NCBI RefSeq assembly: GCF_003458415.1
Contig: NZ_QRUF01000007.1
Coordinates: 1 to 64,000, forward strand
DNA length: 64,000 nucleotides
Direction: 5' to 3'
Source of the DNA: Collinsella sp. AF25-2LB
GTDB taxonomy: Bacteria > Actinomycetota > Coriobacteriia > Coriobacteriales > Coriobacteriaceae
Shown: positions 1 to 64,000 of the stretch, in pieces
Layout: every line of letters begins with the position of its first letter
Numbering within the stretch: the stretch's first letter is position 1
Made by a program: the position numbers and the translations under genes
Notes under the pieces: generated by a model
What the model saw: the letters and a program-made list of their open reading frames with translations, nothing else
What the model was told of the DNA's origin: nothing
Databases searched by the model: none

Positions 1-39
1 CCTCCCATTTCTTGTGTCCAAGAAATGGGAGGCAGTTCA
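1..39 (-). mobile_element. Terminal end of an IS3/IS150-like insertion sequence (partial)
   Basis: Read on the minus strand from base 39, the sequence begins TGAACTGCCTCCCATTTC and continues into a perfect 13-bp inverted repeat (1-13 with 20-32). From memory, IS150-type left ends have the same plan: a TGTACTGC-like tip, then CCCATTT, GTTGGAC and an AAATGG return. The transposase would lie to the left, outside the window. The call rests on remembered end structure only; an unrelated hairpin is the alternative. Confidence 0.45.
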
Positions 40-174
40 CTACTGGGGGTTCGTTTTGTGTCTACGTGACACATTATATCTTTTCTTAGCTATTGCCATT
101 ATAGCATATGCTCTCAGGCAAATCAAGTTTACGCAATTATTATATTTTTTATACGTATCACTCTATTTTCTACC
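40..174. other. AT-rich spacer between two insertion sequences
   Basis: This stretch between the IS3-like tip and the IS30-like element is much more AT-rich than the rest of the window and has no credible open reading frame on either strand. It may be what remains of the sequence interrupted by the two insertions. Confidence 0.4.
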
Positions 175-198
175 TTGATTCTCATTTTCATTGCAACA

Positions 199-240
199 GC
201 CTCAGGACTCAGCGCAACGCGTTGCGCTGAGTCCTGAGGC
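199..240. repeat. Perfect 42-bp palindrome at the left end of the IS30-like element
   Basis: Bases 199-219 are the exact reverse complement of 220-240, with no loop. The dyad lies 66 bp upstream of the transposase start, so it may be a transposase binding site, a transcription barrier against read-in, or both. Confidence 0.8.
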
Positions 241-305
241 GCGAATCCGGGTAGGCAACCCCAGAGGGGCCGGAATCCCCCGGCCCGCGATGGAGGGAGG
301 CCGGC

Positions 306-1568
306 ATGTCCAGACCCAAGCCGTCCGGAAGGTCGTACGGGAGGCTCACGAGGCACGAGAGGAACGCGGTCGAGAGGATGCTCGACCGCAACCGCAGCGC
401 CCGCGAGATCGCCGCGGAGCTCGGCAGGTCGCCCTCGACCGTGACCAGGGAGGTTGCGGCGCACCGCTACGTCACCGCGCCGCGCTCGCGCTACGGCGAG
501 CCCGCGCCCGCGGACCTCTCGGGGGCCTGCCCCAGGCTCTCCGCGTGGCCGAGGTGCTGCAACGGCTGCTCGCACAGGAGGGGCTACGGCTGCTCGAGGA
601 GGCCCAGGGTGTTCTACAGCGCCAGGAGGGCGCAGGAGGCGGCCGACGCCGAGCTCTCGGCGAGCAGGTCCGGGATCGACGAGACCGAGGAGGGCGCCGC
701 CGCCAAGCTCGCGGCCATCAGGGACGGGCTCGCGCGCGGGCTCTCCCCGCAGCAGATAGCGGCGACGACCCCCGGGCTCAGCGCCTCCACCGTCTACAGG
801 TGGGTGGACGCCGGCTACGACGGCATGACGAACATGGAGCTCAGGCGCAAGGTCGGCTACAGGCCGAGGTCGCGCCGGGCCCCGAAGAGGGCGACGTCCC
901 ACTCGTCGCGCAGGTCGCACGCGTCGTTCCTCGCGCTCGGCGAGGACGCCTGCGCCGCGGCCTGGGAGATGGACACCGTCGAGGGCTCCAGGGGCGACTC
1001 CGCCAGGCTCCTCACGCTCCTGCACCGCCCGAGCCGCTTCCAGCTGGCCCTGCCGCTGCCGGACGGCACGTGTGCCTCGGTCCTGGCGGCGCTCTCCTCC
1101 CTGCGTGGGGTCCTCGGCGAGGACGGCGCGAGGCGCGCCTTCGGCGCCGTGCTCACCGACAACGGGAGCGAGTTCGCCGACGAGGGCGCCATCGCGGCGC
1201 TGATCGGCGAGCGGGACGGCGAGACCAGGCTCTTCTACTGCGACCCCCGGCAGAGCCAGCAGAAGGGCGCGTGCGAGAAGAACCACGTGGAGATCAGGAA
1301 GCTGCTGCCCAAGGGCGCCGGGGCCAGGTTCGACCGGCTGGAGGCGGCGGACTGCGCGCTGCTCATGTCGCAGGTGAACTCCGAGCCGAGGGGGGCGCTC
1401 GGGTTCCTGACGCCGGCGCGCGTGCTGCGGATGGCCCTCGGGGAGGACGCCTCCGCCCTCATGGACGCGTTCGGGATAGAGGAGCTGGCGCCCGGCGAGC
1501 TCGACCTCACGCCCGGCTGCATCGACAGGGCCAGGGCCGCGAGGGGCGAGGGGCCGCTGGCGGGATAG
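306..1568 (+). CDS. IS30-family transposase
   Basis: This 420-residue protein is a DDE transposase that would mobilise the surrounding element. Its N-terminus carries the IS30 helix-turn-helix (residues about 14-50, with SAREIAAELGRSPSTVTREV). The catalytic triad is visible as D223 (WEMDTVEG), D285 (LTDNGSEF) and E329 (in KNHVE), with typical IS30 spacing. A Cys-rich stretch at residues 75-97 is a likely variable zinc-ribbon-like insert. The start at 306 has a strong GGAGGGAGG ribosome site. No frameshift or stop is seen, so the enzyme may be active. Confidence 0.9.
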   Translation: MSRPKPSGRSYGRLTRHERNAVERMLDRNRSAREIAAELGRSPSTVTREVAAHRYVTAPRSRYGEPAPADLSGACPRLSAWPRCCNGCSHRRGYGCSRRPRVFYSARRAQEAADAELSASRSGIDETEEGAAAKLAAIRDGLARGLSPQQIAATTPGLSASTVYRWVDAGYDGMTNMELRRKVGYRPRSRRAPKRATSHSSRRSHASFLALGEDACAAAWEMDTVEGSRGDSARLLTLLHRPSRFQLALPLPDGTCASVLAALSSLRGVLGEDGARRAFGAVLTDNGSEFADEGAIAALIGERDGETRLFYCDPRQSQQKGACEKNHVEIRKLLPKGAGARFDRLEAADCALLMSQVNSEPRGALGFLTPARVLRMALGEDASALMDAFGIEELAPGELDLTPGCIDRARAARGEGPLAG

Positions 1569-1808
1569 GCGGCGGGCCGGGACATGGGCCGGAAGGCCCG
1601 TTGCGCTGAGTCCGGAACGGCTGCGCGGCGGGCTGGCGGAGCATGCGGCGGCGGCATGGGGGCACCGGCCTCCATAGCCTCTCCACCTGCGGAAACGGTG
1701 CGACGGCCAGGTGCCGGGGGCTATTCCCGCGTTGCGCTAGCTGCGGAAACGCGGGGCCCGTTCAGGCTGTTGCGTTGAGATTGAAAATCAACCCCTTATA
1801 TGTAACAA

Positions 1809-1935
1809 TCATACCGGCTTCCTAACGTTCAGAATGGTTTCTACTGTCTGCTGCGGTGTTTGGTTGGAATTGTCCAGCCAAAAGCCGATCCGTGGTGTTG
1901 TCTGCATTTTACTAAATACAAATTCAATGTATACA
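1809..1935 (-). pseudogene. Possible 3' remnant of a small P-loop kinase-like gene
   Basis: The minus strand reads out to a TGA at 1809-1811 and ends with GFWLDNSNQTPQQTVETIL followed by a few residues. An Asp-Asn-Ser strand followed by TPxxTVxxIL resembles the last strand and helix of shikimate-kinase-like or chloramphenicol-phosphotransferase-like proteins. Only about 40 codons look protein-like before the frame becomes unconvincing, and no start is present. This is weak evidence for a decayed gene beside the IS30-like insertion; chance coding is possible. Confidence 0.3.
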
Positions 1936-2099
1936 GAAAGAAATATATAAGGAGTGGGAGGGATTCCGCCGTAGTCGGCATTGTAGGAAAATCCAAAAGT
2001 TTAGATTTTCTCAAAATGCTTATCTTTTGGTCTTTGGTTCGGAATAGTGTAGTGCTGGCGGTCTATCTATTGTTTTCGGTTGCTTGCTTCTTTACCGTA

Positions 2100-2777
2100 C
2101 ATGAGCATTTAAGCACGGGTGATATTGTGCTTGATTTTTTCTCAGGCTCAGCATCGACCGCCCATGCCATGTTCCTGCAGGAGCTCGGAAAAGATGATCG
2201 CTATCAGTTTATCCTTGTCCAGCTTCCAGAGCCTTGTGACCCGAAACGCGACGCCTACAAGGACGGGTATGAGACTCTCTGCGACATAGGCGAAGGACGC
2301 ATTCGCCGCGCAGGCGACAAAATCAAAACCGAGCTCGAGGAATCCAACCGTCAACTCAAGCTTGGCGAGGGACCCAAGCAGCTTCCCGACATCGGCTTCC
2401 GTGTGTTCGAGCTCGATGAGTCCGGCATTGAGAAGCCCGAGCCCGGTCAGCTCCTCTTCGACGTGGTCAAGCCCGATCGCTCCGATATGGATATCGTCTT
2501 CGAGATGATGCTCAAATGGGGCCTCGAGCTCACGCTGCCCGTCGAGAAGTCTGAAGCCGCGGGCTATCCCATCTGGTCCGTCGCTTGCGACGAGCTCGTC
2601 TGCTGCATGTCCCGAGGCCTCACCATTGAGGCGCTCGAGGCCATCGCCGACATGGAGCCCAGGCGCGTTCTCATCCTCGATTCCGTCCTCGACGACACCC
2701 TCAAGCTCAACGCCGTGCAGATCTTCAAGCACGCCGGCGAGCGCATGGGCTGTGAGATCGAATTGAGGACGGTCTAG
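2100..2777 (+). pseudogene. mod: Type III restriction-modification methyltransferase Mod, 5'-truncated
   Basis: About 225 codons of a Mod subunit remain. They start just before the SAM-binding motif (GDIVLDFFSGSASTAHA) and run to the conserved Mod ending (LDSVLDDTLKLNAVQIFKHA, then ELRTV). Intact Mod proteins are usually over 550 residues and carry the DPPY catalytic motif and target-recognition region upstream; none of that is present. The frame stays open back to about 1860, but the upstream part (AT-rich, hydrophobic, unlike Mod) looks like foreign sequence, so the break lies near 2,100. The res gene follows after one base, as in the usual mod-res operon. Methylation by this product is not expected. 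Confidence 0.8.
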
Positions 2778-2778
2778 C

Positions 2779-5700
2779 ATGGCGGCGCTCGAGTTCAAGT
2801 TCTCATCCGACCAGCAGCACCAGCTGGAGGCCATCGAAGCAACCTGCGACCTGTTCCGCGGACAACAATTTATTGGCAGCGTATTCTCCGCCGATTCCGG
2901 CCGCAAAGGCCAGACGGCAATCGGCGAGCTCATGGTCGGCCACGGCAACGAGCTTCGCGTGGCGCCGGGCCAGCTCCTCGACAACCTGCACGCCGTGCAG
3001 GAGGAGGGCTGCCTCCCGGCAACCGACGTCCTCACCGATGGGCGCCTGCGAGACTTCACCGTCGAGATGGAGACCGGCACCGGCAAGACCTACGTCTACA
3101 TCCGCTCCATCTACGAGCTAAACCGCCGCTACGGCATCACCAAGTTCGTTATCGTCGTGCCGAGCGTGGCCATCCGCGAGGGCGTCCTCAAGAGCCTCCA
3201 GACCACCCGCAGGCACTTCGAGACGCTCTACGACCGCACGCCGCTCGACTACTTCGTGTACGACTCGAAGGACATGGGGCCGGTGGGTAACTTCGCCACG
3301 TCGAGCTCCATCCAGGTCATGGTCATAAACATCGACGCGTTCAACAAGGGCCTCGAGAAGGATGGCACCGCGAAGGAGGGCAACCTCTTCCACCGTCCCA
3401 GCGAGAAGCTCACCGGCGGCTTCAGCCCTCGCGAGCTCGTGAGCGCCTGCAAGCCCGTCGTCATCATCGACGAGCCCCAGAGCGTCGACAACACCAAGCA
3501 GGCCAAGGCCGCCATCAAGAGCCTGAACCCGCTGTTCGTGCTGCGCTACTCGGCCACGCACAAGCAGGCCTACAACATGATCTACCGCCTCACGCCGGTC
3601 GACGCCTTCGAGCGCCACCTGGTGAAGGGCATCTGCGTGGACTCGATCAAGGCCGAGGCGAACCTCAACGGCGCGTACGTGAGGCTCGAGTCCGTCAAGT
3701 CCGACCCGTTCTCCGCCAAGGTGTCCATCGACGTGCGCCAGGCCGACGGCACGCAGAAGCGCAAGGCCGTCACGGTGAAGACCGGCAACGACCTCTACCA
3801 GAAGAGCGGCGAGAACAGCGACTACGAGAGCGGCTGGGTGGTCAACAACATCGGCGCCGCAGTGGGCGACGAGTTCATAGAGTTCCAGAACGGCGAGGTG
3901 CTCGAGCTCGGCGAGGCGCTGGGCGACGTCAACGAGGAGGTCGTCAAGCGCGCGCAGATCCGCCGCACCATCGAGGACCACCTGGCCCGCCAGTTCGAGC
4001 TGTGGCCGCGCGGCGTGAAGGTGCTCTCGCTCTTCTTCATCGACCGCGTCGACCGATACCGCGTCTACGAGCCCGAAGTCCACGGCGGCCTGTACGCCCT
4101 GATGTTTGAGGAGGAGTACGCAGGTGCCCTGAACTCGAAGGCGCCTCGTCGCATCGCAAAGGCGGCGGGGATCGGCAAGGGCACGTGGCTCGAGTGCTAC
4201 GAAGCCGTCGGCGCCCCGCTGGTGCGCGACCCCCACGCCGTGCACCAGGGATACTTCGCCAAGGACAAGAAGGGCAAGTTCAAGGACTCCAAGGGGGCCG
4301 CCGGCACCGCCGACGACGCCGGGGCCTTCGAGCTCATCATGCAGAAGAAGGAGACGCTCATCTCCTTCCCGGATGGCAAGGACGCGGACAAGGACGTCTC
4401 GTTCGTCTTCAGCCACTCCGCGCTCAAGGAGGGCTGGGACAACCCCAACGTGTTCCAGATCTGCACGCTCGTCGAGACCAAGGACAACCTCACCAAGCGC
4501 CAGAAGATCGGCCGCGGCCTGCGCCTGTGCGTGAACCAGGACGGCGAGCGCCTGTACGACCCAGAGGCGAACGTGCTAACCGTCATCGCGAACGAGAGCT
4601 ACGACGACTTCGCCAACGGCCTTCAGAAGGAGCTCGAGGCCGAGGACTTCAGGTTCGGCGTCATCACCCCGGAGAGCTTCACGAAGGTCACGGTCAAGAC
4701 CCCCGAGGGCGTCGAGGAGCGCCTGGGCTACGAGAAGTCCAAGCAGGTCTTCGACCACCTCGTCGCGATCGGCATGGTCGACGGCAAGGGCGCGGTGACG
4801 CCCGAGCTGAAGGCGGCCGCCGAGGAGGGCGAGGTGGAGCTTCCCGCCGAGCTCGAGCCTGCCAAGGAGCAGGTCGAGGCGATCATCATCCACAAGTCCC
4901 AGAGGGTCCAGATTCGCGACAAGGCCAAGGAGGTCTCCGTCGAGCTGCAGAAGGACGTCACGCTCGACCCTGCGTTCCAGGCCCTGTGGGACCGCATCCG
5001 CCAGCGCACGCGCTTCCAGGTGGAGGTCGATTCCGAAAAACTCATCGAGCATGCCACCGAGGCGGTCGATGGCATGCTCGCCGTGCGCCCGCCCCAGGTG
5101 ACGAGCGAACGCGCCTCGTTGGGCATCGACGACGTGGGCGTTAGCGCCGAGGGCACGGGCACCTCCGTGGTTTCCGTTGCCGGCAAAGTGAAATACGATC
5201 TTCCCGACCCGATCGCGGAGCTTCAGGACGCCGTCGGGCTCACCCGCGGCACCATCAAGGCGATCCTCGAGGGCTGCAGCCGCCTCGACGAGTTCGAGGT
5301 CGACCCCGCGACCTTCCTCGCGCAGGTCGGCGACAAGATCAACCGCGTGAAGAACGACCTCATCGCCCAGGGCATCAAGTACGTGCGCCTTCCCGAGGAC
5401 GAGTGGTACACCATGCGCGACCTCGAGCTCGACGACTACACGGCCTATCTCGGGCAGAACGCATGGAAGCCGGATATGGCTGGCAAGAGCCTGTACAACT
5501 ACGTGGTCTACGACTCGGCAGGGGTCGAGCGTTCCTTTGCCGAGGCGCTCGACAAGCAGGAGGAGGTGCTCGTGTTCGCGAAGCTCCCTTCGGCGTTCAA
5601 GATCGACACGCCGCTCGGCAGCTACAACCCCGACTGGGCGTATGTCGAGGAGTCCGACGGCGAGCGCCGCGTGTACTTCGTGACCGAGACCAAGGGCGGA

Positions 5701-5841
5701 AAGAACGGCGAGCCCGCCCTGCGCGACGCGGAGAAGATCAAGATCGGCTGCGCCAAGAAGCACTTCGAGGCGCTGGACCTCGGAAACGACTTCCACTACA
5801 ACGTGCGCACAACGTACCAATACGAGGCGGTGAAGGCTTAG
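2779..5841 (+). CDS. res: Type III restriction enzyme, Res subunit
   Basis: This 1020-residue protein is the ATP-dependent translocase/nuclease of a type III system. Visible SF2 helicase motifs are Walker A ETGTGKT (98-104), DEPQ (231-234), SAT (258-260), a motif-V-like stretch SALKEGWDNP, and the motif VI arginine finger QKIGRGLR (575-582). The C-terminal PD-(D/E)xK nuclease is complete: D952 in NPDW and E970-T-K972 in TETKGG. Length is normal for Res. It starts one base after the mod stop. Type III Res needs Mod for specificity and, with Mod truncated here, it is probably inactive unless another Mod exists outside the window. Confidence 0.92.
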   Translation: MAALEFKFSSDQQHQLEAIEATCDLFRGQQFIGSVFSADSGRKGQTAIGELMVGHGNELRVAPGQLLDNLHAVQEEGCLPATDVLTDGRLRDFTVEMETGTGKTYVYIRSIYELNRRYGITKFVIVVPSVAIREGVLKSLQTTRRHFETLYDRTPLDYFVYDSKDMGPVGNFATSSSIQVMVINIDAFNKGLEKDGTAKEGNLFHRPSEKLTGGFSPRELVSACKPVVIIDEPQSVDNTKQAKAAIKSLNPLFVLRYSATHKQAYNMIYRLTPVDAFERHLVKGICVDSIKAEANLNGAYVRLESVKSDPFSAKVSIDVRQADGTQKRKAVTVKTGNDLYQKSGENSDYESGWVVNNIGAAVGDEFIEFQNGEVLELGEALGDVNEEVVKRAQIRRTIEDHLARQFELWPRGVKVLSLFFIDRVDRYRVYEPEVHGGLYALMFEEEYAGALNSKAPRRIAKAAGIGKGTWLECYEAVGAPLVRDPHAVHQGYFAKDKKGKFKDSKGAAGTADDAGAFELIMQKKETLISFPDGKDADKDVSFVFSHSALKEGWDNPNVFQICTLVETKDNLTKRQKIGRGLRLCVNQDGERLYDPEANVLTVIANESYDDFANGLQKELEAEDFRFGVITPESFTKVTVKTPEGVEERLGYEKSKQVFDHLVAIGMVDGKGAVTPELKAAAEEGEVELPAELEPAKEQVEAIIIHKSQRVQIRDKAKEVSVELQKDVTLDPAFQALWDRIRQRTRFQVEVDSEKLIEHATEAVDGMLAVRPPQVTSERASLGIDDVGVSAEGTGTSVVSVAGKVKYDLPDPIAELQDAVGLTRGTIKAILEGCSRLDEFEVDPATFLAQVGDKINRVKNDLIAQGIKYVRLPEDEWYTMRDLELDDYTAYLGQNAWKPDMAGKSLYNYVVYDSAGVERSFAEALDKQEEVLVFAKLPSAFKIDTPLGSYNPDWAYVEESDGERRVYFVTETKGGKNGEPALRDAEKIKIGCAKKHFEALDLGNDFHYNVRTTYQYEAVKA

Positions 5842-5842
5842 G

Positions 5843-6970
5843 ATGTCGAAGCTGCCCGGAAAGATGACGCGAAAGCAGCATTGGGTGCCGCGGTTCTACC
5901 TGCGCCATTTTGCGGACTCCTCCGGGCAGCTCCATGCCTACAGCAGGCAGAAGGGCTCCTTCTTCCGCACGAATTGCGAGAACCTTTGCAGCATGCGCGA
6001 TCTTTATGAAGTCGAGCATGCCGATGCAACAGGCGATGCGACAGACAGATTCTATGCGCAGAACCTCATCGAGGTTAAGCTATCCGAGTTCGAGAGTCGT
6101 ATTGCGCCGTTTTACAATCGCTTTTTGGAACGCCAGAAAGAAGACCAGTGCGAAGGCGAAGGGTGTTCTGAGGGGAAAGCCGCCGTTTGCGAGCTGGCAG
6201 CAAATATCATCGTCCGGCACCCTATCAGCATGAGCGTCGACAAGAAATGGTCACGCGAGACTGCCGAAGAGCTGCTCAGAAACGTTCATCTGACACCCTA
6301 TGAGCTCGGCTTGCTCGATTGGTCGGATTGGCGCGGGGATTCCCAAGCGGTGGTCGAGCTTGCCGCCGCCGCAACCATGCTCTTCTCCAACGATGATATT
6401 GTGCCAGTTAACCGTATTCGAAAGGCTTTTTTTGAGAAGAGCTTCTCCATCCTTGGGGCACCCGTCGGCTCAGGGTTCGTTACGACGTCGATGCCCATGT
6501 TCATCATCGGGCCCGAGGACGACTCGTACGATTTTCATCTCGCGTATATGCCGTTGAGCAGTGAGTATGCTGCGGTCTTTTCGGATGACCCTCTATTTCC
6601 GCCGTTTGCGAGACTCGGTTTTTCGGGCACCGAGTTCATGAACCGACTTCTTCTGCTTAACTGCGAGCATTGGGATGTCGTCATATCGAGGGGAAGCGGC
6701 CCGCTCGAGCACGTGGTACGCGATTGGAGTCAAGCGAACAGTGCCGAATCCATGCACGAGATGTTCACGCGCGACGGCAGGGAGCTATTCCTCGACGCAG
6801 TGATCTACGACCGCTCGAAGAAGAAGGGGCAGACGATGATCGACGCCATCGACCGTGGCTGCCTCGAGGGCGGCTGCCTTGATGACGAGGACCTGCGCAT
6901 CATCTTCGAGCACCTTCCAAGGAGAAGACGGCAAGGACCTGGAGTATTAAAGGGTCAAGCAGCGTATTGA
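5843..6970 (+). CDS. DUF4238 family protein linked to the type III locus
   Basis: The 375-residue product begins with the DUF4238 signature (KQHWVPRFYLRHFAD, then an aromatic Ser-Arg segment). DUF4238 proteins have no settled function; they often occur in defence islands. No signal peptide or membrane segment is seen. The ATG follows the res stop after a single base, so translation is very likely coupled to res. It may be an accessory subunit of this restriction locus or a separate cargo gene; the sequence does not decide. Confidence 0.8.
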   Translation: MSKLPGKMTRKQHWVPRFYLRHFADSSGQLHAYSRQKGSFFRTNCENLCSMRDLYEVEHADATGDATDRFYAQNLIEVKLSEFESRIAPFYNRFLERQKEDQCEGEGCSEGKAAVCELAANIIVRHPISMSVDKKWSRETAEELLRNVHLTPYELGLLDWSDWRGDSQAVVELAAAATMLFSNDDIVPVNRIRKAFFEKSFSILGAPVGSGFVTTSMPMFIIGPEDDSYDFHLAYMPLSSEYAAVFSDDPLFPPFARLGFSGTEFMNRLLLLNCEHWDVVISRGSGPLEHVVRDWSQANSAESMHEMFTRDGRELFLDAVIYDRSKKKGQTMIDAIDRGCLEGGCLDDEDLRIIFEHLPRRRRQGPGVLKGQAAY

Positions 6971-7021
6971 TTAAATTGACCCCGCCAGCAATAACCGCAA
7001 AGGATAGAAAGGTCTTTAAGG

Positions 7022-8725
7022 ATGGATGCAGGATAGTCTACGATAAGCGGCGTGTTCAACGGATCGCGCCTGCTTGAAATACCCTTCTACCAGCGCGCGT
7101 ACGTTTGGGGAGAGGAGCAATGGGAGCGCTTCCTCGGCGACATGGAGTTCGTCACAGCCTCGAAGCGACCCTATTTCCTTGGCTCCATCATCCTGAAGCA
7201 GGCCTCCTCCGGCAACACCTGGTCTGAGGTGTCCGAGGTTCGCACCGTTATCGACGGGCAGCAACGCCTCACGACCATGGTCATCTTCTTCAAGGCGCTT
7301 TGCGCGAGAATCGACGCCGACAGACTGTTCGAACGAGATTTCGTCCTGGAGACCGGCGAAGTCGCCTTGAGACATGGCAAGTACGACCGGCAGGATTTCG
7401 AGAAGGTCGTCAGCGCCACGGGCTGCGAGCCCGTTGAGGGCTCCTCGTCCATCGTCCTTGCCTACAACTACTTTCTCAAGAACATCGACCCGGAGAAGGT
7501 CGACAGGAACACGATCAAGTCGAACGTCCAGTTCGTCTGCATCGACCTCACCGAGGGTGAGGACGAGCAGCAGATATTCGACACCATCAACTCGCTCGGG
7601 GTGCGCCTGACGACGGCGGAGCTCCTCAAGAACTACTTCTTCAACCGCGAGAACGAGCATGCGTTCAAGGAGTGCTGGGAAGACGTCTTCGAGCCCACGG
7701 CGGAGAAGAGGGAGTATTGGGAGCAGGAGGTCGTTACCGGGCGGATCAAGCGCACGCTCGTCGACCTGTTCTTCGACGCGTTCCTCCAGATTCTGGTTCA
7801 GGATAAGAGGCGCGGCGTCACGACCGAGGACAAGCTCTTCTATTCGCGTACGTCGAACCTCTTTCAGTCCTACAAGGATTTCATCGGCAGGTACTGCAAC
7901 GGAGACAAGGACGAGATCCTCGGCAGCATGAAGGCGTATGCCGAGGTGTTCGAGTCCACGTTCGACCCCGGCTACTGCGACGCGGACATTCCCTCCGCTC
8001 CCGGCGTCGAGCGCCTGAACGTGCTGATATTCGGCCTCAAGAACTCGACGCTCATCCCGTACGTGCTCTACGTTCGCAAGAACGCAGAGCCTACGGGCGA
8101 GGAGTCCGAGGTCTACGCCCTGCTTGAGAGCTACATCGTCCGCCGCACGCTGGTTCAGGCGACCACGAAGAACTACAACAGGCTGTTCACCTCGCTGATC
8201 CTGAACGAGGTGAAGGACGCGGAGGCGCTGAGGAAGGCTCTCGAAGCCAATGACGAGGCGACGACGTACATGCCCGGCGACGCCGAGGTTCGAGCGGCGT
8301 TCGAGGAATCGTGTCTGTACAACCTCCAGTCCAAGGGCGTCCTCTATCTGCTGGAAAGCGCCATTCGCCCAGGCATGAGCAGCACGGCCCTGCTCGGGTT
8401 CAACCAGTACACCCTCGAGCACATGATGCCCAAGAAGTGGCGCAACAAATGGGGAGCCCTCGACGATGAGTCTGCCACGCGAAGGGACCGGAAGCTCCTC
8501 ACGCTCGGCAACCTCGCCATCATCACGCATTCGCTCAACGCCTCCATCCGCGATGCCGATTGGCCCACCAAGAAGCAGGGAAAGGGATACAAGGACGGCC
8601 TTGCCCTCTGCGCCGCCGGCCTTGCGACCATGGCCGGCGCCCTGGAGAAGGAGTCTTGGGACGAGGACGATATCGCCGATCGTGCCGAATGGCTTGCGGA
8701 CAAGGCGTTGGAGGTCTGGCGCTAG
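7022..8725 (+). pseudogene. GmrSD-like DUF262/DUF1524 nuclease gene with amber codon 5
   Basis: The family comprises modification-dependent (type IV) restriction enzymes and related defence nucleases. The N-terminal DUF262 domain shows IPFYQRAYVWGEEQW and the nucleotide-binding IDGQQRLTT; the C-terminal DUF1524 HNH domain shows EHMMP followed by LGNL and a later Asn. An ATG at 7022 has an AAAGG ribosome site eight bases upstream and opens the frame M-D-A-G, then TAG at 7034-7036, then S-T-I-S-G-V-F-N-G. Family members start with such residues, so the TAG looks like a point mutation of codon 5. Re-initiation at GTG 7052 would give a nearly complete 557-residue protein, but no good ribosome site precedes it. 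Confidence 0.8.
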
Positions 8726-8728
8726 GCC

Positions 8729-9154
8729 CTACCTGCGTCCCATCTCGAAGATGCTTGCGGTGTCGGAGCCCGCATCCATGACGGATGTTGTCGGCTCTTC
8801 CAAAGGCGAGGTTTGCGGTGGCGCTTCCGTCACTGGTGCCTCAACCCCCTCGCCGAGCGCCAGGAAGAACCTCATCACCAGCTCGATCCTCTGCTGCAGG
8901 AACTCGCTCAGCTCGCCGTAGGAGGCCGTCAGGTGCACCTCCTTGGCCAATTCCGCCATCGAGTCCCTCAGTGCCTTCTGCACGCTCACGGAGGGCCTCA
9001 CCTCGACCTGGGTATCGGTGAGCTTGGCGATGATGTAGTCCTGCCTGTTCATGCCGCTCCAGGCTGCCATCTCGCATATGAGCTTGCGCTCCTCGGGCGT
9101 GCAGCGGAACGCCATCGTCTTGCTGCGCTTGCGGGCGCTGTTCTCGCACGGCAT
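8729..9154 (-). CDS. Ribbon-helix-helix mobilisation-like protein
   Basis: The 141-residue product opens with a basic segment (ENSARKRSKTMAFRCTPEE) and then helices around MAAWSGMNRQDYIIAKL. This resembles small relaxosome or mobilisation accessory proteins (MobC-like) of integrative elements. The middle contains an amphipathic helical stretch; the tail is acidic and probably disordered. ATG 9154 is chosen because a longer frame would overlap the integrase. It lies five bases after the integrase stop, on the same strand, so it is probably co-transcribed with int. A role in DNA binding or mobilisation is inferred. Confidence 0.55.
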   Translation of the reverse strand: MPCENSARKRSKTMAFRCTPEERKLICEMAAWSGMNRQDYIIAKLTDTQVEVRPSVSVQKALRDSMAELAKEVHLTASYGELSEFLQQRIELVMRFFLALGEGVEAPVTEAPPQTSPLEEPTTSVMDAGSDTASIFEMGRR

Positions 9155-9159
9155 CCTTC

Positions 9160-10230
9160 TTACCCCCTCGCCCCGTCGAGCGCGGCGGCCATCTCGTCCT
9201 GCTTCGTGGGGAACAGGTGCGCGTAGCGGTAGGTGATGTCCACCGCCTCGTGGCCCATGCGCTCGGCGATGGCCAGCGCGGAGAAGCCCATCTCTATCAG
9301 CAGGCTCACATGGCTGTGGCGTATGTCGTGTATGCGGATGCGCTTCACGCCCGACGCCTTGCACCCGCGCTCCATCTCGTGGGCCAGGAAGTGCTTGGTC
9401 ACGGCGAACAGGCGCTCGTCGGGGGCGACGTCGTCGCGCATCTCGATGAAGTCCGCCATCTCGTCGCGCAGGAAGGCGGGCATGACGATCGTGCGCACGG
9501 ACTTGGGCGTCTTGGGGTCGGTCACGGTGTCAACGCCGTTGAGGCTCTGGTACGACTTGTTGATGCGCAGCCGCGAGCTCTCCAGCATGAAGTCGGACGG
9601 CGTGAGCGCCAGGAGCTCGCCGCAGCGTATGCCCGTCCAGTAAAGCAGCTCGAAGGCGTGGAATGAGAGAGGCTTGTCCATGACGGCCTCGCTGAACCTC
9701 AGGTACTCGTCCTTGGTCCAGAACTTCATCTCGCCGCCCTTCTTCGAGCCTATCTTGTCGACCCTGCGCACCGGGTTGTCGCTGAGGCCGTAGTAGCGCT
9801 CGGCGTGGTTGAAGATGGCGTTGAGCTGGTTGTTCACTGTGCGCAGGTACGTCGGTGCCCAGGGCTTCCCGTCGGCGTCCCGGTGCTCGGTGAGCTCGTT
9901 TTGCCACCTGATGACGTCGATCGGCCTCACGTCGCACATGCGCATGTCCCCGAAGAACGGCACGAGCTTGTCGTTGATGATGTACTCCTTGGTGATCCAC
10001 GTGTGCTCGCGTATGCGCGGCTTCACCTCGGAGGCGTACACCTCGACGAACTCGGAGAACGTCATGTCCATGGCCCCGCCGTTAAGGCTCTTGAACTGGC
10101 TCTCCCACACTGCGGCCTCCACCTCGGAGGAGAAGCCGCGCTTCGTCTTGTGGCGCTTCGAGCCGCGGGCGTCGCGGTAGTAGCACTGCACGTAGAACGT
10201 GCCGTTGCCGTCGTCCTTGTACACGGGCAT
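9160..10230 (-). CDS. int: Tyrosine site-specific recombinase (integrase)
   Basis: This 356-residue integrase has an N-terminal arm-binding region (YVQCYYRDARGSKRHKTKRGF), a SAM-like core-binding domain (about 57-145) and a catalytic domain with R202 (TGIRCGEL), K240, H301-x-x-R304 (HDIRHSH), H327 (MGHE) and nucleophile Y336 (YRYAHLF). All catalytic residues are present. It is followed by the RHH gene and preceded by an excisionase-like gene, the usual int/xis order. The arm-binding domain makes clustered repeats near the attachment site expected; see the array at 11,077-11,617. Confidence 0.92.
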   Translation of the reverse strand: MPVYKDDGNGTFYVQCYYRDARGSKRHKTKRGFSSEVEAAVWESQFKSLNGGAMDMTFSEFVEVYASEVKPRIREHTWITKEYIINDKLVPFFGDMRMCDVRPIDVIRWQNELTEHRDADGKPWAPTYLRTVNNQLNAIFNHAERYYGLSDNPVRRVDKIGSKKGGEMKFWTKDEYLRFSEAVMDKPLSFHAFELLYWTGIRCGELLALTPSDFMLESSRLRINKSYQSLNGVDTVTDPKTPKSVRTIVMPAFLRDEMADFIEMRDDVAPDERLFAVTKHFLAHEMERGCKASGVKRIRIHDIRHSHVSLLIEMGFSALAIAERMGHEAVDITYRYAHLFPTKQDEMAAALDGARG

Positions 10231-10231
10231 G

Positions 10232-10435
10232 TCAGTCCACCTCCGGGAAGTACAGGGCGTCGAAGACGTCGCTTCGAACGCGCCCGCGGATGACCACGCG
10301 CCCGCGCGCCTCCTGCTCGGCGTTTATCTTCCTGATCACCTCGTAGGCGCTGCCTTTCTTGATCCTCAGCAGCTCCGCGACCTCGTCGGCGTCCAGCATG
10401 TGCGGCCTCGGCGTCTTCGCCACCTTCTCGTCCAT
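10232..10435 (-). CDS. xis: Excisionase-like small winged-helix DNA-binding protein
   Basis: The product has 67 residues with an HTH_17/MerR-like fold: LDADEVAELLRIKKGSAYEV is the helix-turn-helix, followed by a wing with GRVVIRGRVRSD. The ATG at 10435 is preferred over one five codons upstream because GGAGGAG (complement of 10438-10444) stands at correct distance. It ends one base before int and would be translated together with it. Such proteins direct excision or regulate int. Position supports the call more strongly than sequence. Confidence 0.7.
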   Translation of the reverse strand: MDEKVAKTPRPHMLDADEVAELLRIKKGSAYEVIRKINAEQEARGRVVIRGRVRSDVFDALYFPEVD

Positions 10436-10454
10436 GGCTCCTCCAATCAATGGC

Positions 10455-10554
10455 GTACGGATACGTACGGTTCACAGATTCAGAGTAAACGTACATATCT
10501 GTACTGTCAATAGAATTGCGTACATTTGCGTACGCTGATAAGATGTGCTGGTAC
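10455..10554. promoter_or_regulatory. Divergent control region with three GTAC-N6-GTAC operators
   Basis: GTAC occurs at 10455, 10465, 10491, 10501, 10520, 10530 and 10551. Six of the seven form pairs exactly 10 bp apart, giving three GTAC-N6-GTAC dyads centred near 10461, 10497 and 10526. The region separates the leftward xis-int operon from the rightward Cro/CI-type gene, which is where repressor operators are expected. The 10-bp register places both half-sites on one helix face. Confidence 0.7.
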
Positions 10555-10575
10555 GTAATTCCAGGAGGAGGGCTC

Positions 10576-10989
10576 ATGTCCGTAGGCGAGAACATAAGGC
10601 GGTACCGCAAGTCGCGCGGCATGACGCAGGCGCAGCTCGCCGAGGCGGTCGGCCTGACCGAGGGGGCCGTGCGCCACTACGAGAGCGGCATCCGCGCCGT
10701 GAAGCCCGAGCTGCTCGAGTCCATCTCCGCGGCGCTCGGCGTGTCCGTCAACGCCCTCAAGGATTACGGCGTCGAGACTGCGGGCGACCTCATGTCGCTG
10801 CTCGTGCGGCTCGAGGACTCCTTCGGCATCGTGCCCGCAGCCGACGGCACGGGCCTCTCCCTGAACCCCAAGGCGCCGCACGCGCCCAAAGCCGCGATGG
10901 CGATCGAACTGTGGGCAGAGAAGCGCGCGCAGCTCGAAAACGGCAAGATCGACGCCGACGAATACGAGGACTGGAAAGCCTCGCTGTAG
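10576..10989 (+). CDS. Cro/CI (XRE) family transcriptional regulator
   Basis: The N-terminal helix-turn-helix is clear (IRRYRKSRGMTQAQLAEAVG, then TEGAVRHYESGIR). The remaining 70 residues form a short C-terminal region of unknown type ending in an acidic DADEYEDWK segment. The 137-residue form starts at ATG 10576, which has an AGGAGG site; an upstream in-frame start at 10516 lies inside the operator region. It faces away from xis-int across three GTAC dyads and probably represses one or both promoters, as in temperate-phage switches. Confidence 0.85.
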   Translation: MSVGENIRRYRKSRGMTQAQLAEAVGLTEGAVRHYESGIRAVKPELLESISAALGVSVNALKDYGVETAGDLMSLLVRLEDSFGIVPAADGTGLSLNPKAPHAPKAAMAIELWAEKRAQLENGKIDADEYEDWKASL

Positions 10990-11076
10990 CGGCTCTCCGC
11001 ATTTCGCGATCAACGCAACCGAATCAGGACGGTGGACCAGGCGGCGAGCGCCGCTCGGGCCTGCGTAAGCTGAGTT

Positions 11077-11617
11077 TTTACTCCCCATTGCATGCCAAGG
11101 CATTTCCGGCGCACCTGGGGAGTAAATGACGCGGTGGCTTACACGGCGGCACGCGGCAGTACGCCGCGGCATTTCCCCTGGTTACTCCCGTTTTCATTGA
11201 GGCGGCGAGATTCTTTACTCCCCATTAACCACCTGGGAAAACGCTGTGAGAAGACCGCCGAAAAGCCTATTGAGTTCGATTTGAGTTTCACAGGCCCCGA
11301 AACGGCCCCGTTTGGCTCTCGGAGACAAAAATCGCGCGTCTACTCACTTGGGATGAATCCTTACTCCCGTTCCTCCGAATGCCGCACCGTGCCTTGCCGT
11401 CTTGAAACACGGGGGAGTAAATTGCGAAATCGCAGGTGAAAGGGAGTAAAACGACAAAGAAAAAGCCTCCGTCCCAACGCGGGAACGGAGGCTCGGTTAT
11501 CGTATTTACTCACCAACATCGCTGGCGGCTTTGCCATGACTCTCGTACGAAACGAAACTCAGCGGCACAGTGCGGCACTCAAAAATGCAGGTCAGAACCC
11601 TATCAGCCTACTCCCAC
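11077..11617. repeat. Array of TTTACTCCC repeats between the integration module and guaA
   Basis: Near-copies of TTTACTCCC occur at 11077, 11181, 11214, 11360 and, ending CAC instead of CCC, at 11338 and 11505. Inverted copies (GGGAGTAAA) are at 11117-11126, 11412-11421 and 11442-11450. The last match, CTACTCCCAC at 11608-11617, is the guaA stop codon and its preceding bases. The 540 bp has no convincing gene. Multiple oriented 9-mers beside a chromosomal target fit integrase arm-type sites; a regulator array is the alternative. Confidence 0.6.
11458..11493 (-). terminator. Rho-independent terminator downstream of guaA
   Basis: On the minus strand a GC-rich stem (AGCCTCCG paired with CGGAGGCT, with further pairing inside) is followed by a run of T. 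It lies about 115 bases beyond the guaA stop. Confidence 0.8.
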
Positions 11618-13206
11618 TCGATGGTCGCGGGCGGCTTGGACGTAATGTCGTAGCACACGCGGTTGGCGCCGGGAACCTCGGCAACGATGCGGCCGGAGAT
11701 GCGGGCCAGGACGTCATAGGGCAGCTTGGCCCAGTCGGCGGTCATGGCATCGCTGGACTCGACGGCACGCAGGATGATCGGGCGCTGATAGGTGCGCTCG
11801 TCGCCCATAACGCCGACGGACTTGATATCGGGCAGGACCGCGAAATACTGCCAGCAGCTGTGCTCGGAGTTGCGCTCGCCGGTCTGCTCAAACAGGCGCT
11901 GGTTGTAGGCGTCGAGCTCCTCGCGCACGATAGCGTCGGCGTTCTTGAGGATCTCGAGCTTCTCCTTGTCGACTGCACCGATGATGCGGATGGCCAGACC
12001 CGGGCCCGGGAAGGGCTGACGGAACACGATGTGACCCGGCAGGCCAAGCGCCAGACCAAGCGCGCGGACTTCGTCCTTAAAGAAGTGGTCGAGCGGCTCG
12101 ATGAGGTCGAAGTGCACGCCCTCGGGGAACGGGATCAAGTTGTGGTGGCTCTTGATGGTGGCCGTCTTGCCACCCGTCTTGCGAGCGCCGGACTCGATGA
12201 TGTCGGGGTAGATGGTGCCCTGAGCCAGGTACTTGACCGGCTTACCATCGGTCTCGAGCTGCTGCGCCACGGCGAAGAACTCTTTCCAGAACTGCGTACC
12301 GATGATGCGGCGCTTCTCCTCGGGCTCGGTCACGCCGGCCAGAAGCTCGGCATAACGGTCCTCGGCGTGGACGTGGATAAAGTCGACGTCAAACTGCTTG
12401 GTGAAGACCTCCTCCACCTGCTCGGGCTCGCCTTTGCGCAGCAGACCGTGGTTGATGAACACGCAGGTCATCTGCTTGCCTACGGCGCGGGCGCCCAGCG
12501 CAGCCACGACGGAGGAGTCGACGCCGCCGGACAGGGCCAGAATCACGCGGTCGTTGCCGACCTTCTCGCGGAACTCGGCCGTCATGGTCTCGACCAGGTT
12601 GTCCATGCTCCAGTTGGGCTCCAGGCCGCAGATCTCAAACAGGAAATTGCTCAACAGCTGCTGACCGTACTCGGAGTGCTTGACCTCGGGGTGGAACTGC
12701 GTGGTGAAGATCTTGCGCTCGGGGCACTCCATGGCGGCAACCGGGCACACGTCGGTGCTGGCGGTAACGGTAAAGCCCTCGGGCACCTCGGACACGGCGT
12801 CGCGGTGGCTCATCCACACGGTTTGCTCCATGGGCGTGGAGTTAAAGAGCTTGGCGCCGGCAGTACGCGTAATAGTGGCACGGCCGTACTCGCCCACCTC
12901 GGAGTGACCGACCTTGCCGCCGAGCGTCACGGCCGTGATCTGATGGCCGTAGCAGAAGCCCAGGACGGGAAGGCCCAGGTCAAAGATGGCGGGGTCGATG
13001 GACGGAGCGTCCTCGGCGTACACGGAAGCCGGACCGCCGGAAAGGATGAGCGCAGAGGCGTTCATCTCGCGAATCTCATCGGCCGAGATGTCGCAGGGGA
13101 CAATCTCGGAATACACGTTGAGGTCGCGGACGCGACGGGCAATGAGCTGACCGTACTGCGCACCAAAGTCGAGTACGAGGACCTTTGCGGAAGCCTTTTG
13201 ATCCAT
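11608..13206 (-). CDS. guaA: GMP synthase, glutamine-hydrolysing
   Basis: GuaA converts XMP to GMP with glutamine and ATP. The 532-residue chain has a class I amidotransferase domain with nucleophile C85 (GFCYGHQ) and H172/E174 (FHPE), the ATP pyrophosphatase loop SGGVDSS (226-232), and the C-terminal dimerisation domain ending KPPATIEWE. The start at 13206 (MDQKASAKVLVLDFG) is chosen for homology and a purine-rich site; the frame extends 42 codons further without family support. Its 3' end faces the integrase module, and the 3' end of guaA is a known integration target for genomic islands in other bacteria. Confidence 0.97.
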   Translation of the reverse strand: MDQKASAKVLVLDFGAQYGQLIARRVRDLNVYSEIVPCDISADEIREMNASALILSGGPASVYAEDAPSIDPAIFDLGLPVLGFCYGHQITAVTLGGKVGHSEVGEYGRATITRTAGAKLFNSTPMEQTVWMSHRDAVSEVPEGFTVTASTDVCPVAAMECPERKIFTTQFHPEVKHSEYGQQLLSNFLFEICGLEPNWSMDNLVETMTAEFREKVGNDRVILALSGGVDSSVVAALGARAVGKQMTCVFINHGLLRKGEPEQVEEVFTKQFDVDFIHVHAEDRYAELLAGVTEPEEKRRIIGTQFWKEFFAVAQQLETDGKPVKYLAQGTIYPDIIESGARKTGGKTATIKSHHNLIPFPEGVHFDLIEPLDHFFKDEVRALGLALGLPGHIVFRQPFPGPGLAIRIIGAVDKEKLEILKNADAIVREELDAYNQRLFEQTGERNSEHSCWQYFAVLPDIKSVGVMGDERTYQRPIILRAVESSDAMTADWAKLPYDVLARISGRIVAEVPGANRVCYDITSKPPATIEWE

Positions 13207-13474
13207 GGTTTCCCCCTCTTGTTGGCGGGGAGCCGGTGCCCACCCGCGCGAATGAACGAAAATAACCTCCATAGTGTACACGTTATATGGGGTTTCTCGT
13301 CCCTCGCAGCCATCAGCGCACGGCAAACGCACGACCTGGGCCCCTATTTGACGGCAATTGAAGTGTTACCAAACGTTGCAGATGATGTAATACGTTTGAA
13401 CATTGGACGCCCTGTGCCACAATACTGCCGAACGACTCCGCCTCTGCGGCGGCAAATACGATAGGAATACCAGC

Positions 13475-14488
13475 ATGAAGCGCATCCTTCTCATCGCCAC
13501 GGGCGGCACCATCGCATCGACCGAGGACGGCAACGGCCTCTCCCCCGCCCTGACCGGTGAGGAGCTCGCCCAGAGCGTCCCCGAGATCTCGGGCCTCTGC
13601 GAGCTCGACGTGGTACAGCCCATGAACATCGACAGCACCAATATGCGTCCCAGTGACTGGATGCGTATCCGCGACGTCATCGTCGAAGGCTATGCCGACC
13701 ACGACGGCTTCGTGATTCTGCACGGCACCGACACCATGAGCTATACCGCGGCAGCACTTTCCTATCTGATTCAGGACAGCCCCAAGCCCATCGTACTCAC
13801 CGGCTCGCAAAAGCCCATGGGCAATCCCTTTACCGATGCCAAGCTCAACCTGTACCAGAGCCTGCTCTATGCGCTCGACGAGCATTCACACGACGTCTCG
13901 ATCGTGTTTGGCGGCGTCGCCATTGCCGGCACGCGCGCCCGCAAGCAGCGCACCATGAGCTTTAACGCGTTCATTAGTGTCAACTATCCGCCCATTGCCT
14001 ACATCCGCAACGACCGCATTGTGCGCAACGGGCTTCACGGCACTCACCAGAATGAGAATCCGGTTCGTTTCTACGACAGTATCGACCCGCGCGTGTTTGT
14101 CCTTAAGCTGACACCCGGCGTGAACCCGGGTATCCTGGACGCCCTTGCCGATAGCTACGACGCCATGATTCTGGAGACCTTTGGCATTGGCGGTATCCCC
14201 GAGTTTGGTGAGTCGGGCGAGTCATTCCAGGAGGCGATTTTCCGCTGGGTCGATTCGGGCCGTACTGTCGTTATGACCACGCAGGTCCCCGAAGAGGGCC
14301 TCGATTTGGGCGTTTATGAGGTCGGCCGTGCTTACGCGGATCATCCGGGCATTCTGCGCGGCGACGACATGACCACCGAGACGCTCGTGGCCAAGACCAT
14401 GTGGGCGCTCGGCCAGTCACGCGATGCCGCCGAGATCCAGCGCCTGTTCTACAGCCAAGTCAACCACGACCGCATCCCGATGGCGTAA
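13475..14488 (+). CDS. ansA: Asparaginase, type I-like
   Basis: The 337-residue cytosolic enzyme hydrolyses asparagine to aspartate and ammonia. Both catalytic threonine motifs are present: T12 in ATGGTIAS and T85-D86 in HGTDTM, with LTGSQKP after the second. No signal peptide is seen, which fits the cytoplasmic type I form. The ATG at 13475 follows a weak AGGA site. It is divergent from guaA; the intervening 268 bases hold both promoters but no motif I can name. Glutaminase side activity is possible in this family. Confidence 0.9.
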   Translation: MKRILLIATGGTIASTEDGNGLSPALTGEELAQSVPEISGLCELDVVQPMNIDSTNMRPSDWMRIRDVIVEGYADHDGFVILHGTDTMSYTAAALSYLIQDSPKPIVLTGSQKPMGNPFTDAKLNLYQSLLYALDEHSHDVSIVFGGVAIAGTRARKQRTMSFNAFISVNYPPIAYIRNDRIVRNGLHGTHQNENPVRFYDSIDPRVFVLKLTPGVNPGILDALADSYDAMILETFGIGGIPEFGESGESFQEAIFRWVDSGRTVVMTTQVPEEGLDLGVYEVGRAYADHPGILRGDDMTTETLVAKTMWALGQSRDAAEIQRLFYSQVNHDRIPMA

Positions 14489-14510
14489 TTCAGTTGTCGA
14501 CGGGTATCCC

Positions 14511-14729
14511 CTATTCGATGCCCTCGAGAAGCTCTGATACCGTCATGCCGAGTGCGGGCGCGATCTTAAATAGAACCTTGAGCGTGAAATTTGCCGTCCC
14601 ATCTTCGATTCGGTCGAGGTAGGGTCGGCTGATTCCTGTCGCCACACAAAAATCGACCTTGGAGATACCAAGGTCCCTGCGCGTCTGCTCGACTCGCTTG
14701 CCAAGAATCTGTTTCGCACGTTCGTCCAT
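14511..14729 (-). CDS. Small XRE-family DNA-binding protein
   Basis: The 72-residue protein is almost entirely one helix-turn-helix domain (RRDLGISKVDFCVATGISRP, then YLDRIEDGTANFT). It has no partner domain. It is divergent from the 129-residue gene at 14806, and a 24-bp perfect palindrome lies between them, so it probably binds that site and controls itself and its neighbour. An antitoxin-like role is possible but not shown. Confidence 0.8.
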   Translation of the reverse strand: MDERAKQILGKRVEQTRRDLGISKVDFCVATGISRPYLDRIEDGTANFTLKVLFKIAPALGMTVSELLEGIE

Positions 14730-14758
14730 GCAGCCGAGTTTGAAATGGAGCCGAACAT

Positions 14759-14782
14759 AAACGTAAACTATAGTTTACGTTT
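14759..14782. promoter_or_regulatory. Perfect 24-bp palindromic operator
   Basis: AAACGTAAACTA at 14759-14770 is followed directly by its exact reverse complement at 14771-14782. It lies between two divergent genes, 30 bp upstream of the XRE start and 24 bp upstream of ATG 14806. It is a strong candidate site for the XRE protein. Confidence 0.7.
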
Positions 14783-14805
14783 TGCCGAATACACAGGAGT
14801 TTTCT

Positions 14806-15195
14806 ATGTCGGGTTCTTCGGTCCGCACGTACCGAGCCACGCTTCGCACAAACAGCGCACCGCCCAAGCTCGTCGTCGTTGAAGCAGAATATCTTTCGCC
14901 CGATGAGCGCACAGCATTTGCATTGCTATCAAGTCGCGTCGCCGCCGTTCTGGTCCCTTGTCCGGCGCAAGGTGCGCTTGCCATCCAATGCCAAGCGCAC
15001 AGCCGCTCGCTCAATCAGGCTGCCGTAATCGTAACCAGCCAGCGTGGCCTGCCCCTTCTCCTGGAAGCCGGCGTCGCGCTCGCCCTTCGCGGTGCCGGAT
15101 ACGAAAACGAGGCCGCCGCCGACATGGTCTTTCAACCACGATCGAGCGGCGGCCTCGCAGCAGCCATCGAATATGCTTGCAGGCTCGTTGCCTAA
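14806..15195 (+). CDS. Hypothetical protein divergent from a small XRE regulator
   Basis: I do not recognise this 129-residue protein. It has a basic N-terminus, a central segment VVVEAEYLSPDERTAFALLS, a strand-like AAVLVPCPAQGALAIQCQAH and a hydrophobic alanine-rich C-terminal half that could be helical. No signal peptide or clear membrane helix is present. ATG 14806 has an AGGAG site seven bases upstream. The palindrome upstream indicates control by the divergent XRE protein. Confidence 0.6.
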   Translation: MSGSSVRTYRATLRTNSAPPKLVVVEAEYLSPDERTAFALLSSRVAAVLVPCPAQGALAIQCQAHSRSLNQAAVIVTSQRGLPLLLEAGVALALRGAGYENEAAADMVFQPRSSGGLAAAIEYACRLVA

Positions 15196-15204
15196 AGGCG
15201 CAAG

Positions 15205-15588
15205 CTAAAAGCCCAGGCCAAAGCCCATACCGGTAATCGCCGAATACATAAAGTAGACGTTGATTACGTTGAGAAATACACCCGTGATGCAACCGTTGCG
15301 CAGGTAGCGCTCGCACACGATGCGTGCCATGGCGGCGGAGTCATCGTTGTTTTTTGCCTGGCGCCCCGCCGTAAAGTACGTCGCCACGCTCAGCAGCAGA
15401 TTGAGCACCGGCAACGCCAGCAGCTCGTAGCTCTTGCCCCAGCGCGTCGCCTCGCCGGCAGCATTAAACTTTGTTGCCACCTCGGGACCAATGTTGGGGA
15501 TAACACACGCTGCGACCACCAGCGGAATCACCGCAAGTACGAGCAGCGCAATACCCATGTAGCCAGCTTTTTTGCCATATTTAAACAT
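15205..15588 (-). CDS. DUF1648-type small membrane protein
   Basis: The 127-residue protein has three or four hydrophobic segments (about 10-30, 52-72, and one or two in 100-125). Between the first two is the DUF1648-like pattern VATKFNAAGEATRWGKS, similar to the extracytoplasmic motif of SdpI-like immunity and related membrane proteins. It lies just after the ychF stop on the same strand and may be in its transcript. Function is unknown. Confidence 0.65.
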   Translation of the reverse strand: MFKYGKKAGYMGIALLVLAVIPLVVAACVIPNIGPEVATKFNAAGEATRWGKSYELLALPVLNLLLSVATYFTAGRQAKNNDDSAAMARIVCERYLRNGCITGVFLNVINVYFMYSAITGMGFGLGF

Positions 15589-15599
15589 ATGCGTCGTCC

Positions 15600-16676
<1,077 letters not shown>

Positions 16677-16803
16677 GACAGCTCCTTTTGGTACAGGTAC
16701 TTCAAACTGTATAAGTATAGCGCCGCCGCAGCATCCGGGCGAATCCGGACACCGCGGCGGCGCAAATGAAGCAGAGATGCGTGAGAGTTCTAGACAGTAG
16801 TCC

Positions 16804-18174
<1,371 letters not shown>

Positions 18175-18303
18175 TCAATCCGTCCCCGCACGCGGCCTTG
18201 CGCGGTTTGGAATTGTTACCTAGAAGTGGAGTTTTTTATCTCTAGAATCGGCCTTGCGGTGCATACCGGCTCTGCAAGGCCGATTGTTTCGATGGACGAT
18301 GGT

Positions 18304-19914
18304 TTACAGAAGACTCTCGAACTTCAGAAGACTCTCGAACTTCTCGCGAACCTGCGGGACGGTAAGGCCGATGATGACCTGGATTGACTGACCTTGGACC
18401 ACCAAGCCATGCGTACCGATCGCCTTGAAGGAAGCCTCGGGCGCAACGACGCTCTTGTCCTTGACGTTAACGCGCAGACGGGTAGCGCAGTTAGTTACAT
18501 CGATGATGTTATCCGTGCCACCGAGCAGATCGAGGATCTTCTCGGCAAGCACCAAGCGCTCATCATCTTTACTCTGGGCGACCGATTTGCCAGCAGCAGC
18601 ACCGCCCTGCTTTTGCTTGTAGTCGGCCTTGGACTTGAGCTCGACCTCAACATCGTCATCCTCGCGACCGGGGGTCTTAAAGTCGAACTTGACGATCAGG
18701 AAACGGAAGACCACGACCCAAAGGGCGGTAAAGCACAGACCGACAAGGATGGAGATGGCGTACTGCAGACCGTGTGCGGCCCAAAGGGGCAGCCAGTCCC
18801 ACGAGAGCATCGAGATGATGCCGCCGTCGAAGATGCCCACGACGCCAAGGAGGTTTTGAGCCATGCAGCCAAGCGCTCCGAGCACGCAGTGGACGACGAA
18901 CAGGCCGGGCGCGATGAACAGGAAGGTGAAGTCAAGCGGCTCGGTGATACCGCAAAGCATAGCGGTAAGGGTGACGGGAATGAGCAGAGCCTTGACGCGC
19001 TGCTTGCGCTCGGGTTTGGCGGTCATATAAAACGCAATGGCGACGCCAAGCGAGCCGAAGACCTTAGTCCAACCAGGGCAGGTATAGGCAGCCCAGGGTG
19101 CGGCATCCTTAAGAGCAATGCTCGGATCGGCAGCCAGTTGGGGCAGGATGTTGGCCCAAGCAGCAAAGATGCCGCCGTTGACCGCCGCGTTGTCGTAATA
19201 GAACGGCGTATAGATAAAGTGGTGCAGGCCTGTAGGGATCAGCACGCGCTCGAAGAAAGCAAAGACACCCACGCCAAACGTACCGGCGGAAAGGATGAAT
19301 CCCTGGAAGGCAGAGATAGCAGCCTGAACATGCGGCCACACCAGGCAGGCGATAAGAGCGACCGGAACCATAACGAAGAAACCGATCATATAGATGAACA
19401 CGGAGCCCGAGAACACGCCCAGCCACTCAGGAAGTTCGGTGTCGAAGTACTTGTTGTGAAGCATCGTGGCGATACCTGAAATGATAAGCGCGCCCATGAT
19501 GCCCATATCAAGCGTTTTGATGCTTGCGATAGTGGCAAGACCAGTACCGCTGCCCGCCTCGACAGAGTAGTCGACCCCAAAGACAGGGCCCCACTGCCCC
19601 AAGATTGTGCTTACAAAGTAGTTGAAGGTAAGGTAGATGGCCAAAGCCTCCATGCAGCAGCGAGCGTTCTGCTTGTTCGCGAGCGAGATTGGCAACGCTA
19701 CGCAAAACAGCAACGGCATCTGGTTAAAGAGCGTCCAACCACCCTGGAGCAGCACATTCCAGCAATCAAACCAAAGATGACCCGCAGTGGCCATCTCGCC
19801 AAAGATCGCCTCGGTGGTAAACAACGTACCCAGGCCGACGACGATTCCGGAAAATGCGAAAAGAATTGCAGGCGTGTACATTGCACCGCCGAAACGTTGT
19901 ATCTTTTGCATCAT
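18304..19914 (-). CDS. PTS alpha-glucoside transporter, EIICB component
   Basis: About ten hydrophobic segments form the EIIC channel (residues 1-410), with the sugar-site region GITEPLDFTFLFIAPGLF. A charged linker leads to an EIIB domain with phosphorylated C476 (VTNCATRLRVNVKD). The best match is GlvC/MalX-type alpha-glucoside permease. ATG 19914 is preferred over upstream starts for homology. No EIIA is fused; the free EIIA at 48,972 may serve. The last 12 residues are a tandem duplication (KFESLL twice) from an 18-bp DNA repeat at 18307-18342. It is divergent from the dehydrogenase at 20272 with operators between. Confidence 0.9.
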   Translation of the reverse strand: MMQKIQRFGGAMYTPAILFAFSGIVVGLGTLFTTEAIFGEMATAGHLWFDCWNVLLQGGWTLFNQMPLLFCVALPISLANKQNARCCMEALAIYLTFNYFVSTILGQWGPVFGVDYSVEAGSGTGLATIASIKTLDMGIMGALIISGIATMLHNKYFDTELPEWLGVFSGSVFIYMIGFFVMVPVALIACLVWPHVQAAISAFQGFILSAGTFGVGVFAFFERVLIPTGLHHFIYTPFYYDNAAVNGGIFAAWANILPQLAADPSIALKDAAPWAAYTCPGWTKVFGSLGVAIAFYMTAKPERKQRVKALLIPVTLTAMLCGITEPLDFTFLFIAPGLFVVHCVLGALGCMAQNLLGVVGIFDGGIISMLSWDWLPLWAAHGLQYAISILVGLCFTALWVVVFRFLIVKFDFKTPGREDDDVEVELKSKADYKQKQGGAAAGKSVAQSKDDERLVLAEKILDLLGGTDNIIDVTNCATRLRVNVKDKSVVAPEASFKAIGTHGLVVQGQSIQVIIGLTVPQVREKFESLLKFESLL

Positions 19915-20060
19915 GACGGGGAATCCCCCTCTCTTCATTCGGAGCGGCTGCGGTTTTGGCTTCACTCGAGACCGCAGACGCGCCGTTTGCGTGTACCTCG
20001 TGCAATAGGACGGGTGGGCCCGCTTCCCTGACTTCTTGCGCTTCTATTTTTATCATATCA

Positions 20061-20074
20061 CTTATCTAGACAAG
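20061..20074. promoter_or_regulatory. Putative GntR/TreR-type operator 1
   Basis: CTTATCTAGACAAG is a near-perfect dyad. A matching site in the opposite sense stands 118 bp away beside the divergent gene. It resembles GntR/UTRA-family sugar operators, and such a regulator is encoded at 21363. Confidence 0.65.
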
Positions 20075-20191
20075 TTAATACGGTTTCCATGTTCGGTCAG
20101 CGGTCGATATTTGACGGTGAACGGTTTATTTCAAAGGTTTTGCCTGTTATTGCCTGTTTGTCTAAAACTTCTAAAACAAAATATTTATCGA

Positions 20192-20205
20192 CTTGTCTAG
20201 ATAGG
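20192..20205. promoter_or_regulatory. Putative GntR/TreR-type operator 2
   Basis: CTTGTCTAGATAGG matches the reverse complement of operator 1 at 13 of 14 positions. It lies 67 bp upstream of the dehydrogenase start. The spacer between operators (20075-20191) is AT-rich and should hold both promoters. Confidence 0.65.
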
Positions 20206-20271
20206 CTTGTATAAGGATGTTTGCATACCTATACTTCATTACAACATTCACCGCCACGTTAAGGAGTCACC

Positions 20272-21297
20272 ATGAAAAGCGCGGTCTTCTATGGAAAGCA
20301 CGACCTCAGAGTCGAGGAATCGGCAAAGCCGGCCGTGGGCAGGCGCGACGTTCTGATCAACGTCAAAGCTTGCGGCGTCTGCGGTACCGACGTTCATATC
20401 TATGAAGGCGACAAGGGTGCAGCCGACGTTACCCCGCCTACGATCCTTGGTCATGAGTTTGCGGGCGTTGTCGAGGCCGTAGGCAGCGACGTCACCGACT
20501 TTAAACCGGGCGATCGCGTGTGCATTGACCCAAACCATCCCTGCGGCTGCTGCGAACCCTGCCGTGACGGAATCAACCACTACTGCGAGCATATGACCGG
20601 CTACGGCACCACCGTTAACGGCGGCTTTGCGGAGTACTGCTCCGTCGATATGCAGCAAGTCTACAAGTTGGGCGATCACACCAGCTTTGAGCAGGGTGCT
20701 ATGACCGAGCCCGTCGCCTGCTGCCTGCACGGCATCGATATGTGCAGCATCAAGCCCGGCAGCACAGTTGTCGTTATCGGCGGCGGCATGATCGGCCTGC
20801 TCATGATGCAGCTTGCCAAAAACGCCGGCGCCACCAAAGTCGTCTTGCTCGAGCCTGTCGAGGGCAAACGCGAGGTTGCACTCAAGCTCGGCGCCGATCT
20901 GACGATCGACTCCATCCACGAGGACGTCCCGGCCCGCCTGAAGCAGGAGGGCGTCGGCAACGTCGATGTCGTTATCGAGTGTGTTGGCAAGCCCGTCACC
21001 ATCGAGCAGGCCATCCAGATCGCCGGCCACAAGGCTACGGTCATGATGTTCGGCCTCACCAAGCCCGATGAGACAATCACCGTCAAGCCCTTCGAGGTCT
21101 TCCAGAAGGAGCTTGTGCTCACCTCGTCCTACATCAACCCTTATACGCAGCGTCGCGCGCTCGAGCTCATCGACTCTGGCAGGCTCGACGTATCCTCGAT
21201 GGTCGCAAAGGTAGCTTCCCTCGATGAACTCGGCGCCATCCTGTCAGACCCGGCCCTGCGTGCCATGGGCAAATATATAATCGACCCCAGCAAGTAA
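20272..21297 (+). CDS. Zinc-dependent medium-chain dehydrogenase, sorbitol/threonine dehydrogenase-like
   Basis: The 341-residue MDR enzyme has catalytic zinc ligands C37, H61 and E146 (CGTDVH, GHEF, TEP), a structural zinc cluster at C91/C94/C97/C105 (with C93 nearby), and the nucleotide loop VIGGGMIGL (168-176). Relatives oxidise polyols or sugar alcohols with NAD(P)+. The ATG has an AAGGAG site. Shared operators and the adjacent GntR gene tie it to the alpha-glucoside system, so the substrate may be a derivative of the imported sugar; the exact substrate cannot be read from sequence. Confidence 0.85.
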   Translation: MKSAVFYGKHDLRVEESAKPAVGRRDVLINVKACGVCGTDVHIYEGDKGAADVTPPTILGHEFAGVVEAVGSDVTDFKPGDRVCIDPNHPCGCCEPCRDGINHYCEHMTGYGTTVNGGFAEYCSVDMQQVYKLGDHTSFEQGAMTEPVACCLHGIDMCSIKPGSTVVVIGGGMIGLLMMQLAKNAGATKVVLLEPVEGKREVALKLGADLTIDSIHEDVPARLKQEGVGNVDVVIECVGKPVTIEQAIQIAGHKATVMMFGLTKPDETITVKPFEVFQKELVLTSSYINPYTQRRALELIDSGRLDVSSMVAKVASLDELGAILSDPALRAMGKYIIDPSK

Positions 21298-21362
21298 ATC
21301 GATTGACACCTGCGCGGGCGGCCCTCATCCGTCGTTCACGCGCCCAGCTCTAGGAGACCGTC

Positions 21363-22118
21363 ATGGCGCGAGCCATCTTCCAAACTATTTATGACAACGT
21401 GAAGCAGTCGATTGACGACGGCACATACGCCTATCAGAGTTATCTGCCTTCGGAGACTGAGCTCACGCAGCTGTTTGACTGTTCACGCATGACGGTCCGT
21501 CGCGCCATCTCGATGCTTGCGGCAGATGGTTACGTGCTCCCCCAGCAAGGCAAAGGCATGCGCGTCATTCGCAACATCAGTGACGAGAAGAGTCGTGGTG
21601 GCGGCGGACTCGAGACCTTTAAGGAAATCGCGACCAGCCGAGGCTTTGAGCTCAAGACTGTCACCACCGTCTTTGAGCTCCTCGTCTGTAGCAAGGCACT
21701 CTCCGGGATTACCGGGTTTCCCGAAGGCTGTGAGCTCACACGCGCCAAACGCATTCGTTATGCAGACGGACATGCCGTGTGCTCCGACGACTCCTATTAC
21801 CTAAGCTCACAGGTACCGGGACTGACACCCGAGATTGTCAACGATTCGATTTATCGTTACCTCGAAGAAGACCTTGGCATTAAGATTGCCACGGGCAAAC
21901 GCGATGTAACGATTGAGCACCCCACGCCCGAAGATGCGCGCGTGCTCGATCTCGACGACTTTAACGCACTCGCCGTTATACGCGGGCAGACCTACAACGC
22001 CGACGGCATCCTTATGGAATACACCGAGACAAAACAGGTCCCCGGGTTCTTTTTGCTCCATGAAACCGTGACGCGCAACGGTACCGGTCGAACCGGCCAC
22101 CAAAGCAGCATGAACTAA
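21363..22118 (+). CDS. GntR-family regulator with UTRA ligand domain
   Basis: This 251-residue regulator has an N-terminal winged helix (residues 1-70; LPSETELTQLFDCSRMTVRR) and a C-terminal UTRA/chorismate-lyase-like sensor (about 95-240; SIYRYLEEDLGIKIATGKRD). TreR-like members sense a sugar phosphate. It follows the dehydrogenase, and two matching dyads flank the divergent EIICB/dehydrogenase promoters, so it is the likely local repressor. Confidence 0.9.
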   Translation: MARAIFQTIYDNVKQSIDDGTYAYQSYLPSETELTQLFDCSRMTVRRAISMLAADGYVLPQQGKGMRVIRNISDEKSRGGGGLETFKEIATSRGFELKTVTTVFELLVCSKALSGITGFPEGCELTRAKRIRYADGHAVCSDDSYYLSSQVPGLTPEIVNDSIYRYLEEDLGIKIATGKRDVTIEHPTPEDARVLDLDDFNALAVIRGQTYNADGILMEYTETKQVPGFFLLHETVTRNGTGRTGHQSSMN

Positions 22119-22127
22119 CCATTTATT

Positions 22128-22199
22128 AGTTGCGGTGGAATAGTTCCTAGAATGGCCAGCTTAAGGGCAAAACAGGAACTATTCCACCGCAACTTTTTT
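22128..22199 (+). terminator. Terminator after the GntR gene
   Basis: A perfect 21-bp stem (22128-22148 with 22174-22194) with a 25-base loop is followed by TTTTTT. It begins nine bases after the GntR stop. The stem is unusually long for a terminator. Confidence 0.8.
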
Positions 22200-22230
22200 G
22201 GCCGGTGGGGCAGTACCTGTCCCACCGGCC
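22200..22230. terminator. Hairpin between convergent genes
   Basis: GGCCGGTGGG (22200-22209) pairs exactly with CCCACCGGCC (22221-22230). It lies downstream of the minus-strand ferredoxin-type gene. On the minus strand the stem-loop reads GGTGGGACAGGTACTG, which shares GGGACAGG with hairpins at 31,532 and 62,487. Confidence 0.55.
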
Positions 22231-22249
22231 ATCATTTACGTTCTTTTAG

Positions 22250-23503
22250 CTAGTCTGCGAGCTTCTCCACCTGATCGAGCATCTTGTCGAGCTTGGCCTT
22301 TGCTTCGGCCTTGACCTTCTCAGCTTCTTCATGAGCCTTCGCCTTCTGGGCGGCCTTTTCCTCGGCCTCGGGATCGACGACCACCAGGTTGGATGCATCA
22401 TGCTCAACCAACTTAAGCGCATGCTCGGGACACACCTTGACGCAAGCTCCGCAACCTAGGCAATACGTGGACTCCAGTGCAAAGCGACCGCTTCCCACCA
22501 AATCGCAGGCGAACGTGGGGCATACATTGACGCACTCGCCGCACGACGTGCACTTGTCAAAATCGCACTCCGGCGTGCTCACCTGCATGTTCTGGGCAAG
22601 CTCGGGGTGGTTTTGCAGCGTCGAGAGCACCAGCTGCCGCCCGTGCGTGAGCGAACGGCGACGCTTGGTCGTCGTGGTGCCGCACATGGTGTTGAGCGTG
22701 CGCTCCAGCTGGGTAATCTGATGGCGATGGGCCTTGAGCTTTTGCGTCACCGAGGCCAGCGCCGCCGTCGCCGGATTGAGCTTGGTCACCGTCAGGCCCG
22801 TGGTGCGGGCGATCTTTTCCATGTACTCCTTGCGCTCGTACTCGCGGCGCTTATGGCATTTGAGGCTCTTGGAGTCGACCTCCAAGCCCATACCCGTGCC
22901 GGACCACTCCTCGGCCTTCGCAATCGCCTCGCCCAGAATGTCCTCACCGCCGGTGTTGCGGCATTTATCGCACACGTCCAACGGCAGGTACACACTCACG
23001 TTGGGATAGTCTGCCAGTACCGAGAACCAGGTCTCGGCCGTAATATCGCCCACGCAGGCAACGACGACTTCGTTCTCGCGCGGCATGCGCTTAAGGGCAC
23101 GCGTGCAGGTGACGTAGGCGGTCTCGTGGCTCGTAGCCGCCGAGACAATGTCGTCGTAGACGTTTTTGGGCGCCAAGCGCGGCGAGATGATTGCCTCGGT
23201 CGGACAGGCAGCGGCGCACAGGCCGCACTTGCGACAGGAGTCGAGGATCTCGATGGCGTCTTCCTCGACCTCGATAGCGTTGACCGGGCACACGTCCATG
23301 CACGCGGTGCAGCCGCTCTTTTCGTTTTTGCAGGTCAGGCACGGAATGGTGTTACCGCGCGGACGCTCCTTGTAGTCGGCAGGATTCCACTGCGGCGCCG
23401 ACGGATCGAGTGCATCGGTCACACCGCCAAGCGGGTTTTTAAGAAAGTCGAAACCCTTGCTGATCTCGATAATGTCATCAAACAGATCGTGTTCCTGCGC
23501 CAT
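22250..23503 (-). CDS. Double-ended 4Fe-4S ferredoxin-type protein
   Basis: The 417-residue cytosolic protein has two pairs of CxxCxxCxxxC(P) clusters. The N-terminal pair is around CTACMDVCP and CRKCGLCAAACP, and the C-terminal pair is CTSCGECVNVCP and CLGCGACVKVCP. A further Cys motif (CLTCKNEKSGC) precedes the first. The region between carries CDKCRNTGG and a helical segment; the tail is a lysine/glutamate-rich coiled coil. It probably holds at least four clusters and moves electrons, but partners are unknown. ATG 23503 has GGGAGGGG upstream. Related actinobacterial proteins are annotated only as 4Fe-4S binding proteins. Confidence 0.75.
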   Translation of the reverse strand: MAQEHDLFDDIIEISKGFDFLKNPLGGVTDALDPSAPQWNPADYKERPRGNTIPCLTCKNEKSGCTACMDVCPVNAIEVEEDAIEILDSCRKCGLCAAACPTEAIISPRLAPKNVYDDIVSAATSHETAYVTCTRALKRMPRENEVVVACVGDITAETWFSVLADYPNVSVYLPLDVCDKCRNTGGEDILGEAIAKAEEWSGTGMGLEVDSKSLKCHKRREYERKEYMEKIARTTGLTVTKLNPATAALASVTQKLKAHRHQITQLERTLNTMCGTTTTKRRRSLTHGRQLVLSTLQNHPELAQNMQVSTPECDFDKCTSCGECVNVCPTFACDLVGSGRFALESTYCLGCGACVKVCPEHALKLVEHDASNLVVVDPEAEEKAAQKAKAHEEAEKVKAEAKAKLDKMLDQVEKLAD

Positions 23504-23654
23504 GCGCGGCCCCTCCCTGAGCAGTGCAAACAAGCAAGAGATAATGATACGCTATCGGCCCACGCCTCGGGCAAATTACACGCGGAGCATCTTTGCAGCA
23601 AATAGCCCATGGCCTATCGCCGTCTCGATTGCACAAGGTCAATCAAGCGCCAAA

Positions 23655-24161
23655 CTATGCCTCGCACATGAGCTGCACGAGTTTTTGTTTGGTCACCTTG
23701 GCCTGTTCGTTAGCCATATTGCGCTCGTTTCTAAAGACCGCATTTGCAACACCCTGCAGATCGCCATCGGAAATCACGCTGCACGGACCGTCCATCGACG
23801 CCGCCGTGGGGCATACGCACAACGGCAACTCGGCATAAAACGCAACGGCCTTGGCGATATCGAGCATCTTGCCGCCGCCAATACCCACCACCATGTCGCA
23901 ATACTCAGCCTGGGCTTCCTTATCCATTTTTACAACGGCCTCTTCCGTACACGGACCGTCATAAATCTTAAAGAACGGCTCGCTTAGATCTTCATCCAGA
24001 AATCCATCGACGATCTGTCTGCACAGCCGATCCTCGGTGCCCTGGTCAAACAAGACATAGGCAGCGCAGCCCAACCATGACAAATACCTGCCCTGACGCG
24101 AAAGTTCGCCCGGCCCCTGAACATACCGGCCGGGACCGCCATAAACCATGGGAAGCGCCAT
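23655..24161 (-). pseudogene. Shortened paralogue of glycerol dehydrogenase
   Basis: The first 130 residues parallel GldA at 24,275: the opening GRYVQGPGEL, the NAD loop VGIGGGKMLDIAKAVAFY and the CPTAASMDGPCS segment. The rest of the dehydrogenase, including all metal ligands, is absent. The last 35 residues (DLQGVANAVFRNE onward) could be a fused C-terminal end, so an internal deletion of roughly 200 codons is likely. It cannot be a working dehydrogenase. It is adjacent to the intact copy on the same strand, which suggests tandem duplication followed by decay. Confidence 0.75.
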
Positions 24162-24191
24162 ACGAGAATCCGCCCTTCATCAAACAACGAT

Positions 24192-24222
24192 TGGTGCAAA
24201 GTAACCTGACCCCTTTGCACCA
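24192..24222. repeat. Intergenic hairpin of the GGG(A/T)CAGG family
   Basis: TGGTGCAAAG (24192-24201) pairs with CTTTGCACCA (24213-24222). The minus strand reads CAAAGGGGTCAGGTTACTTTG across the inner part, similar to hairpins at 31,532 and 62,487. Confidence 0.55.
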
Positions 24223-24228
24223 TAGCAA

Positions 24229-24263
24229 AAAGGGGCAAAGCCATCTGCCGGCTTTGCCCCTTC
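24229..24263 (-). terminator. Terminator after gldA
   Basis: AAGGGGCAAAGCC pairs with GGCTTTGCCCCTT (perfect 13 bp), followed on the minus strand by a T run. It begins 13 bases after the gldA stop. Confidence 0.85.
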
Positions 24264-24274
24264 CTTAGCTTGAT

Positions 24275-25375
24275 TTACTCATCCATGAGATAGTAGTGGC
24301 CCAGCGCGTCGGCACCCAGGATGGCGTTTGCGACCATCTCGGGCGTCACCTCAAACGGCATGTTGCACATGGTGTCATCGGGCGCGCAGGCGGCTTCGGC
24401 AACAATCATGGCCTGCTCGCGCGTAAGCTCGGCAACGCCAAGTTCCTTCATCGTAACCGGCAGGCCCAGCTCAATGCAGAAGCCCAAGACTTCCTCGAGT
24501 TTCTCAGTCGGAGCGTCCTCGAGTACCAGCTGGACGATGGTGCCGAAGGCGACCTTCTCGCCGTGGTACATGCCGTGGCACTCGGGCAGCATCGTCAAGC
24601 CATTGTGGATGGCATGAGCAGCAGCAAGGCCCGAGCTCTCAAAGCCAATGCCCGAAAGCAGCGTATTGGCCTCAATGATGTGCTCGACGGCAGGAGTGAG
24701 CGCACCCTTCTCCAGCGCGACCTTGGCCTTGACGCCATCGGCCATAAGCGTCTCGTAGCAGAGCTTGGCAAGCGCCAGGCCGGCCATACCACCCTTGCCG
24801 CCAGCGCAGGTGCCACCGTCGGCATCATGCGTCGCCTGGGCCTCAAAGTAGGTTGCGAGCGCATCGCCCATACCGGAAACCGTCAGGCGCACCGGGCTCG
24901 CCGCGATAACCGTCGTATCCATCAGGACGATATTGGGATTTGCCTTAAGGAAGAGGTACTTGTCGAACTGGCCGTCATCGGTATAGAGCACCGAAAGCGC
25001 CGAACACGGGGCATCGGTCGAAGCAATGGTGGGGCAAATGATAACCGGGGATTCCAGGTAATAGGCAACGGCCTTCGCGGTGTCGAGAATCTTGCCGCCA
25101 CCGACGCCGACGATGATGTCGCAACCGTTGTCGCGAGCGAGCGCGACCAGGCGATCGACCTCGCCCTTGGAGCACTCGCCGTTAAAGTCCTCAAACAGCA
25201 GCTCGGCCTTAGCCTCGGCAAAACCGCCCTCGATCTTGGCACCGACGCGCTTCTTGCCCGAAGGCGTCACGACGACGAGGGCCTTAGCGCCGAGCGGCTC
25301 GACATAGGAGCCGAGCTTGGCGAGCTCGTCCGGACCCTGGATGTACTTGCTGGGGCTATTGAAAATTGCAGCCAT
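24275..25375 (-). CDS. gldA: Glycerol dehydrogenase, iron-containing ADH family
   Basis: The 366-residue enzyme interconverts glycerol and dihydroxyacetone with NAD+. The NAD loop VGVGGGKILDTAKAVAYY, the ASTDAPCSALSVLY segment and zinc-binding histidines in AAHAIHNGLTMLPECHGMYHGEKV are all present, and length matches GldA. It is encoded alone between a terminator and the start of a second alcohol dehydrogenase locus; the truncated paralogue lies downstream. Confidence 0.9.
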   Translation of the reverse strand: MAAIFNSPSKYIQGPDELAKLGSYVEPLGAKALVVVTPSGKKRVGAKIEGGFAEAKAELLFEDFNGECSKGEVDRLVALARDNGCDIIVGVGGGKILDTAKAVAYYLESPVIICPTIASTDAPCSALSVLYTDDGQFDKYLFLKANPNIVLMDTTVIAASPVRLTVSGMGDALATYFEAQATHDADGGTCAGGKGGMAGLALAKLCYETLMADGVKAKVALEKGALTPAVEHIIEANTLLSGIGFESSGLAAAHAIHNGLTMLPECHGMYHGEKVAFGTIVQLVLEDAPTEKLEEVLGFCIELGLPVTMKELGVAELTREQAMIVAEAACAPDDTMCNMPFEVTPEMVANAILGADALGHYYLMDE

Positions 25376-25404
25376 AACTATCCCATTCTCTAAAAGAAAA
25401 AGAA

Positions 25405-25436
25405 AGGGGCTCCGTACAGATACGTGCGGAGCCCCT
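25405..25436 (-). terminator. Terminator after the iron-containing ADH
   Basis: AGGGGCTCCG and CGGAGCCCCT form a 10-bp stem, with TTTCTTTTTC following on the minus strand. Confidence 0.85.
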
Positions 25437-25457
25437 CGTTACGATAACAAGAGTCGA

Positions 25458-26681
25458 TTAGAAATCGATGTCGGTGTCGTAGTAGCAGGCCTTGAGAATC
25501 TTCTCGAAGTCGGCAGCCTTGGTCTCACGCGGGTTCTCGGGCGTGCAGGCGTCCTGCTCGGCGTTCGCGGCGATCTCGGGGAGCTTGGCGAGGAACTCCT
25601 CCTCGGAAACCATCTGCGGGTTCTCGGCGTCGACCTTCACGCCACCATTCGCGTAATCCTTGATGGACTGCGGAATGTTGAGCTGGTCGTTGAGGTCGCG
25701 GATCTTCTGGACGAGCGCAGCGATGAGCTCCTCGTTGGTCTCGCCGGGAAGGTGCAGGATCTCCTTGGCCACGTAAGCGTAACGCTCGGCAGCACGCGGG
25801 TCCTTGGAGTTCCACTGGATGACCTTGCCCAGGTACATGGCGTTAGCAGCACCGTGGATGATGTGGCCGTTCTCGAAGGCAGCACCGGTCTTGTGAGCCA
25901 TGGAGTGAACGATGCCGAGCAGGCCCGAGGAGAAGGCGATACCGGCGATGCACTGAGCCTCGTGCATGTGCTGACGGGCCTCATGGTCGCCAGCATAGGA
26001 CTTGGGCAGCCACTCGACGATCTCGCGGATGCCGTGCAGGGCGTTGGCGTCGGTGAACATAGAGGCGCAGGTGGAAACGTAGGCCTCCATGCAGTGGGTC
26101 AGAGCATCCATGCCGGTGTGAGCGCACAGCTTGGCGGGCATGGTGTAGGTGAGCTCGGGGTCGACGATGGCGACATCAGGGGTGATGTTGAAGTCGGCCA
26201 GCGGGTACTTGATGCCCTTGGCGTAGTCGGTGATGACGGAGAACGCGGTGACCTCGGTAGCGGTGCCGGAGGTAGAGGAGATGGCGCAGAAATGAGCCTT
26301 CTGACGCAGCTCGGGGAAGCTGAACGGCTGGATGATGTTATCGAAGGACTCCTCGGGATACTCGTAGAAGACCCACATGGCCTTAGCGGCATCGATGGGC
26401 GAGCCGCCGCCGATGGCGATAATCCAGTCGGGCTCGAACTCGCGCATGGCCTCGGCGCCCTTCATGACCGTCTCGATGGACGGATCGGACTCGACGCCCT
26501 CGAACAGCTTGACCTCGAAGCCGCCCTCTTTGAGGTCGGCCTCAACGTCCTGCAGGAACCCGCCGCGGCGCATAGAGCTGCCGCCAGAAACGATGATGGC
26601 CTTCTTGCCCTTGAGGTTCTTCACCTCGTGGCGAGCGCCCTCACCAAAGTACAGATCGCGAGGATTGGTAAAACGTCCCAT
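25458..26681 (-). CDS. Iron-containing alcohol dehydrogenase
   Basis: The 407-residue protein is a group III ADH. GGSS and GGGSPIDAAKAMW form the nucleotide site, and histidines in HTGMDALTHCMEAY and HSMAHKTGAAFENGHIIHG bind the metal. It most resembles the alcohol dehydrogenase half of AdhE and 1,3-propanediol or butanol dehydrogenases; the substrate is not determined. ATG 26681 has an ideal AGGAGG site, so the 17 extra upstream codons are not coding. A role in fermentative NADH disposal is likely next to gldA. Confidence 0.88.
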   Translation of the reverse strand: MGRFTNPRDLYFGEGARHEVKNLKGKKAIIVSGGSSMRRGGFLQDVEADLKEGGFEVKLFEGVESDPSIETVMKGAEAMREFEPDWIIAIGGGSPIDAAKAMWVFYEYPEESFDNIIQPFSFPELRQKAHFCAISSTSGTATEVTAFSVITDYAKGIKYPLADFNITPDVAIVDPELTYTMPAKLCAHTGMDALTHCMEAYVSTCASMFTDANALHGIREIVEWLPKSYAGDHEARQHMHEAQCIAGIAFSSGLLGIVHSMAHKTGAAFENGHIIHGAANAMYLGKVIQWNSKDPRAAERYAYVAKEILHLPGETNEELIAALVQKIRDLNDQLNIPQSIKDYANGGVKVDAENPQMVSEEEFLAKLPEIAANAEQDACTPENPRETKAADFEKILKACYYDTDIDF

Positions 26682-27181
26682 ACTGTGCCTCCTAAACAAG
26701 CCCCTCTTAGACTTGCGTATATAACGGAGCACCCGATTGGCTCCGTTAGGACCGTTTTGCGCGTTGCCGGCGATGACAATGCGCGATGTCTAAACGTCTC
26801 AACGCTCAGACAAACACTATTCTACCGTTCTGGTTGGTCAGTTATTCACCTAAAGCCGACAATGATGAAACGTTTTTTCTATCCCTGAAGACCCTTGTGG
26901 GGCATTCATACTCCCAAGCTGGGCAAACGTTTTATCAAGGTTGACCACATATCCCGGGCAGGACTGTGCCCCTCCAAAATGCACCCCGTTCGCCGCCAAA
27001 AATCGACCGTTTGCGGCACCGTGATACCACTCAGTCGTCCCAGGTGCCGACATTTGTGCGGCATCCGTCTTCGTGGTGCAAAGGTGCATGTCCAAGTGCG
27101 GCACCCCCGGTGTGCCACATGCGGGTAAACTAGAACCTTATATAGAGACATTTGAACCCTAACCGCAGCAAAGGAGGCCCC
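26682..27181. other. 500-bp intergenic region with GTGCGGCA motifs
   Basis: No gene is seen. The left part is the promoter region of the ADH gene. The right part repeats GTGCGGCA or TGCGGCAC at about 27012, 27055 and 27095, and GCCGC-AAA pairs with TTT-GCGGC around 26992-27016. The same GTGCGGCAC core appears in the hairpin at 41,342. These may be small REP-like repeats. Confidence 0.4.
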
Positions 27182-28258
27182 ATGGCATTCGATCCCATTC
27201 AAGAGGATTGCCATCGCCTCGTTCTTGAGGCCTTGCGCCGCGACAATATCCCGCTCACCGACGGTGCCGCCGTAGAGCGTCTGATGGAACAATTCACTCG
27301 CAACCCCGCGCCGCTCATCGTGCACGACCGCGACCGCGCCGGGCACCTCATTGCCAAGGTGGTCGAGGCTGTCGACTACCGCATTCCCTTTATCCCTGAC
27401 GATACCCAGGCAGAGCAAGAAGAGGCCGCAGCCGAGAACATGCTCCGCGAGGCAGCCGCGCTCGATCCGAGCAACTGGGATGCCCAGCGCATGCTGACGG
27501 CCCTCACCGCCGACTCCAACGAGGAATACGTACAGTACCTGGTATCCAAGCGCGATGAAGTCGAACACGACCTGGCGCTCAAGATCGTCTCGGCGCAGGA
27601 CCCCTACGAGCGCGAGGCCGCAGGCGACCTTATGCGCCGCCCCTACCTGCGCTGGCTTGCCGCCTTGGCATCGCGCGCGCTCATTAGCGGCCGCTACCGC
27701 ATGTCGCTCGAAGCCGCAAACCGCAGCCTCGACTTTGCGCCCAACGACCCCGCCGGCGTCCGCCATACTGCGATGCTTGCCATGGCAAAGCTCGAATACC
27801 CCGCCGAGGAGCTCAAGCGCTTTCGCTCTGCCCACTCCGTCCCCTATCTCGCTAACACGCCGCTGCGCCGTCGTCCCAAGGACGCGGAGCGTGACTTGGA
27901 CCCGTGGACGCTCATCGCGCTGATGAGCGCAGCCTGGCGCGAGCTGGACTACGAGGGTGCCGAGCACTACCTGCGTATCCTTGCGCGCTCGTGCCCGCAC
28001 GCAGCCGAGGCGCTCTACTTCCAAACCGAGTTTCCCGATGGCGTCTATGCCCGCGTCAACGTGGGTGCAGGCTCCACCGACGAGCTCGTCCTTGCACTCT
28101 CCGAGGCGACGCCGGTACTGCAGGAGGGCCTGGGCGCGCCCGACAACGCCAGCTTTGCCGCCTGGGTCGCCACCAACGACATCGTGCGCTCCCAGATCGA
28201 CGAGCGCATACTGCGGGCGGCCGAGCAGGGCTTGCCGTTTAAGGGAGGAGACCTCTAA
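27182..28258 (+). CDS. Helical repeat protein of unknown function, first of a pair
   Basis: The 358-residue protein is soluble and almost wholly alpha-helical, with TPR/ST7-like helix pairs (AENMLREAAALDPSNWDAQR; SLEAANRSLDFAPNDPAG; YEGAEHYLRILARSCPHAAE). It resembles ST7-like proteins, but I assign no function. ATG 27182 has AAGGAGG at ideal spacing. Its stop overlaps the start of the next gene (TAATG), so the pair is translationally coupled and probably works together. Confidence 0.65.
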   Translation: MAFDPIQEDCHRLVLEALRRDNIPLTDGAAVERLMEQFTRNPAPLIVHDRDRAGHLIAKVVEAVDYRIPFIPDDTQAEQEEAAAENMLREAAALDPSNWDAQRMLTALTADSNEEYVQYLVSKRDEVEHDLALKIVSAQDPYEREAAGDLMRRPYLRWLAALASRALISGRYRMSLEAANRSLDFAPNDPAGVRHTAMLAMAKLEYPAEELKRFRSAHSVPYLANTPLRRRPKDAERDLDPWTLIALMSAAWRELDYEGAEHYLRILARSCPHAAEALYFQTEFPDGVYARVNVGAGSTDELVLALSEATPVLQEGLGAPDNASFAAWVATNDIVRSQIDERILRAAEQGLPFKGGDL

Positions 28259-29301
28259 TGGATCCGAGCGTCTACATCCCCGCCTACCTGGAGCGCACCT
28301 ATCTGGCGTCGCACCCCGAGCTCACCGATGCAGCACGCGAGCTTGTCCATAACGACATTAGTGCGAATCCCCAAAAGTATGCGCAGTCCGAGCATGCTCA
28401 GGCGCTGCTGTCCTATGCCGGTGTGCATCGTCATTTGCTCGACGAGCTCCATCGCATCGAGGACATGGGCAGCGACGAGGAGTTTGAGCAGACGCGCAAC
28501 CGCCTGTTCGACGATATGCGCGATGAGCTGCTCAAGATCGTTCGCGTCGATGCGCTGGCGGTCGATGCCCAGCTGCTCGCCATCATTTTGGCGGACACAC
28601 CCGTCGACGCCTGCCTGGGCGACCTGATGAAGCTCGAAGCGACCACGACCGATTACCTGCGGCAAAGCGTGCCCGGGTTCGACATGGAGGCCCCACACTA
28701 CTGGGCCAATAATGTTTTGGCCGACGGTGTCACCGCAGCGGACCTTACCGTGAGCGAGCCGGCCCTTATCGGGTGGCTCCACACACTCGAGGCCATCTCG
28801 CAGCTGTGCATGGCAAGCGCCCGCTACCGCGCTGCTGCCAACTACGCCCGCCGCGTCCTTAAGGCAGAAGGCTATCCCACCCGAGCTGCCGGCACCGTGT
28901 TGCTCGCTCTCGCTCGCCTGGAAGACCAGGACGGCTTTTTTGCCCTAGCCCACCAGCTCGAGGAACAGATGGGGGCAGACGCACTCGAAAACTCTCCTTG
29001 GTACCTGCTCGCCCGCACGATCTTGCTGTTCAAAACAAACAAGATGCGCCCGGCGACGCGCGCGCTGCGTGAGTTCGCTAACCGTTGCGAGGGCGGCGCG
29101 TTCTTTTTGCTGAACCCCATGTATCAGACACCGTACCTTCCCTGCCGGCCCGAACCGCACGACCCCTGGGACCTTTCGCATCAGGCAGTTTGGGAAGCCG
29201 ACGGCATCATCTCGGACACCCCCGACTTTGCCCCCTGGGCCAACGCCTGCGAAGATGTATCGCAGCTTGCCCAGGAATTTGCGCGCCGTTACGGATTTTA
29301 G
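28258..29301 (+). CDS. Helical repeat protein of unknown function, second of a pair
   Basis: The 347-residue product has the same helical-repeat style (YRAAANYARRVLKAEGYPT; FFALAHQLEEQMGADALENSP) and similar length to its upstream neighbour, so they may be distant paralogues. It ends with LAQEFARRYGF. No membrane segment or enzyme motif is seen. It overlaps the upstream stop by one base and is followed 45 bp later by the MurT-GatD fusion; a link to cell-wall work is only positional. Confidence 0.65.
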   Translation: MDPSVYIPAYLERTYLASHPELTDAARELVHNDISANPQKYAQSEHAQALLSYAGVHRHLLDELHRIEDMGSDEEFEQTRNRLFDDMRDELLKIVRVDALAVDAQLLAIILADTPVDACLGDLMKLEATTTDYLRQSVPGFDMEAPHYWANNVLADGVTAADLTVSEPALIGWLHTLEAISQLCMASARYRAAANYARRVLKAEGYPTRAAGTVLLALARLEDQDGFFALAHQLEEQMGADALENSPWYLLARTILLFKTNKMRPATRALREFANRCEGGAFFLLNPMYQTPYLPCRPEPHDPWDLSHQAVWEADGIISDTPDFAPWANACEDVSQLAQEFARRYGF

Positions 29302-29346
29302 TGACGCACTCGACCCGACCATGTCGTTTACGTTAGGAACGGTTTC

Positions 29347-31524
29347 ATGAATCTCCGCTCATCTCTTGCCTGCACCTCGAGCGATATCGCTCGCTGGGGA
29401 CTGCGCTCTGTCCTCAAACGCCAGGGCGGCGTACTCCCCGGCCGCATCGCCATGAAGATCGATCCCGAGTTGCTGAGCGACCTCGCTGGCCTTGTCGACC
29501 GCAGCGTGGTGATTACGGGTACTAATGGCAAGACCACCACCTCCAACCTCATCGCCGACGCCGTTGCCGCCAGCGGCGCCACCGTGGTATGCAACCGCGC
29601 CGGCAACAACATGGAGCCGGGCGTGGTGGGTGCGCTGCTCGAGGCCCGCAGTGGCCTTAAGCACACCAGCAGCGGCAAGCGCGTGGGCGTTTTTGAGTGT
29701 GACGAGCTCTACACCGTACGCGTTCTGCCCAAGCTCAAGCCGACGTACTTTGTGCTGCTCAACCTGTTCCGCGACCAGCTGGATCGCTATGGCGAGATCG
29801 ACCATACCCAAGACGTCATCGCCCATGCGTTGGAGCTCTCTCCGACGACAACGCTCATCTACAACGCCGACGACCCGTTGTGTGCCTCGATTGCCGCGCG
29901 CGTTCCCAACGCGAGTATTGCCTTTGGCATCGACGGCGCCACCAACACCGAGTCCGACCGCATTAGCGACTCACGTTTTTGCTCACAGTGCAACGCGCCG
30001 CTGGAGTATGACTACGTGCAATACGGCCAGCTCGGCGCCTACCATTGCCCCTCGTGCGGCTGGGCCCGCCCTGCGCTTGTCCGTCGCGTGACGGACGTGA
30101 AGCTCGGCTGCGACGGCTACGGCTTCGACCTGGTCTTTGGATCTGCGCCCGACGCGGCTGCCGTACACATCGCCACACGCTACAACGGCCTGTACATGGT
30201 CTACAACGTTGCCGCTGCATTCTTTGCCGCACATGAGTTAGGCGTGGATACGGCGCACCTGCAGCCCACGCTCGACGCCTACGTCCCCGCCGGCGGACGC
30301 ATGGGCCGCTGGGATATCGCCGGCCGCACCATCGAGGCCAACCTGGCTAAGAATCCCGTAGGCTTCGATCGACAAATCCAGTCCATCAAGACGGCAGGCG
30401 GCAGACTCTGCGCTTTCTTCCTCAACGACAACGACGCCGACGGCCACGATGTATCGTGGATCTACGACGTCGACTTTGAGCGCATCGCCGACACGCCGGG
30501 TCTTGTCGCCTTTGCCGGAGGCACGCGCGCGCACGACATGCAGGTGCGCCTCAAGTACGCCGGCATCGATGCCGCGATTATCTCGGACGTCGCGCAGGCA
30601 ATTGGCGCCGTGGCAGACGAGGCCGCCGATGACACCTTCTACGCCGTCGCCAACTACACGGCCTTCCCGCCGCTGGTCAAGGAGCTCGACGGGCTGAAAG
30701 GCGCCACCGCCGACGCTGTTGCTGGGCGCGCCGTAGCCCGTGCCGACGGCAGCGCTCTTCCTGTCGGTATCGCGCCAGTCGAGCTTTCGCGCCCGCTGCG
30801 CATCGTCTACCTGTATCCCGATGCCCTTAACCTCTACGGCGACGGCGGCAACGTCATCGCCCTCGAGCGCCGCTGCGCCTGGCGTGGCATTCCCGTGCGC
30901 GTGGACGAGGTCCGTATGGGCGAAACGCTTGATTTGACCGATGCCGATATCGTCATGATGGGTGGCGGCTCCGACCGCGACCAGCTAGCCGTGGCACACG
31001 AGCTGCTCGCCCAAAAAGACAAGGTCGCGGCCTATGTTGAGGATGGCGGCTCGCTGCTTGCCATCTGTGGCAGCTATCAGCTGCTCGGCCGTTCGTACTA
31101 TATGGGCGAAAATCGCATCGAGGGCCTGGGCGTCATTGCCGCCGAAACCGTACGTGGCTCCGATCGCCTGATCGGCAACGTAGCCGTCAAAACCGATCTG
31201 GCACCTGAGCCCTTTGTGGGATTCGAGAACCATGGAGGTCGCACCCTGCTCGACGCGGAGGCAACGCCGCTCGGAACGTCCGTCGTCGCGGGCACCGGCA
31301 ACAACGGCGACGATGGCCTTGAGGGTCTGATCTACAAGGGCGTCATCGGCACGTACCTGCACGGGCCGGCGCTGCCCAAAAACCCCGAACTCGCCGACTG
31401 GCTGATCGCGCATGCCCTCGAGCGCCGCGGCGATGCGCAGGCCACAGCCCTGCTGCCGCTCAAACCCCTCGACGACACCTACGAGCACGCCGCCCACGAC
31501 GCCGCGATGAAGCTCCTCCCCTAA
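29347..31524 (+). CDS. murT-gatD: Lipid II isoglutaminyl synthase, MurT-GatD fusion
   Basis: One 725-residue chain carries both subunits of the enzyme that amidates D-glutamate of lipid II. Residues 1-440 are MurT: Mur-ligase P-loop GTNGKTTT (58-65), the four-Cys ribbon C212/C215 and C234/C237, and the C-terminal DUF1727 part with DNDADGHDVSWIYDVDFE. Residues about 490-690 are a GatD-type class I amidotransferase with nucleophile C574 (LLAICGSYQLLG) and H672 (TYLHGPALPKNP). In Staphylococcus and Streptococcus these are two proteins. The joint is an alanine-rich stretch near 460-490. There is no stop or frameshift between domains. It follows two helical-repeat genes and has its own terminator. 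Confidence 0.92.
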   Translation: MNLRSSLACTSSDIARWGLRSVLKRQGGVLPGRIAMKIDPELLSDLAGLVDRSVVITGTNGKTTTSNLIADAVAASGATVVCNRAGNNMEPGVVGALLEARSGLKHTSSGKRVGVFECDELYTVRVLPKLKPTYFVLLNLFRDQLDRYGEIDHTQDVIAHALELSPTTTLIYNADDPLCASIAARVPNASIAFGIDGATNTESDRISDSRFCSQCNAPLEYDYVQYGQLGAYHCPSCGWARPALVRRVTDVKLGCDGYGFDLVFGSAPDAAAVHIATRYNGLYMVYNVAAAFFAAHELGVDTAHLQPTLDAYVPAGGRMGRWDIAGRTIEANLAKNPVGFDRQIQSIKTAGGRLCAFFLNDNDADGHDVSWIYDVDFERIADTPGLVAFAGGTRAHDMQVRLKYAGIDAAIISDVAQAIGAVADEAADDTFYAVANYTAFPPLVKELDGLKGATADAVAGRAVARADGSALPVGIAPVELSRPLRIVYLYPDALNLYGDGGNVIALERRCAWRGIPVRVDEVRMGETLDLTDADIVMMGGGSDRDQLAVAHELLAQKDKVAAYVEDGGSLLAICGSYQLLGRSYYMGENRIEGLGVIAAETVRGSDRLIGNVAVKTDLAPEPFVGFENHGGRTLLDAEATPLGTSVVAGTGNNGDDGLEGLIYKGVIGTYLHGPALPKNPELADWLIAHALERRGDAQATALLPLKPLDDTYEHAAHDAAMKLLP

Positions 31525-31531
31525 CGCCTCG

Positions 31532-31569
31532 CCACCACAAAGGGGACAGGCACCTTTGTGGTGGTTTTT
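31532..31569 (+). terminator. Terminator after murT-gatD with conserved GGGGACAGG
   Basis: CCACCACAAAGG (31532-31543) pairs exactly with CCTTTGTGGTGG (31553-31564) and TTTTT follows. The loop strand GGACAGG is shared with the hairpin after the sortase gene. Confidence 0.85.
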
Positions 31570-31624
31570 CAGTTTGCCAACGATATGTGAACGGCTAAAA
31601 AAGTCTGCTATACTCTTTCCCGCT

Positions 31625-31701
31625 GTCCCCATCGTCTAGCGGCCAAGGACGCCACCCTTTCAAGGTGGATATCGCGGGTTCGAATCCCGCTGGGGGCACC
31701 A
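31625..31701 (+). tRNA. tRNA-Glu (anticodon TTC)
   Basis: The 77-base gene folds as a standard cloverleaf: acceptor GTCCCCA with TGGGGGC, anticodon stem CCACC/GGTGG with loop CTTTCAA (anticodon TTC at 31659-31661), and T-arm GCGGGTTCGAATCCCGC. The CCA end is encoded (31699-31701). A terminator follows 13 bases later. Confidence 0.97.
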
Positions 31702-31972
31702 TTTGAATTGAAGAGCCCGTTACCCTCGCGGTAGCGGGCTTTTTGCTACCCATGCGCCGGGATTCGAACCCGACAGGGTGCGGAGCTGAGGAAACGCGAA
31801 GCGTTTTCCAGCGCAGCACGCAAGGAGCGAAGCGACGCGGCGAAAGCGGGCGGCGTCAGCCGCACGCGGACATCCCGCTGGGGGCACCATTTAAATTAAG
31901 AAGCCCGTTACCCCCGCGGTGACGGGCTTTTTGCTACCGATATGCCGGGATTCGAACCCGGCAGGGTGCGGA
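31684..31972 (+). repeat. Duplicated tRNA-Glu 3' end with inverted T-arm copies
   Basis: About 100 bp starting in the tRNA T-arm (31684-31785) recurs at 31872-31972: acceptor end with CCA, terminator, then an inverted T-arm (31757-31772 and 31945-31960, CCGGGATTCGAACCCG) and the tail CAGGGTGCGGA. Between the copies lies an AAACGC-GAA-GCGTTT hairpin (31792-31806). The arrangement resembles attachment-site duplication, but the inverted T-arms are unusual and are repeated at tmRNA. Confidence 0.8.
31714..31745 (+). terminator. Terminator after tRNA-Glu
   Basis: AGCCCGTTACC pairs with GGTAGCGGGCT and TTTTT follows. A diverged second copy lies at 31901-31932 in a duplicated segment. Confidence 0.85.
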
Positions 31973-31993
31973 TCCCGGCATCATCGCAAGGCC

Positions 31994-32214
31994 TGTGGTC
32001 AAAAAATGGCAAATATGAGTACTGTTACCATTTTAGTTACAGAGATTTCATGCCTTCAGAAGGCGATTTAGCCGTCAGGCGTCCTACGGCGGAAAAATTG
32101 CAGACGTTTATCGGCTAAGTACTTGGGCATATGTTGCGTAACACTACATATTTTGCAAATAAATAATGCTACAGGACTTGTGACAGTACTCATATTTGAC
32201 GTTTTTTGTCCACA
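31994..32214. mobile_element. 221-bp MITE-like element
   Basis: Terminal inverted repeats of 35 bp (31994-32028 and 32180-32214) match at about 31 positions; both begin TGTGG and contain CAAATATGAGTACTGT. The interior is AT-rich and codes for nothing, so it would need a transposase in trans. No clear target duplication is visible. It sits between the tRNA-Glu fragments and the glutamine synthetase terminator. Confidence 0.75.
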
Positions 32215-32272
32215 ACCCTTTATACCTAGGCAAGTCGGCGGCAAAACGGGCTTCAAAGCGTCCTTCGCAAAC

Positions 32273-32304
32273 AAAAACCGGGGCCCGCATGATGCGGACC
32301 CCGG
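32273..32304 (-). terminator. Terminator after glutamine synthetase
   Basis: A 13-bp stem (one mismatch) at 32279-32304 is followed on the minus strand by TTTTT. Confidence 0.85.
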
Positions 32305-32335
32305 CTCAATACCGTGACGATATGTCAGTTACGCT

Positions 32336-34423
32336 CTACACGTAGAACAGGATGTCGTCGTAAGTCGGGACCGGCCAGTAGTCGGCGGCCACGATCTCCT
32401 CCATGGCATCCACGGCGGCGCGCAGCGTATCCATAGCGGGGACGACCTCGTGTGCATACACGTTGGCCTGCTCCTGACCATCGAGGCCCTCGGCCTTCTG
32501 ATGCACGGCGTCGAGCGCCTTGATGGAGTCGTTGATGGTGGTGATACCGTTGCAGAGCTTGTTGAGCGTGTTCTGCTCGCACTGCATGGCGGCCTCGGCA
32601 CCGGCGGCACGAATAGTCTCAAGGCCCTTAGCGACCTTGGTGGCATAGGCAGTAATGACCGGGCGATAGGTACGACGCGCCTCGCGAACCATCGTGGTAG
32701 CCTCGATGTTCATGAGCTTGTTGTACTTCTCGAGCTTGCAATCGTAGCGGCACTGGGCCTCGGCCTTGGTCAGGACGCCCGTCTCCTCAAAGAGCGCAAT
32801 GGCCTTATCGGAAACAAAGGCGGGCAGGGCGTCGGCCGTGGTCTTGTTGTTGGCAAGGCCGCGCTTCTCGGCCTCGACGGGCCACTCGTCGGAGTAGCCA
32901 TCGCCGGAGAAGAGGATGCGCTGGTGGTCGGTCAGGACCTTCTTGCAGTACTCGAGCGCGGCGTCCTGGAACTCATCCTCGGGCGTACCCTCAAGCGCGT
33001 CGGCGAAGGACTTGAGCGACTTGGCCACGGCGGCATCGAGCACCAGGTTGGAGTCGGAGACGTTCTGCTCGGAGCCGCAGGCACGGAACTCGAACTTGTT
33101 GCCGGTGAAGGCAAACGGGGAGGTGCGGTTGCGGTCGGTGTTGTCCTGCATCAGCTTGGGCAGGGTATCGGCGCCCAGGTCGAGCACGCCGCGCGTGGCA
33201 TGGACGGAAGCCTTACCATCGATGATCTTCTCGACGACCTCGGTAAGCTGGTCGCCCAGGAAGATGGACATAATCGCCGGAGGAGCCTCGTTGGCGCCCA
33301 GACGATGGTCGTTGCCGGCCGAGGCAACAGAGGCGCGCAGGAGTTCCTGATAGTTATCGACGGCCTCGATCACCGCGGTGAGGAAGACGATGAACTGCAG
33401 GTTGTCGAGCGGGGTGTCGCCCGGATCGAGCAGATTCTCGGACTCGGTGCCAAGCGACCAGTTGTTGTGCTTGCCCGAACCATTGATGCCCTCGAAGGGC
33501 TTCTCGTGCAGCAGGCAGACCAAGTCGTGGCGGGAGGCGATGAGCTTCATCTTCTCCATCATGACCAGATTCTGGTCGATGGCCTCGTTGACCTCGCCAT
33601 AGACCGGTGCGAGCTCATGCTGGCAGGGAGCGACCTCGTTGTGCTTGGTCTTGGCGGGAATACCGAGCGCCCACAGCTCATCGTCCAGGTCCTTCATGTA
33701 GGCCGAGACGGTGGGGCGGATAGCGCCAAAGTAGTGCTCCTCGAGCTCCTGGCCCTTGCATGGAGCAGCACCAAAGAGGGTGCGGCCGGTGATGACCAGG
33801 TCCTTGCGCTTGCGGTAAGCGTCCTTCTTGATCAGGAAGTACTCCTGCTCGTCGCCCACGGAAGGAACGACCTTCTTGGGGGTCTTACCGAACAGCGCCA
33901 AAACGCGCTTAGACTCACGCGAGAGCGCGGTCATGGAACGCAGCAGCGGGGTCTTCTTGTCCAGGGCCTCGCCCGTGTAGGAGCAGAAAGCCGTGGGGAT
34001 GCACAGGACATCGTCCTTGATAAAGGCGGGGCTGGTGGGATCCCAAGCGGTGTAGCCACGGGCCTCGAAGGTGGCGCGCAGGCCGCCGTTGGGGAAGCTG
34101 GAGGCGTCCGGCTCGCCCTGGATGAGGTTCTTGCCCGTAAACTTGGTAATGGCGGTGCCGTCGTGGTTGGGCTCCAGGAAGCTGTCGTGCTTCTCGGAAG
34201 TAATGCCCGAAAGAGGCTGGAACCAATGTGCGTAGTGCGTCGCGCCCTTGGAGATGGCCCAGACCTTCATGGCATGGGCAACGGCGTTGGCCACATCCAG
34301 GTCGAGCGGCTCACCGCCCTCGAGGGTTGCAGCAAGGCGCTTCCAAATGTCCTTGGGGAGGTAGTCCTTCATGACTTCCTCAGAGAACACCATGGTCCCG
34401 AAGCGGTCAGTAAGTTCGGCCAT
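32336..34423 (-). CDS. glnN: Glutamine synthetase type III
   Basis: The 695-residue chain matches the GSIII family, longer than GSI (about 470). It makes glutamine from glutamate, ammonia and ATP. Visible signatures are GDEQEYFLI (metal-binding glutamates), [15 protein letters not shown], and [13 protein letters not shown] (glutamate/ATP site). The C-terminal GSIII-specific helical region runs from about 580. ATG 34423 has AAGGGAG upstream; the frame extends 21 codons further without support. Upstream 34,424-34,849 holds promoters but no riboswitch I recognise. Confidence 0.93.
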
Positions 34424-34849
34424 ACGGAACTCCCTTCGTATCGGCACCGCGTGAGAAGCGGTGTTGATTACTAACGAACGAGTCATAGCTTAGACTCGCC
34501 GTGTTTCCGCGACATTACCGTTATGTTGCTGTCGCGAAACCAATCAATGAGGTTACCCTATCGAGGCGGCGTTGCCACCCTCAACAGCCAATCAACTGCA
34601 TAAATTGCAGACCTCTCCCCATAGTTTAAGGGTAGTCAATTTGGGATGGAGCTCTATTAACTGGTATTTTGCATCAGATACCAGTCTTTATAGTCCGTGC
34701 CTAGATTAGCCGCTCTGTTATAGAGAAAGCCGATAGCAAGGCATCTTTGATTGGTATCCTCAAATAGCGAGTGAAACTCCACCGTGGCACAGTGGTGCTG
34801 TAGAATCCTTACAACACATCACACTATTACGTATCTAGAGGAGCACGAT
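34424..34849. promoter_or_regulatory. Divergent promoter region glnN / metF
   Basis: No gene or known riboswitch fold is seen. A small dyad (CTGGTA ... TACCAG, about 34658-34687) and an AT-rich stretch are the only structures. I looked for a SAM-I or cobalamin riboswitch before metF and found none. Confidence 0.35.
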
Positions 34850-35722
34850 ATGCGCGTCGACGAGGTTTTTAAGCAGGCAGCATCCCAGGGCACCGCGCCC
34901 ATTTCGTTTGAGATGTTCCCGCCCAAGGGCGAACTGACCCTCGACATGGCTCGCGAAGTGGCAGGCAATCTGTGCAAGCTTTCGCCGAGCTTTGTCTCGG
35001 TCACCTGCTCGGCCGGCGGCTCGGGCAACGGTGCCGCCACCGCCCCCATCGCGCATATGATTACGAGCGAATTCGACACGCCCTCGGTGGCACACCTTAC
35101 CTGCGTGGGCCGGTCGCATGCCGATATCGCCGCCAAGATCGATGAGTATCGCTCGGCCGGCGTGGAAAACGTGCTGGCCCTGCGCGGCGATCTTCCCGCC
35201 GGCGCGACCGAGGACGACAAGCCCGCCTCCGACTACGCCTACGCCCGCGACCTCATCCCCGAGCTCGTCGACGCCGGCTTTTGCGTGGGCGCCGCAGCCT
35301 ACCCCGAGGGCCACATTGCCTGTGAGGACCTCAACGTCTCGGTCGAACACCTCAAGCAAAAACAGGACGCCGGCGCGAGCTTCTTTGTGACGCAGCTTTT
35401 CTTTGATAACGAGTGCTTCTACCGTTTTCGCGAGCTTGCCGACAAGGCCGGCATCACCGTGCCCATTACCGCGGGCATTATGCCGTTTATGGGCAAGTCG
35501 CAGATCAGCCGCATGGTCTTTATGTGCGGCGCGTCGCTGCCCTCCCCCGTCATCAAGATTCTCGCCAAGTACGAGAACGACCCCGAGAGCCTGCAGGCAG
35601 CCGGTGTAGATTATGCCGCCCGTCAGCTTTGTGACCTCAAGGAGCACGGTGCCGACGGCCTGCACCTGTACACTATGAACCGTCCTGCAATCGCCGCGAC
35701 CATTATGGAGCGCCTGGGGTAA
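34850..35722 (+). CDS. metF: 5,10-methylenetetrahydrofolate reductase
   Basis: The 290-residue flavoprotein reduces methylene-THF to the methyl-THF used by MetH. It has the N-terminal SFEMFPPK motif with the catalytic Glu, NVLALRGDLP at the flavin site and VTQLFFDNECFYRF. ATG 34850 has an AGAGGAG site. Its TAA overlaps the next start (TAATG), coupling it to the MetH reactivation gene. Length is normal. Confidence 0.93.
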   Translation: MRVDEVFKQAASQGTAPISFEMFPPKGELTLDMAREVAGNLCKLSPSFVSVTCSAGGSGNGAATAPIAHMITSEFDTPSVAHLTCVGRSHADIAAKIDEYRSAGVENVLALRGDLPAGATEDDKPASDYAYARDLIPELVDAGFCVGAAAYPEGHIACEDLNVSVEHLKQKQDAGASFFVTQLFFDNECFYRFRELADKAGITVPITAGIMPFMGKSQISRMVFMCGASLPSPVIKILAKYENDPESLQAAGVDYAARQLCDLKEHGADGLHLYTMNRPAIAATIMERLG

Positions 35723-36513
35723 TGGAAAAACCGCACATCGATACAACCACTGTCGAAGTGCCGGCCGACCTTGCGTCGCCGGCGCTTTACCGTGTCGATG
35801 CTGCGCACCATCCCCGTGTCGACCGTGCCGAGATGCTGCGGTATCTGGGTTACGGCGGCCAGCAGATTGAGCCCGAACTGTCACGACGTATTGAGCTTGT
35901 CGTTGAACGCCTGGAATTGGACATTGAGCCCCGTGGCGTGCGCCGCGTATTTGCCGTCGATGCCACGGGCGTGGACGAACAGGGCAAGCCTTGCATCCGT
36001 CTGGTCGGCACCAACGTTGAGCTGCGCGGTCGTGATATCTATCGACATCTCAAAGACGCCCGCTTTGCCGCGCTCATGGCATGCACTCTCGGCATGGATG
36101 CTGAGCGCCGTTTGCGCACCACGGGAGCCCAACATCCCCTGGAGGGCGCCGTGCTCGACGCCGCGTGCTCCGCTTACGTGGAAGCCGCCGTTGAGCAAAT
36201 GGACCAGCAGGTCAAGATGGACGCCGCCGTTCATGGGCTCGCCGGCAACTGGCGCTTTAGCCCCGGCTACGGCGACTGCCCGCTCTCGGCCCAGCGCTCG
36301 ATCGTCAATGCGCTCAACGCCACGCGGCTCATCGGCCTGACCGTCACGCCCACCAGCCTGCTCATGCCCACTAAAAGCGTGACAGCGGTGATCGGCCTGT
36401 TCGACGGCGAAGTCCACGACGCCCAGAGCCGCCCCACCTGCAATATCTGCCGCATGCGCGAGCACTGCCGCTTCCGCGCCGCCCACACCACCTGCTATTC
36501 GCATTCTGAATAA
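35722..36513 (+). CDS. Methionine synthase reactivation-domain protein
   Basis: The 263-residue protein corresponds to the SAM-binding activation domain normally at the C-terminus of MetH, supplied here as a separate chain. SPGYGDCPLSAQRSIVNAL matches the domain's SAM loop region. The tail is Cys-rich (RPTCNICRMREHC), which could bind metal. The MetH at 38,743 lacks this domain, so the two complement each other to re-methylate oxidised cobalamin. It is coupled to metF; two restriction genes separate it from metH. Confidence 0.82.
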   Translation: MEKPHIDTTTVEVPADLASPALYRVDAAHHPRVDRAEMLRYLGYGGQQIEPELSRRIELVVERLELDIEPRGVRRVFAVDATGVDEQGKPCIRLVGTNVELRGRDIYRHLKDARFAALMACTLGMDAERRLRTTGAQHPLEGAVLDAACSAYVEAAVEQMDQQVKMDAAVHGLAGNWRFSPGYGDCPLSAQRSIVNALNATRLIGLTVTPTSLLMPTKSVTAVIGLFDGEVHDAQSRPTCNICRMREHCRFRAAHTTCYSHSE

Positions 36514-36622
36514 AATGTCAATTGATGGCACGGTATCGAGGGAATCTCATCCGTATGTAAGCGGATGTCCTCACAAACAAGTACCATAAGATTCCAAATA
36601 ACAACTATCTGAAAGCCAGTAC

Positions 36623-37783
36623 ATGCACAACATTCTGCAGTTCTCGCCACAACTAACCGCGCTTGAGTTTTTTTCAGGCATTGGCTTGGCTCGTGCCGGC
36701 ATGGCAAAAGCCGGAATCAAAACAATCTGGGCAAATGACATAGACCATACTAAATGCGCCATGTACGGCCAGTGTTGGGGCGATGAGCATCTAGTCGAGC
36801 AGGATGTCCACACACTCGACCCCGACTTAATACCCCAAGCCGACATCGCATGGGCGTCAAGCCCTTGCACAAACTTATCTCTCGCGGGAAACAGGGAGGG
36901 ACTTATCTCTGGCAAAGAGTCCAGTGCGTTCTTTGGCTTTATTAAGGCCATCGAAGGAATGGGCGATCGTGCCCCGCGGGCACTTGTTCTCGAAAATGTC
37001 ATCGGCCTTGCCACGTCTAATAACAGTGATGACTTTAGACTCGTTTGCCAGGAATTTAATCGTTTAGGCTATTCATGCGACGCTTATTTTATCGATGCAC
37101 GGCACTGGCTTCCCCAGTCACGCCCCCGCATGTTTGTCGTCGGATTAAAAAACCCTCTTCCCAACAGCCGACTCGATTCCTCGCTTCGTCCTGAAAAGGT
37201 CTCCTGGATTCACTCCGACCCTTCACTCATTACGCACGTCTCTCACCTAAACGAGCCAAGTCCACTTCGCATGACGGGCCTTGCAACGGTTGTTGAAAAT
37301 ATTCCCGAGAACGACAAGCGTTGGTGGAACAAAAACCAAGTACAAGCATTTATCGACTCACTTGCACCGCATCAAGCAGAGCGCCTTCAGCGCTTCTTAA
37401 ATGCCAAAGAAAAAATTGTTCGCACTGCTTACCGTCGCACGCGATCGGGCGTTGTGCGCTGGGAAATCCGTGAAGAAGAAATTGCCGGATGTCTAAGAAC
37501 GGCTCGCGGCGGCTCATCAAGACAGGCAGTCGTTATATGCGAAAACGGAAAGATAGAAGTTCGCTGGATGACTGGAACTGAATATGCCCGTCTCCAAGGT
37601 GTTGACTCATGTCAGTTTAGCGGCTTCTCGGATGCTCAGATTCGCTACGCATTCGGCGATGCAGTTGCCGTGCCAGTTGTCACTTGGCTTATAAAAAATG
37701 CAGTCAAACCCGCGCTTATGTCTTCAAGGAACGGAGTGGACAATAATGGAAATGACCAATTGCTCCTTGAGCGAGCCCGATAA
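36623..37783 (+). CDS. dcm: DNA (cytosine-5-)methyltransferase
   Basis: The 386-residue enzyme has the ordered m5C motifs: I FFSGIGLARAG (16-26), IV SSPCTNLSLAG with nucleophile C82, VI ENV (124-126), VIII QSRPR (165-169), and the C-terminal IX/X region (GTEYARLQG, YAFGDAVAVPV). The target-recognition region lies between about 200 and 300. It is lower in GC than its neighbours, indicating transfer, and is inserted between the MetH reactivation gene and metH. It overlaps the DUF4928 gene by 38 bases. Confidence 0.93.
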   Translation: MHNILQFSPQLTALEFFSGIGLARAGMAKAGIKTIWANDIDHTKCAMYGQCWGDEHLVEQDVHTLDPDLIPQADIAWASSPCTNLSLAGNREGLISGKESSAFFGFIKAIEGMGDRAPRALVLENVIGLATSNNSDDFRLVCQEFNRLGYSCDAYFIDARHWLPQSRPRMFVVGLKNPLPNSRLDSSLRPEKVSWIHSDPSLITHVSHLNEPSPLRMTGLATVVENIPENDKRWWNKNQVQAFIDSLAPHQAERLQRFLNAKEKIVRTAYRRTRSGVVRWEIREEEIAGCLRTARGGSSRQAVVICENGKIEVRWMTGTEYARLQGVDSCQFSGFSDAQIRYAFGDAVAVPVVTWLIKNAVKPALMSSRNGVDNNGNDQLLLERAR

Positions 37784-38759
37784 AGACATCTTGGATGCCA
37801 TTGAACTCTGGTACGAATCCAAGCGCAGCAAGCGAGGCAACGTCAACCGTAACGTCATGGCGGTTGGCATAGGCATAAGCGAGCTGTTGCAAAACCGTTT
37901 TCCGCTCACCGACGATTATGTGCAATCGGACAAGGGGAGCCAAGTACGAGGCCTAAGTGGAGCATGCATCAAAACAGTTTTAGCCAGACATGGGGAAACG
38001 CGTGCCTTCGCGTCAGAGGGCGGCAGAACCTCACGCGGCACACTCCCGATGGCGCTTGAGCTTGCCACGATTATCAACTCTGCCCTACCCAGTGACATTT
38101 GCGAAGACACTCGTCTTGAAGCTGCGAATGCAATCGCCAATTTCTTCGTCGAGCGAATCCAGGTCGATTTCTTTAACCGGCAGAGAATCAAAGTCGAAAT
38201 CGATCTTCAAAAACCAATTTCTGTCATTGTCGATGATATCCTAGCCGAAGCAAGCCTACGGTCCGATAAGCCAACGGGTACCGTCGCACAGCACCTGGTA
38301 GGTGCAAAACTAGAGATGTTATTTCCAACCATAGAAATCGGAAAAGACAACTCAAACGCCGCCGACCAGCAGACAGACCGTTCTGGCGATTTCCAAATCA
38401 ATGATGCTGCATTTCATGTGACTGTATCGCCAATGGCCAAATTGACCGATCGATGCCGAGATAACATTCGAAATGGCATTCGGCCCATCGTCGTTGTCCC
38501 CCACGATAAAGTTTCCTTCGCTTACGGACTGTTCGAAAGTGAGGGACTCGGCAATCGCGTACAGGTTATCGCACTCGAATCGTTTATCGGCATCAATATT
38601 GAAGAGTTATCGTTCTACAAGCGAGGCCTAATTCGATTAAATGTCGCACGGCTTCTTGCCCACTACAACAAGCGAATCGAAGATATCGAGCCCGACAAAT
38701 CTCTTCAAATAGAAATTCCTCAGTGGGCTCTAGACGAAATGGATGCACATGGCGAATAG
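37746..38759 (+). CDS. DUF4928 family protein, probable restriction endonuclease partner
   Basis: The 337-residue product resembles DUF4928 proteins, which usually sit directly beside m5C methyltransferases and are thought to be their endonucleases. I see no certain catalytic motif; GDFQINDAAFHVTVSP with a following acidic/lysine region could be a PD-(D/E)xK variant. The ATG at 37746 lies inside the end of the methyltransferase gene, and its own 3' end overlaps the metH start by 17 bases. Codon use and GC are lower than metH. Function as nuclease is inferred from pairing. Confidence 0.72.
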   Translation: MEMTNCSLSEPDKDILDAIELWYESKRSKRGNVNRNVMAVGIGISELLQNRFPLTDDYVQSDKGSQVRGLSGACIKTVLARHGETRAFASEGGRTSRGTLPMALELATIINSALPSDICEDTRLEAANAIANFFVERIQVDFFNRQRIKVEIDLQKPISVIVDDILAEASLRSDKPTGTVAQHLVGAKLEMLFPTIEIGKDNSNAADQQTDRSGDFQINDAAFHVTVSPMAKLTDRCRDNIRNGIRPIVVVPHDKVSFAYGLFESEGLGNRVQVIALESFIGINIEELSFYKRGLIRLNVARLLAHYNKRIEDIEPDKSLQIEIPQWALDEMDAHGE

Positions 38760-41316
38760 CTCAAACATACTTATCACTCATGATCTGGACGGTGCCGCGC
38801 TGGCGGCACCCGTTGATGCCGCACGTCGCAACGGTGCCACGTACAAGACGCGCACGATCGACGATCTGCGCATTAAGGACGATCGCCTGCGCGCCGCCAT
38901 CGAGGGCACGGGACACCTGCTGTTCGACGGCGGCATGGGCACCATGTTGCAGGCCGCTGGCATGAAGGCGGGCGCCCTGCCCGAGCTGCTCAACTTTGAG
39001 GAGCCCCAGGTTATCACTGATATCCAACGTCAATATGTCGAGGCCGGCTGCGACGTGATTACCGCCAACACCTTTGGCGCCAACGCCCACAAGCTCGACG
39101 GTGCCGCCGCCGTGGCAGACGTCTTTGCCGCGGCCGTCGCCTGTGCCCGCGAGGCCGGCGCCCGCTACGTCGCCGGTGACATCGGCCCCATCGGCGCGCT
39201 GCTTCGCCCCCTGGGTACCCTGAGCTTCGACGAGGCCTACGACCTCTTTGCCGAGGAAGTGCGCGCCGGCGTCGCCGCGGGCGTCGACCTCTTTATTATC
39301 GAGACTATGACCGACCTGGCCGAGATCAAGGCGGCGGTCCTCGCCTGCCGCGAGAACTCCGACCTGCCCGTCTTTGCCACCATGACCTTTGAGGAAGACG
39401 GTCGCACCTTCCTGGGAACGAGTCCCGAGGTGGCCGCCATCACGCTCGACGCCATCGGCGCCGACGTTTTGGGCATCAACTGCAGCCAAGGACCGGCCGA
39501 GCTCCGAGGACTCGCAGCACGTATGCTCACCGTTACCGACAAGCCCGTTATGGTGCAGGCCAATGCAGGACTCCCCCATGTGGACGACGACGGCAACACC
39601 GTCTTTGATATCCAGGCCCCCGAATACGCCGAGGCCGTCGCCGGCATGATCGCCGACGGCGTGAGCGTCGTGGGCGGTTGCTGCGGCACCACGCCGGCGC
39701 ACATGGCGGTCTTGCGCACGCTTATCGACAACCACACGCCCAGCCCGCGCCACCGCAAGCCCAGTATGTCGGTCACGAGCGCCCAAACGGTCGTGGACCT
39801 TCCCTGCGACGGCCACAAGATCGCCGTCATCGGCGAGCGCATCAACCCCACCGGCAAAAAGCGCCTGCAGCAGGCCCTGCGCGACGGCGACCTGGACTAC
39901 GTTGTGAGCCAGGGCATCAGCCAGCAGGAACAGGGCGCCGACATTCTGGACGTCAACGTGGGCCTGCCCGAGATCGACGAGGTCAAGATCATCCAACAGG
40001 CGACCGAACAGCTCCAGGGCTCCACGCTGCTGCCGCTGCAGATCGACTCCACCGACCCCGCAGCCGTCGAGGCCGCCGTGCGCCGCTACGCCGGCAAGCC
40101 CATCATCAACTCGGTCAATGGCAAGCAGCAGATCATGGATGAGATCTTTCCGCTGGTCGCCCACTACGGCACCAACGTTGTCGGCCTTACGCTCGACGAA
40201 GGCGGCATCCCCGATACCGCCGAGGCTCGCTTCGCCATCGCCGAGCGCATCGTGGCCGAGGCTGCCCGCTACGGCATCGGACCGGACCGCATCCTCATCG
40301 ACTGCCTGGTCATGACCGCCTCGACCAATCAACGCCAGGCCGAGCAGATCCTACGCGCCATGTCCCTGTGCAAGGAACGCCTGGGCGTTAAATGCGCACT
40401 CGGCGTGTCGAACATCAGCTTTGGCCTGCCTGCCCGCCCGCTGCTGGGCTCGGTCTTTTTGGCCGCCGCTTTTGGCGCGGGCCTGGACGCCCCCATCATG
40501 AACCCGGGTTCCAAGCGCTTTATGGATACCGTCTACAGTTATCGTGTGTTGAGCGTTGAGGACGAGGGCTCGACCGGATACATCGAGCGCTACGCCGGCT
40601 GGACCGATCCGTATAAGATCGCCGCAAACCCGGCAGCAGCTCAGGCCGCATCGACCGACGCCGCGCCCGCTGCTGGCACCGCCGGCGCCGACGGCAACGA
40701 CGACCCCATCCGCCACATGGTCGTCTCGGGCCGCAAAGGCGAGATCGCTGCCGAAACCGAGCGTCTGCTGGCAGACCACGACGCCATGGACCTCATCAAC
40801 AATCACTTTATCCCCGCCCTCGACGAGGTTGGCGTCCTCTTTGACCAGGGCAAGTTCTTCTTGCCGCAGCTTATGGCCTCGGCCGAGGCCGCACGCGTGG
40901 GCTTCGACACCATCAAGCGCCTGATGCCCGCCGGCGAGATTGCCGACAAGGGCAAGATCTGCGTGGCCACCGTCAAAGGCGACATCCACGATATTGGCAA
41001 GAACATCGTCAAAATGCTGCTCGATAACTACGGCTACACCGTCTTTGACCTAGGCCGCGACGTCGACCCGCAAGAGGTGCTCAAGACCGTGCAGGAGCGT
41101 GACATCAAGCTCGTCGGCCTCTCGGCGCTTATGACTACCACGGTCGTCGCCATGGAAGAGACCATCAAGCTGCTTCATGCCGAGGTGCCGGGCGTCAAGA
41201 TCATCGTAGGCGGCGCCGTACTCACCCCCGAATACGCCAAGCAGATCGGCGCGGACTACTACGCCAAGGACGCCGCCGAAAGCGCGCGCATCGCCGAAGA
41301 GGTCTTTGGGCAGTAA
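38743..41316 (+). CDS. metH: Cobalamin-dependent methionine synthase lacking the activation domain
   Basis: The 857-residue chain carries the homocysteine domain (zinc ligands C247, C313, C314 in GGCCGTT), the pterin domain (IGERINPTGKK onward, about 365-620), the helical cap and the B12 domain with DIHDIG (747-752; H749 is the cobalt ligand). E. coli MetH has about 1227 residues because it also carries the activation domain, encoded here at 35,722. An Ala-rich linker is at about 628-655. ATG 38743 or 38749 may be used; both lie within the end of the DUF4928 gene, so expression is coupled to the restriction genes. Confidence 0.93.
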   Translation: MHMANSSNILITHDLDGAALAAPVDAARRNGATYKTRTIDDLRIKDDRLRAAIEGTGHLLFDGGMGTMLQAAGMKAGALPELLNFEEPQVITDIQRQYVEAGCDVITANTFGANAHKLDGAAAVADVFAAAVACAREAGARYVAGDIGPIGALLRPLGTLSFDEAYDLFAEEVRAGVAAGVDLFIIETMTDLAEIKAAVLACRENSDLPVFATMTFEEDGRTFLGTSPEVAAITLDAIGADVLGINCSQGPAELRGLAARMLTVTDKPVMVQANAGLPHVDDDGNTVFDIQAPEYAEAVAGMIADGVSVVGGCCGTTPAHMAVLRTLIDNHTPSPRHRKPSMSVTSAQTVVDLPCDGHKIAVIGERINPTGKKRLQQALRDGDLDYVVSQGISQQEQGADILDVNVGLPEIDEVKIIQQATEQLQGSTLLPLQIDSTDPAAVEAAVRRYAGKPIINSVNGKQQIMDEIFPLVAHYGTNVVGLTLDEGGIPDTAEARFAIAERIVAEAARYGIGPDRILIDCLVMTASTNQRQAEQILRAMSLCKERLGVKCALGVSNISFGLPARPLLGSVFLAAAFGAGLDAPIMNPGSKRFMDTVYSYRVLSVEDEGSTGYIERYAGWTDPYKIAANPAAAQAASTDAAPAAGTAGADGNDDPIRHMVVSGRKGEIAAETERLLADHDAMDLINNHFIPALDEVGVLFDQGKFFLPQLMASAEAARVGFDTIKRLMPAGEIADKGKICVATVKGDIHDIGKNIVKMLLDNYGYTVFDLGRDVDPQEVLKTVQERDIKLVGLSALMTTTVVAMEETIKLLHAEVPGVKIIVGGAVLTPEYAKQIGADYYAKDAAESARIAEEVFGQ

Positions 41317-41341
41317 CACAACGGAAACAACCGAGCACCAA

Positions 41342-41379
41342 AACGTGCCGCACGCGCCACTTGGCACGTGCGGCACGTT
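41342..41379. terminator. Hairpin between metH and the UPF0210 gene
   Basis: AACGTGCCGCACG pairs perfectly with CGTGCGGCACGTT (13 bp, 12-base loop). No T run follows closely, so it may be a weak terminator or a regulatory site for the gene 46 bp downstream. Confidence 0.55.
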
Positions 41380-41424
41380 AGAATAGAAAAGATTATGCTC
41401 GTTTTGGCAGATAGGAGCGCAAGG

Positions 41425-42789
41425 ATGGCGATCACACCCGCAGAAATCGCGGAAACCCGCGGCATGGTTGAGGAGCAGAACCTCGACATCAGGACCATCA
41501 CCATGGGTGTTTCGCTCATGGGTTGCGGTGACGAGAACCTCGACCGCATGTGCACGAAGATCTACGACCACGTGACGCACACGGCTGAGCATCTGGTCGA
41601 GACCGCCGAGAACCTCGAGCGCGAGTACGGTATCCCCATCGTCAACAAGCGCGTTTCCGTCACCCCGGTGGCGCAGATCGCCGCGTGCTGCAAGGATGAG
41701 GACCTCACCCCCATCGCGCACGCCCTCGACCGCGCGGCTGAGACGCTCGGCATCGATTACCTGGGCGGCTTCTCCGCGCTCGTCCAGAAGGGCATCGGCG
41801 ACGCCGACCGCCGCGTCATCCAGTCCATCCCCCAGGCGCTCGCCACCACCAGCCGCGTCTGCTCCAGCGTCAACGTCGCCAGCCTGCGTGCCGGCATCAA
41901 CATGGACGCTGTGCTCATGGCCGCCCAGACCATCATCGATGCCGCCAAGCTCACGGCCGACCAGGATTCCGTCGGCGCTTCCAAGTTTGTCTGCTTTGCC
42001 AACATGGTCGAGGACTCCCCGTTTATGGCGGGCGCCGTCCACGGCGGTGGCGAGGCCGACGCCGTCATCAACGTAGGCGTCTCGGGCCCCGGCGTTATGG
42101 CCGCAGCCCTGGAGACGCTGCCCGACTCCGCATCGATGATGGAAGTCGCCGAGAAGATTAAGCAGACCGCCTTTAAGATCACCCGCGCCGGCGAGCTCAT
42201 GAGCCGCGAGGCCGCCCATCGCCTGGGTGTCGAGAAGGGCATTGTCGACCTCTCGCTGGCTCCCACGCCTGCCATCGGCGACTCCGTCGCGCGCATCCTC
42301 GAGATCATCGGCGTGGGCACCTGCGGTGGCCCGGGCACGACCTGCGCGCTCGCCATGCTCAACGATGCCGTCAAGAAGGGCGGCGTCATGGCCAGCTCCA
42401 GCGTGGGCGGTCTCTCGGGCGCCTTTATCCCCGTGTCCGAGGACGCCGGCATGATCGCCGCCGTCGAGGCCGGCGCGCTTTCGCTCGAGAAGCTCGAGGC
42501 CATGACCTGCGTGTGCTCCGTTGGCCTGGACATGATCGCCATCCCCGGCGACACCCCGGTCGAGACCATCGCCGGCATCATCGCCGACGAGATGGCCATC
42601 GGCGTCATCAACAACAAGACCACGGCCGTCCGCGTGATCCCCGCCATCGGCAAGGGCGTGGGCGACTGCGTCGAGTATGGCGGCCTGTTTGGCCGTGCGC
42701 CCATCATGCCGGTGAACCCCAACGCCGGCACCGTGCTTGCCCACCGCGGCGGACGCTTCCCGGCACCGCTGAACTCGCTGAAGAACTAG
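41425..42789 (+). CDS. UPF0210 (PFL/DUF711) family protein
   Basis: The 454-residue protein is highly conserved across Gram-positive bacteria, but its function is unknown. Family marks include the N-terminal [14 protein letters not shown], a glycine-rich centre ([36 protein letters not shown]) and the ending [16 protein letters not shown]. It folds like glycyl radical enzymes without their radical motif. ATG 41425 has AGGAG upstream. The ACT-domain partner that usually precedes it is not seen here. Its stop is 17 bases before the structured element at 42,807. Confidence 0.88.
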
Positions 42790-42806
42790 CTGAGGGGGAC
42801 TGGCGA

Positions 42807-42940
42807 GGAGCCCCGGGGAGGGCAAATATATAAGGTCGCCTGCTCGGACAGTCCTGACTCGCACGGAGAGCACATTAAGTGCTCTCCGGCTCGTGCGGAA
42901 CTCGCGATCGACCTTATATATTTGCCCTCCCCGGGGCTCC
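42807..42940 (+). ncRNA. Structured 3'-UTR element, copy 1 (conserved core, variable outer stem)
   Basis: A perfect 32-bp outer stem (42807-42838 with 42909-42940) encloses the strand CGGACAGTCCTGACTC (42845-42860), an inner hairpin (CGGAGAGCAC/GTGCTCTCCG with loop ATTAA, extended by CGCACG/CGTGCG) and the strand TCGTGCGGAACTC (42891-42903). Both strands recur exactly in copy 2 at 58,553, while stems differ. It lies 17 bases after the UPF0210 stop, in the same sense. Confidence 0.7.
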
Positions 42941-43057
42941 CGCACAACGGAACCTCAGTTGGGTTCTATCCCGTATGGCAGTCGCTTCGCTCCTGCCCGC
43001 CTTGGTTGTGAGGGCGATTTGGCGTTGGAACGGTTCTTTTTCTGATATATGCTGGTT

Positions 43058-43089
43058 GCGGCTCTTCTTTTGGGAGGAGTCGCTTTTTT
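43058..43089 (+). terminator. Probable terminator before the methyltransferase gene
   Basis: GCGGCTC and GAGTCGC-type arms (43058-43083) form an imperfect stem followed by TTTTTT. It lies beyond structured element copy 1 and probably ends the UPF0210 transcript. Confidence 0.55.
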
Positions 43090-43108
43090 GTTGCTAGGAG
43101 GTTAGCCC

Positions 43109-43996
43109 GTGGTTGAAGGGGATGCTCGCTCTGAGCTTCTTTCTGCGGATTGGAATGGCGAATGGATGCGCCTGCAAGCTGGTCGGCATCGGGCTGATGA
43201 TTCTTTTGAGTGGGATAAACGGGCTCGGCATTTTCGGCCGCTTGAGACTGCTCCTTATGCCCGGGATTTTATAAAGTTGTTGGCGATTGAGCCCGGCGAG
43301 TCCGTGCTGGATATGGGGTGTGGGGCTGGGTCGATTGCTATTCCGCTTGCTCAGGCTGGGCATTCCGTGATTGCTGCCGACTTCTCTCCTGCCATGTTGG
43401 GCACGCTTGATGCCGGCATTGAGTATTACGGGCTCGAAGATCTTATTACGCCGCTTGAGCTTGCTTGGGATGATGATTGGGATTTGGTTGGACCGGTCGC
43501 GAAAGCGGTGGATGTTGCCTTTGCCAGTCGGTCGGTTACGACGACCAATCTAAAAGATGCGCTTGCCAAGCTCGACCGCACGGCTCGTCGGCGTTGTGCT
43601 GTCACGATGGTCGCCAACTCCAGCCCGCGCTATGACCTGCACCTGATGAACGCCATCGGTGCCTCGGTTACCTGCAGTAATGGCTTTGTGTATGCTTTTA
43701 ATATCCTCATTCAGATGGGTGCCCTGCCGCAGGTTACGTACTTTGAATCGCCTCGTCGCGATACCTTCGATAACCTTGAAGCGGGCGTAGCAGATTTTTC
43801 CCGTATGCTCGAGCATGGCAACGAGGATAAGGTCGACCGTCTGCGCGACTACATCGCCCAGCACATGATTGAGAACCCCCATGCCGGTGAGCCGGGCTCC
43901 AAGGGTGTGCCGCAGGGACGCTATATGCTCGACCACGTCCGCAAGGTCCGTTGGGCGTTTATTGCATGGGAGCCGGTCTCTGCACCCCGCTCATAG
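43109..43996 (+). CDS. Class I SAM-dependent methyltransferase
   Basis: The 295-residue protein has the SAM motif I VLDMGCGAGSIAIPLA (about 66-81) with the following acidic AADFSPAML. The substrate is unknown. The GTG start at 43109 has AGGAGG ten bases upstream. It has no operon partner. The N-terminal 60 residues are family-specific (DSFEWDKRARHFR). Confidence 0.8.
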   Translation: MVEGDARSELLSADWNGEWMRLQAGRHRADDSFEWDKRARHFRPLETAPYARDFIKLLAIEPGESVLDMGCGAGSIAIPLAQAGHSVIAADFSPAMLGTLDAGIEYYGLEDLITPLELAWDDDWDLVGPVAKAVDVAFASRSVTTTNLKDALAKLDRTARRRCAVTMVANSSPRYDLHLMNAIGASVTCSNGFVYAFNILIQMGALPQVTYFESPRRDTFDNLEAGVADFSRMLEHGNEDKVDRLRDYIAQHMIENPHAGEPGSKGVPQGRYMLDHVRKVRWAFIAWEPVSAPRS

Positions 43997-44154
43997 CCTG
44001 TTCGCAGCCCGCACTGCCCACTCACTCGGCATCCGCATTCTTTTTGAACTGGGCAAACGCGCTCCACACCGCACCGTTCCTGCGCTATCGTGGGACAGCT
44101 CACGTAAATTAAGGCCCCGTCGCGGGGCGCCCCATACATAGAAAGCGAGAACCC

Positions 44155-44454
44155 ATGGCACTGACAGGAGCACAGGTCAAGCAGCTTCGCAGCATGGCCC
44201 ATCACCTCAACCCCGTCATCATCATCGGTAAGTCCGATGTCAACGAGGGCACCGTCGAGCAGACGGTCGCCTACCTGGAGAAGCACGAGCTCGTTAAGTG
44301 CTCCGTGCTCGATGGCTCCAGCCTTTCCGCCCGCGAGGCCGCCGAGGAGCTCGCCGAGCGTTGCCACGCCGAGGTCGTCCAGGTCATCGGCCGCAAGTTC
44401 TCACTGTATCGCGAGTCCTCGCGCAAGGACATCGAGAAGATCAAGCTCGTCTAA
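44155..44454 (+). CDS. yhbY: CRM-domain RNA-binding protein YhbY
   Basis: This 99-residue protein is a single CRM domain: LTGAQVKQLRSMAHHLNPVI followed by the GKSD loop, and a C-terminal VIGRKFSLYRES. YhbY associates with the pre-50S ribosomal subunit. ATG 44155 follows AGAAAGCGAG. It is followed by a strong terminator. Confidence 0.93.
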   Translation: MALTGAQVKQLRSMAHHLNPVIIIGKSDVNEGTVEQTVAYLEKHELVKCSVLDGSSLSAREAAEELAERCHAEVVQVIGRKFSLYRESSRKDIEKIKLV

Positions 44455-44491
44455 GAGCCAATGATCCGGCGATCCAACACATAGCAAGCTT

Positions 44492-44526
44492 ACGGGTGCC
44501 CAAGTACTTCGGGCGCCCGTTTTTTA
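44492..44526 (+). terminator. Terminator after yhbY
   Basis: ACGGGTGCCC pairs with GGGCGCCCGT (one G-T pair) and TTTTTT follows. The convergent regulator gene ends inside it. Confidence 0.85.
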
Positions 44527-47523
44527 TCGCTCGACCAGCACGCGATTGAGCCGCCCCTCCACCAAGCGCTCGTATAGACGCCGCGTCTCGGGCTCGGGCA
44601 CGCCATTGACCTGCTCCCTCAGGTGGTGCATATGCCCGCTGTACAGCTCGACGATATCGCGCCGCCGCCCCGCCGCACTGTAGACGCGCATGGCGCAGCG
44701 CACCATATCCTCACGCGCCGTTTCCTGTCGAAGCCCCGACTCCGCCAGCCAAATCGCCGACTGCAGATCGTTTTCTTCTAGAGCGGCATTTGCTCCCTTA
44801 ATCATGCAATCGATGTACTTTGACTGCATAATGCGCCGCATGCGCAAAAAGTAGGTGGGATTACAGCCATTGGGAACATACAGCGGTCCGGCATAAAGCT
44901 GCTCAATCTTAAGGCACAGCTCAACTAAATGGGGCCCGCGCGCACCCGTGCGATTTCCCAAAACCTCGCGGCTTATCTGGTCAAACAGCCGTACATCGGT
45001 CTTGACGTAGTCGCCGTTGAGCCCAATGCATTCATTTTGGATGAGCACGCACGACTTGCCATCCGGCGTCGGTCCCAAAGCCGACCGCAAGCGCGATATC
45101 GTCGAGTACAGGTTGTTGCGGGCGCTATTAAACTCGGCATGGGGCCACAGCTCCATGGCCAGCGTCTCACGATCGACGAGCGCATCCATGCCCAGCGCAA
45201 GCCGCTCGGCAAGCGTCGCCGCCTTCTTGCGGCGCCACATTTTGTCCGTGATGGGAAACCCATCGCGCTCGGCGCGAAACGCACCAAACATGCGAATCTC
45301 GATATGGTCGATGGTATCAACGGCTTCAACCTCGCCGGCCTGGAACAGGCGCTCGCCCTCTCCTTCCAAATCGTCGCGCAGCGAGTACCGCGACAGCTCG
45401 CGCACGGGAAGCTTCTTGCGTATCCTGCCCGCCGGCTCGCCCAGACAATGCATGGCAAGGCGCGCAAAGAGCCGATACGATGGCTCTAGAATCCCCGCAC
45501 GATTCATGGACATCCAGGCCGCAAGATCGCTGTCTCGGCCCGCACAGGCCAAATGCAGCGCCACCATCCAGGCCTCCGCTCCACCAACCTGCGTCTGGCT
45601 TATATCGAGCAACTCCGCTTCCTCGCGCACCGAAACCATCGAGGTGTTACGCAGATATGCCGCGCGCTCCAGCAGCAATGCGTTATCGCGCATGTACGCA
45701 ATCGACTCCTCGGCAAGTTTGAGCACTTGGACCGCACGGAACTTTGCATTAACCGGCCGTCCCTCTGCCAGCGACTGCCAGCCTTCTAGCAACAGCCCAA
45801 ACAGCTGAATCTGGTTGTCGCGCATGCGCACGGCAAAACGATCGAGCTCGTTGAACGCCGCATCGTCGGTTACCGGCAAGCCGGAAAGGAGCCGCCGTGC
45901 CGCCAACACCATGCGCACCCAGATAGCCATCGCCTTAAGTCCACGTACGTCGAGCGCCTCCCGCACCACCGTCATCTCGTCGTCGCGCTCGTCGGTTCCC
46001 GCAAACGACCCATCAAAGAGCTCCACCAGCATGCTATCGGCCCGTATAACAATCCCCGCGATGTCGAGCTCGCAGTCATAGGCCTTGCTCGTTTTGAGCT
46101 GCTGTAGAACGCCGCTGTCATCTCCCCGTTCGGTCAGGCAGCGCTTGACCTCGATATGCGCAGACAACATATCGAGTGCGGTGTGAGATGCCTCGATTTC
46201 TGGCACGGCCAGGTTCGTAGGAAGCCCAAGCCCGTTGTCCCCATAGCAAACAGCCGTCAGTGTCTGGGCCACCCTCCATGAAACAGGGTCTATTTCGCAG
46301 GCCGCCCGTTCGCCCCCGCATTCGATGACCGATGCCATATAGCGAGCGAGCTTTGTATTGGACACGCTGACCGCTGCCAGATATACGCCAAGCGCTTCGG
46401 CAGGCGTTGGCTCTGGAGCCGGATCGTCGGCATCGATCGTGCCCAGCGCCGCTCGGCAGATATCGGCCCCGTGCCCCGTCAGAGCCAGATCGACCCCATA
46501 CTGCCCAGCAAGTTCAAGGACCGCTTCACGGTCCAGAAAGGCGTCCGCCAGGCCCATCGCCGCATCGCATCGGCCCGCCTTAAGCAAAATCCGGGCCGCC
46601 CTCGGAACAAGTTCGGGGCGAACCTCGGCCACCAACTTACGCAAGCGCAAGCGTCCGTTATCCTCCGTGCCCAGACACGTAAAACTCCGCTCGGCGGGAT
46701 CCAAGCCAAAGATCGGGTAGTCGCGTACAAAGTAGGACTGGTCGACCATCGACAGCCTCACCCCACAGGCCTCGAGTTCTGCGATATTGCCCTCGCCCAT
46801 CAAAACCATGAGACATGCCACGCAAAACAGCGCATTATTGTCGAGTGAAGCCAGATCGGCAAGTGCCGCGCCATACACGTTGACAATCTCGTTTTCGAGC
46901 AGGCCGGCTACGTCGCCTTGGCCATACAGACCTGTCTGCAATGCCGAAACGAGCTCGGGCACGCCCTGCGTGAGCTGATAAAAGTCGAGCGATGTGCTGA
47001 TCGAAAACGCCGATGCCCACGCCGAATACTCATAGGCATGCACCTTGAGCATCTGCGCATTGATCTTAACCGAATCGCCCAGCCCATGAATCAGCTGACG
47101 ATTTGAAGGACGGCAGGAGATAAAGACCCCTACCCCCATAGCGCGCAGGCCGCGAATCCTGTCGATGAGGTCTTCGGTATCGTGCTGATCGAGGTTTGGC
47201 ACATTATCAATCGCGATAAGGGAGTGCGGTTTGTCTTTGAGTTCTTCGGTAACCACCTCGAGCTGCATAAACACCTCGCGCCCAATGGCACGATCGGCCT
47301 CGATAATCCGCACGGGGCCTCGCGTCGGGTCGCATTTAACCTCATGGGTGTACTGCAGCAGCACCGAGGTCTTCCCAAACCCGTCGGGCGCATAAAGAAC
47401 CACGATGCCGGCCTTTCGGCCCTTGGCGATAAGCTCATTCATCAAGCGTTCGCGTCGCACCATATAGCCTCCGCCCAGCGGCATCAGCTCGAGGTCGTCT
47501 ATACCGCTCAAATCATTTACCAT
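44524..47523 (-). CDS. Large ATPase-linked transcriptional regulator with C-terminal BTAD domain
   Basis: The 999-residue protein has a STAND-type N-terminal ATPase (Walker A APDGFGKTS at 45-53, LIAIDNVPNLD as Walker B) and a long helical middle. From about 741 it has an OmpR/SARP-like winged helix (EIRMFGAFRAERDG; ARNNLYSTISRLRSALG), then a bacterial transcriptional activator domain to about 990. The layout is like MalT/SARP activators, except that the DNA-binding domain belongs to the SARP class rather than LuxR. ATG 47523 has GAGGAGC. It stands alone; the target genes are unknown. Confidence 0.85.
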   Translation of the reverse strand: MVNDLSGIDDLELMPLGGGYMVRRERLMNELIAKGRKAGIVVLYAPDGFGKTSVLLQYTHEVKCDPTRGPVRIIEADRAIGREVFMQLEVVTEELKDKPHSLIAIDNVPNLDQHDTEDLIDRIRGLRAMGVGVFISCRPSNRQLIHGLGDSVKINAQMLKVHAYEYSAWASAFSISTSLDFYQLTQGVPELVSALQTGLYGQGDVAGLLENEIVNVYGAALADLASLDNNALFCVACLMVLMGEGNIAELEACGVRLSMVDQSYFVRDYPIFGLDPAERSFTCLGTEDNGRLRLRKLVAEVRPELVPRAARILLKAGRCDAAMGLADAFLDREAVLELAGQYGVDLALTGHGADICRAALGTIDADDPAPEPTPAEALGVYLAAVSVSNTKLARYMASVIECGGERAACEIDPVSWRVAQTLTAVCYGDNGLGLPTNLAVPEIEASHTALDMLSAHIEVKRCLTERGDDSGVLQQLKTSKAYDCELDIAGIVIRADSMLVELFDGSFAGTDERDDEMTVVREALDVRGLKAMAIWVRMVLAARRLLSGLPVTDDAAFNELDRFAVRMRDNQIQLFGLLLEGWQSLAEGRPVNAKFRAVQVLKLAEESIAYMRDNALLLERAAYLRNTSMVSVREEAELLDISQTQVGGAEAWMVALHLACAGRDSDLAAWMSMNRAGILEPSYRLFARLAMHCLGEPAGRIRKKLPVRELSRYSLRDDLEGEGERLFQAGEVEAVDTIDHIEIRMFGAFRAERDGFPITDKMWRRKKAATLAERLALGMDALVDRETLAMELWPHAEFNSARNNLYSTISRLRSALGPTPDGKSCVLIQNECIGLNGDYVKTDVRLFDQISREVLGNRTGARGPHLVELCLKIEQLYAGPLYVPNGCNPTYFLRMRRIMQSKYIDCMIKGANAALEENDLQSAIWLAESGLRQETAREDMVRCAMRVYSAAGRRRDIVELYSGHMHHLREQVNGVPEPETRRLYERLVEGRLNRVLVER

Positions 47524-47910
47524 GCCCGCTCCTCAACTCGACCGTATGGACACTGTAGCCGCAAGACCATACAAGCCGCGCTATGAATAGAGCGACCTTG
47601 TGTTTTAGGTTGTCTTTTGGTACGCAAGCGGCAAGTTTTTGTACAGCGAGGGCCGATTGTTATTAATCCCCCGACTAATCGGTCTTTAAGCAGGTAAATG
47701 AGCTTGTCAGCTTGTCCCATCTAAGCGGCAGTGTAACGCAGATGAACAAGGTTCAGCCATGTCATTCAACTCGCCTAGCACCCGCTACCGTCTACGACCT
47801 TCTAGTGGCATTTTTGCATAGAATCTGGTATGGAATGAATCAAGCTGTTGGACATCTGGCGTTCGTCAAGCTTGCGGCAAGATTTTGGTCAAGTGGGCAA
47901 AAAGGGATAG
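47524..47910. other. Intergenic region upstream of the BTAD regulator
   Basis: No gene or clear repeat is seen. The part nearest 47,524 is the regulator's promoter; AT-rich stretches occur near 47,600-47,680. A short open frame at 47,712-48,071 is not supported, because it runs antisense into nagB. Confidence 0.35.
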
Positions 47911-47939
47911 CAAAAAGGCCCCCGCAAAGCGGAGGCCTT
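47911..47939 (-). terminator. Terminator after nagB
   Basis: AAGGCCCCCGC and GCGGAGGCCTT form a stem with one mismatch, followed on the minus strand by TTTTTGC. Confidence 0.8.
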
Positions 47940-47971
47940 AGACAAGGCTATGTCGAGCTGCAGGATTCGCG

Positions 47972-48700
47972 CTACTCGCAGAGCGAAAGGGCGGCCTCGT
48001 CGGCAACGACAACGCAGTTGGTGTGCAGCTGCAGGATCGAAGCCGGGCACTCGGGCGTAACCGGACCATAGCACATGTCATGCACGGCCTGAGCCTTGGC
48101 CTCGCCGTTGGCGACGACCAGGATCATGCGGGCATACATGATGGTCTGGGTACCCATGGTGTAGGCCTGACGGGGAACATCGTCGATGCTGTCGAACAGG
48201 CGGCTGTTGGCCTGAATGGTGCTCTCGGTGAGGTCGACGCAGTGCGTGCCCTTGGAGAAGTGGTCATCGGGCTCGTTGAAGCCAATGTGGCCGTTGTTGC
48301 CAATGCCGAGCAGCTGCAGATCCGGATAACCGGCGTCGGCGACAATCTTGTCGTACTCAGAGCAGGCAGCGGCGGCGTCGGGGTTGGAACCGTCGGGCAC
48401 ATGCGTGTTGTTCAGGTCGATGTTGATGTGATCGAAGAAGTTCTCACGCATGAAGTAGTGATAGCTCTGGGGATCGTCGTGCGAAAGGCCGCGATACTCG
48501 TCCAGGTTGTAGGTGCTGACCTCGGCAAAGTCGACGTCGCCCTTCTCGTACCAAGCAGCGAGCTGCTTGTAGGCACCGATCGGGGTGGAGCCGGTGGCAA
48601 GGCCCAGTACACAGTCGGGCTTGAGGATAACCTGGGCCGAGATGATATTGGCGGCCTTGCGGCTCATATCCTCGTAGTCTTTAGCTTTAATGATCTTCAT
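47972..48700 (-). CDS. nagB: Glucosamine-6-phosphate deaminase
   Basis: The 242-residue enzyme turns glucosamine-6-phosphate into fructose-6-phosphate and ammonia. D67 (NLDEY) is the ring-opening base; GIGNNGHIGFNEP carries H138 and E143, with Asn in place of the second Asp of the E. coli enzyme, as in Bacillus NagB. The sugar-phosphate loop is GLATGSTPIG. No allosteric C-terminal extension is present, as in short NagB types. The start at 48700 has AAAGGA. No nagA is in the window. Confidence 0.95.
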   Translation of the reverse strand: MKIIKAKDYEDMSRKAANIISAQVILKPDCVLGLATGSTPIGAYKQLAAWYEKGDVDFAEVSTYNLDEYRGLSHDDPQSYHYFMRENFFDHINIDLNNTHVPDGSNPDAAAACSEYDKIVADAGYPDLQLLGIGNNGHIGFNEPDDHFSKGTHCVDLTESTIQANSRLFDSIDDVPRQAYTMGTQTIMYARMILVVANGEAKAQAVHDMCYGPVTPECPASILQLHTNCVVVADEAALSLCE

Positions 48701-48897
48701 TACGCGTCCTTTCTCGTACAAGAGAGGCAAGGCTCCCTTACAAGCACTTGCCCGCGGCCCGCGTCGGCCGCAACCAACGTGTGCGGCCACCAGGGCGAGG
48801 TCGCGTAATGTATGTGTCTCGTGTCTAGCCGCGTCGAGGCCCCTGCCCGTCCACGGTGACCCAAAGCTGTTTAGCTTCGGACAAATCTCATCTTGCC

Positions 48898-48931
48898 ACG
48901 GAGGGCGTCCTCTTTCAAGGGCGCCCTCCGT
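48898..48931. terminator. Hairpin after the EIIA gene
   Basis: ACGGAGGGCG pairs with CGCCCTCCGT, with extra inner pairing. No strong T run is present; it is still the only hairpin after the EIIA stop. Confidence 0.6.
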
Positions 48932-48971
48932 AAACGTGTTTGAATTGTAGGCTAATGGCCACGTGCACTTG

Positions 48972-49469
48972 CTAGCGCTCGCGAGCAACGATGAGCTGGT
49001 CCATCTCTTCGACATGCACGCCAACGGAACCCTTGATGCTCGAGAACTCAACGGAGTTGCACACCAAGATGGGAACCGTCACATCGTAGCCTTCGGCAGC
49101 AATTGCCTCGCGATCGAACTCAATGAGCACATCGCCCTTATGGACGATGTCACCCACTTGCGCATGTACGGTAAAGTGCTTGCCCTCGAGCTGAACGGTA
49201 TCCAAACCAACGTGGATGAGCACGTCCAAGCCATCGACCGTGTTAAGCGCAACGGCGTGTCCCGTAGGAAAAATGGCCTCGACCTTGGCATCAGCCGGTG
49301 CAATCACACGCGTTCCGGTGGGCTGAATCGCCACGCCCTGGCCCAAAAGGCCGGTAGCAAACGTCTGATCGTTTACCTCGGAGAGCGGAATGACGTCACC
49401 CGAGATGGGAGCATCCAACGTAAGGACTCGACCACGCATACCAAAAGACCTTAGGACTTTAGTGAACAT
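48972..49469 (-). CDS. crr: PTS glucose-type EIIA protein
   Basis: The 165-residue protein is a free EIIA of the glucose class. H86 (LIHVGLDTV) accepts phosphate from HPr and H71 (TGHAVAL) is the second conserved active-site His. The N-terminal LDAPISGDVIPLSEV and the GDVLIEFD motif complete the fold. It can serve EIICB transporters lacking their own EIIA, such as the alpha-glucoside EIICB at 18,304; that pairing is an inference. Confidence 0.92.
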   Translation of the reverse strand: MFTKVLRSFGMRGRVLTLDAPISGDVIPLSEVNDQTFATGLLGQGVAIQPTGTRVIAPADAKVEAIFPTGHAVALNTVDGLDVLIHVGLDTVQLEGKHFTVHAQVGDIVHKGDVLIEFDREAIAAEGYDVTVPILVCNSVEFSSIKGSVGVHVEEMDQLIVARER

Positions 49470-49540
49470 GCTCCCCCTCGGACATACCGATCAACCAAAA
49501 TAACCTTAACAGTTTACCACTTGGCACCCGTTTTTGACCA

Positions 49541-50878
49541 TTAGGGAAGTTCGCGCTTGACAACCTCGACGATGTCGTCGACAACGCGCTGGGTCAGCTC
49601 GTGCGTCTCGGCCTCGGCCATCACGCGGACCAGCGGCTCGGTACCACTCGGGCGCACCAGAATGCGGCCGCGGCCATCAAGCTCCTTCTCGGCAGCAGCG
49701 ACGGCATCCCAGATGGGCTGGCAATCGTCCAGACCAGCCTTGTTGTCGGAATGCACGTTGACGAGTACCTGCGGGTACTTCTTCATGATGCCGGCAAGAT
49801 CGGTGAGGGTACGACCGGTGCGCTTGAGCACGGCCAGCAGCTGCAGAGCCGTCACCAGGCCGTCACCGGTGGTGTTGTGCTCCAGGAAGATGATGTGGCC
49901 GGACTGTTCGCCGCCGATGACGGCGCCGTCCGCGAGCATGCGCTCCAGAACGTAGCGGTCGCCCACGGCGGTCTGAACCATCTCGAAGCCCTGCTCCTTC
50001 ATAGCGATGGAGAAGCCCAGGTTGCACATGACGGTCGAGACGATCTCGGAGTTGGCGAGCTTGCCGCGAGCGGCAAGGTCAGAACCGCAGATAGCCAGGA
50101 TGTAGTCACCGTCGATCTCATTGCCCTCGCTGTCCACGAACAGTACGCGGTCGGCGTCGCCGTCGTGGGCCAGACCGATGTCAGCATGGGTGCGCAGCAC
50201 GAGCTCGCGCAAGGGCTCGAGATGCGTAGAACCGCACTCAACGTTAATGTCGGTGCCGCAATAATCGGTGTTGATGGCATGGACCGTAGCACCCAGGCGC
50301 TGCAGCGCGGCGGGCGTGGTCTGGCAAGAAGCACCGTGGCCGCAGTCGACGGCAACGACCAGGCCGTCGAGCCTCAGGCCATCGAGCGTATCGATGGCAT
50401 GATCGACATATGCCTTGCGGGCATCCTTCATCTTGATGATGTGGCCCACGCCGGCACCGGTCGGCAGCGTGTCGGCAGCCATGGCTTCCTCGGACATGAC
50501 CCAGGCGCTGATCTCTTCCTCGACAGCATCGGGAAGCTTCATGCCCTTGCGGCTAAAGAACTTGATGCCGTTGAACTCCGGCGGATTATGCGAAGCAGAG
50601 ATGACGATGCCGCCGTCGAGCTCGTTTTGAACGGTGAGCAGGGCCACGGCCGGCGTGGGGATGACGCCGCAGCAATGCGGGCGGCCGCCCTCGGCCATAA
50701 TGCCAGCGGTCAGAGCGCTCTCGAGCATGGTGCCCGAAAGACGCGTGTCGCGGCCGATGCAGATATCCGGACCAAGAAACTTGGTCGCCGCGCGGCCCAG
50801 GCGAAACGCGAGGTCGCACGAGAGGCCGGCATTGGCGACGCCACGAACGCCGTCGGTACCGAAGATGTTCTGGGGCAT
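49541..50878 (-). CDS. glmM: Phosphoglucosamine mutase
   Basis: The 445-residue enzyme interconverts glucosamine-6-phosphate and glucosamine-1-phosphate for cell-wall precursor synthesis. The phosphoserine is S96 (ISASHNP), the metal loop is HDGDADRVLF, and the C-terminal phosphate site is RPSGTEPLVRVM. It lies downstream of rpsI with a terminator between. With nagB nearby, the region controls the amino-sugar pool in both directions. Confidence 0.96.
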   Translation of the reverse strand: MPQNIFGTDGVRGVANAGLSCDLAFRLGRAATKFLGPDICIGRDTRLSGTMLESALTAGIMAEGGRPHCCGVIPTPAVALLTVQNELDGGIVISASHNPPEFNGIKFFSRKGMKLPDAVEEEISAWVMSEEAMAADTLPTGAGVGHIIKMKDARKAYVDHAIDTLDGLRLDGLVVAVDCGHGASCQTTPAALQRLGATVHAINTDYCGTDINVECGSTHLEPLRELVLRTHADIGLAHDGDADRVLFVDSEGNEIDGDYILAICGSDLAARGKLANSEIVSTVMCNLGFSIAMKEQGFEMVQTAVGDRYVLERMLADGAVIGGEQSGHIIFLEHNTTGDGLVTALQLLAVLKRTGRTLTDLAGIMKKYPQVLVNVHSDNKAGLDDCQPIWDAVAAAEKELDGRGRILVRPSGTEPLVRVMAEAETHELTQRVVDDIVEVVKRELP

Positions 50879-50930
50879 AGGATCGCTCCTTCCCTAGCAG
50901 GCGATATGCAACCGCCCGCCCTAGTCGAAA

Positions 50931-50971
50931 AAGAAAAGCGGGACCCGCCGAGGAATCGGCAGGCCCCGCTT
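50931..50971 (-). terminator. Terminator after rpsI
   Basis: AAGCGGG-type arms (50936-50971) with GCCGA/TCGGC at the top form a long stem, and a T-rich stretch follows on the minus strand. Confidence 0.8.
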
Positions 50972-51001
50972 GTACATTGTATCTCGAAAGGAGATAAAAC
51001 C

Positions 51002-51397
<396 letters not shown>

Positions 51398-51399
51398 CT

Positions 51400-51843
51400 T
51401 TAAGCCTCCAGCTCAATCTTCGTGGGGTTCTGGGCAGCGTGCGGATGCTCGGCACCAGCGTAGACCTTAAGCTTGGTCATCTGGGCACGGCCGAGGGTGG
51501 TCTTGGGCAGCATACCGCGAACGGCGCGCTCGATGACCTTCTCCGGGTGCTTCTCCATAGCCTGGCGGAAGCTCTCAGCCTTGAGGCCGCCGTTGTAGCC
51601 GCTGTGGCGATAATAGGTCTTCGTGTCGGCCTTGTTACCGGTAAGCTGGACCTTATCGGCGTTGATGACGACAACGAAGTCGCCGCAGTCGCTGTTGGGC
51701 GTGAACTGGGGCTTGTTCTTACCGCGCAGGATCATTGCGATCTGGGTGGCAAGACGGCCCAGGACAGCACCATCGGCGTCGACGAGAACCCAGTTGCGCT
51801 GGACCTCGCCCTGCTTGGCGTAGTGAGTCGATTTCGAAATCAC
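51400..51843 (-). CDS. rplM: 50S ribosomal protein L13
   Basis: The 147-residue protein begins [20 protein letters not shown] and contains [21 protein letters not shown] and [12 protein letters not shown], all L13 marks. The start is GTG at 51843 with GGAGGAG just upstream. The leader (51,844-51,970) has a GTTAC ... GTAAC dyad (about 51872-51902) that could be an autoregulatory or attenuator structure; this is untested. Confidence 0.98.
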
Positions 51844-52036
51844 TTAGACTCCTCCATGTACAGTACGTGTTGTTACAGAGATTCACGGGGCTCTGCAAGT
51901 AACCCGTCCATATTACCCCGCTCGCCGTACGAGTCAACAGGTATTTTGGCTCCGACCAGAGTTTCTGCACATGTCATCCACGAGCCGTGATTTTCCAGCT
52001 CTTTAGCTGTTGTCATTTTTTGAGGGTTCGCCGTCG

Positions 52037-52915
52037 CTAGCGCTCAACGAACTCTTGGATTTCCGCGAGCAGGCGCTTTGCCTCCTGACGTCCCTGGATA
52101 TACAAGTCCAAAAGCTTTGCCGAATCGTGCTCGACATGGCCGACCTCGACCGGCTTTTGCGGAGCGACGACCAACGCACGACCCTCGCGCTCATACTTCC
52201 ACAGGTGCATGCGCTGGATGTTGTAACGGTCGTGGCGCGTCTCGATAGCCTCGAGCAGATAGGGGTAGTCGGCATAGCGGGCGCGCGCGGCCGGCAAAAA
52301 CTCGTAGGGCTTTTTCTCGTACGAGCGGTCCTGCGTGACGATGACGACCGCACGGTCGAAGCCCGCCTCCTCGAGCACATGCTCGATGGGGACCGAATCG
52401 GCTACGCCGCCGTCGACGTATTTGTGCCCGTCTATCTCGACCGGCGGCGTCACCAGCGGCAACGAAGTCGAGGCGCGCACGGCGTCGAGATCGAGCACAG
52501 CGCTTTTGACCGGCAGGTACGTGGCGGTTCCAAAGAGCATGTCCGTCGCGACGGCGTACATCTCGATGGGGCTCGCGTCGAACGTCTCGTTGTCAAAGGG
52601 ATCCAGGCGGTCCTGGACATCGTTGAAGATAAAGTCGTAGCCGACGATAGAGCCCGTGGATGCAAACGATGCGGCGCCCATGAAGCGGTTGTCATTGCAG
52701 AAAGCCAGGTTGATGCGGTTGGCACGGCCGATCTGGTGCGACTTATAGTTCACGCCGTTGAGGGCGCCGGCCGATACACCGTAGACAGCCGGAATCTCGA
52801 CGCCGGCCTCCATGAGAACGTCGAGCACGCCCGCGGTAAACTGCCCGCGAAAACTACCGCCCTCCAGGACGAGCGCGACCTTGCCGGCGTTCTTTGCCTT
52901 ATCTTCTGCAGTCAT
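52037..52915 (-). CDS. Patatin-like phospholipase
   Basis: The 292-residue protein is a cytosolic RssA/YjjU-type patatin. The oxyanion loop is EGGSFRGQFTAGV, the nucleophile is S48 in GVSAG and the dyad aspartate is D168 in VDGG. The lipid substrate is unknown. AGGAGG lies six bases before ATG 52915. No secretion signal is present. Confidence 0.88.
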   Translation of the reverse strand: MTAEDKAKNAGKVALVLEGGSFRGQFTAGVLDVLMEAGVEIPAVYGVSAGALNGVNYKSHQIGRANRINLAFCNDNRFMGAASFASTGSIVGYDFIFNDVQDRLDPFDNETFDASPIEMYAVATDMLFGTATYLPVKSAVLDLDAVRASTSLPLVTPPVEIDGHKYVDGGVADSVPIEHVLEEAGFDRAVVIVTQDRSYEKKPYEFLPAARARYADYPYLLEAIETRHDRYNIQRMHLWKYEREGRALVVAPQKPVEVGHVEHDSAKLLDLYIQGRQEAKRLLAEIQEFVER

Positions 52916-53010
52916 GTTGACCTCCTGCTGTTTCGTTTTGGCTTTCTTCTACCCAGTTTTGGGATGGAGGGCGCGCAGGTTTTGGAGTTGAGGAGGGCGG
53001 AGCGGTCGGC

Positions 53011-53286
53011 GGGAAAGCGTGCCCCGTTCTCAGAGCAAATTCCGGGTCGTATTTTCCGCTGAGCCCGCCATCTGGAAAATGAATCCCATTCCGAGCTTAG
53101 ATTCCGGGATGCGCTTTCCGCTTGAGCTGCCATTGGGAAAGCATGTCCCACTCTACGGCGGGATTCCGGGTCGCAGTTTCCGCTTGAGGCGCCATCCGGA
53201 AACTACGTCCCAGTCTGAGCGCGGATTCCGGGATGGACTTTCCGCCTGGGCCGCCATTGGGAAAGCGTGTCCCGGCCTGCGTTGAC
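53011..53286. repeat. 62-bp tandem repeat array, about 4.5 copies
   Basis: ATTCCGGG recurs at 53039, 53101, 53163 and 53225, exactly 62 bp apart. A partial copy of the second half of the unit starts in phase at 53011. Copies differ at 10-15 positions. Each holds a TTTCC ... GGAAA dyad (16-17 base loop). Since 62 is not a multiple of three, it is not coding on either strand. Confidence 0.85.
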
Positions 53287-53306
53287 GCGGCATTTTCTTT
53301 ACGCCC

Positions 53307-53546
53307 GCGCCCTGCACAGAGTTCGATTCTCCGCGGTTTGGGGGATCCGTTGATGGGTTGAGGCCAGGGCAAGACGCCCGATCGGCATCGCATCTATATC
53401 TGGCTGAAGCATTGCGCGGAGAATCCGCGTATTTGCTTCGCAAATACGCGCCGGCTTCGGCCGCCTACCGGCGTCCTCGCCCGCTCGCTACAAACGCTTC
53501 GCGTTTGCTTAACGCTCGCGCCCTGCATAGAGTTCGATTCTCCGCG
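53307..53546. repeat. Two tmRNA T-arm copies with hairpins, downstream of tmRNA
   Basis: GAGTTCGATTCTCCGCGG occurs at 53319-53336 and 53530-53547 on the plus strand, each preceded by GCGCCCTGCA(C/T)A. tmRNA is on the minus strand and carries the same T-arm, so these are inverted copies. Between them lie hairpins at 53492-53506 (AAACGC-TTC-GCGTTT) and 53426-53450 (11-bp stem). The layout mirrors that after tRNA-Glu. Confidence 0.8.
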
Positions 53547-53560
53547 GTACGGACTAGAAA

Positions 53561-53595
53561 TAAAAAGGCAGGTAGATATAAATATCTACCTGCCT
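53561..53595 (-). terminator. Terminator after tmRNA
   Basis: AGGCAGGTAGATA pairs perfectly with TATCTACCTGCCT (loop TAAA), and TTTTTATTT follows on the minus strand, eight bases beyond the tmRNA CCA end. Confidence 0.9.
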
Positions 53596-53603
53596 GTTAC
53601 TTA

Positions 53604-53968
53604 TGGTGGAGGCGCGGAGAATCGAACTCCGGTCCACGAAAGCCCCCTGATTGGCATCTCCAAGCTCAGTCGCTGGTTTAGTCTCGGACGCTTTGCGCGC
53701 AGCGACACGCTCGCGGCGTCCTAACCGGTTCGGTCTTAGCCTGCGCCATACCGATTACGTGCGCAGGAGCATTCCCCTAACATGACGTCGCGCCGGTGTC
53801 GGGGAAATCACCGGGTTGACGCGCCGCTATAAACTAAGCAGCGAGAGCCATAGGCTCAAAAGAAGAGTTGTTGTCAATTCAATTTGACGGTACCCCTGTT
53901 TAACGAGGCGAGGAGACCTCGGCTTGCTTCCTCTCTCAGAGCTATCGTGTCGAAACCAGTCGCCCCCG
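53604..53968 (-). ncRNA. ssrA: Transfer-messenger RNA
   Basis: The 365-base RNA begins GGGGGCGACUGGUUUCGACA and ends CUCCGCGCCUCCACCA with encoded CCA; the seven-pair acceptor GGGGGCG/CGCCUCC (one G-U) closes. The T-arm is GGAGTTCGATTCTCC. The tag reading frame (53875 down to 53834) encodes DNNSSFEPMALAA and ends at UAG; the residue before Asp depends on the resume codon, which I take as GAC. It frees stalled ribosomes and marks products for proteolysis. Confidence 0.95.
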
Positions 53969-54204
53969 AATGTCGGGAAAGTCTGGATGGCACTGGGCAC
54001 GAGCGCCCAACACCCGTCGACTTTTCAAGGAACACGCGGGGTGAACCCCGCTCGTGGATAGCTATCTTACCACGTTCTAAAGGCAGACAGCTGTTCTATG
54101 CACGAGCTGTGAAGACCCCAATGTGCGCCGCACTTCGCACTTTTGCTACCGATCGCGTAACGTATATTTTCGCCAAGCAAAACTGACCCGTCGAAAGGAC
54201 CGTT
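53969..54204. other. Promoter region of tmRNA and the 54,205 gene
   Basis: No gene is seen in 236 bases. The left part must hold the ssrA promoter. GCGGGGTGAACCCCGC (54030-54046) forms a small hairpin upstream. Confidence 0.35.
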
Positions 54205-54639
54205 ATGGATACCAAGCAGCAACTCATCAATGCCCTCACAGGCCTGGGCTCAACCATTACCGAAGCTATGGATGTCATCGAAGGCTTTGTCCCCTGCGGA
54301 CATCCCGCCCTCACGGTTTCGAACGCACTCGTCGCGCTGGACGCTGACGATGATGCAGCTCTCGCCCAGCAGCTTGAGACCGTCGAGGGCTTTATCGACC
54401 ACGTGAGCGAGAACCGCGGCGTGACCGCCTACCACGGCATCGAGGTCGAGCTCGCGGGTCCCAAAGCCGATCTGCTCGCAGCAATCCGCGAGGTAGGCGC
54501 CCTTATGCAGACCGCAGGCGTCAAGAACACCCAGGTCAACGAGTGGGTCTACCGCAGTCTGGCAGCACTCGACAGCTCCGAAGAAAAGGCAGCCGAGCAG
54601 CTCGCAGAAAGTCCCGCCATTAAGGCCGAGCTTTTGTAA
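54205..54639 (+). CDS. Hypothetical helical protein
   Basis: I do not recognise this 144-residue protein. It is acidic, soluble and mostly helical, with no enzyme motif (NALVALDADDDAALAQQLET; LLAAIREVGALMQTAGVKN). It starts after a GAAAGGA site. A hairpin (54648-54685) separates it from the convergent PIN toxin gene. GC and codon use match the surrounding core genome. Confidence 0.6.
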   Translation: MDTKQQLINALTGLGSTITEAMDVIEGFVPCGHPALTVSNALVALDADDDAALAQQLETVEGFIDHVSENRGVTAYHGIEVELAGPKADLLAAIREVGALMQTAGVKNTQVNEWVYRSLAALDSSEEKAAEQLAESPAIKAELL

Positions 54640-54647
54640 ATAGCAGA

Positions 54648-54685
54648 CGCGGGCCCCTTGGCGCATCGTCGTCCAAGAGGCCCGC
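54648..54685. terminator. Bidirectional hairpin between convergent genes
   Basis: GCGGGCCCCTTGG pairs with CCAAGAGGCCCGC with one mismatch. It lies between the 54,205 gene and the PIN toxin gene. Confidence 0.6.
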
Positions 54686-54697
54686 AAACAGTTCGCG

Positions 54698-55213
54698 TCA
54701 ACCGATAGCCGCGCCGCCGCGTTCGGCCAGAGCAAGAATCGGCATCATTTGGCGCGGGGTCTTTGCTGCGAGATCGGCATGTTCGAGCAGCTTTCGATCG
54801 TTAGTCACCAAGTAATCGACCTGCGCGCGCTTGCACGCGGCGAGCACCAAGTTGTCCTCGTAATCGCGATGGAGCGCTAAGTATTTGTCGGCCAGCCAAA
54901 GGTCCGACGCATCTGCACCAACGGCCATGGCGTTTTCGGTCATGTTCCGAACAAACGCCAACGCCGCATCGCCAATTGCACGGGCAGATGCCTCGTCGAT
55001 CGCTCCCCCGCTGGCAAGAACGCTACGCTTCAGCTCATGTTGGACAACGTACAGCACGTCCTTAGCGATATACACCGGGAAGAACAGCAATGCCCCCGTC
55101 TCCGCCGCCTGCCCAATAAACGCACGCGCGGCAAGCGACTCGGCATGGTCGACGCAAAACGAATCAACCCATACGTTGGCGTCCACCATGATCTTGAGAG
55201 GCGCCCCACTCAC
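54698..55213 (-). CDS. PIN-domain toxin
   Basis: The 171-residue protein has PIN nuclease acidic residues: D11 in MVDANVWVD, the central Glu/Asp in DYEDNLVLAACKRAQ, and YLVTNDRKLL. Such toxins cleave RNA. It begins with an ATGA overlap with the antitoxin stop, as in VapBC-type pairs. It is longer than many VapC toxins because of a helical insert (ASGGAIDEASARAIGDAAL). Confidence 0.82.
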   Translation of the reverse strand: MSGAPLKIMVDANVWVDSFCVDHAESLAARAFIGQAAETGALLFFPVYIAKDVLYVVQHELKRSVLASGGAIDEASARAIGDAALAFVRNMTENAMAVGADASDLWLADKYLALHRDYEDNLVLAACKRAQVDYLVTNDRKLLEHADLAAKTPRQMMPILALAERGGAAIG

Positions 55214-55545
55214 TGGATCATCCCCTTTTGGCGATAATGCTCATCCATGGCTTCGGAATAGATTGTGTCCCAACCGCGATCGTCGGATACAGGCGACGCA
55301 GCGATGCCCATATCTGCATAAAGCCGGTCTGCCGCTGCCCATGATGCGGCGAACGGAGTATCGGGCGCGACGGTCTGCTGCCGGTCGTCGACGGCCGCAA
55401 GCACTTCCTCGCACTGCCCGCCACCCTGCGCGACCTTGGCCACCACCTTTTTGATGAGCTCGGGCAGCGACCCGCCCGAAAGCCGCAGCGCCTCCTCGGC
55501 ACGCTCTTTAACCGAGCGATCTACGCGAACATTCACCTGTGCCAT
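55210..55545 (-). CDS. RelB/DinJ-type antitoxin
   Basis: The 111-residue form starts at ATG 55545 with MAQVNVRVDRSVKERAEEAL, a ribbon-helix-helix N-terminus like RelB/DinJ. GTG 55563 with AAGGGAG upstream is a possible earlier start. The C-terminal part would bind the PIN toxin, whose gene it overlaps by four bases. Pairing a DinJ-like antitoxin with a PIN toxin is a less common mix. Confidence 0.72.
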   Translation of the reverse strand: MAQVNVRVDRSVKERAEEALRLSGGSLPELIKKVVAKVAQGGGQCEEVLAAVDDRQQTVAPDTPFAASWAAADRLYADMGIAASPVSDDRGWDTIYSEAMDEHYRQKGMIQ

Positions 55546-55585
55546 GCCGCTAACAGCACCCACGTCGATCCCGCTCCCTTCAATT

Positions 55586-55622
55586 GCTAGCCATGCTAGC
55601 ACCACTTTATAGAGAAGCTAGC
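55586..55622. promoter_or_regulatory. GCTAGC operator cluster before the antitoxin
   Basis: GCTAGC occurs at 55586, 55595 and 55617. The first two are 9 bp apart and the region between contains a TATAGAG element. Repeated palindromic hexamers upstream of a ribbon-helix-helix antitoxin fit autoregulation. Confidence 0.6.
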
Positions 55623-55640
55623 AAATGGTCAAATGCAAAA

Positions 55641-55682
55641 GGCCTGCGCCCGGACGACACCGATGCCGTCTGGGCGCAGGCC
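55641..55682 (-). terminator. Terminator after the P-type ATPase
   Basis: GGCCTGCGCCCGGA and TCTGGGCGCAGGCC form a 14-bp stem with one G-T pair, and TTTTGC follows on the minus strand. Confidence 0.8.
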
Positions 55683-55706
55683 AGATAACGTGGGCGGACA
55701 CGTCTG

Positions 55707-57782
55707 CTAACGCAGGTAAGCCTTCGCGTTGCTCAGACTGTAGGCAATCGTCGAGCCGTTGTGCAGCAACGACGACGTCTGCGGAGTGATCATGCCGGTA
55801 ATACCCAATGCCAACAGCGCCGAGTTGGTGAGCATCACCTTGGAATACGAACTCGTCAGACGGTCGATAAGCCCCTGACTCATGCGGCGCAGGCGCACGA
55901 TCGCGGCCAGATCCGTATCGGTCAGAATGATATCGGCGACCTCCTTGGCGATGTCGCTTCCACCGCCCATCGCCAAGCCCACGTCTGCCAAACCGAGCGC
56001 CGGCGAATCGTTGACGCCGTCGCCTACCATGGCAACATGGCGCCCCTCGCTCTTAATGCGCTCCACATAGGCGTACTTGTCCTCGGGCAGCAGCTCGGCC
56101 TTAAACTCGTCGACACCCGCCTCGCGCGCAATCCGCTCGGCCGTGCGCTCCGAGTCGCCCGTGAGCATGACCACGTGCTTAACGCCCAACGCGTGCAAGT
56201 CGGCGATAGCCTCGCGGACCCCGGGCTTAAGCGGGTCCTCGATACCGAGCACGCCCACAACGGTGCCGTCGACCGCCAGATACAGCGGCGACAGGCCCTG
56301 CATCTGGGACTCAATGCGCTCCTTAATGTCGGAATCGAGCTGCGCGCTCTCGTCCTCAAATACAAAGTGCGCGGAACCGATGATGGCGCGACGCCCTTCA
56401 ATGGACGAAGCGATACCGTGCGCCACAATATACTCGACAGCAGCGTGACGCTCGCGGTGCTCGAGCCCACGCTCGTGAGCAGCGTTGACCACGGCACGCG
56501 CCACCGGATGCGGGAAATGCTCCTCCAAGCAAGCGGAAAGGCGCAGGATCTCGTCCTCGCTCCAGCCATCGGTGGTGAGTACGCAGGCAAGACGCGGCTG
56601 CGCCTCGGTGAGCGTGCCGGTCTTATCAAACACAATGGTGTCGGCCTTGGCAAACGACTCAAAGTACTTTGCGCCCTTGACCATGACGCCCATCTTGGCA
56701 GCATCGCTCATAGCGGTCATGACGGCAACGGAACCCGTGAGCTTGAGTGCGCACGAGTAGTCGACCATCAACGCCGCTGAGGTCTTGATAAGGCTGCGGG
56801 TGGTAAGCGCAACCAGGCCCGCGAGCAGGAAGTTCCACGGGACGATCTTGTTGGCGAGATCTTCCATGTGCGACTGGCCCTCGGACTTGAGCGAGTCGGC
56901 CGTCTGCACGAGCGAGACGATTGAGCGCAGTTTGGTTTGCGCCGTATTGGCGCGCACACGCACCAAGATGCTGCCGTCTTCCACGACGGTGCCGGCGAAC
57001 ACGTCGTCGCCCACGCTGCGCTCGACGGCCAGCGGCTCGCCGGTCAGGGTCGCCTGGTTGACCATGGCGCTCCCCTGCTCGACAACACCGTCGATGCAGA
57101 TGGACATGCCAGTACGCACGGCGACCAGATCGCCGGGCTCAAGCTCGGTCGCGGCAACACTTACCTCGGTGTCACCGACCACTTTTTGTGCCTTATCGGG
57201 CACGTCGAGCAGCGAGTTGATGAGCTCGTTTTCGCTCATGGCGCGCGTGTAGTCCTCGAGCAGCTCGCCCACGTTGAGCAGGAACATTGTCTGGCCCGCG
57301 GTGTCGACGTCGCGTTTGACGAACGAAATGCCGATGGCCGAAGCGTCGAGCACAGGAACGGTCAGACGCGGCTGCGCCAGCTCATGAAGGGCAGCGCGCA
57401 AAAATGCCATGTAACCGGCCACGACAAACACCGCACGCAGGGGCGTGGGCAAAAACCAGCGACGTGCGTAATGGGCACCGACGAGTGTCGCCAGGTCCAT
57501 AACGAGTTTGTGCTTGCGCGGCTCGAGTTGCATCACGTAGCCCGACTTGGCATCGGCGACGGCTTGAGCATCGAGTGCGCCCAAGGCGTCGAGCACGCTC
57601 GCACGACACTGCTCGTCGTACTCCAGCGCCATCTGGCCAATGCGGCCATACACGCGCACTTTGCGCACGCCGTCGATTTCGCCGCCAAGCTTAAGAAGTG
57701 CATCGAGATCGCTCTCTGGCACAGGACCCGCCAATTGAAGACGGGTCCTGCCGGGGATCTCGCTAATAATCGAGAATCTCAT
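55707..57782 (-). CDS. P1B-like heavy-metal P-type ATPase without a CPC motif
   Basis: The 691-residue pump has the actuator TLTGEP, the phosphorylated D386 in DKTGT, the P1B His-Pro site (EEHFPHPVARAV) and hinge GDGVNDSPALG. The transmembrane metal site, normally CPC or SPC, reads YSCALKLTG here, with no proline. The N-terminal 90 residues resemble a degenerate metal-binding fold (ISEIPGRTRLQL) without CxxC. The DUF6110 gene just upstream is its usual partner. The metal cannot be assigned. Confidence 0.85.
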   Translation of the reverse strand: MRFSIISEIPGRTRLQLAGPVPESDLDALLKLGGEIDGVRKVRVYGRIGQMALEYDEQCRASVLDALGALDAQAVADAKSGYVMQLEPRKHKLVMDLATLVGAHYARRWFLPTPLRAVFVVAGYMAFLRAALHELAQPRLTVPVLDASAIGISFVKRDVDTAGQTMFLLNVGELLEDYTRAMSENELINSLLDVPDKAQKVVGDTEVSVAATELEPGDLVAVRTGMSICIDGVVEQGSAMVNQATLTGEPLAVERSVGDDVFAGTVVEDGSILVRVRANTAQTKLRSIVSLVQTADSLKSEGQSHMEDLANKIVPWNFLLAGLVALTTRSLIKTSAALMVDYSCALKLTGSVAVMTAMSDAAKMGVMVKGAKYFESFAKADTIVFDKTGTLTEAQPRLACVLTTDGWSEDEILRLSACLEEHFPHPVARAVVNAAHERGLEHRERHAAVEYIVAHGIASSIEGRRAIIGSAHFVFEDESAQLDSDIKERIESQMQGLSPLYLAVDGTVVGVLGIEDPLKPGVREAIADLHALGVKHVVMLTGDSERTAERIAREAGVDEFKAELLPEDKYAYVERIKSEGRHVAMVGDGVNDSPALGLADVGLAMGGGSDIAKEVADIILTDTDLAAIVRLRRMSQGLIDRLTSSYSKVMLTNSALLALGITGMITPQTSSLLHNGSTIAYSLSNAKAYLR

Positions 57783-57800
57783 AGTTTGTGCCTGGGAGCG

Positions 57801-58046
57801 TTACTCGGCTGCCTCGTCAGCAGCGGCCTCGCTCTGGGTGATGTAGGCAGCCTCGGCAACCATGTCATCGACATTGGCCTTGGCCTGCTCGACCATGTCC
57901 TGGTAGCAGTTCTTGACGCGCATACCGCACGCAATACCCTGCACGCAGGCATTCTTTACCGGAGCGCTGGTGAGCAGCTTGATGCCAGCCGTACCAAGCA
58001 GAAAACCGCCACCGACAAGCAGGGTATTGAACGTCGACTTCTTCAT
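57801..58046 (-). CDS. DUF6110 small membrane-associated protein
   Basis: The 81-residue protein has one N-terminal hydrophobic segment (FNTLLVGGGFLLGTAGIKLL), a central Cys-containing part (NACVQGIACGMRVKNCYQDM) and an acidic tail. It resembles DUF6110 proteins, found next to P-type ATPases. The Cys residues could deliver or sense metal. ATG 58046 has GGGAGAAG; it precedes the ATPase by 18 bases in one operon. Confidence 0.75.
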   Translation of the reverse strand: MKKSTFNTLLVGGGFLLGTAGIKLLTSAPVKNACVQGIACGMRVKNCYQDMVEQAKANVDDMVAEAAYITQSEAAADEAAE

Positions 58047-58093
58047 GTTGCTTCTCCCTTTTGCCGCATTGGACGCGGCACGGTACCTCAGCA

Positions 58094-58154
58094 CTCGAGT
58101 AAACAAGTTTGCTCGAGCACACTTTTGGAAAATAGTTTAGTTTATCTAACTATT
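58094..58154. promoter_or_regulatory. Operator-like dyads upstream of the ATPase operon
   Basis: CTCGAGTAAAC and GTTTGCTCGAG (58094-58117) form a near-perfect dyad. AATAGTT and AACTATT (58131-58154) form a second. Both lie upstream of the DUF6110 start and could bind a metal-responsive regulator. Confidence 0.5.
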
Positions 58155-58277
58155 AAGTTCAACAAAGGTTAACTCTTTGGAAATCTTAAGGTGGGGAACA
58201 GCCGGCTTCTAGCGATCCGCCCGCCGCGATGTACATCCGTAACGCCAAAGAGGGAGCCCTCCCCTCTCCAGCAAATT

Positions 58278-58457
58278 GAAGGTGAATGGTTTTCCGCGAA
58301 GTGAACGAGCAAAATTAGACCCCCGAAACATCCGCATTTTTTCGCAGCAAAACCGCAGGAAACACTCGACAAAACCGCAGGAAACCGAGCCAGAAAAGTG
58401 TTGATGTTTCAGGGGTCCAAAATAGGTCGTTCACTTCGCGGAAAAGTATTCACCTTC
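58278..58457. repeat. 180-bp fold-back element with 54-bp inverted arms
   Basis: Bases 58278-58331 and 58404-58457 are inverted copies with about 85% identity (both contain TTTTCCGCGAAGTGAACGA). The loop holds two direct copies of AAAACCGCAGGAAAC (58349 and 58371). It codes for nothing. It may be a MITE relic or a structured RNA. Confidence 0.7.
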
Positions 58458-58475
58458 GTTTTCTCGTCCACAAAA

Positions 58476-58500
58476 ATGAGGGCGCCAACGGCGCCCTCAT
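58476..58500 (-). terminator. Terminator of the gatCAB transcript
   Basis: ATGAGGGCGCC pairs perfectly with GGCGCCCTCAT (loop AAC), with TTTTTG following on the minus strand. It lies beyond structured element copy 2. Confidence 0.8.
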
Positions 58501-58552
58501 TCACCAAATTCCATTCAGCCTACCTGACCCGAACGGCCGAGTCGTCACGGAG

Positions 58553-58680
58553 CCGAGGGGCCGGGCGCAGGGCCTTGCCTCTCAATGAGTTCCGCACGAA
58601 CAGGAGGCGCCAGTGGCGCCTCCGTCGTGAGTCAGGACTGTCCGAAATTGAGAGGCAAGGCCCTGCGCCCGGCCCCTCGG
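58553..58680 (-). ncRNA. Structured 3'-UTR element, copy 2
   Basis: A perfect 34-bp outer stem (58553-58586 with 58647-58680) encloses, on the minus strand, CGGACAGTCCTGACTC, an inner hairpin (CGGAGGCGCC/GGCGCCTCC with loop ACT, extended by CACGA/TCGTG), and TCGTGCGGAACTC. The two strands are identical to copy 1, while stems differ and stay paired. It lies seven bases after the gatB stop, in the same sense. Confidence 0.7.
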
Positions 58681-58687
58681 TTCCCGC

Positions 58688-60364
58688 TTACGAGAGCGAC
58701 GTTCTCAGCAACTCGTTGAAGAGCTTCGGATTGCCCTTGCCGCGGCTCGCCTTCATGCACTGGCCCACCAAAAAGCCGATGACCTTCTGGTTGCCGTCAC
58801 GATACTGCTGCGCCTGATCAGCACAGTTTGCCAGCACCTCGTCCACGATCGGCTGCAACGCGCCGGCATCGCTCACCTGACGCATACCGCGCTCGTCGAC
58901 GATCTTGTTGGGGTCGTCGCCGGTCTGGGCCATGGCCTCAAAGACCTCGTGCGCCTGGTTGGAACTGATGGCATCGGTCGCCAGTAGCTTGGCAAGAGCT
59001 GCCACCTGAGCCGGCGCGATCCCAGACTCGGTCAGCGAGACGCCGGCGCCCTTAAGGTAGGCAATCATCTCGTTCACCAGCAGGTTTGCGACCGTCTGAG
59101 CCTCCTTGCCAGCCATGCCGGCAGCGGCGGCCTCAAAGAACTCGGCAAACTCCGGATCGCCAGCAATCTGCTCGGCGTCGGCCGTCTTAATGCCAAAGTC
59201 GGCCTCAAAACGGGCGCGCTTGGCATCGGGCAGCTCGGGAATCTCGCCACGGCAGCGGTCGATGAACTCGTCGTCCAGATCGAACGGCGCCAGGTCGGGG
59301 TCGGGGAACAGACGATAGTCGTCGGCCGTCTCCTTCACGCGCATGACCACGGTGCGCTTGCGGCTGGGCTCCCAGTGGCGGGTCTCCTGATAGATGATGC
59401 CACCCTCCTCGAGCACCTCGGCCTGGCGGCAGATCTCGTAGGCAAGGCCGTCATGCAGACTCTTAAACGAGTTGAGGTTCTTGAGCTCGGTCTTGGTGCC
59501 CAGCTTGGTCTCGCCGCGACGACGCAGCGACACGTTGCCGTCGCAGCGCATGGAACCCTTCTCCATGGAGCAGTCCGAAATGCCCAGCGTCACAAAGATG
59601 CGACGGAGCTTCTCCATAAACAGGCGCGCTTCCTCAGGCGTACGCAAGTCGGGCTCGGTGACAAGCTCGATCAAAGGCGTGCCGCAGCGGTTGTAGTCGA
59701 CGAGCGACTCGGCCGCGGCGGTAATGCGGCCCTCGGCGCCACCCACGTGGACCATCTTGGCGGCGTCTTCCTCCATGTGGATGCGCAGAATGCGGATAGG
59801 CACCGTGTAGGAACCGTCCTCGCGGCGCTCGGGCATCTGCAGGTTGGACGCGTCGTAGCTGGCCAGATGGCCGGCGCGCTGGTTGCCCTCGCGCATGGTC
59901 ATCGTCATGGACGTGGACAGGCCCTCGGCGTTGGCCGAGGCGCTCGCCAGGCTCTGGGCCTCGGCCTCACCAAACGCGCAGTCGGGGCGCTCGGCGGCAC
60001 CGCGACCGGTCACGTCCAGGTCCAGGTGGCCGTACATGGCAAAGGCGACCGGGCCCTGCGTGGTCTGGAAGTTCTTGGCCATATCGGGATAGAAGTAGTG
60101 CTTGCGGTAGAACATCGAGTGGCGCTGGATCTCGCAGTTGGTGGCGAGGCCGGCCTTGACGATGCTCTCGATGGCGCGCTTGTTGGGCACCGGCAGGGCG
60201 CCGGGCAGGCCCAGGCATACCGGGCACACGTTGGCGTTGGGCTCGTCATCGTGGCTGAGCTTGCAGTTGCAGAACATCTTGGTATCGAGTGCGGTGAGCT
60301 CGGTATGGATCTCCAGGCCGATCACGGCCTCCCAATCCTGCAGGACCTCGGAAAGCTCCTTCAT
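58688..60364 (-). CDS. gatB: Asp-tRNA(Asn)/Glu-tRNA(Gln) amidotransferase subunit B
   Basis: GatB binds misacylated tRNA and joins the kinase step of transamidation. The 558-residue chain has the N-terminal VIGLEIHTEL, the zinc Cys pairs (CNCKL and CPVCLGLPG), and the C-terminal helical/YqeY tail ending VGQCMKASRGKGNP. It is about 70 residues longer than typical GatB; an extra segment lies at about 119-185 (GRGAAERPDCAFGEAEAQ through MPERREDGSY) before RIHMEEDAAK. The frame is intact. It overlaps gatA by one base (TAATG). Confidence 0.95.
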   Translation of the reverse strand: MKELSEVLQDWEAVIGLEIHTELTALDTKMFCNCKLSHDDEPNANVCPVCLGLPGALPVPNKRAIESIVKAGLATNCEIQRHSMFYRKHYFYPDMAKNFQTTQGPVAFAMYGHLDLDVTGRGAAERPDCAFGEAEAQSLASASANAEGLSTSMTMTMREGNQRAGHLASYDASNLQMPERREDGSYTVPIRILRIHMEEDAAKMVHVGGAEGRITAAAESLVDYNRCGTPLIELVTEPDLRTPEEARLFMEKLRRIFVTLGISDCSMEKGSMRCDGNVSLRRRGETKLGTKTELKNLNSFKSLHDGLAYEICRQAEVLEEGGIIYQETRHWEPSRKRTVVMRVKETADDYRLFPDPDLAPFDLDDEFIDRCRGEIPELPDAKRARFEADFGIKTADAEQIAGDPEFAEFFEAAAAGMAGKEAQTVANLLVNEMIAYLKGAGVSLTESGIAPAQVAALAKLLATDAISSNQAHEVFEAMAQTGDDPNKIVDERGMRQVSDAGALQPIVDEVLANCADQAQQYRDGNQKVIGFLVGQCMKASRGKGNPKLFNELLRTSLS

Positions 60365-61878
60365 TACAGCTCGCCTCCCTTCCCGGCAAAATCGGGCGCG
60401 ACGGAAAGCGCGGGCGCACCCGTAGCGGTATCGGCAAAGCTGCGCTCCAGGGCGCGGGCAAACGTGAGCAGCTGACGGTCCTTAAAGGCAGGTCCCACCA
60501 GCTGGGCAGAAACGGGCAGTTGAGTATCCTCGCCCAGACCCAGCGGCACCGAGATGCCACCGTTGCCGCAAATGTTGAGCGAAATGGTGTACAGGTCGGA
60601 GAGGTACATCTGCGTGGGGTCGCTAATCTCGCCAAACTTAAAGGCCGTGCGCGGCGAGGCGGGCATGAGGATGGTGTCCACCTTGGCATACGCGGCGTCG
60701 TAGTCCTGCGTGATGAGCGTGCGGGCCTTTTGCGCAGCGTAGTAGTACTTGTCGTACACGCCCGAGCTCAGCAGGTAGGCGCCGAGCATCTGACGGCGCT
60801 TGGCCTCGGCACCAAAGCCGTGGGCGCGCGACAGCGAGCTCTGGTCGGACAGGTTGGCGCAGCCCTCCTCCTGGTAGCCGTAGCGAATGCCGTCGAAGCG
60901 GGCCAGGTTGGAGAACGCCTCGGCCGGGCCGATGACGTAGTAAGCGGCGATGGCGGCGTCCAGGTGCGGCAGGTCGACCTCGACCAGCTCGGCGCCCTGG
61001 TTCTGCAGCTCCTGGGCGGCGCGCTGAACAGCGGCCTTGACCTCGGGCGTCAGGCCCTCGGCCTCCATAAACGAGGGGATGATGCCCACGCGCTTGCCCT
61101 CGATGCTGTCGTTGAGATGCTCGGTAAAGTCGACGGCGCAGTCCTGGCTGGTGCAGTCGTACGGATCGTGGCCCGCGCCGGTAAGCGCGTTCATGGCCAG
61201 CGCGACATCCTCGACCGTGCGGCCAAAGGGTCCCACCTGGTCGAGCGACGAGCCAAAGGCAACCACGCCGTAACGGCTCACGGCGCCATACGTGGGCTTA
61301 AAGCCCACCACGCCGCACAGCGACGCCGGCTGGCGAATGGAGCCGCCGGTGTCCGAGCCCAGCGAGAGCGCGACCTCGCCCGCGGCGACGGCGGCAGCGG
61401 AGCCGCCCGAAGAGCCGCCGGGCACGCGCTCGGTATCCCAGGGGTTGTTGGTGCGGTGGAACGCCGAGCTCTCGGTAGAGCTACCAAAGGCAAACTCGTC
61501 CATGTTGGCCTTGCCCATGGGCAGGCAGCCGGCATCGAGCATGCGCTGGACGCAGGTAGCGGTGTAGACGCTCTGGTAGTTCTCGAGCATGCGGGAAGCG
61601 CAGGTGGTGCACGTGCCCACGAGGTTCATGTTGTCCTTGATGGCCAGCGGCACGCCCGCAAGCGGGGGCAGCGGCTTGCCTGCGGCACGGTCAGCATCCA
61701 CGCGCGCAGCGGCCTCGAGCGCAAGCTCGGGCGCCACCTGCAGGAATGCCTGGACCCCGCCCTCGCGCGCCTCGATGGCGGCAAGGGAGGCCTGGGCCAC
61801 CTCGGTAGCGGTAAAGTCGCCGGCGGCAACGCCCGCGGCGATCTGGGCGGCGGTAAGGGAATCGAAGCTTAGCGCCAT
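60364..61878 (-). CDS. gatA: Asp-tRNA(Asn)/Glu-tRNA(Gln) amidotransferase subunit A
   Basis: GatA releases ammonia from glutamine for GatB. The 504-residue amidase shows the Ser-cisSer-Lys site: VPLAIKDN (Lys), the PGGSSGGSAAAVA loop, and SLGSDTGGSIRQPAS (nucleophile region). Start and stop overlap gatC and gatB (TAATG each), so all three subunits are made together. Confidence 0.97.
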   Translation of the reverse strand: MALSFDSLTAAQIAAGVAAGDFTATEVAQASLAAIEAREGGVQAFLQVAPELALEAAARVDADRAAGKPLPPLAGVPLAIKDNMNLVGTCTTCASRMLENYQSVYTATCVQRMLDAGCLPMGKANMDEFAFGSSTESSAFHRTNNPWDTERVPGGSSGGSAAAVAAGEVALSLGSDTGGSIRQPASLCGVVGFKPTYGAVSRYGVVAFGSSLDQVGPFGRTVEDVALAMNALTGAGHDPYDCTSQDCAVDFTEHLNDSIEGKRVGIIPSFMEAEGLTPEVKAAVQRAAQELQNQGAELVEVDLPHLDAAIAAYYVIGPAEAFSNLARFDGIRYGYQEEGCANLSDQSSLSRAHGFGAEAKRRQMLGAYLLSSGVYDKYYYAAQKARTLITQDYDAAYAKVDTILMPASPRTAFKFGEISDPTQMYLSDLYTISLNICGNGGISVPLGLGEDTQLPVSAQLVGPAFKDRQLLTFARALERSFADTATGAPALSVAPDFAGKGGEL

Positions 61879-62189
61879 TACTCGCTCTCCCCCTCTCCCA
61901 AAATGGACGGCACGCGGAAGTAGCGGTCGCGCGCGCTGCCGGCGTTTTCCAGCGCAACGTCGAGCGGCAGGTCGCGCTCGGGCTCGCGCAGGTCATCGCC
62001 CATCACGTTGGACAGGCTTCCGATAGGATGGAACGTGGGCTCCACGTCGGGCAAGTCATATTGCAAGACGGGCTCGAGCATCTGGACGGCGTCGTTCATG
62101 TAGGACGTCATCTGGACGAGCTCGTCATCGGTCAGTGCGATCTTTGCGTACTCGGCGATGCCGCGCACGTCTTTCTCGCTGAGTGCCAT
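61878..62189 (-). CDS. gatC: Asp-tRNA(Asn)/Glu-tRNA(Gln) amidotransferase subunit C
   Basis: The 103-residue GatC wraps around GatA and stabilises the complex. It has the usual LSEKDVRGIAEYAKIALTDDE start and the RYFRVPSILGEGE end. ATG 62189 has AAGGGAG upstream; a start six codons earlier lacks a site. Confidence 0.93.
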   Translation of the reverse strand: MALSEKDVRGIAEYAKIALTDDELVQMTSYMNDAVQMLEPVLQYDLPDVEPTFHPIGSLSNVMGDDLREPERDLPLDVALENAGSARDRYFRVPSILGEGESE

Positions 62190-62325
62190 AGGCGCTCCCT
62201 TCCGCATAGCAGTTAAACCGCTCTAGTATACAAGGCAACGCCGCTTGGAGCAGGTGCTTTACCCAAATGCAGCGAAAACGTAACGAGGGCGGCGGTTGGC
62301 AGGCGGCGGGCCGGCCGTTCTGCAA

Positions 62326-62472
62326 CGAAACCGCACCGTCCATAGCGAAAACCGTCCCGCCCACAGCGAAGACCGTCTCGACCACAACGAAAACCGTCCC
62401 GCCCGAAACGAAAAGCATCACAACATTCGACGCTTTTCGCCAAAATCGAGATTTTCATCGAATGTTGTGATG
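62326..62472. repeat. 21-bp tandem repeat followed by a 15-bp perfect hairpin
   Basis: CGAAA or CGAAG marks units at 62326, 62346, 62367, 62388 and 62409 (spacings 20, 21, 21, 21; core AAAACCGTCCCGCCC). The hairpin CATCACAACATTCGA (62416-62430) pairs with 62458-62472. The repeat lies upstream of gatC. Its period is a multiple of three, but I see no start and no protein family, so I treat it as non-coding. Confidence 0.7.
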
Positions 62473-62486
62473 GTTTGGAAGTCCCG

Positions 62487-62521
62487 ACCACCGCAAAGGC
62501 GCCTGTCCCCATTGTGGTGGT
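62487..62521 (-). terminator. Hairpin after the sortase gene with conserved GGGGACAGG
   Basis: On the minus strand it begins CCACCACAATGGGGACAGGC and returns with CCTTTGCGGTGG. It matches the hairpin after murT-gatD at about 30 of 33 bases. Confidence 0.7.
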
Positions 62522-62534
62522 TCTGGAGAATGTC

Positions 62535-63473
62535 TTATGCCGAGGCTTTGGCCTTGCGGCGCTTGCGGACCGCGTGGATCACGATGTCCAGCAGCAACAG
62601 CGCAATGGCTATGACCACGATGAGCACGGCAAACTCGCGCTTACCCCAGTGGCGGCCGGCCAGCGACTTTTGCTTGTCGACGTCCTTCTTGCTGTACTTG
62701 GTGCGCACGCAATGCACCAGCAGGCGATGGTCGTTTACGCCGTAGGGCGTGCAGGTGACAAGCGTCACCTTGTCGGCGCCCGGCTCGATGGTCAGCGACT
62801 CCATCTCCTCGGGCAGCACGACCTCGGAGTCCACCATCTTGTAGGCGAGCGTCTTGTTCATGGTGTGCAGCAGCACCAGGTCGCCGGGCTCCAGCGAGTG
62901 GATGTCGTCGAACATGCTCAGGTTGCGCATGCCCGAGTGCGCGGTGAGCACGCAATGCGTCGAGGTGCCGCCCACCGGCAGGCTCGTGCCCTCCAGATGG
63001 CCGACGCCCGCCATGAGGACCTCCTCGCTCGTGCCGTGGTAGATGGGCATGCTCACGTCGATGGAGGGGATCTCGACCCAGCTCATCATGGGGTCGCGGT
63101 CAAAGATGAGCTGCTGGGCGTAGGGCTCGATCTGGTCGGCGGGGAGCTCGGTGGCCTCGCCCGCCAGCTGCTCGTTAAAGGAGCGCGCCTGGAGCAGGAT
63201 GCGCTCGCGCTCCTCGGCAGACAGCGCGTCCACGGTGCTGGACACGGTGCTGATCTGGTTGAACACGCCCGAGGCCTCGAGCCGGTCCAAGATCCACGGC
63301 CAGGTCATAAGACCCACGCCAATAAGGATGATGACGATGGTGATGAGCCGATCGGCCCAGCGCGGCAGTCGCTTGCGACGGCGCTTGGGCTTTGGTTGAG
63401 GTTTGGGCTGAGGGCTTGAGCCGCCGTTGGCCGCAGCGTTATTGCTCTTCATATGTTTGGCGCCCTGCACCAT
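62535..63473 (-). CDS. Class C sortase
   Basis: The 312-residue membrane enzyme would polymerise pilins or anchor surface proteins. It has an N-terminal membrane segment (LITIVIILIGVGLMTWPW), a sortase core with H179 (LTAHSGM), C241 (TLVTCTPYG) and R250, and a C-terminal membrane helix followed by RKRRK. The C-terminal helix and TLVTCTPYGVNDHRLLV are class C marks. Class C lids often carry a DP(W/F/Y) motif; here DRDPMMSW may fill that role. No pilin gene is in view; substrates may lie outside the window. Confidence 0.92.
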   Translation of the reverse strand: MVQGAKHMKSNNAAANGGSSPQPKPQPKPKRRRKRLPRWADRLITIVIILIGVGLMTWPWILDRLEASGVFNQISTVSSTVDALSAEERERILLQARSFNEQLAGEATELPADQIEPYAQQLIFDRDPMMSWVEIPSIDVSMPIYHGTSEEVLMAGVGHLEGTSLPVGGTSTHCVLTAHSGMRNLSMFDDIHSLEPGDLVLLHTMNKTLAYKMVDSEVVLPEEMESLTIEPGADKVTLVTCTPYGVNDHRLLVHCVRTKYSKKDVDKQKSLAGRHWGKREFAVLIVVIAIALLLLDIVIHAVRKRRKAKASA

Positions 63474-63584
63474 CGCCGGTCACTCCTCTACAACTCAGGT
63501 TGTCTAAACAAATAATAGCCGATTAGCGAGCTCATACGCCGGACAACGCAGCTTGGCTGCACCGTCCGGGCCACGTAACCCCAC

Positions 63585-64000
63585 TCAACCAATCAAGCCA
63601 TATGTTGCTTTCATCGTCTCGAGCAACTGCGCCATCGTTACGCCCGCAACCCCAATCTGTTTCAGATTGACGTCGCCCACCTCACAATCTTTGACAAACG
63701 CAAGCATATCGTCCTTCAGTTCTCCGCCCAGGTCGACACCTTCCGACTCGCCGAGCAGCTGAGCAAGTCTCAGCGCATCGCGTTTATGCTTTTTTACCTT
63801 CCTCGAATCAACGTTCTCCCCCGCTTCCCTTCTAGCTTTTAGGTCGAGATACGCCTTCGCTTTGAACGGGACAATGTATTCCGTACCCAGGACCGAAACG
63901 CCGCCTACGGTCCGAATTCCCTGAAGGAACAAGCTGTAGTAAGCATCGTCCAACAAAATTGCCGACAGACTGCTTATGTTTTCATCAACGTGAATTGGCG
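63585..64000 (-). CDS. Nucleotidyltransferase-like protein, C-terminal part (runs off the window)
   Basis: The open frame continues past base 64000, so the start is not seen. The visible 138 residues include IHVDENISSLSAILLDDAYY, a VLGTEYIVPFKAKAYLDLKA segment and a basic DSRKVKKHKRDALRLAQLL motif. I have seen this KKHxxD motif in uncharacterised nucleotidyltransferase-like (AbiEii-type) proteins. The apparent start at 63956 is internal. Function remains uncertain; the AbiEii link is weak. Confidence 0.5.
   Translation of the reverse strand, partial: PIHVDENISSLSAILLDDAYYSLFLQGIRTVGGVSVLGTEYIVPFKAKAYLDLKARREAGENVDSRKVKKHKRDALRLAQLLGESEGVDLGGELKDDMLAFVKDCEVGDVNLKQIGVAGVTMAQLLETMKATYGLIG

Follow-up and report, generated by a model that had tools for sequence, protein, structure and literature searches.

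Two copies of a conserved, strongly paired element lie behind the stop codons of genes in the window analysed here, a stretch of 64,000 nucleotides from Collinsella sp. AF25-2LB (contig NZ_QRUF01000007.1), and they raise the question of whether such a plan, with fixed strands at the centre and freely varying but paired arms outside, belongs to an RNA acting at the 3' end of transcripts or to a DNA element that has spread among genes. The original prediction, made from the letters of this stretch, offered both answers: a new 3'-UTR RNA, with the covarying outer stem taken as a sign of RNA function, or a mobile core that either lands in long palindromes or produces them.

Results

Anatomy of the two copies in the window

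Both copies were found where they had been predicted, one on each strand, with the two conserved strands exact, and the lengths of the outer stems, the perfection of their pairing and the distances to the stop codons in the sense of the host gene all agree with the first description (Table 1). The outer arms of the two copies are unrelated in sequence, and each copy folds far more stably than its dinucleotide shuffles (z −11.34 for each). Either conserved strand alone is weak evidence of a copy, given that, with mismatches allowed, shuffled versions of the window matched as often as the window itself in 9 of 100 cases for strand 1 and in 50 of 100 for strand 2.

Table 1. Coordinates of the elements and their host genes within the window
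Feature	Position	Strand	Remarks
Copy 1, left (5') outer arm	42807..42838	+	32 nt; starts 17 nt behind the DUF711/UPF0210 stop codon
Copy 1, conserved core	42842..42905	+	match to model R1, 78.6 bits
Copy 1, conserved strand 1	42845..42860	+	CGGACAGTCCTGACTC, exact match
Copy 1, inner hairpin	42865..42887	+	9-bp stem, 5-nt loop
Copy 1, conserved strand 2	42891..42903	+	TCGTGCGGAACTC, exact match
Copy 1, right (3') outer arm	42909..42940	+	100% complementary to 42807-42838
Copy 2, left (5') outer arm, in gatB sense	58647..58684	-	38 nt; perfect part begins 7 nt behind the stop codon
Copy 2, conserved core	58585..58647	-	match to model R1, 80.3 bits
Copy 2, conserved strand 1	58629..58644	-	exact match
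Copy 2, inner hairpin	58603..58623	-	9-bp stem, 3-nt loop
Copy 2, conserved strand 2	58587..58599	-	exact match
Copy 2, right (3') outer arm	58549..58586	-	38 nt, 97% complementary to 58647-58684; 34 bp perfect
Host gene of copy 1, outside the element	41368..42789	+	Pfam DUF711 (UPF0210)
Host gene of copy 2 (gatB), outside the element	58688..60364	-	Pfam GatB_N + GatB_Yqey

The prediction that each copy precedes a probable terminator holds for copy 2, where a hairpin and a T run follow about 50 nt past the right arm; for copy 1, by eye, a terminator-like hairpin appears only about 120 nt downstream. Judged by eye, neither copy has a T run directly behind its stem, as an intrinsic terminator would. 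A pattern match suggesting a third core at 34361 was rejected as false, this stretch being conserved with a genome that has no core there and being missed by the covariance model described below.

Other inverted repeats occur in the window. Behind the terminator-like hairpin of copy 2, in the gap between gatB and the next gene, lies a 69-nt imperfect inverted repeat (58273-58341 with 58394-58462, 81%), perhaps of another repeat family; two perfect 21-nt inverted repeats, one spacerless and one with a 25-nt spacer, lie at 199-240 and 22128-22194 and showed no relation to the core in pattern searches.

A dispersed family centred on Collinsella

The plan common to the family is an asymmetric core of about 62 nt, with CAGTCCTG on its 5' side and TGCGGAACTC on its 3' side around a small hairpin, embedded in long palindromic arms that are paired almost perfectly and vary in sequence among sites. 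Within the core, AGTCCTG is able to pair with CGGAACT around a C.A mismatch, and this helix shows no covariation. By eye, three alternative linker modules occur between the conserved strands, combined with varied inner hairpins, and the part of the outer stem that adjoins the core is semi-conserved.

The search for the two strands that the original prediction had proposed returned, with the exact pattern, 37 stretches of genome contigs (35 titled Collinsella, two Eggerthellaceae/Rubneribacter); the pattern occurs in 21 of the 43 genomes of the genus and its reverse in none of the 43. The covariance model that it had also called for (R1, built from 11 sequences with 15 pairs) finds matches in 40 of these 43 genomes at E<=0.01, with 22-32 matches per genome in 21 close genomes, 14 in one that is 72% complete and 0-36 in the remaining 21; one complete genome holds 32 at E<=0.1. 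Across the class, in a survey that scored 13 candidates per genome, R1 matched in 159 of 396 genomes, spread over 46 of the 153 genera, and copies in other genera and families follow the same plan. In a sample of the phylum, matches at E<=1e-4 were obtained in 22 of 396 genomes, all 22 belonging to the order of the window or nearer, kinship being stated relative to the nearest genome in the collection. Eleven genomes from other orders within the class, G075 and G138 among them, gave single weak matches (E 6e-7 to 4e-3), which could be remote relatives or chance.

In viral contigs, nine matches to strand 1 included none with an exact strand 2, and one match to both strands lies inside a frame that looks by eye like a terminase; all of these were taken as chance. 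Phages gave no match. The only matching plasmid record is a 900-kb replicon of Collinsella aerofaciens, with matches at the same coordinates as one contig (C6) of genome G008.

As predicted, no named RNA accounts for the element: in a scan of the whole window no Rfam 15 family reached its gathering score in the element, and the sub-threshold matches to the element were nearly all to miRNA precursors, because a perfect hairpin draws them. The open-licence literature searched gave no published description of the family; in excerpts of one paper, the single mention of Collinsella concerns another RNA, which lies ahead of a gene for a ribosomal protein (PMC8040213).

Placement and orientation

Placement relative to stop codons, the check originally suggested, was assessed in 73 sites, one copy each; the gene ends were called by a simple model of codon use for which the window served as training set. 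A gene boundary lies within 80 nt of the core on the 5' side at 38 of the 73 sites and on the 3' side at four, where it is an opposite-strand stop; the 5'-side boundaries comprise 31 same-strand stops and eight opposite-strand starts, one site having both. At <=150 nt the counts are 47 and 14, and in a smaller set of 43 sites there were 21 same-strand stops against one opposite-strand stop. Given this regularity of placement behind stop codons, selection acting on the transcript has to be considered as an alternative to an insertion preference.

All orthologous copies listed behind DUF711 and gatB have a single orientation, which argues against an inverton; at another place the element is reversed between two genomes (L290 and L291). 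Most copies, among the matches listed, are singletons. Among the same matches, close pairs (<400 bp) are tail-to-tail at nine places (four in G003, two in G028 and one each in G016, G038 and G088) and head-to-tail at two (in G077 and G088).

The arms are paired but private

Neither an absence of further copies nor a random orientation with unpaired arms, the outcomes that had been named as speaking against the prediction, was found; orientation is polar, and an outer stem score of >=15 was reached by 93 of 107 distinct copies, as compared with 9 of 529 combinations in which arms were swapped between copies. At the same time, the arms are specific to their sites: of 4,576 16-mers taken from the outer arms, none is common to any two of 43 sites. 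Stems of 36-49 perfect pairs exist, 49 being the longest.

Where pairing is kept on the sense transcript, G.U is expected to outnumber A.C among stem mismatches. The outer stems show the opposite. When each site was counted once (87 site clusters and 77 stems per draw, 178 copies having been kept and 34 weak ones dropped), A.C came to 57.7 and G.U to 24.5 in 2,129 positions, and 26 of the 77 stems were perfect. The excess of A.C is present in 41 sites just behind a stop codon (23.5 versus 12.6), in 10 sites before an opposite-strand start (8.6 versus 3.2) and in sites elsewhere (26.2 versus 10.1), and a smaller one-copy-per-site set of 44 clusters points in the same direction (25.4 versus 9.3). 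Since all three placement classes agree, the bias follows the element's own strand and not the host gene. An A.C excess on one strand is a G.U excess on the other, and hence the bias may also reflect a transcript of the opposite strand.

The inner hairpin is perfect in 81 of 87 sites, and its mismatches lean to G.U (4.7 versus 1.3 for A.C), the numbers being too small to judge. Six of its nine pairs have changed on both sides, with a covariation score of 0.347 versus 0.144 for shuffles.

Arms change en bloc at the pnp-rnj junction

Several arm versions occur at the junction between pnp and rnj, of which 30 of 42 matched loci were read and whose genes were named from an annotated record of the same replicon. 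In 21 close genomes, one (G002) is empty at this site and 15 have two tail-to-tail elements; the five others are covered in part, with the end of the second element visible. In nine more distant genomes there is no element within the 260 nt examined.

The outer junctions are constant across versions. Between them, two unrelated arm versions were seen for element 1 and three for element 2; one of the three comes in two related forms, in which the changes in one arm are matched by changes in the other. The versions are mostly near-perfectly paired, and both arms differ en bloc among sister genomes. Three genomes carry hybrids (L308, L312 and L324) with one arm from each version; in L312 the inner hairpin is itself a hybrid, and therefore the exchange lay in the core.

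In the filled site CCGGCGGG stands on both sides of the insert as an 8-bp direct repeat; such a repeat was seen at pnp-rnj only, and no general target-site duplication was established. The right arm of element 1 carries, inverted, 23 nt of the host flank, some of them from the terminator behind pnp. The element lies behind this terminator and not inside it; in the empty site the same terminator is present with no inverted copy. G002, one genome of 21, could have kept the site as it was before insertion or could have lost the insert by deletion between the two 8-bp repeats. Under either origin, host flank is copied across the core here.

Changed arms at other sites

Of the 30 loci read behind gatB, 22 have the core (in one of these a contig end truncates it, and in another its right side is replaced), with outer arms in at least four versions. 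Behind DUF711 it was present in 26 of 30 loci read, and the close genomes have two arm versions and a hybrid (L048/L178); a further hybrid was found in L026/L051. Two close genomes (L191 and L288) have different arms at the same place, with one core shortened. Three more sites (13, 15 and 26) show possible empty or broken states whose direction is unpolarised, and an interior shared between sites, beyond the mates of one pair, was seen in two cases only.

Several side observations touch these loci. In two genomes of other genera (L024 and L175) a copy lies between gatA and gatB, which overlap in Collinsella (window 60340-60370); in Collinsella a copy follows gatB of this same operon. A 44-47-nt sequence, TGCCAAAAAGGGACAGGTTTATTTTGGTCGGTTTTATCTGGGG, possibly another repeat, stands beside elements at two sites and inside a coreless site (L190, L302, L202, L298, L324 and L336). 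In G025 about 1.7 kb of other DNA (L305, approximately 3185-4887), perhaps an insertion sequence, interrupts one palindrome arm.

Discussion

Taken together, these results fit a DNA palindrome that is mobile, or once was, better than an RNA maintained for its base pairing. Considering that the outer-stem mismatches are of the A.C type and that the arms change en bloc among sister genomes, outer-stem covariation, part of what the original prediction had taken as the sign of a functional RNA, is no evidence of RNA pairing here. Of its two proposals, the mobile core is better supported than the 3'-UTR RNA: copy numbers, the empty site, the arm swaps, the flip and the mirrored host flank all speak for it; no enzyme that would move it was found, which speaks against it. 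From the 3'-UTR proposal, the novelty of the family and the stop-codon rule stand. We think it fairly likely that copies 1 and 2 are members of a dispersed non-coding DNA repeat family of Coriobacteriia that is mobile or was formerly mobile.

An RNA role nevertheless has to be weighed. Such a cis-acting RNA would carry a motif for binding protein or RNA in an internal loop on a long 3'-UTR stem that stabilizes or ends the upstream mRNA, and copies would have spread and been retained by selection behind stops. The asymmetry of same-strand stops, the near-invariance of the core strands, the covariation of the inner hairpin and the G.U leaning of its few mismatches speak for this, and polar placement with a fixed core makes some role in RNA possible, as far as sequence can tell. 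However, the A.C excess persists in the outer stems even behind stops, the AGTCCTG/CGGAACT helix does not covary, arms are exchanged as blocks while hybrid and unpaired arms persist, eight of the 73 sites have on the 5' side an opposite-strand start in place of a stop, and copy numbers range from 0 to 36 within one genus. We therefore regard the cis-acting RNA as rather unlikely.

Alternatively, the core may insert into the loop of pre-existing hairpins, such as terminators, in which case the outer arms would be the former stem and no flank need be copied. One observation fits: the 3' end of gatB in G014 (L129), which lacks the core, has a simple hairpin similar to the outermost stretch of one of the filled versions. 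This account, however, leaves unexplained how stems reach 36-49 perfect pairs, why host flank is mirrored at pnp-rnj (where the element is behind the terminator) and how both arms change at constant outer junctions, and we consider it quite improbable.

A REPIN-like element moved by a RAYT/Y1 transposase is largely refuted: it is suggested by the predominance, among the matches listed, of tail-to-tail pairs (nine places in five genomes versus two head-to-tail) and by the co-occurrence of RAYT and R1 in 396 genomes (106 with both, 53 with R1 only, 84 with RAYT only and 153 with neither; Fisher p 1e-9, relatedness ignored), but a RAYT match (E<=0.001) is absent from 24 of the 62 genomes with >=10 R1 matches, so that RAYT is rejected as a required partner, no R1 match was found in 17 stretches (4.9-6 kb) around genes of the Y1 family, and one RAYT gene is flanked by other palindromes. 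The latter, a RAYT-like gene in G028 (L233; NF047646, 56 bits, cut-off 80), has perfect palindromes of its own of 20 nt and 18 nt, at 2227-2267 and 3080-3116, probably a REP pair of another family.

Returning to the DNA palindrome, we suggest with moderate confidence that its spread to gene ends, together with template switching that rewrites its arms and recombination in its core, accounts for the observations jointly. The core would be the recognition site of a putative DNA-acting protein that spread it to gene ends, and the arms would be made and kept perfect at the level of DNA. When replication meets the hairpin, the new strand may switch to the opposite arm, by which mismatches would be erased, and the same switch could bring a copy of host flank to the other side of the core. 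Where two versions recombine inside the identical core, hybrids would result that are later re-corrected. An effect on mRNA 3' ends, if any, would be secondary. Excerpts of the literature on template switching (PMC8794818, PMC7202029) describe stems kept perfect by the copying of one arm from the other, with inversions of the loop, and the first of these has the process creating perfect stems as well; there it is a mutation process, whereas in the present family its substrate would be a dispersed repeat whose core is fixed.

It is also conceivable, although doubtful, that only the core of about 62 nt is inherited, that each insertion writes its palindrome from inverted host flank and that both arms are then rewritten jointly, which would leave every copy with a near-perfect hairpin of its own, with a putative Coriobacteriia protein recognizing the core hairpin. 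No mobilizing enzyme was found: an autonomous copy was sought between copies 2.2 kb apart, where a gene pair is AbiE-like by eye, and in six further stretches no transposase was recognized by eye.

The family resembles several known systems and differs from each. Integron attC sites are similar in that a single strand folds, few of its bases are conserved and its stem is variable. In attC, however, the conserved boxes are outermost and the tip is variable, the reverse of the layout seen here, and attC was set aside on anatomy. Likewise, the ends of Correia elements, ERIC and RUP are conserved, in contrast to the variable ends of this family, and the conserved terminal inverted repeats of a MITE or an insertion sequence are absent, the arms being paired but private to each site. 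The structured RNAs of Rfam 15 share the combination of conserved strands and covarying stems; none of them matched at its gathering score. Miniature insertion sequences of bacteria, Correia elements, ERIC and RUP among them, are in excerpts of PMC2229807 likewise short, non-coding and dispersed between genes. REPs and REPINs, in excerpts of PMC3116915 and PMC3733652, are extragenic, dispersed, non-coding palindromic repeats that occur as inverted pairs and singletons, and to that extent they are similar; there the palindrome itself is conserved, whereas here the centre is conserved and the arms are private, the stems are far longer than those of REPs, and no link to RAYT was found.

Finally, the usual plan of a bacterial repeat is turned inside out in this family, in which the palindrome is free and the centre fixed. 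The series of arm versions and hybrids at single junctions offers a view of how long perfect inverted repeats arise and persist in bacteria, and it indicates that stem covariation, a standard sign of a functional RNA, can arise at the level of DNA. For the Coriobacteriia of the human gut, the family points to a putative factor that binds its core.
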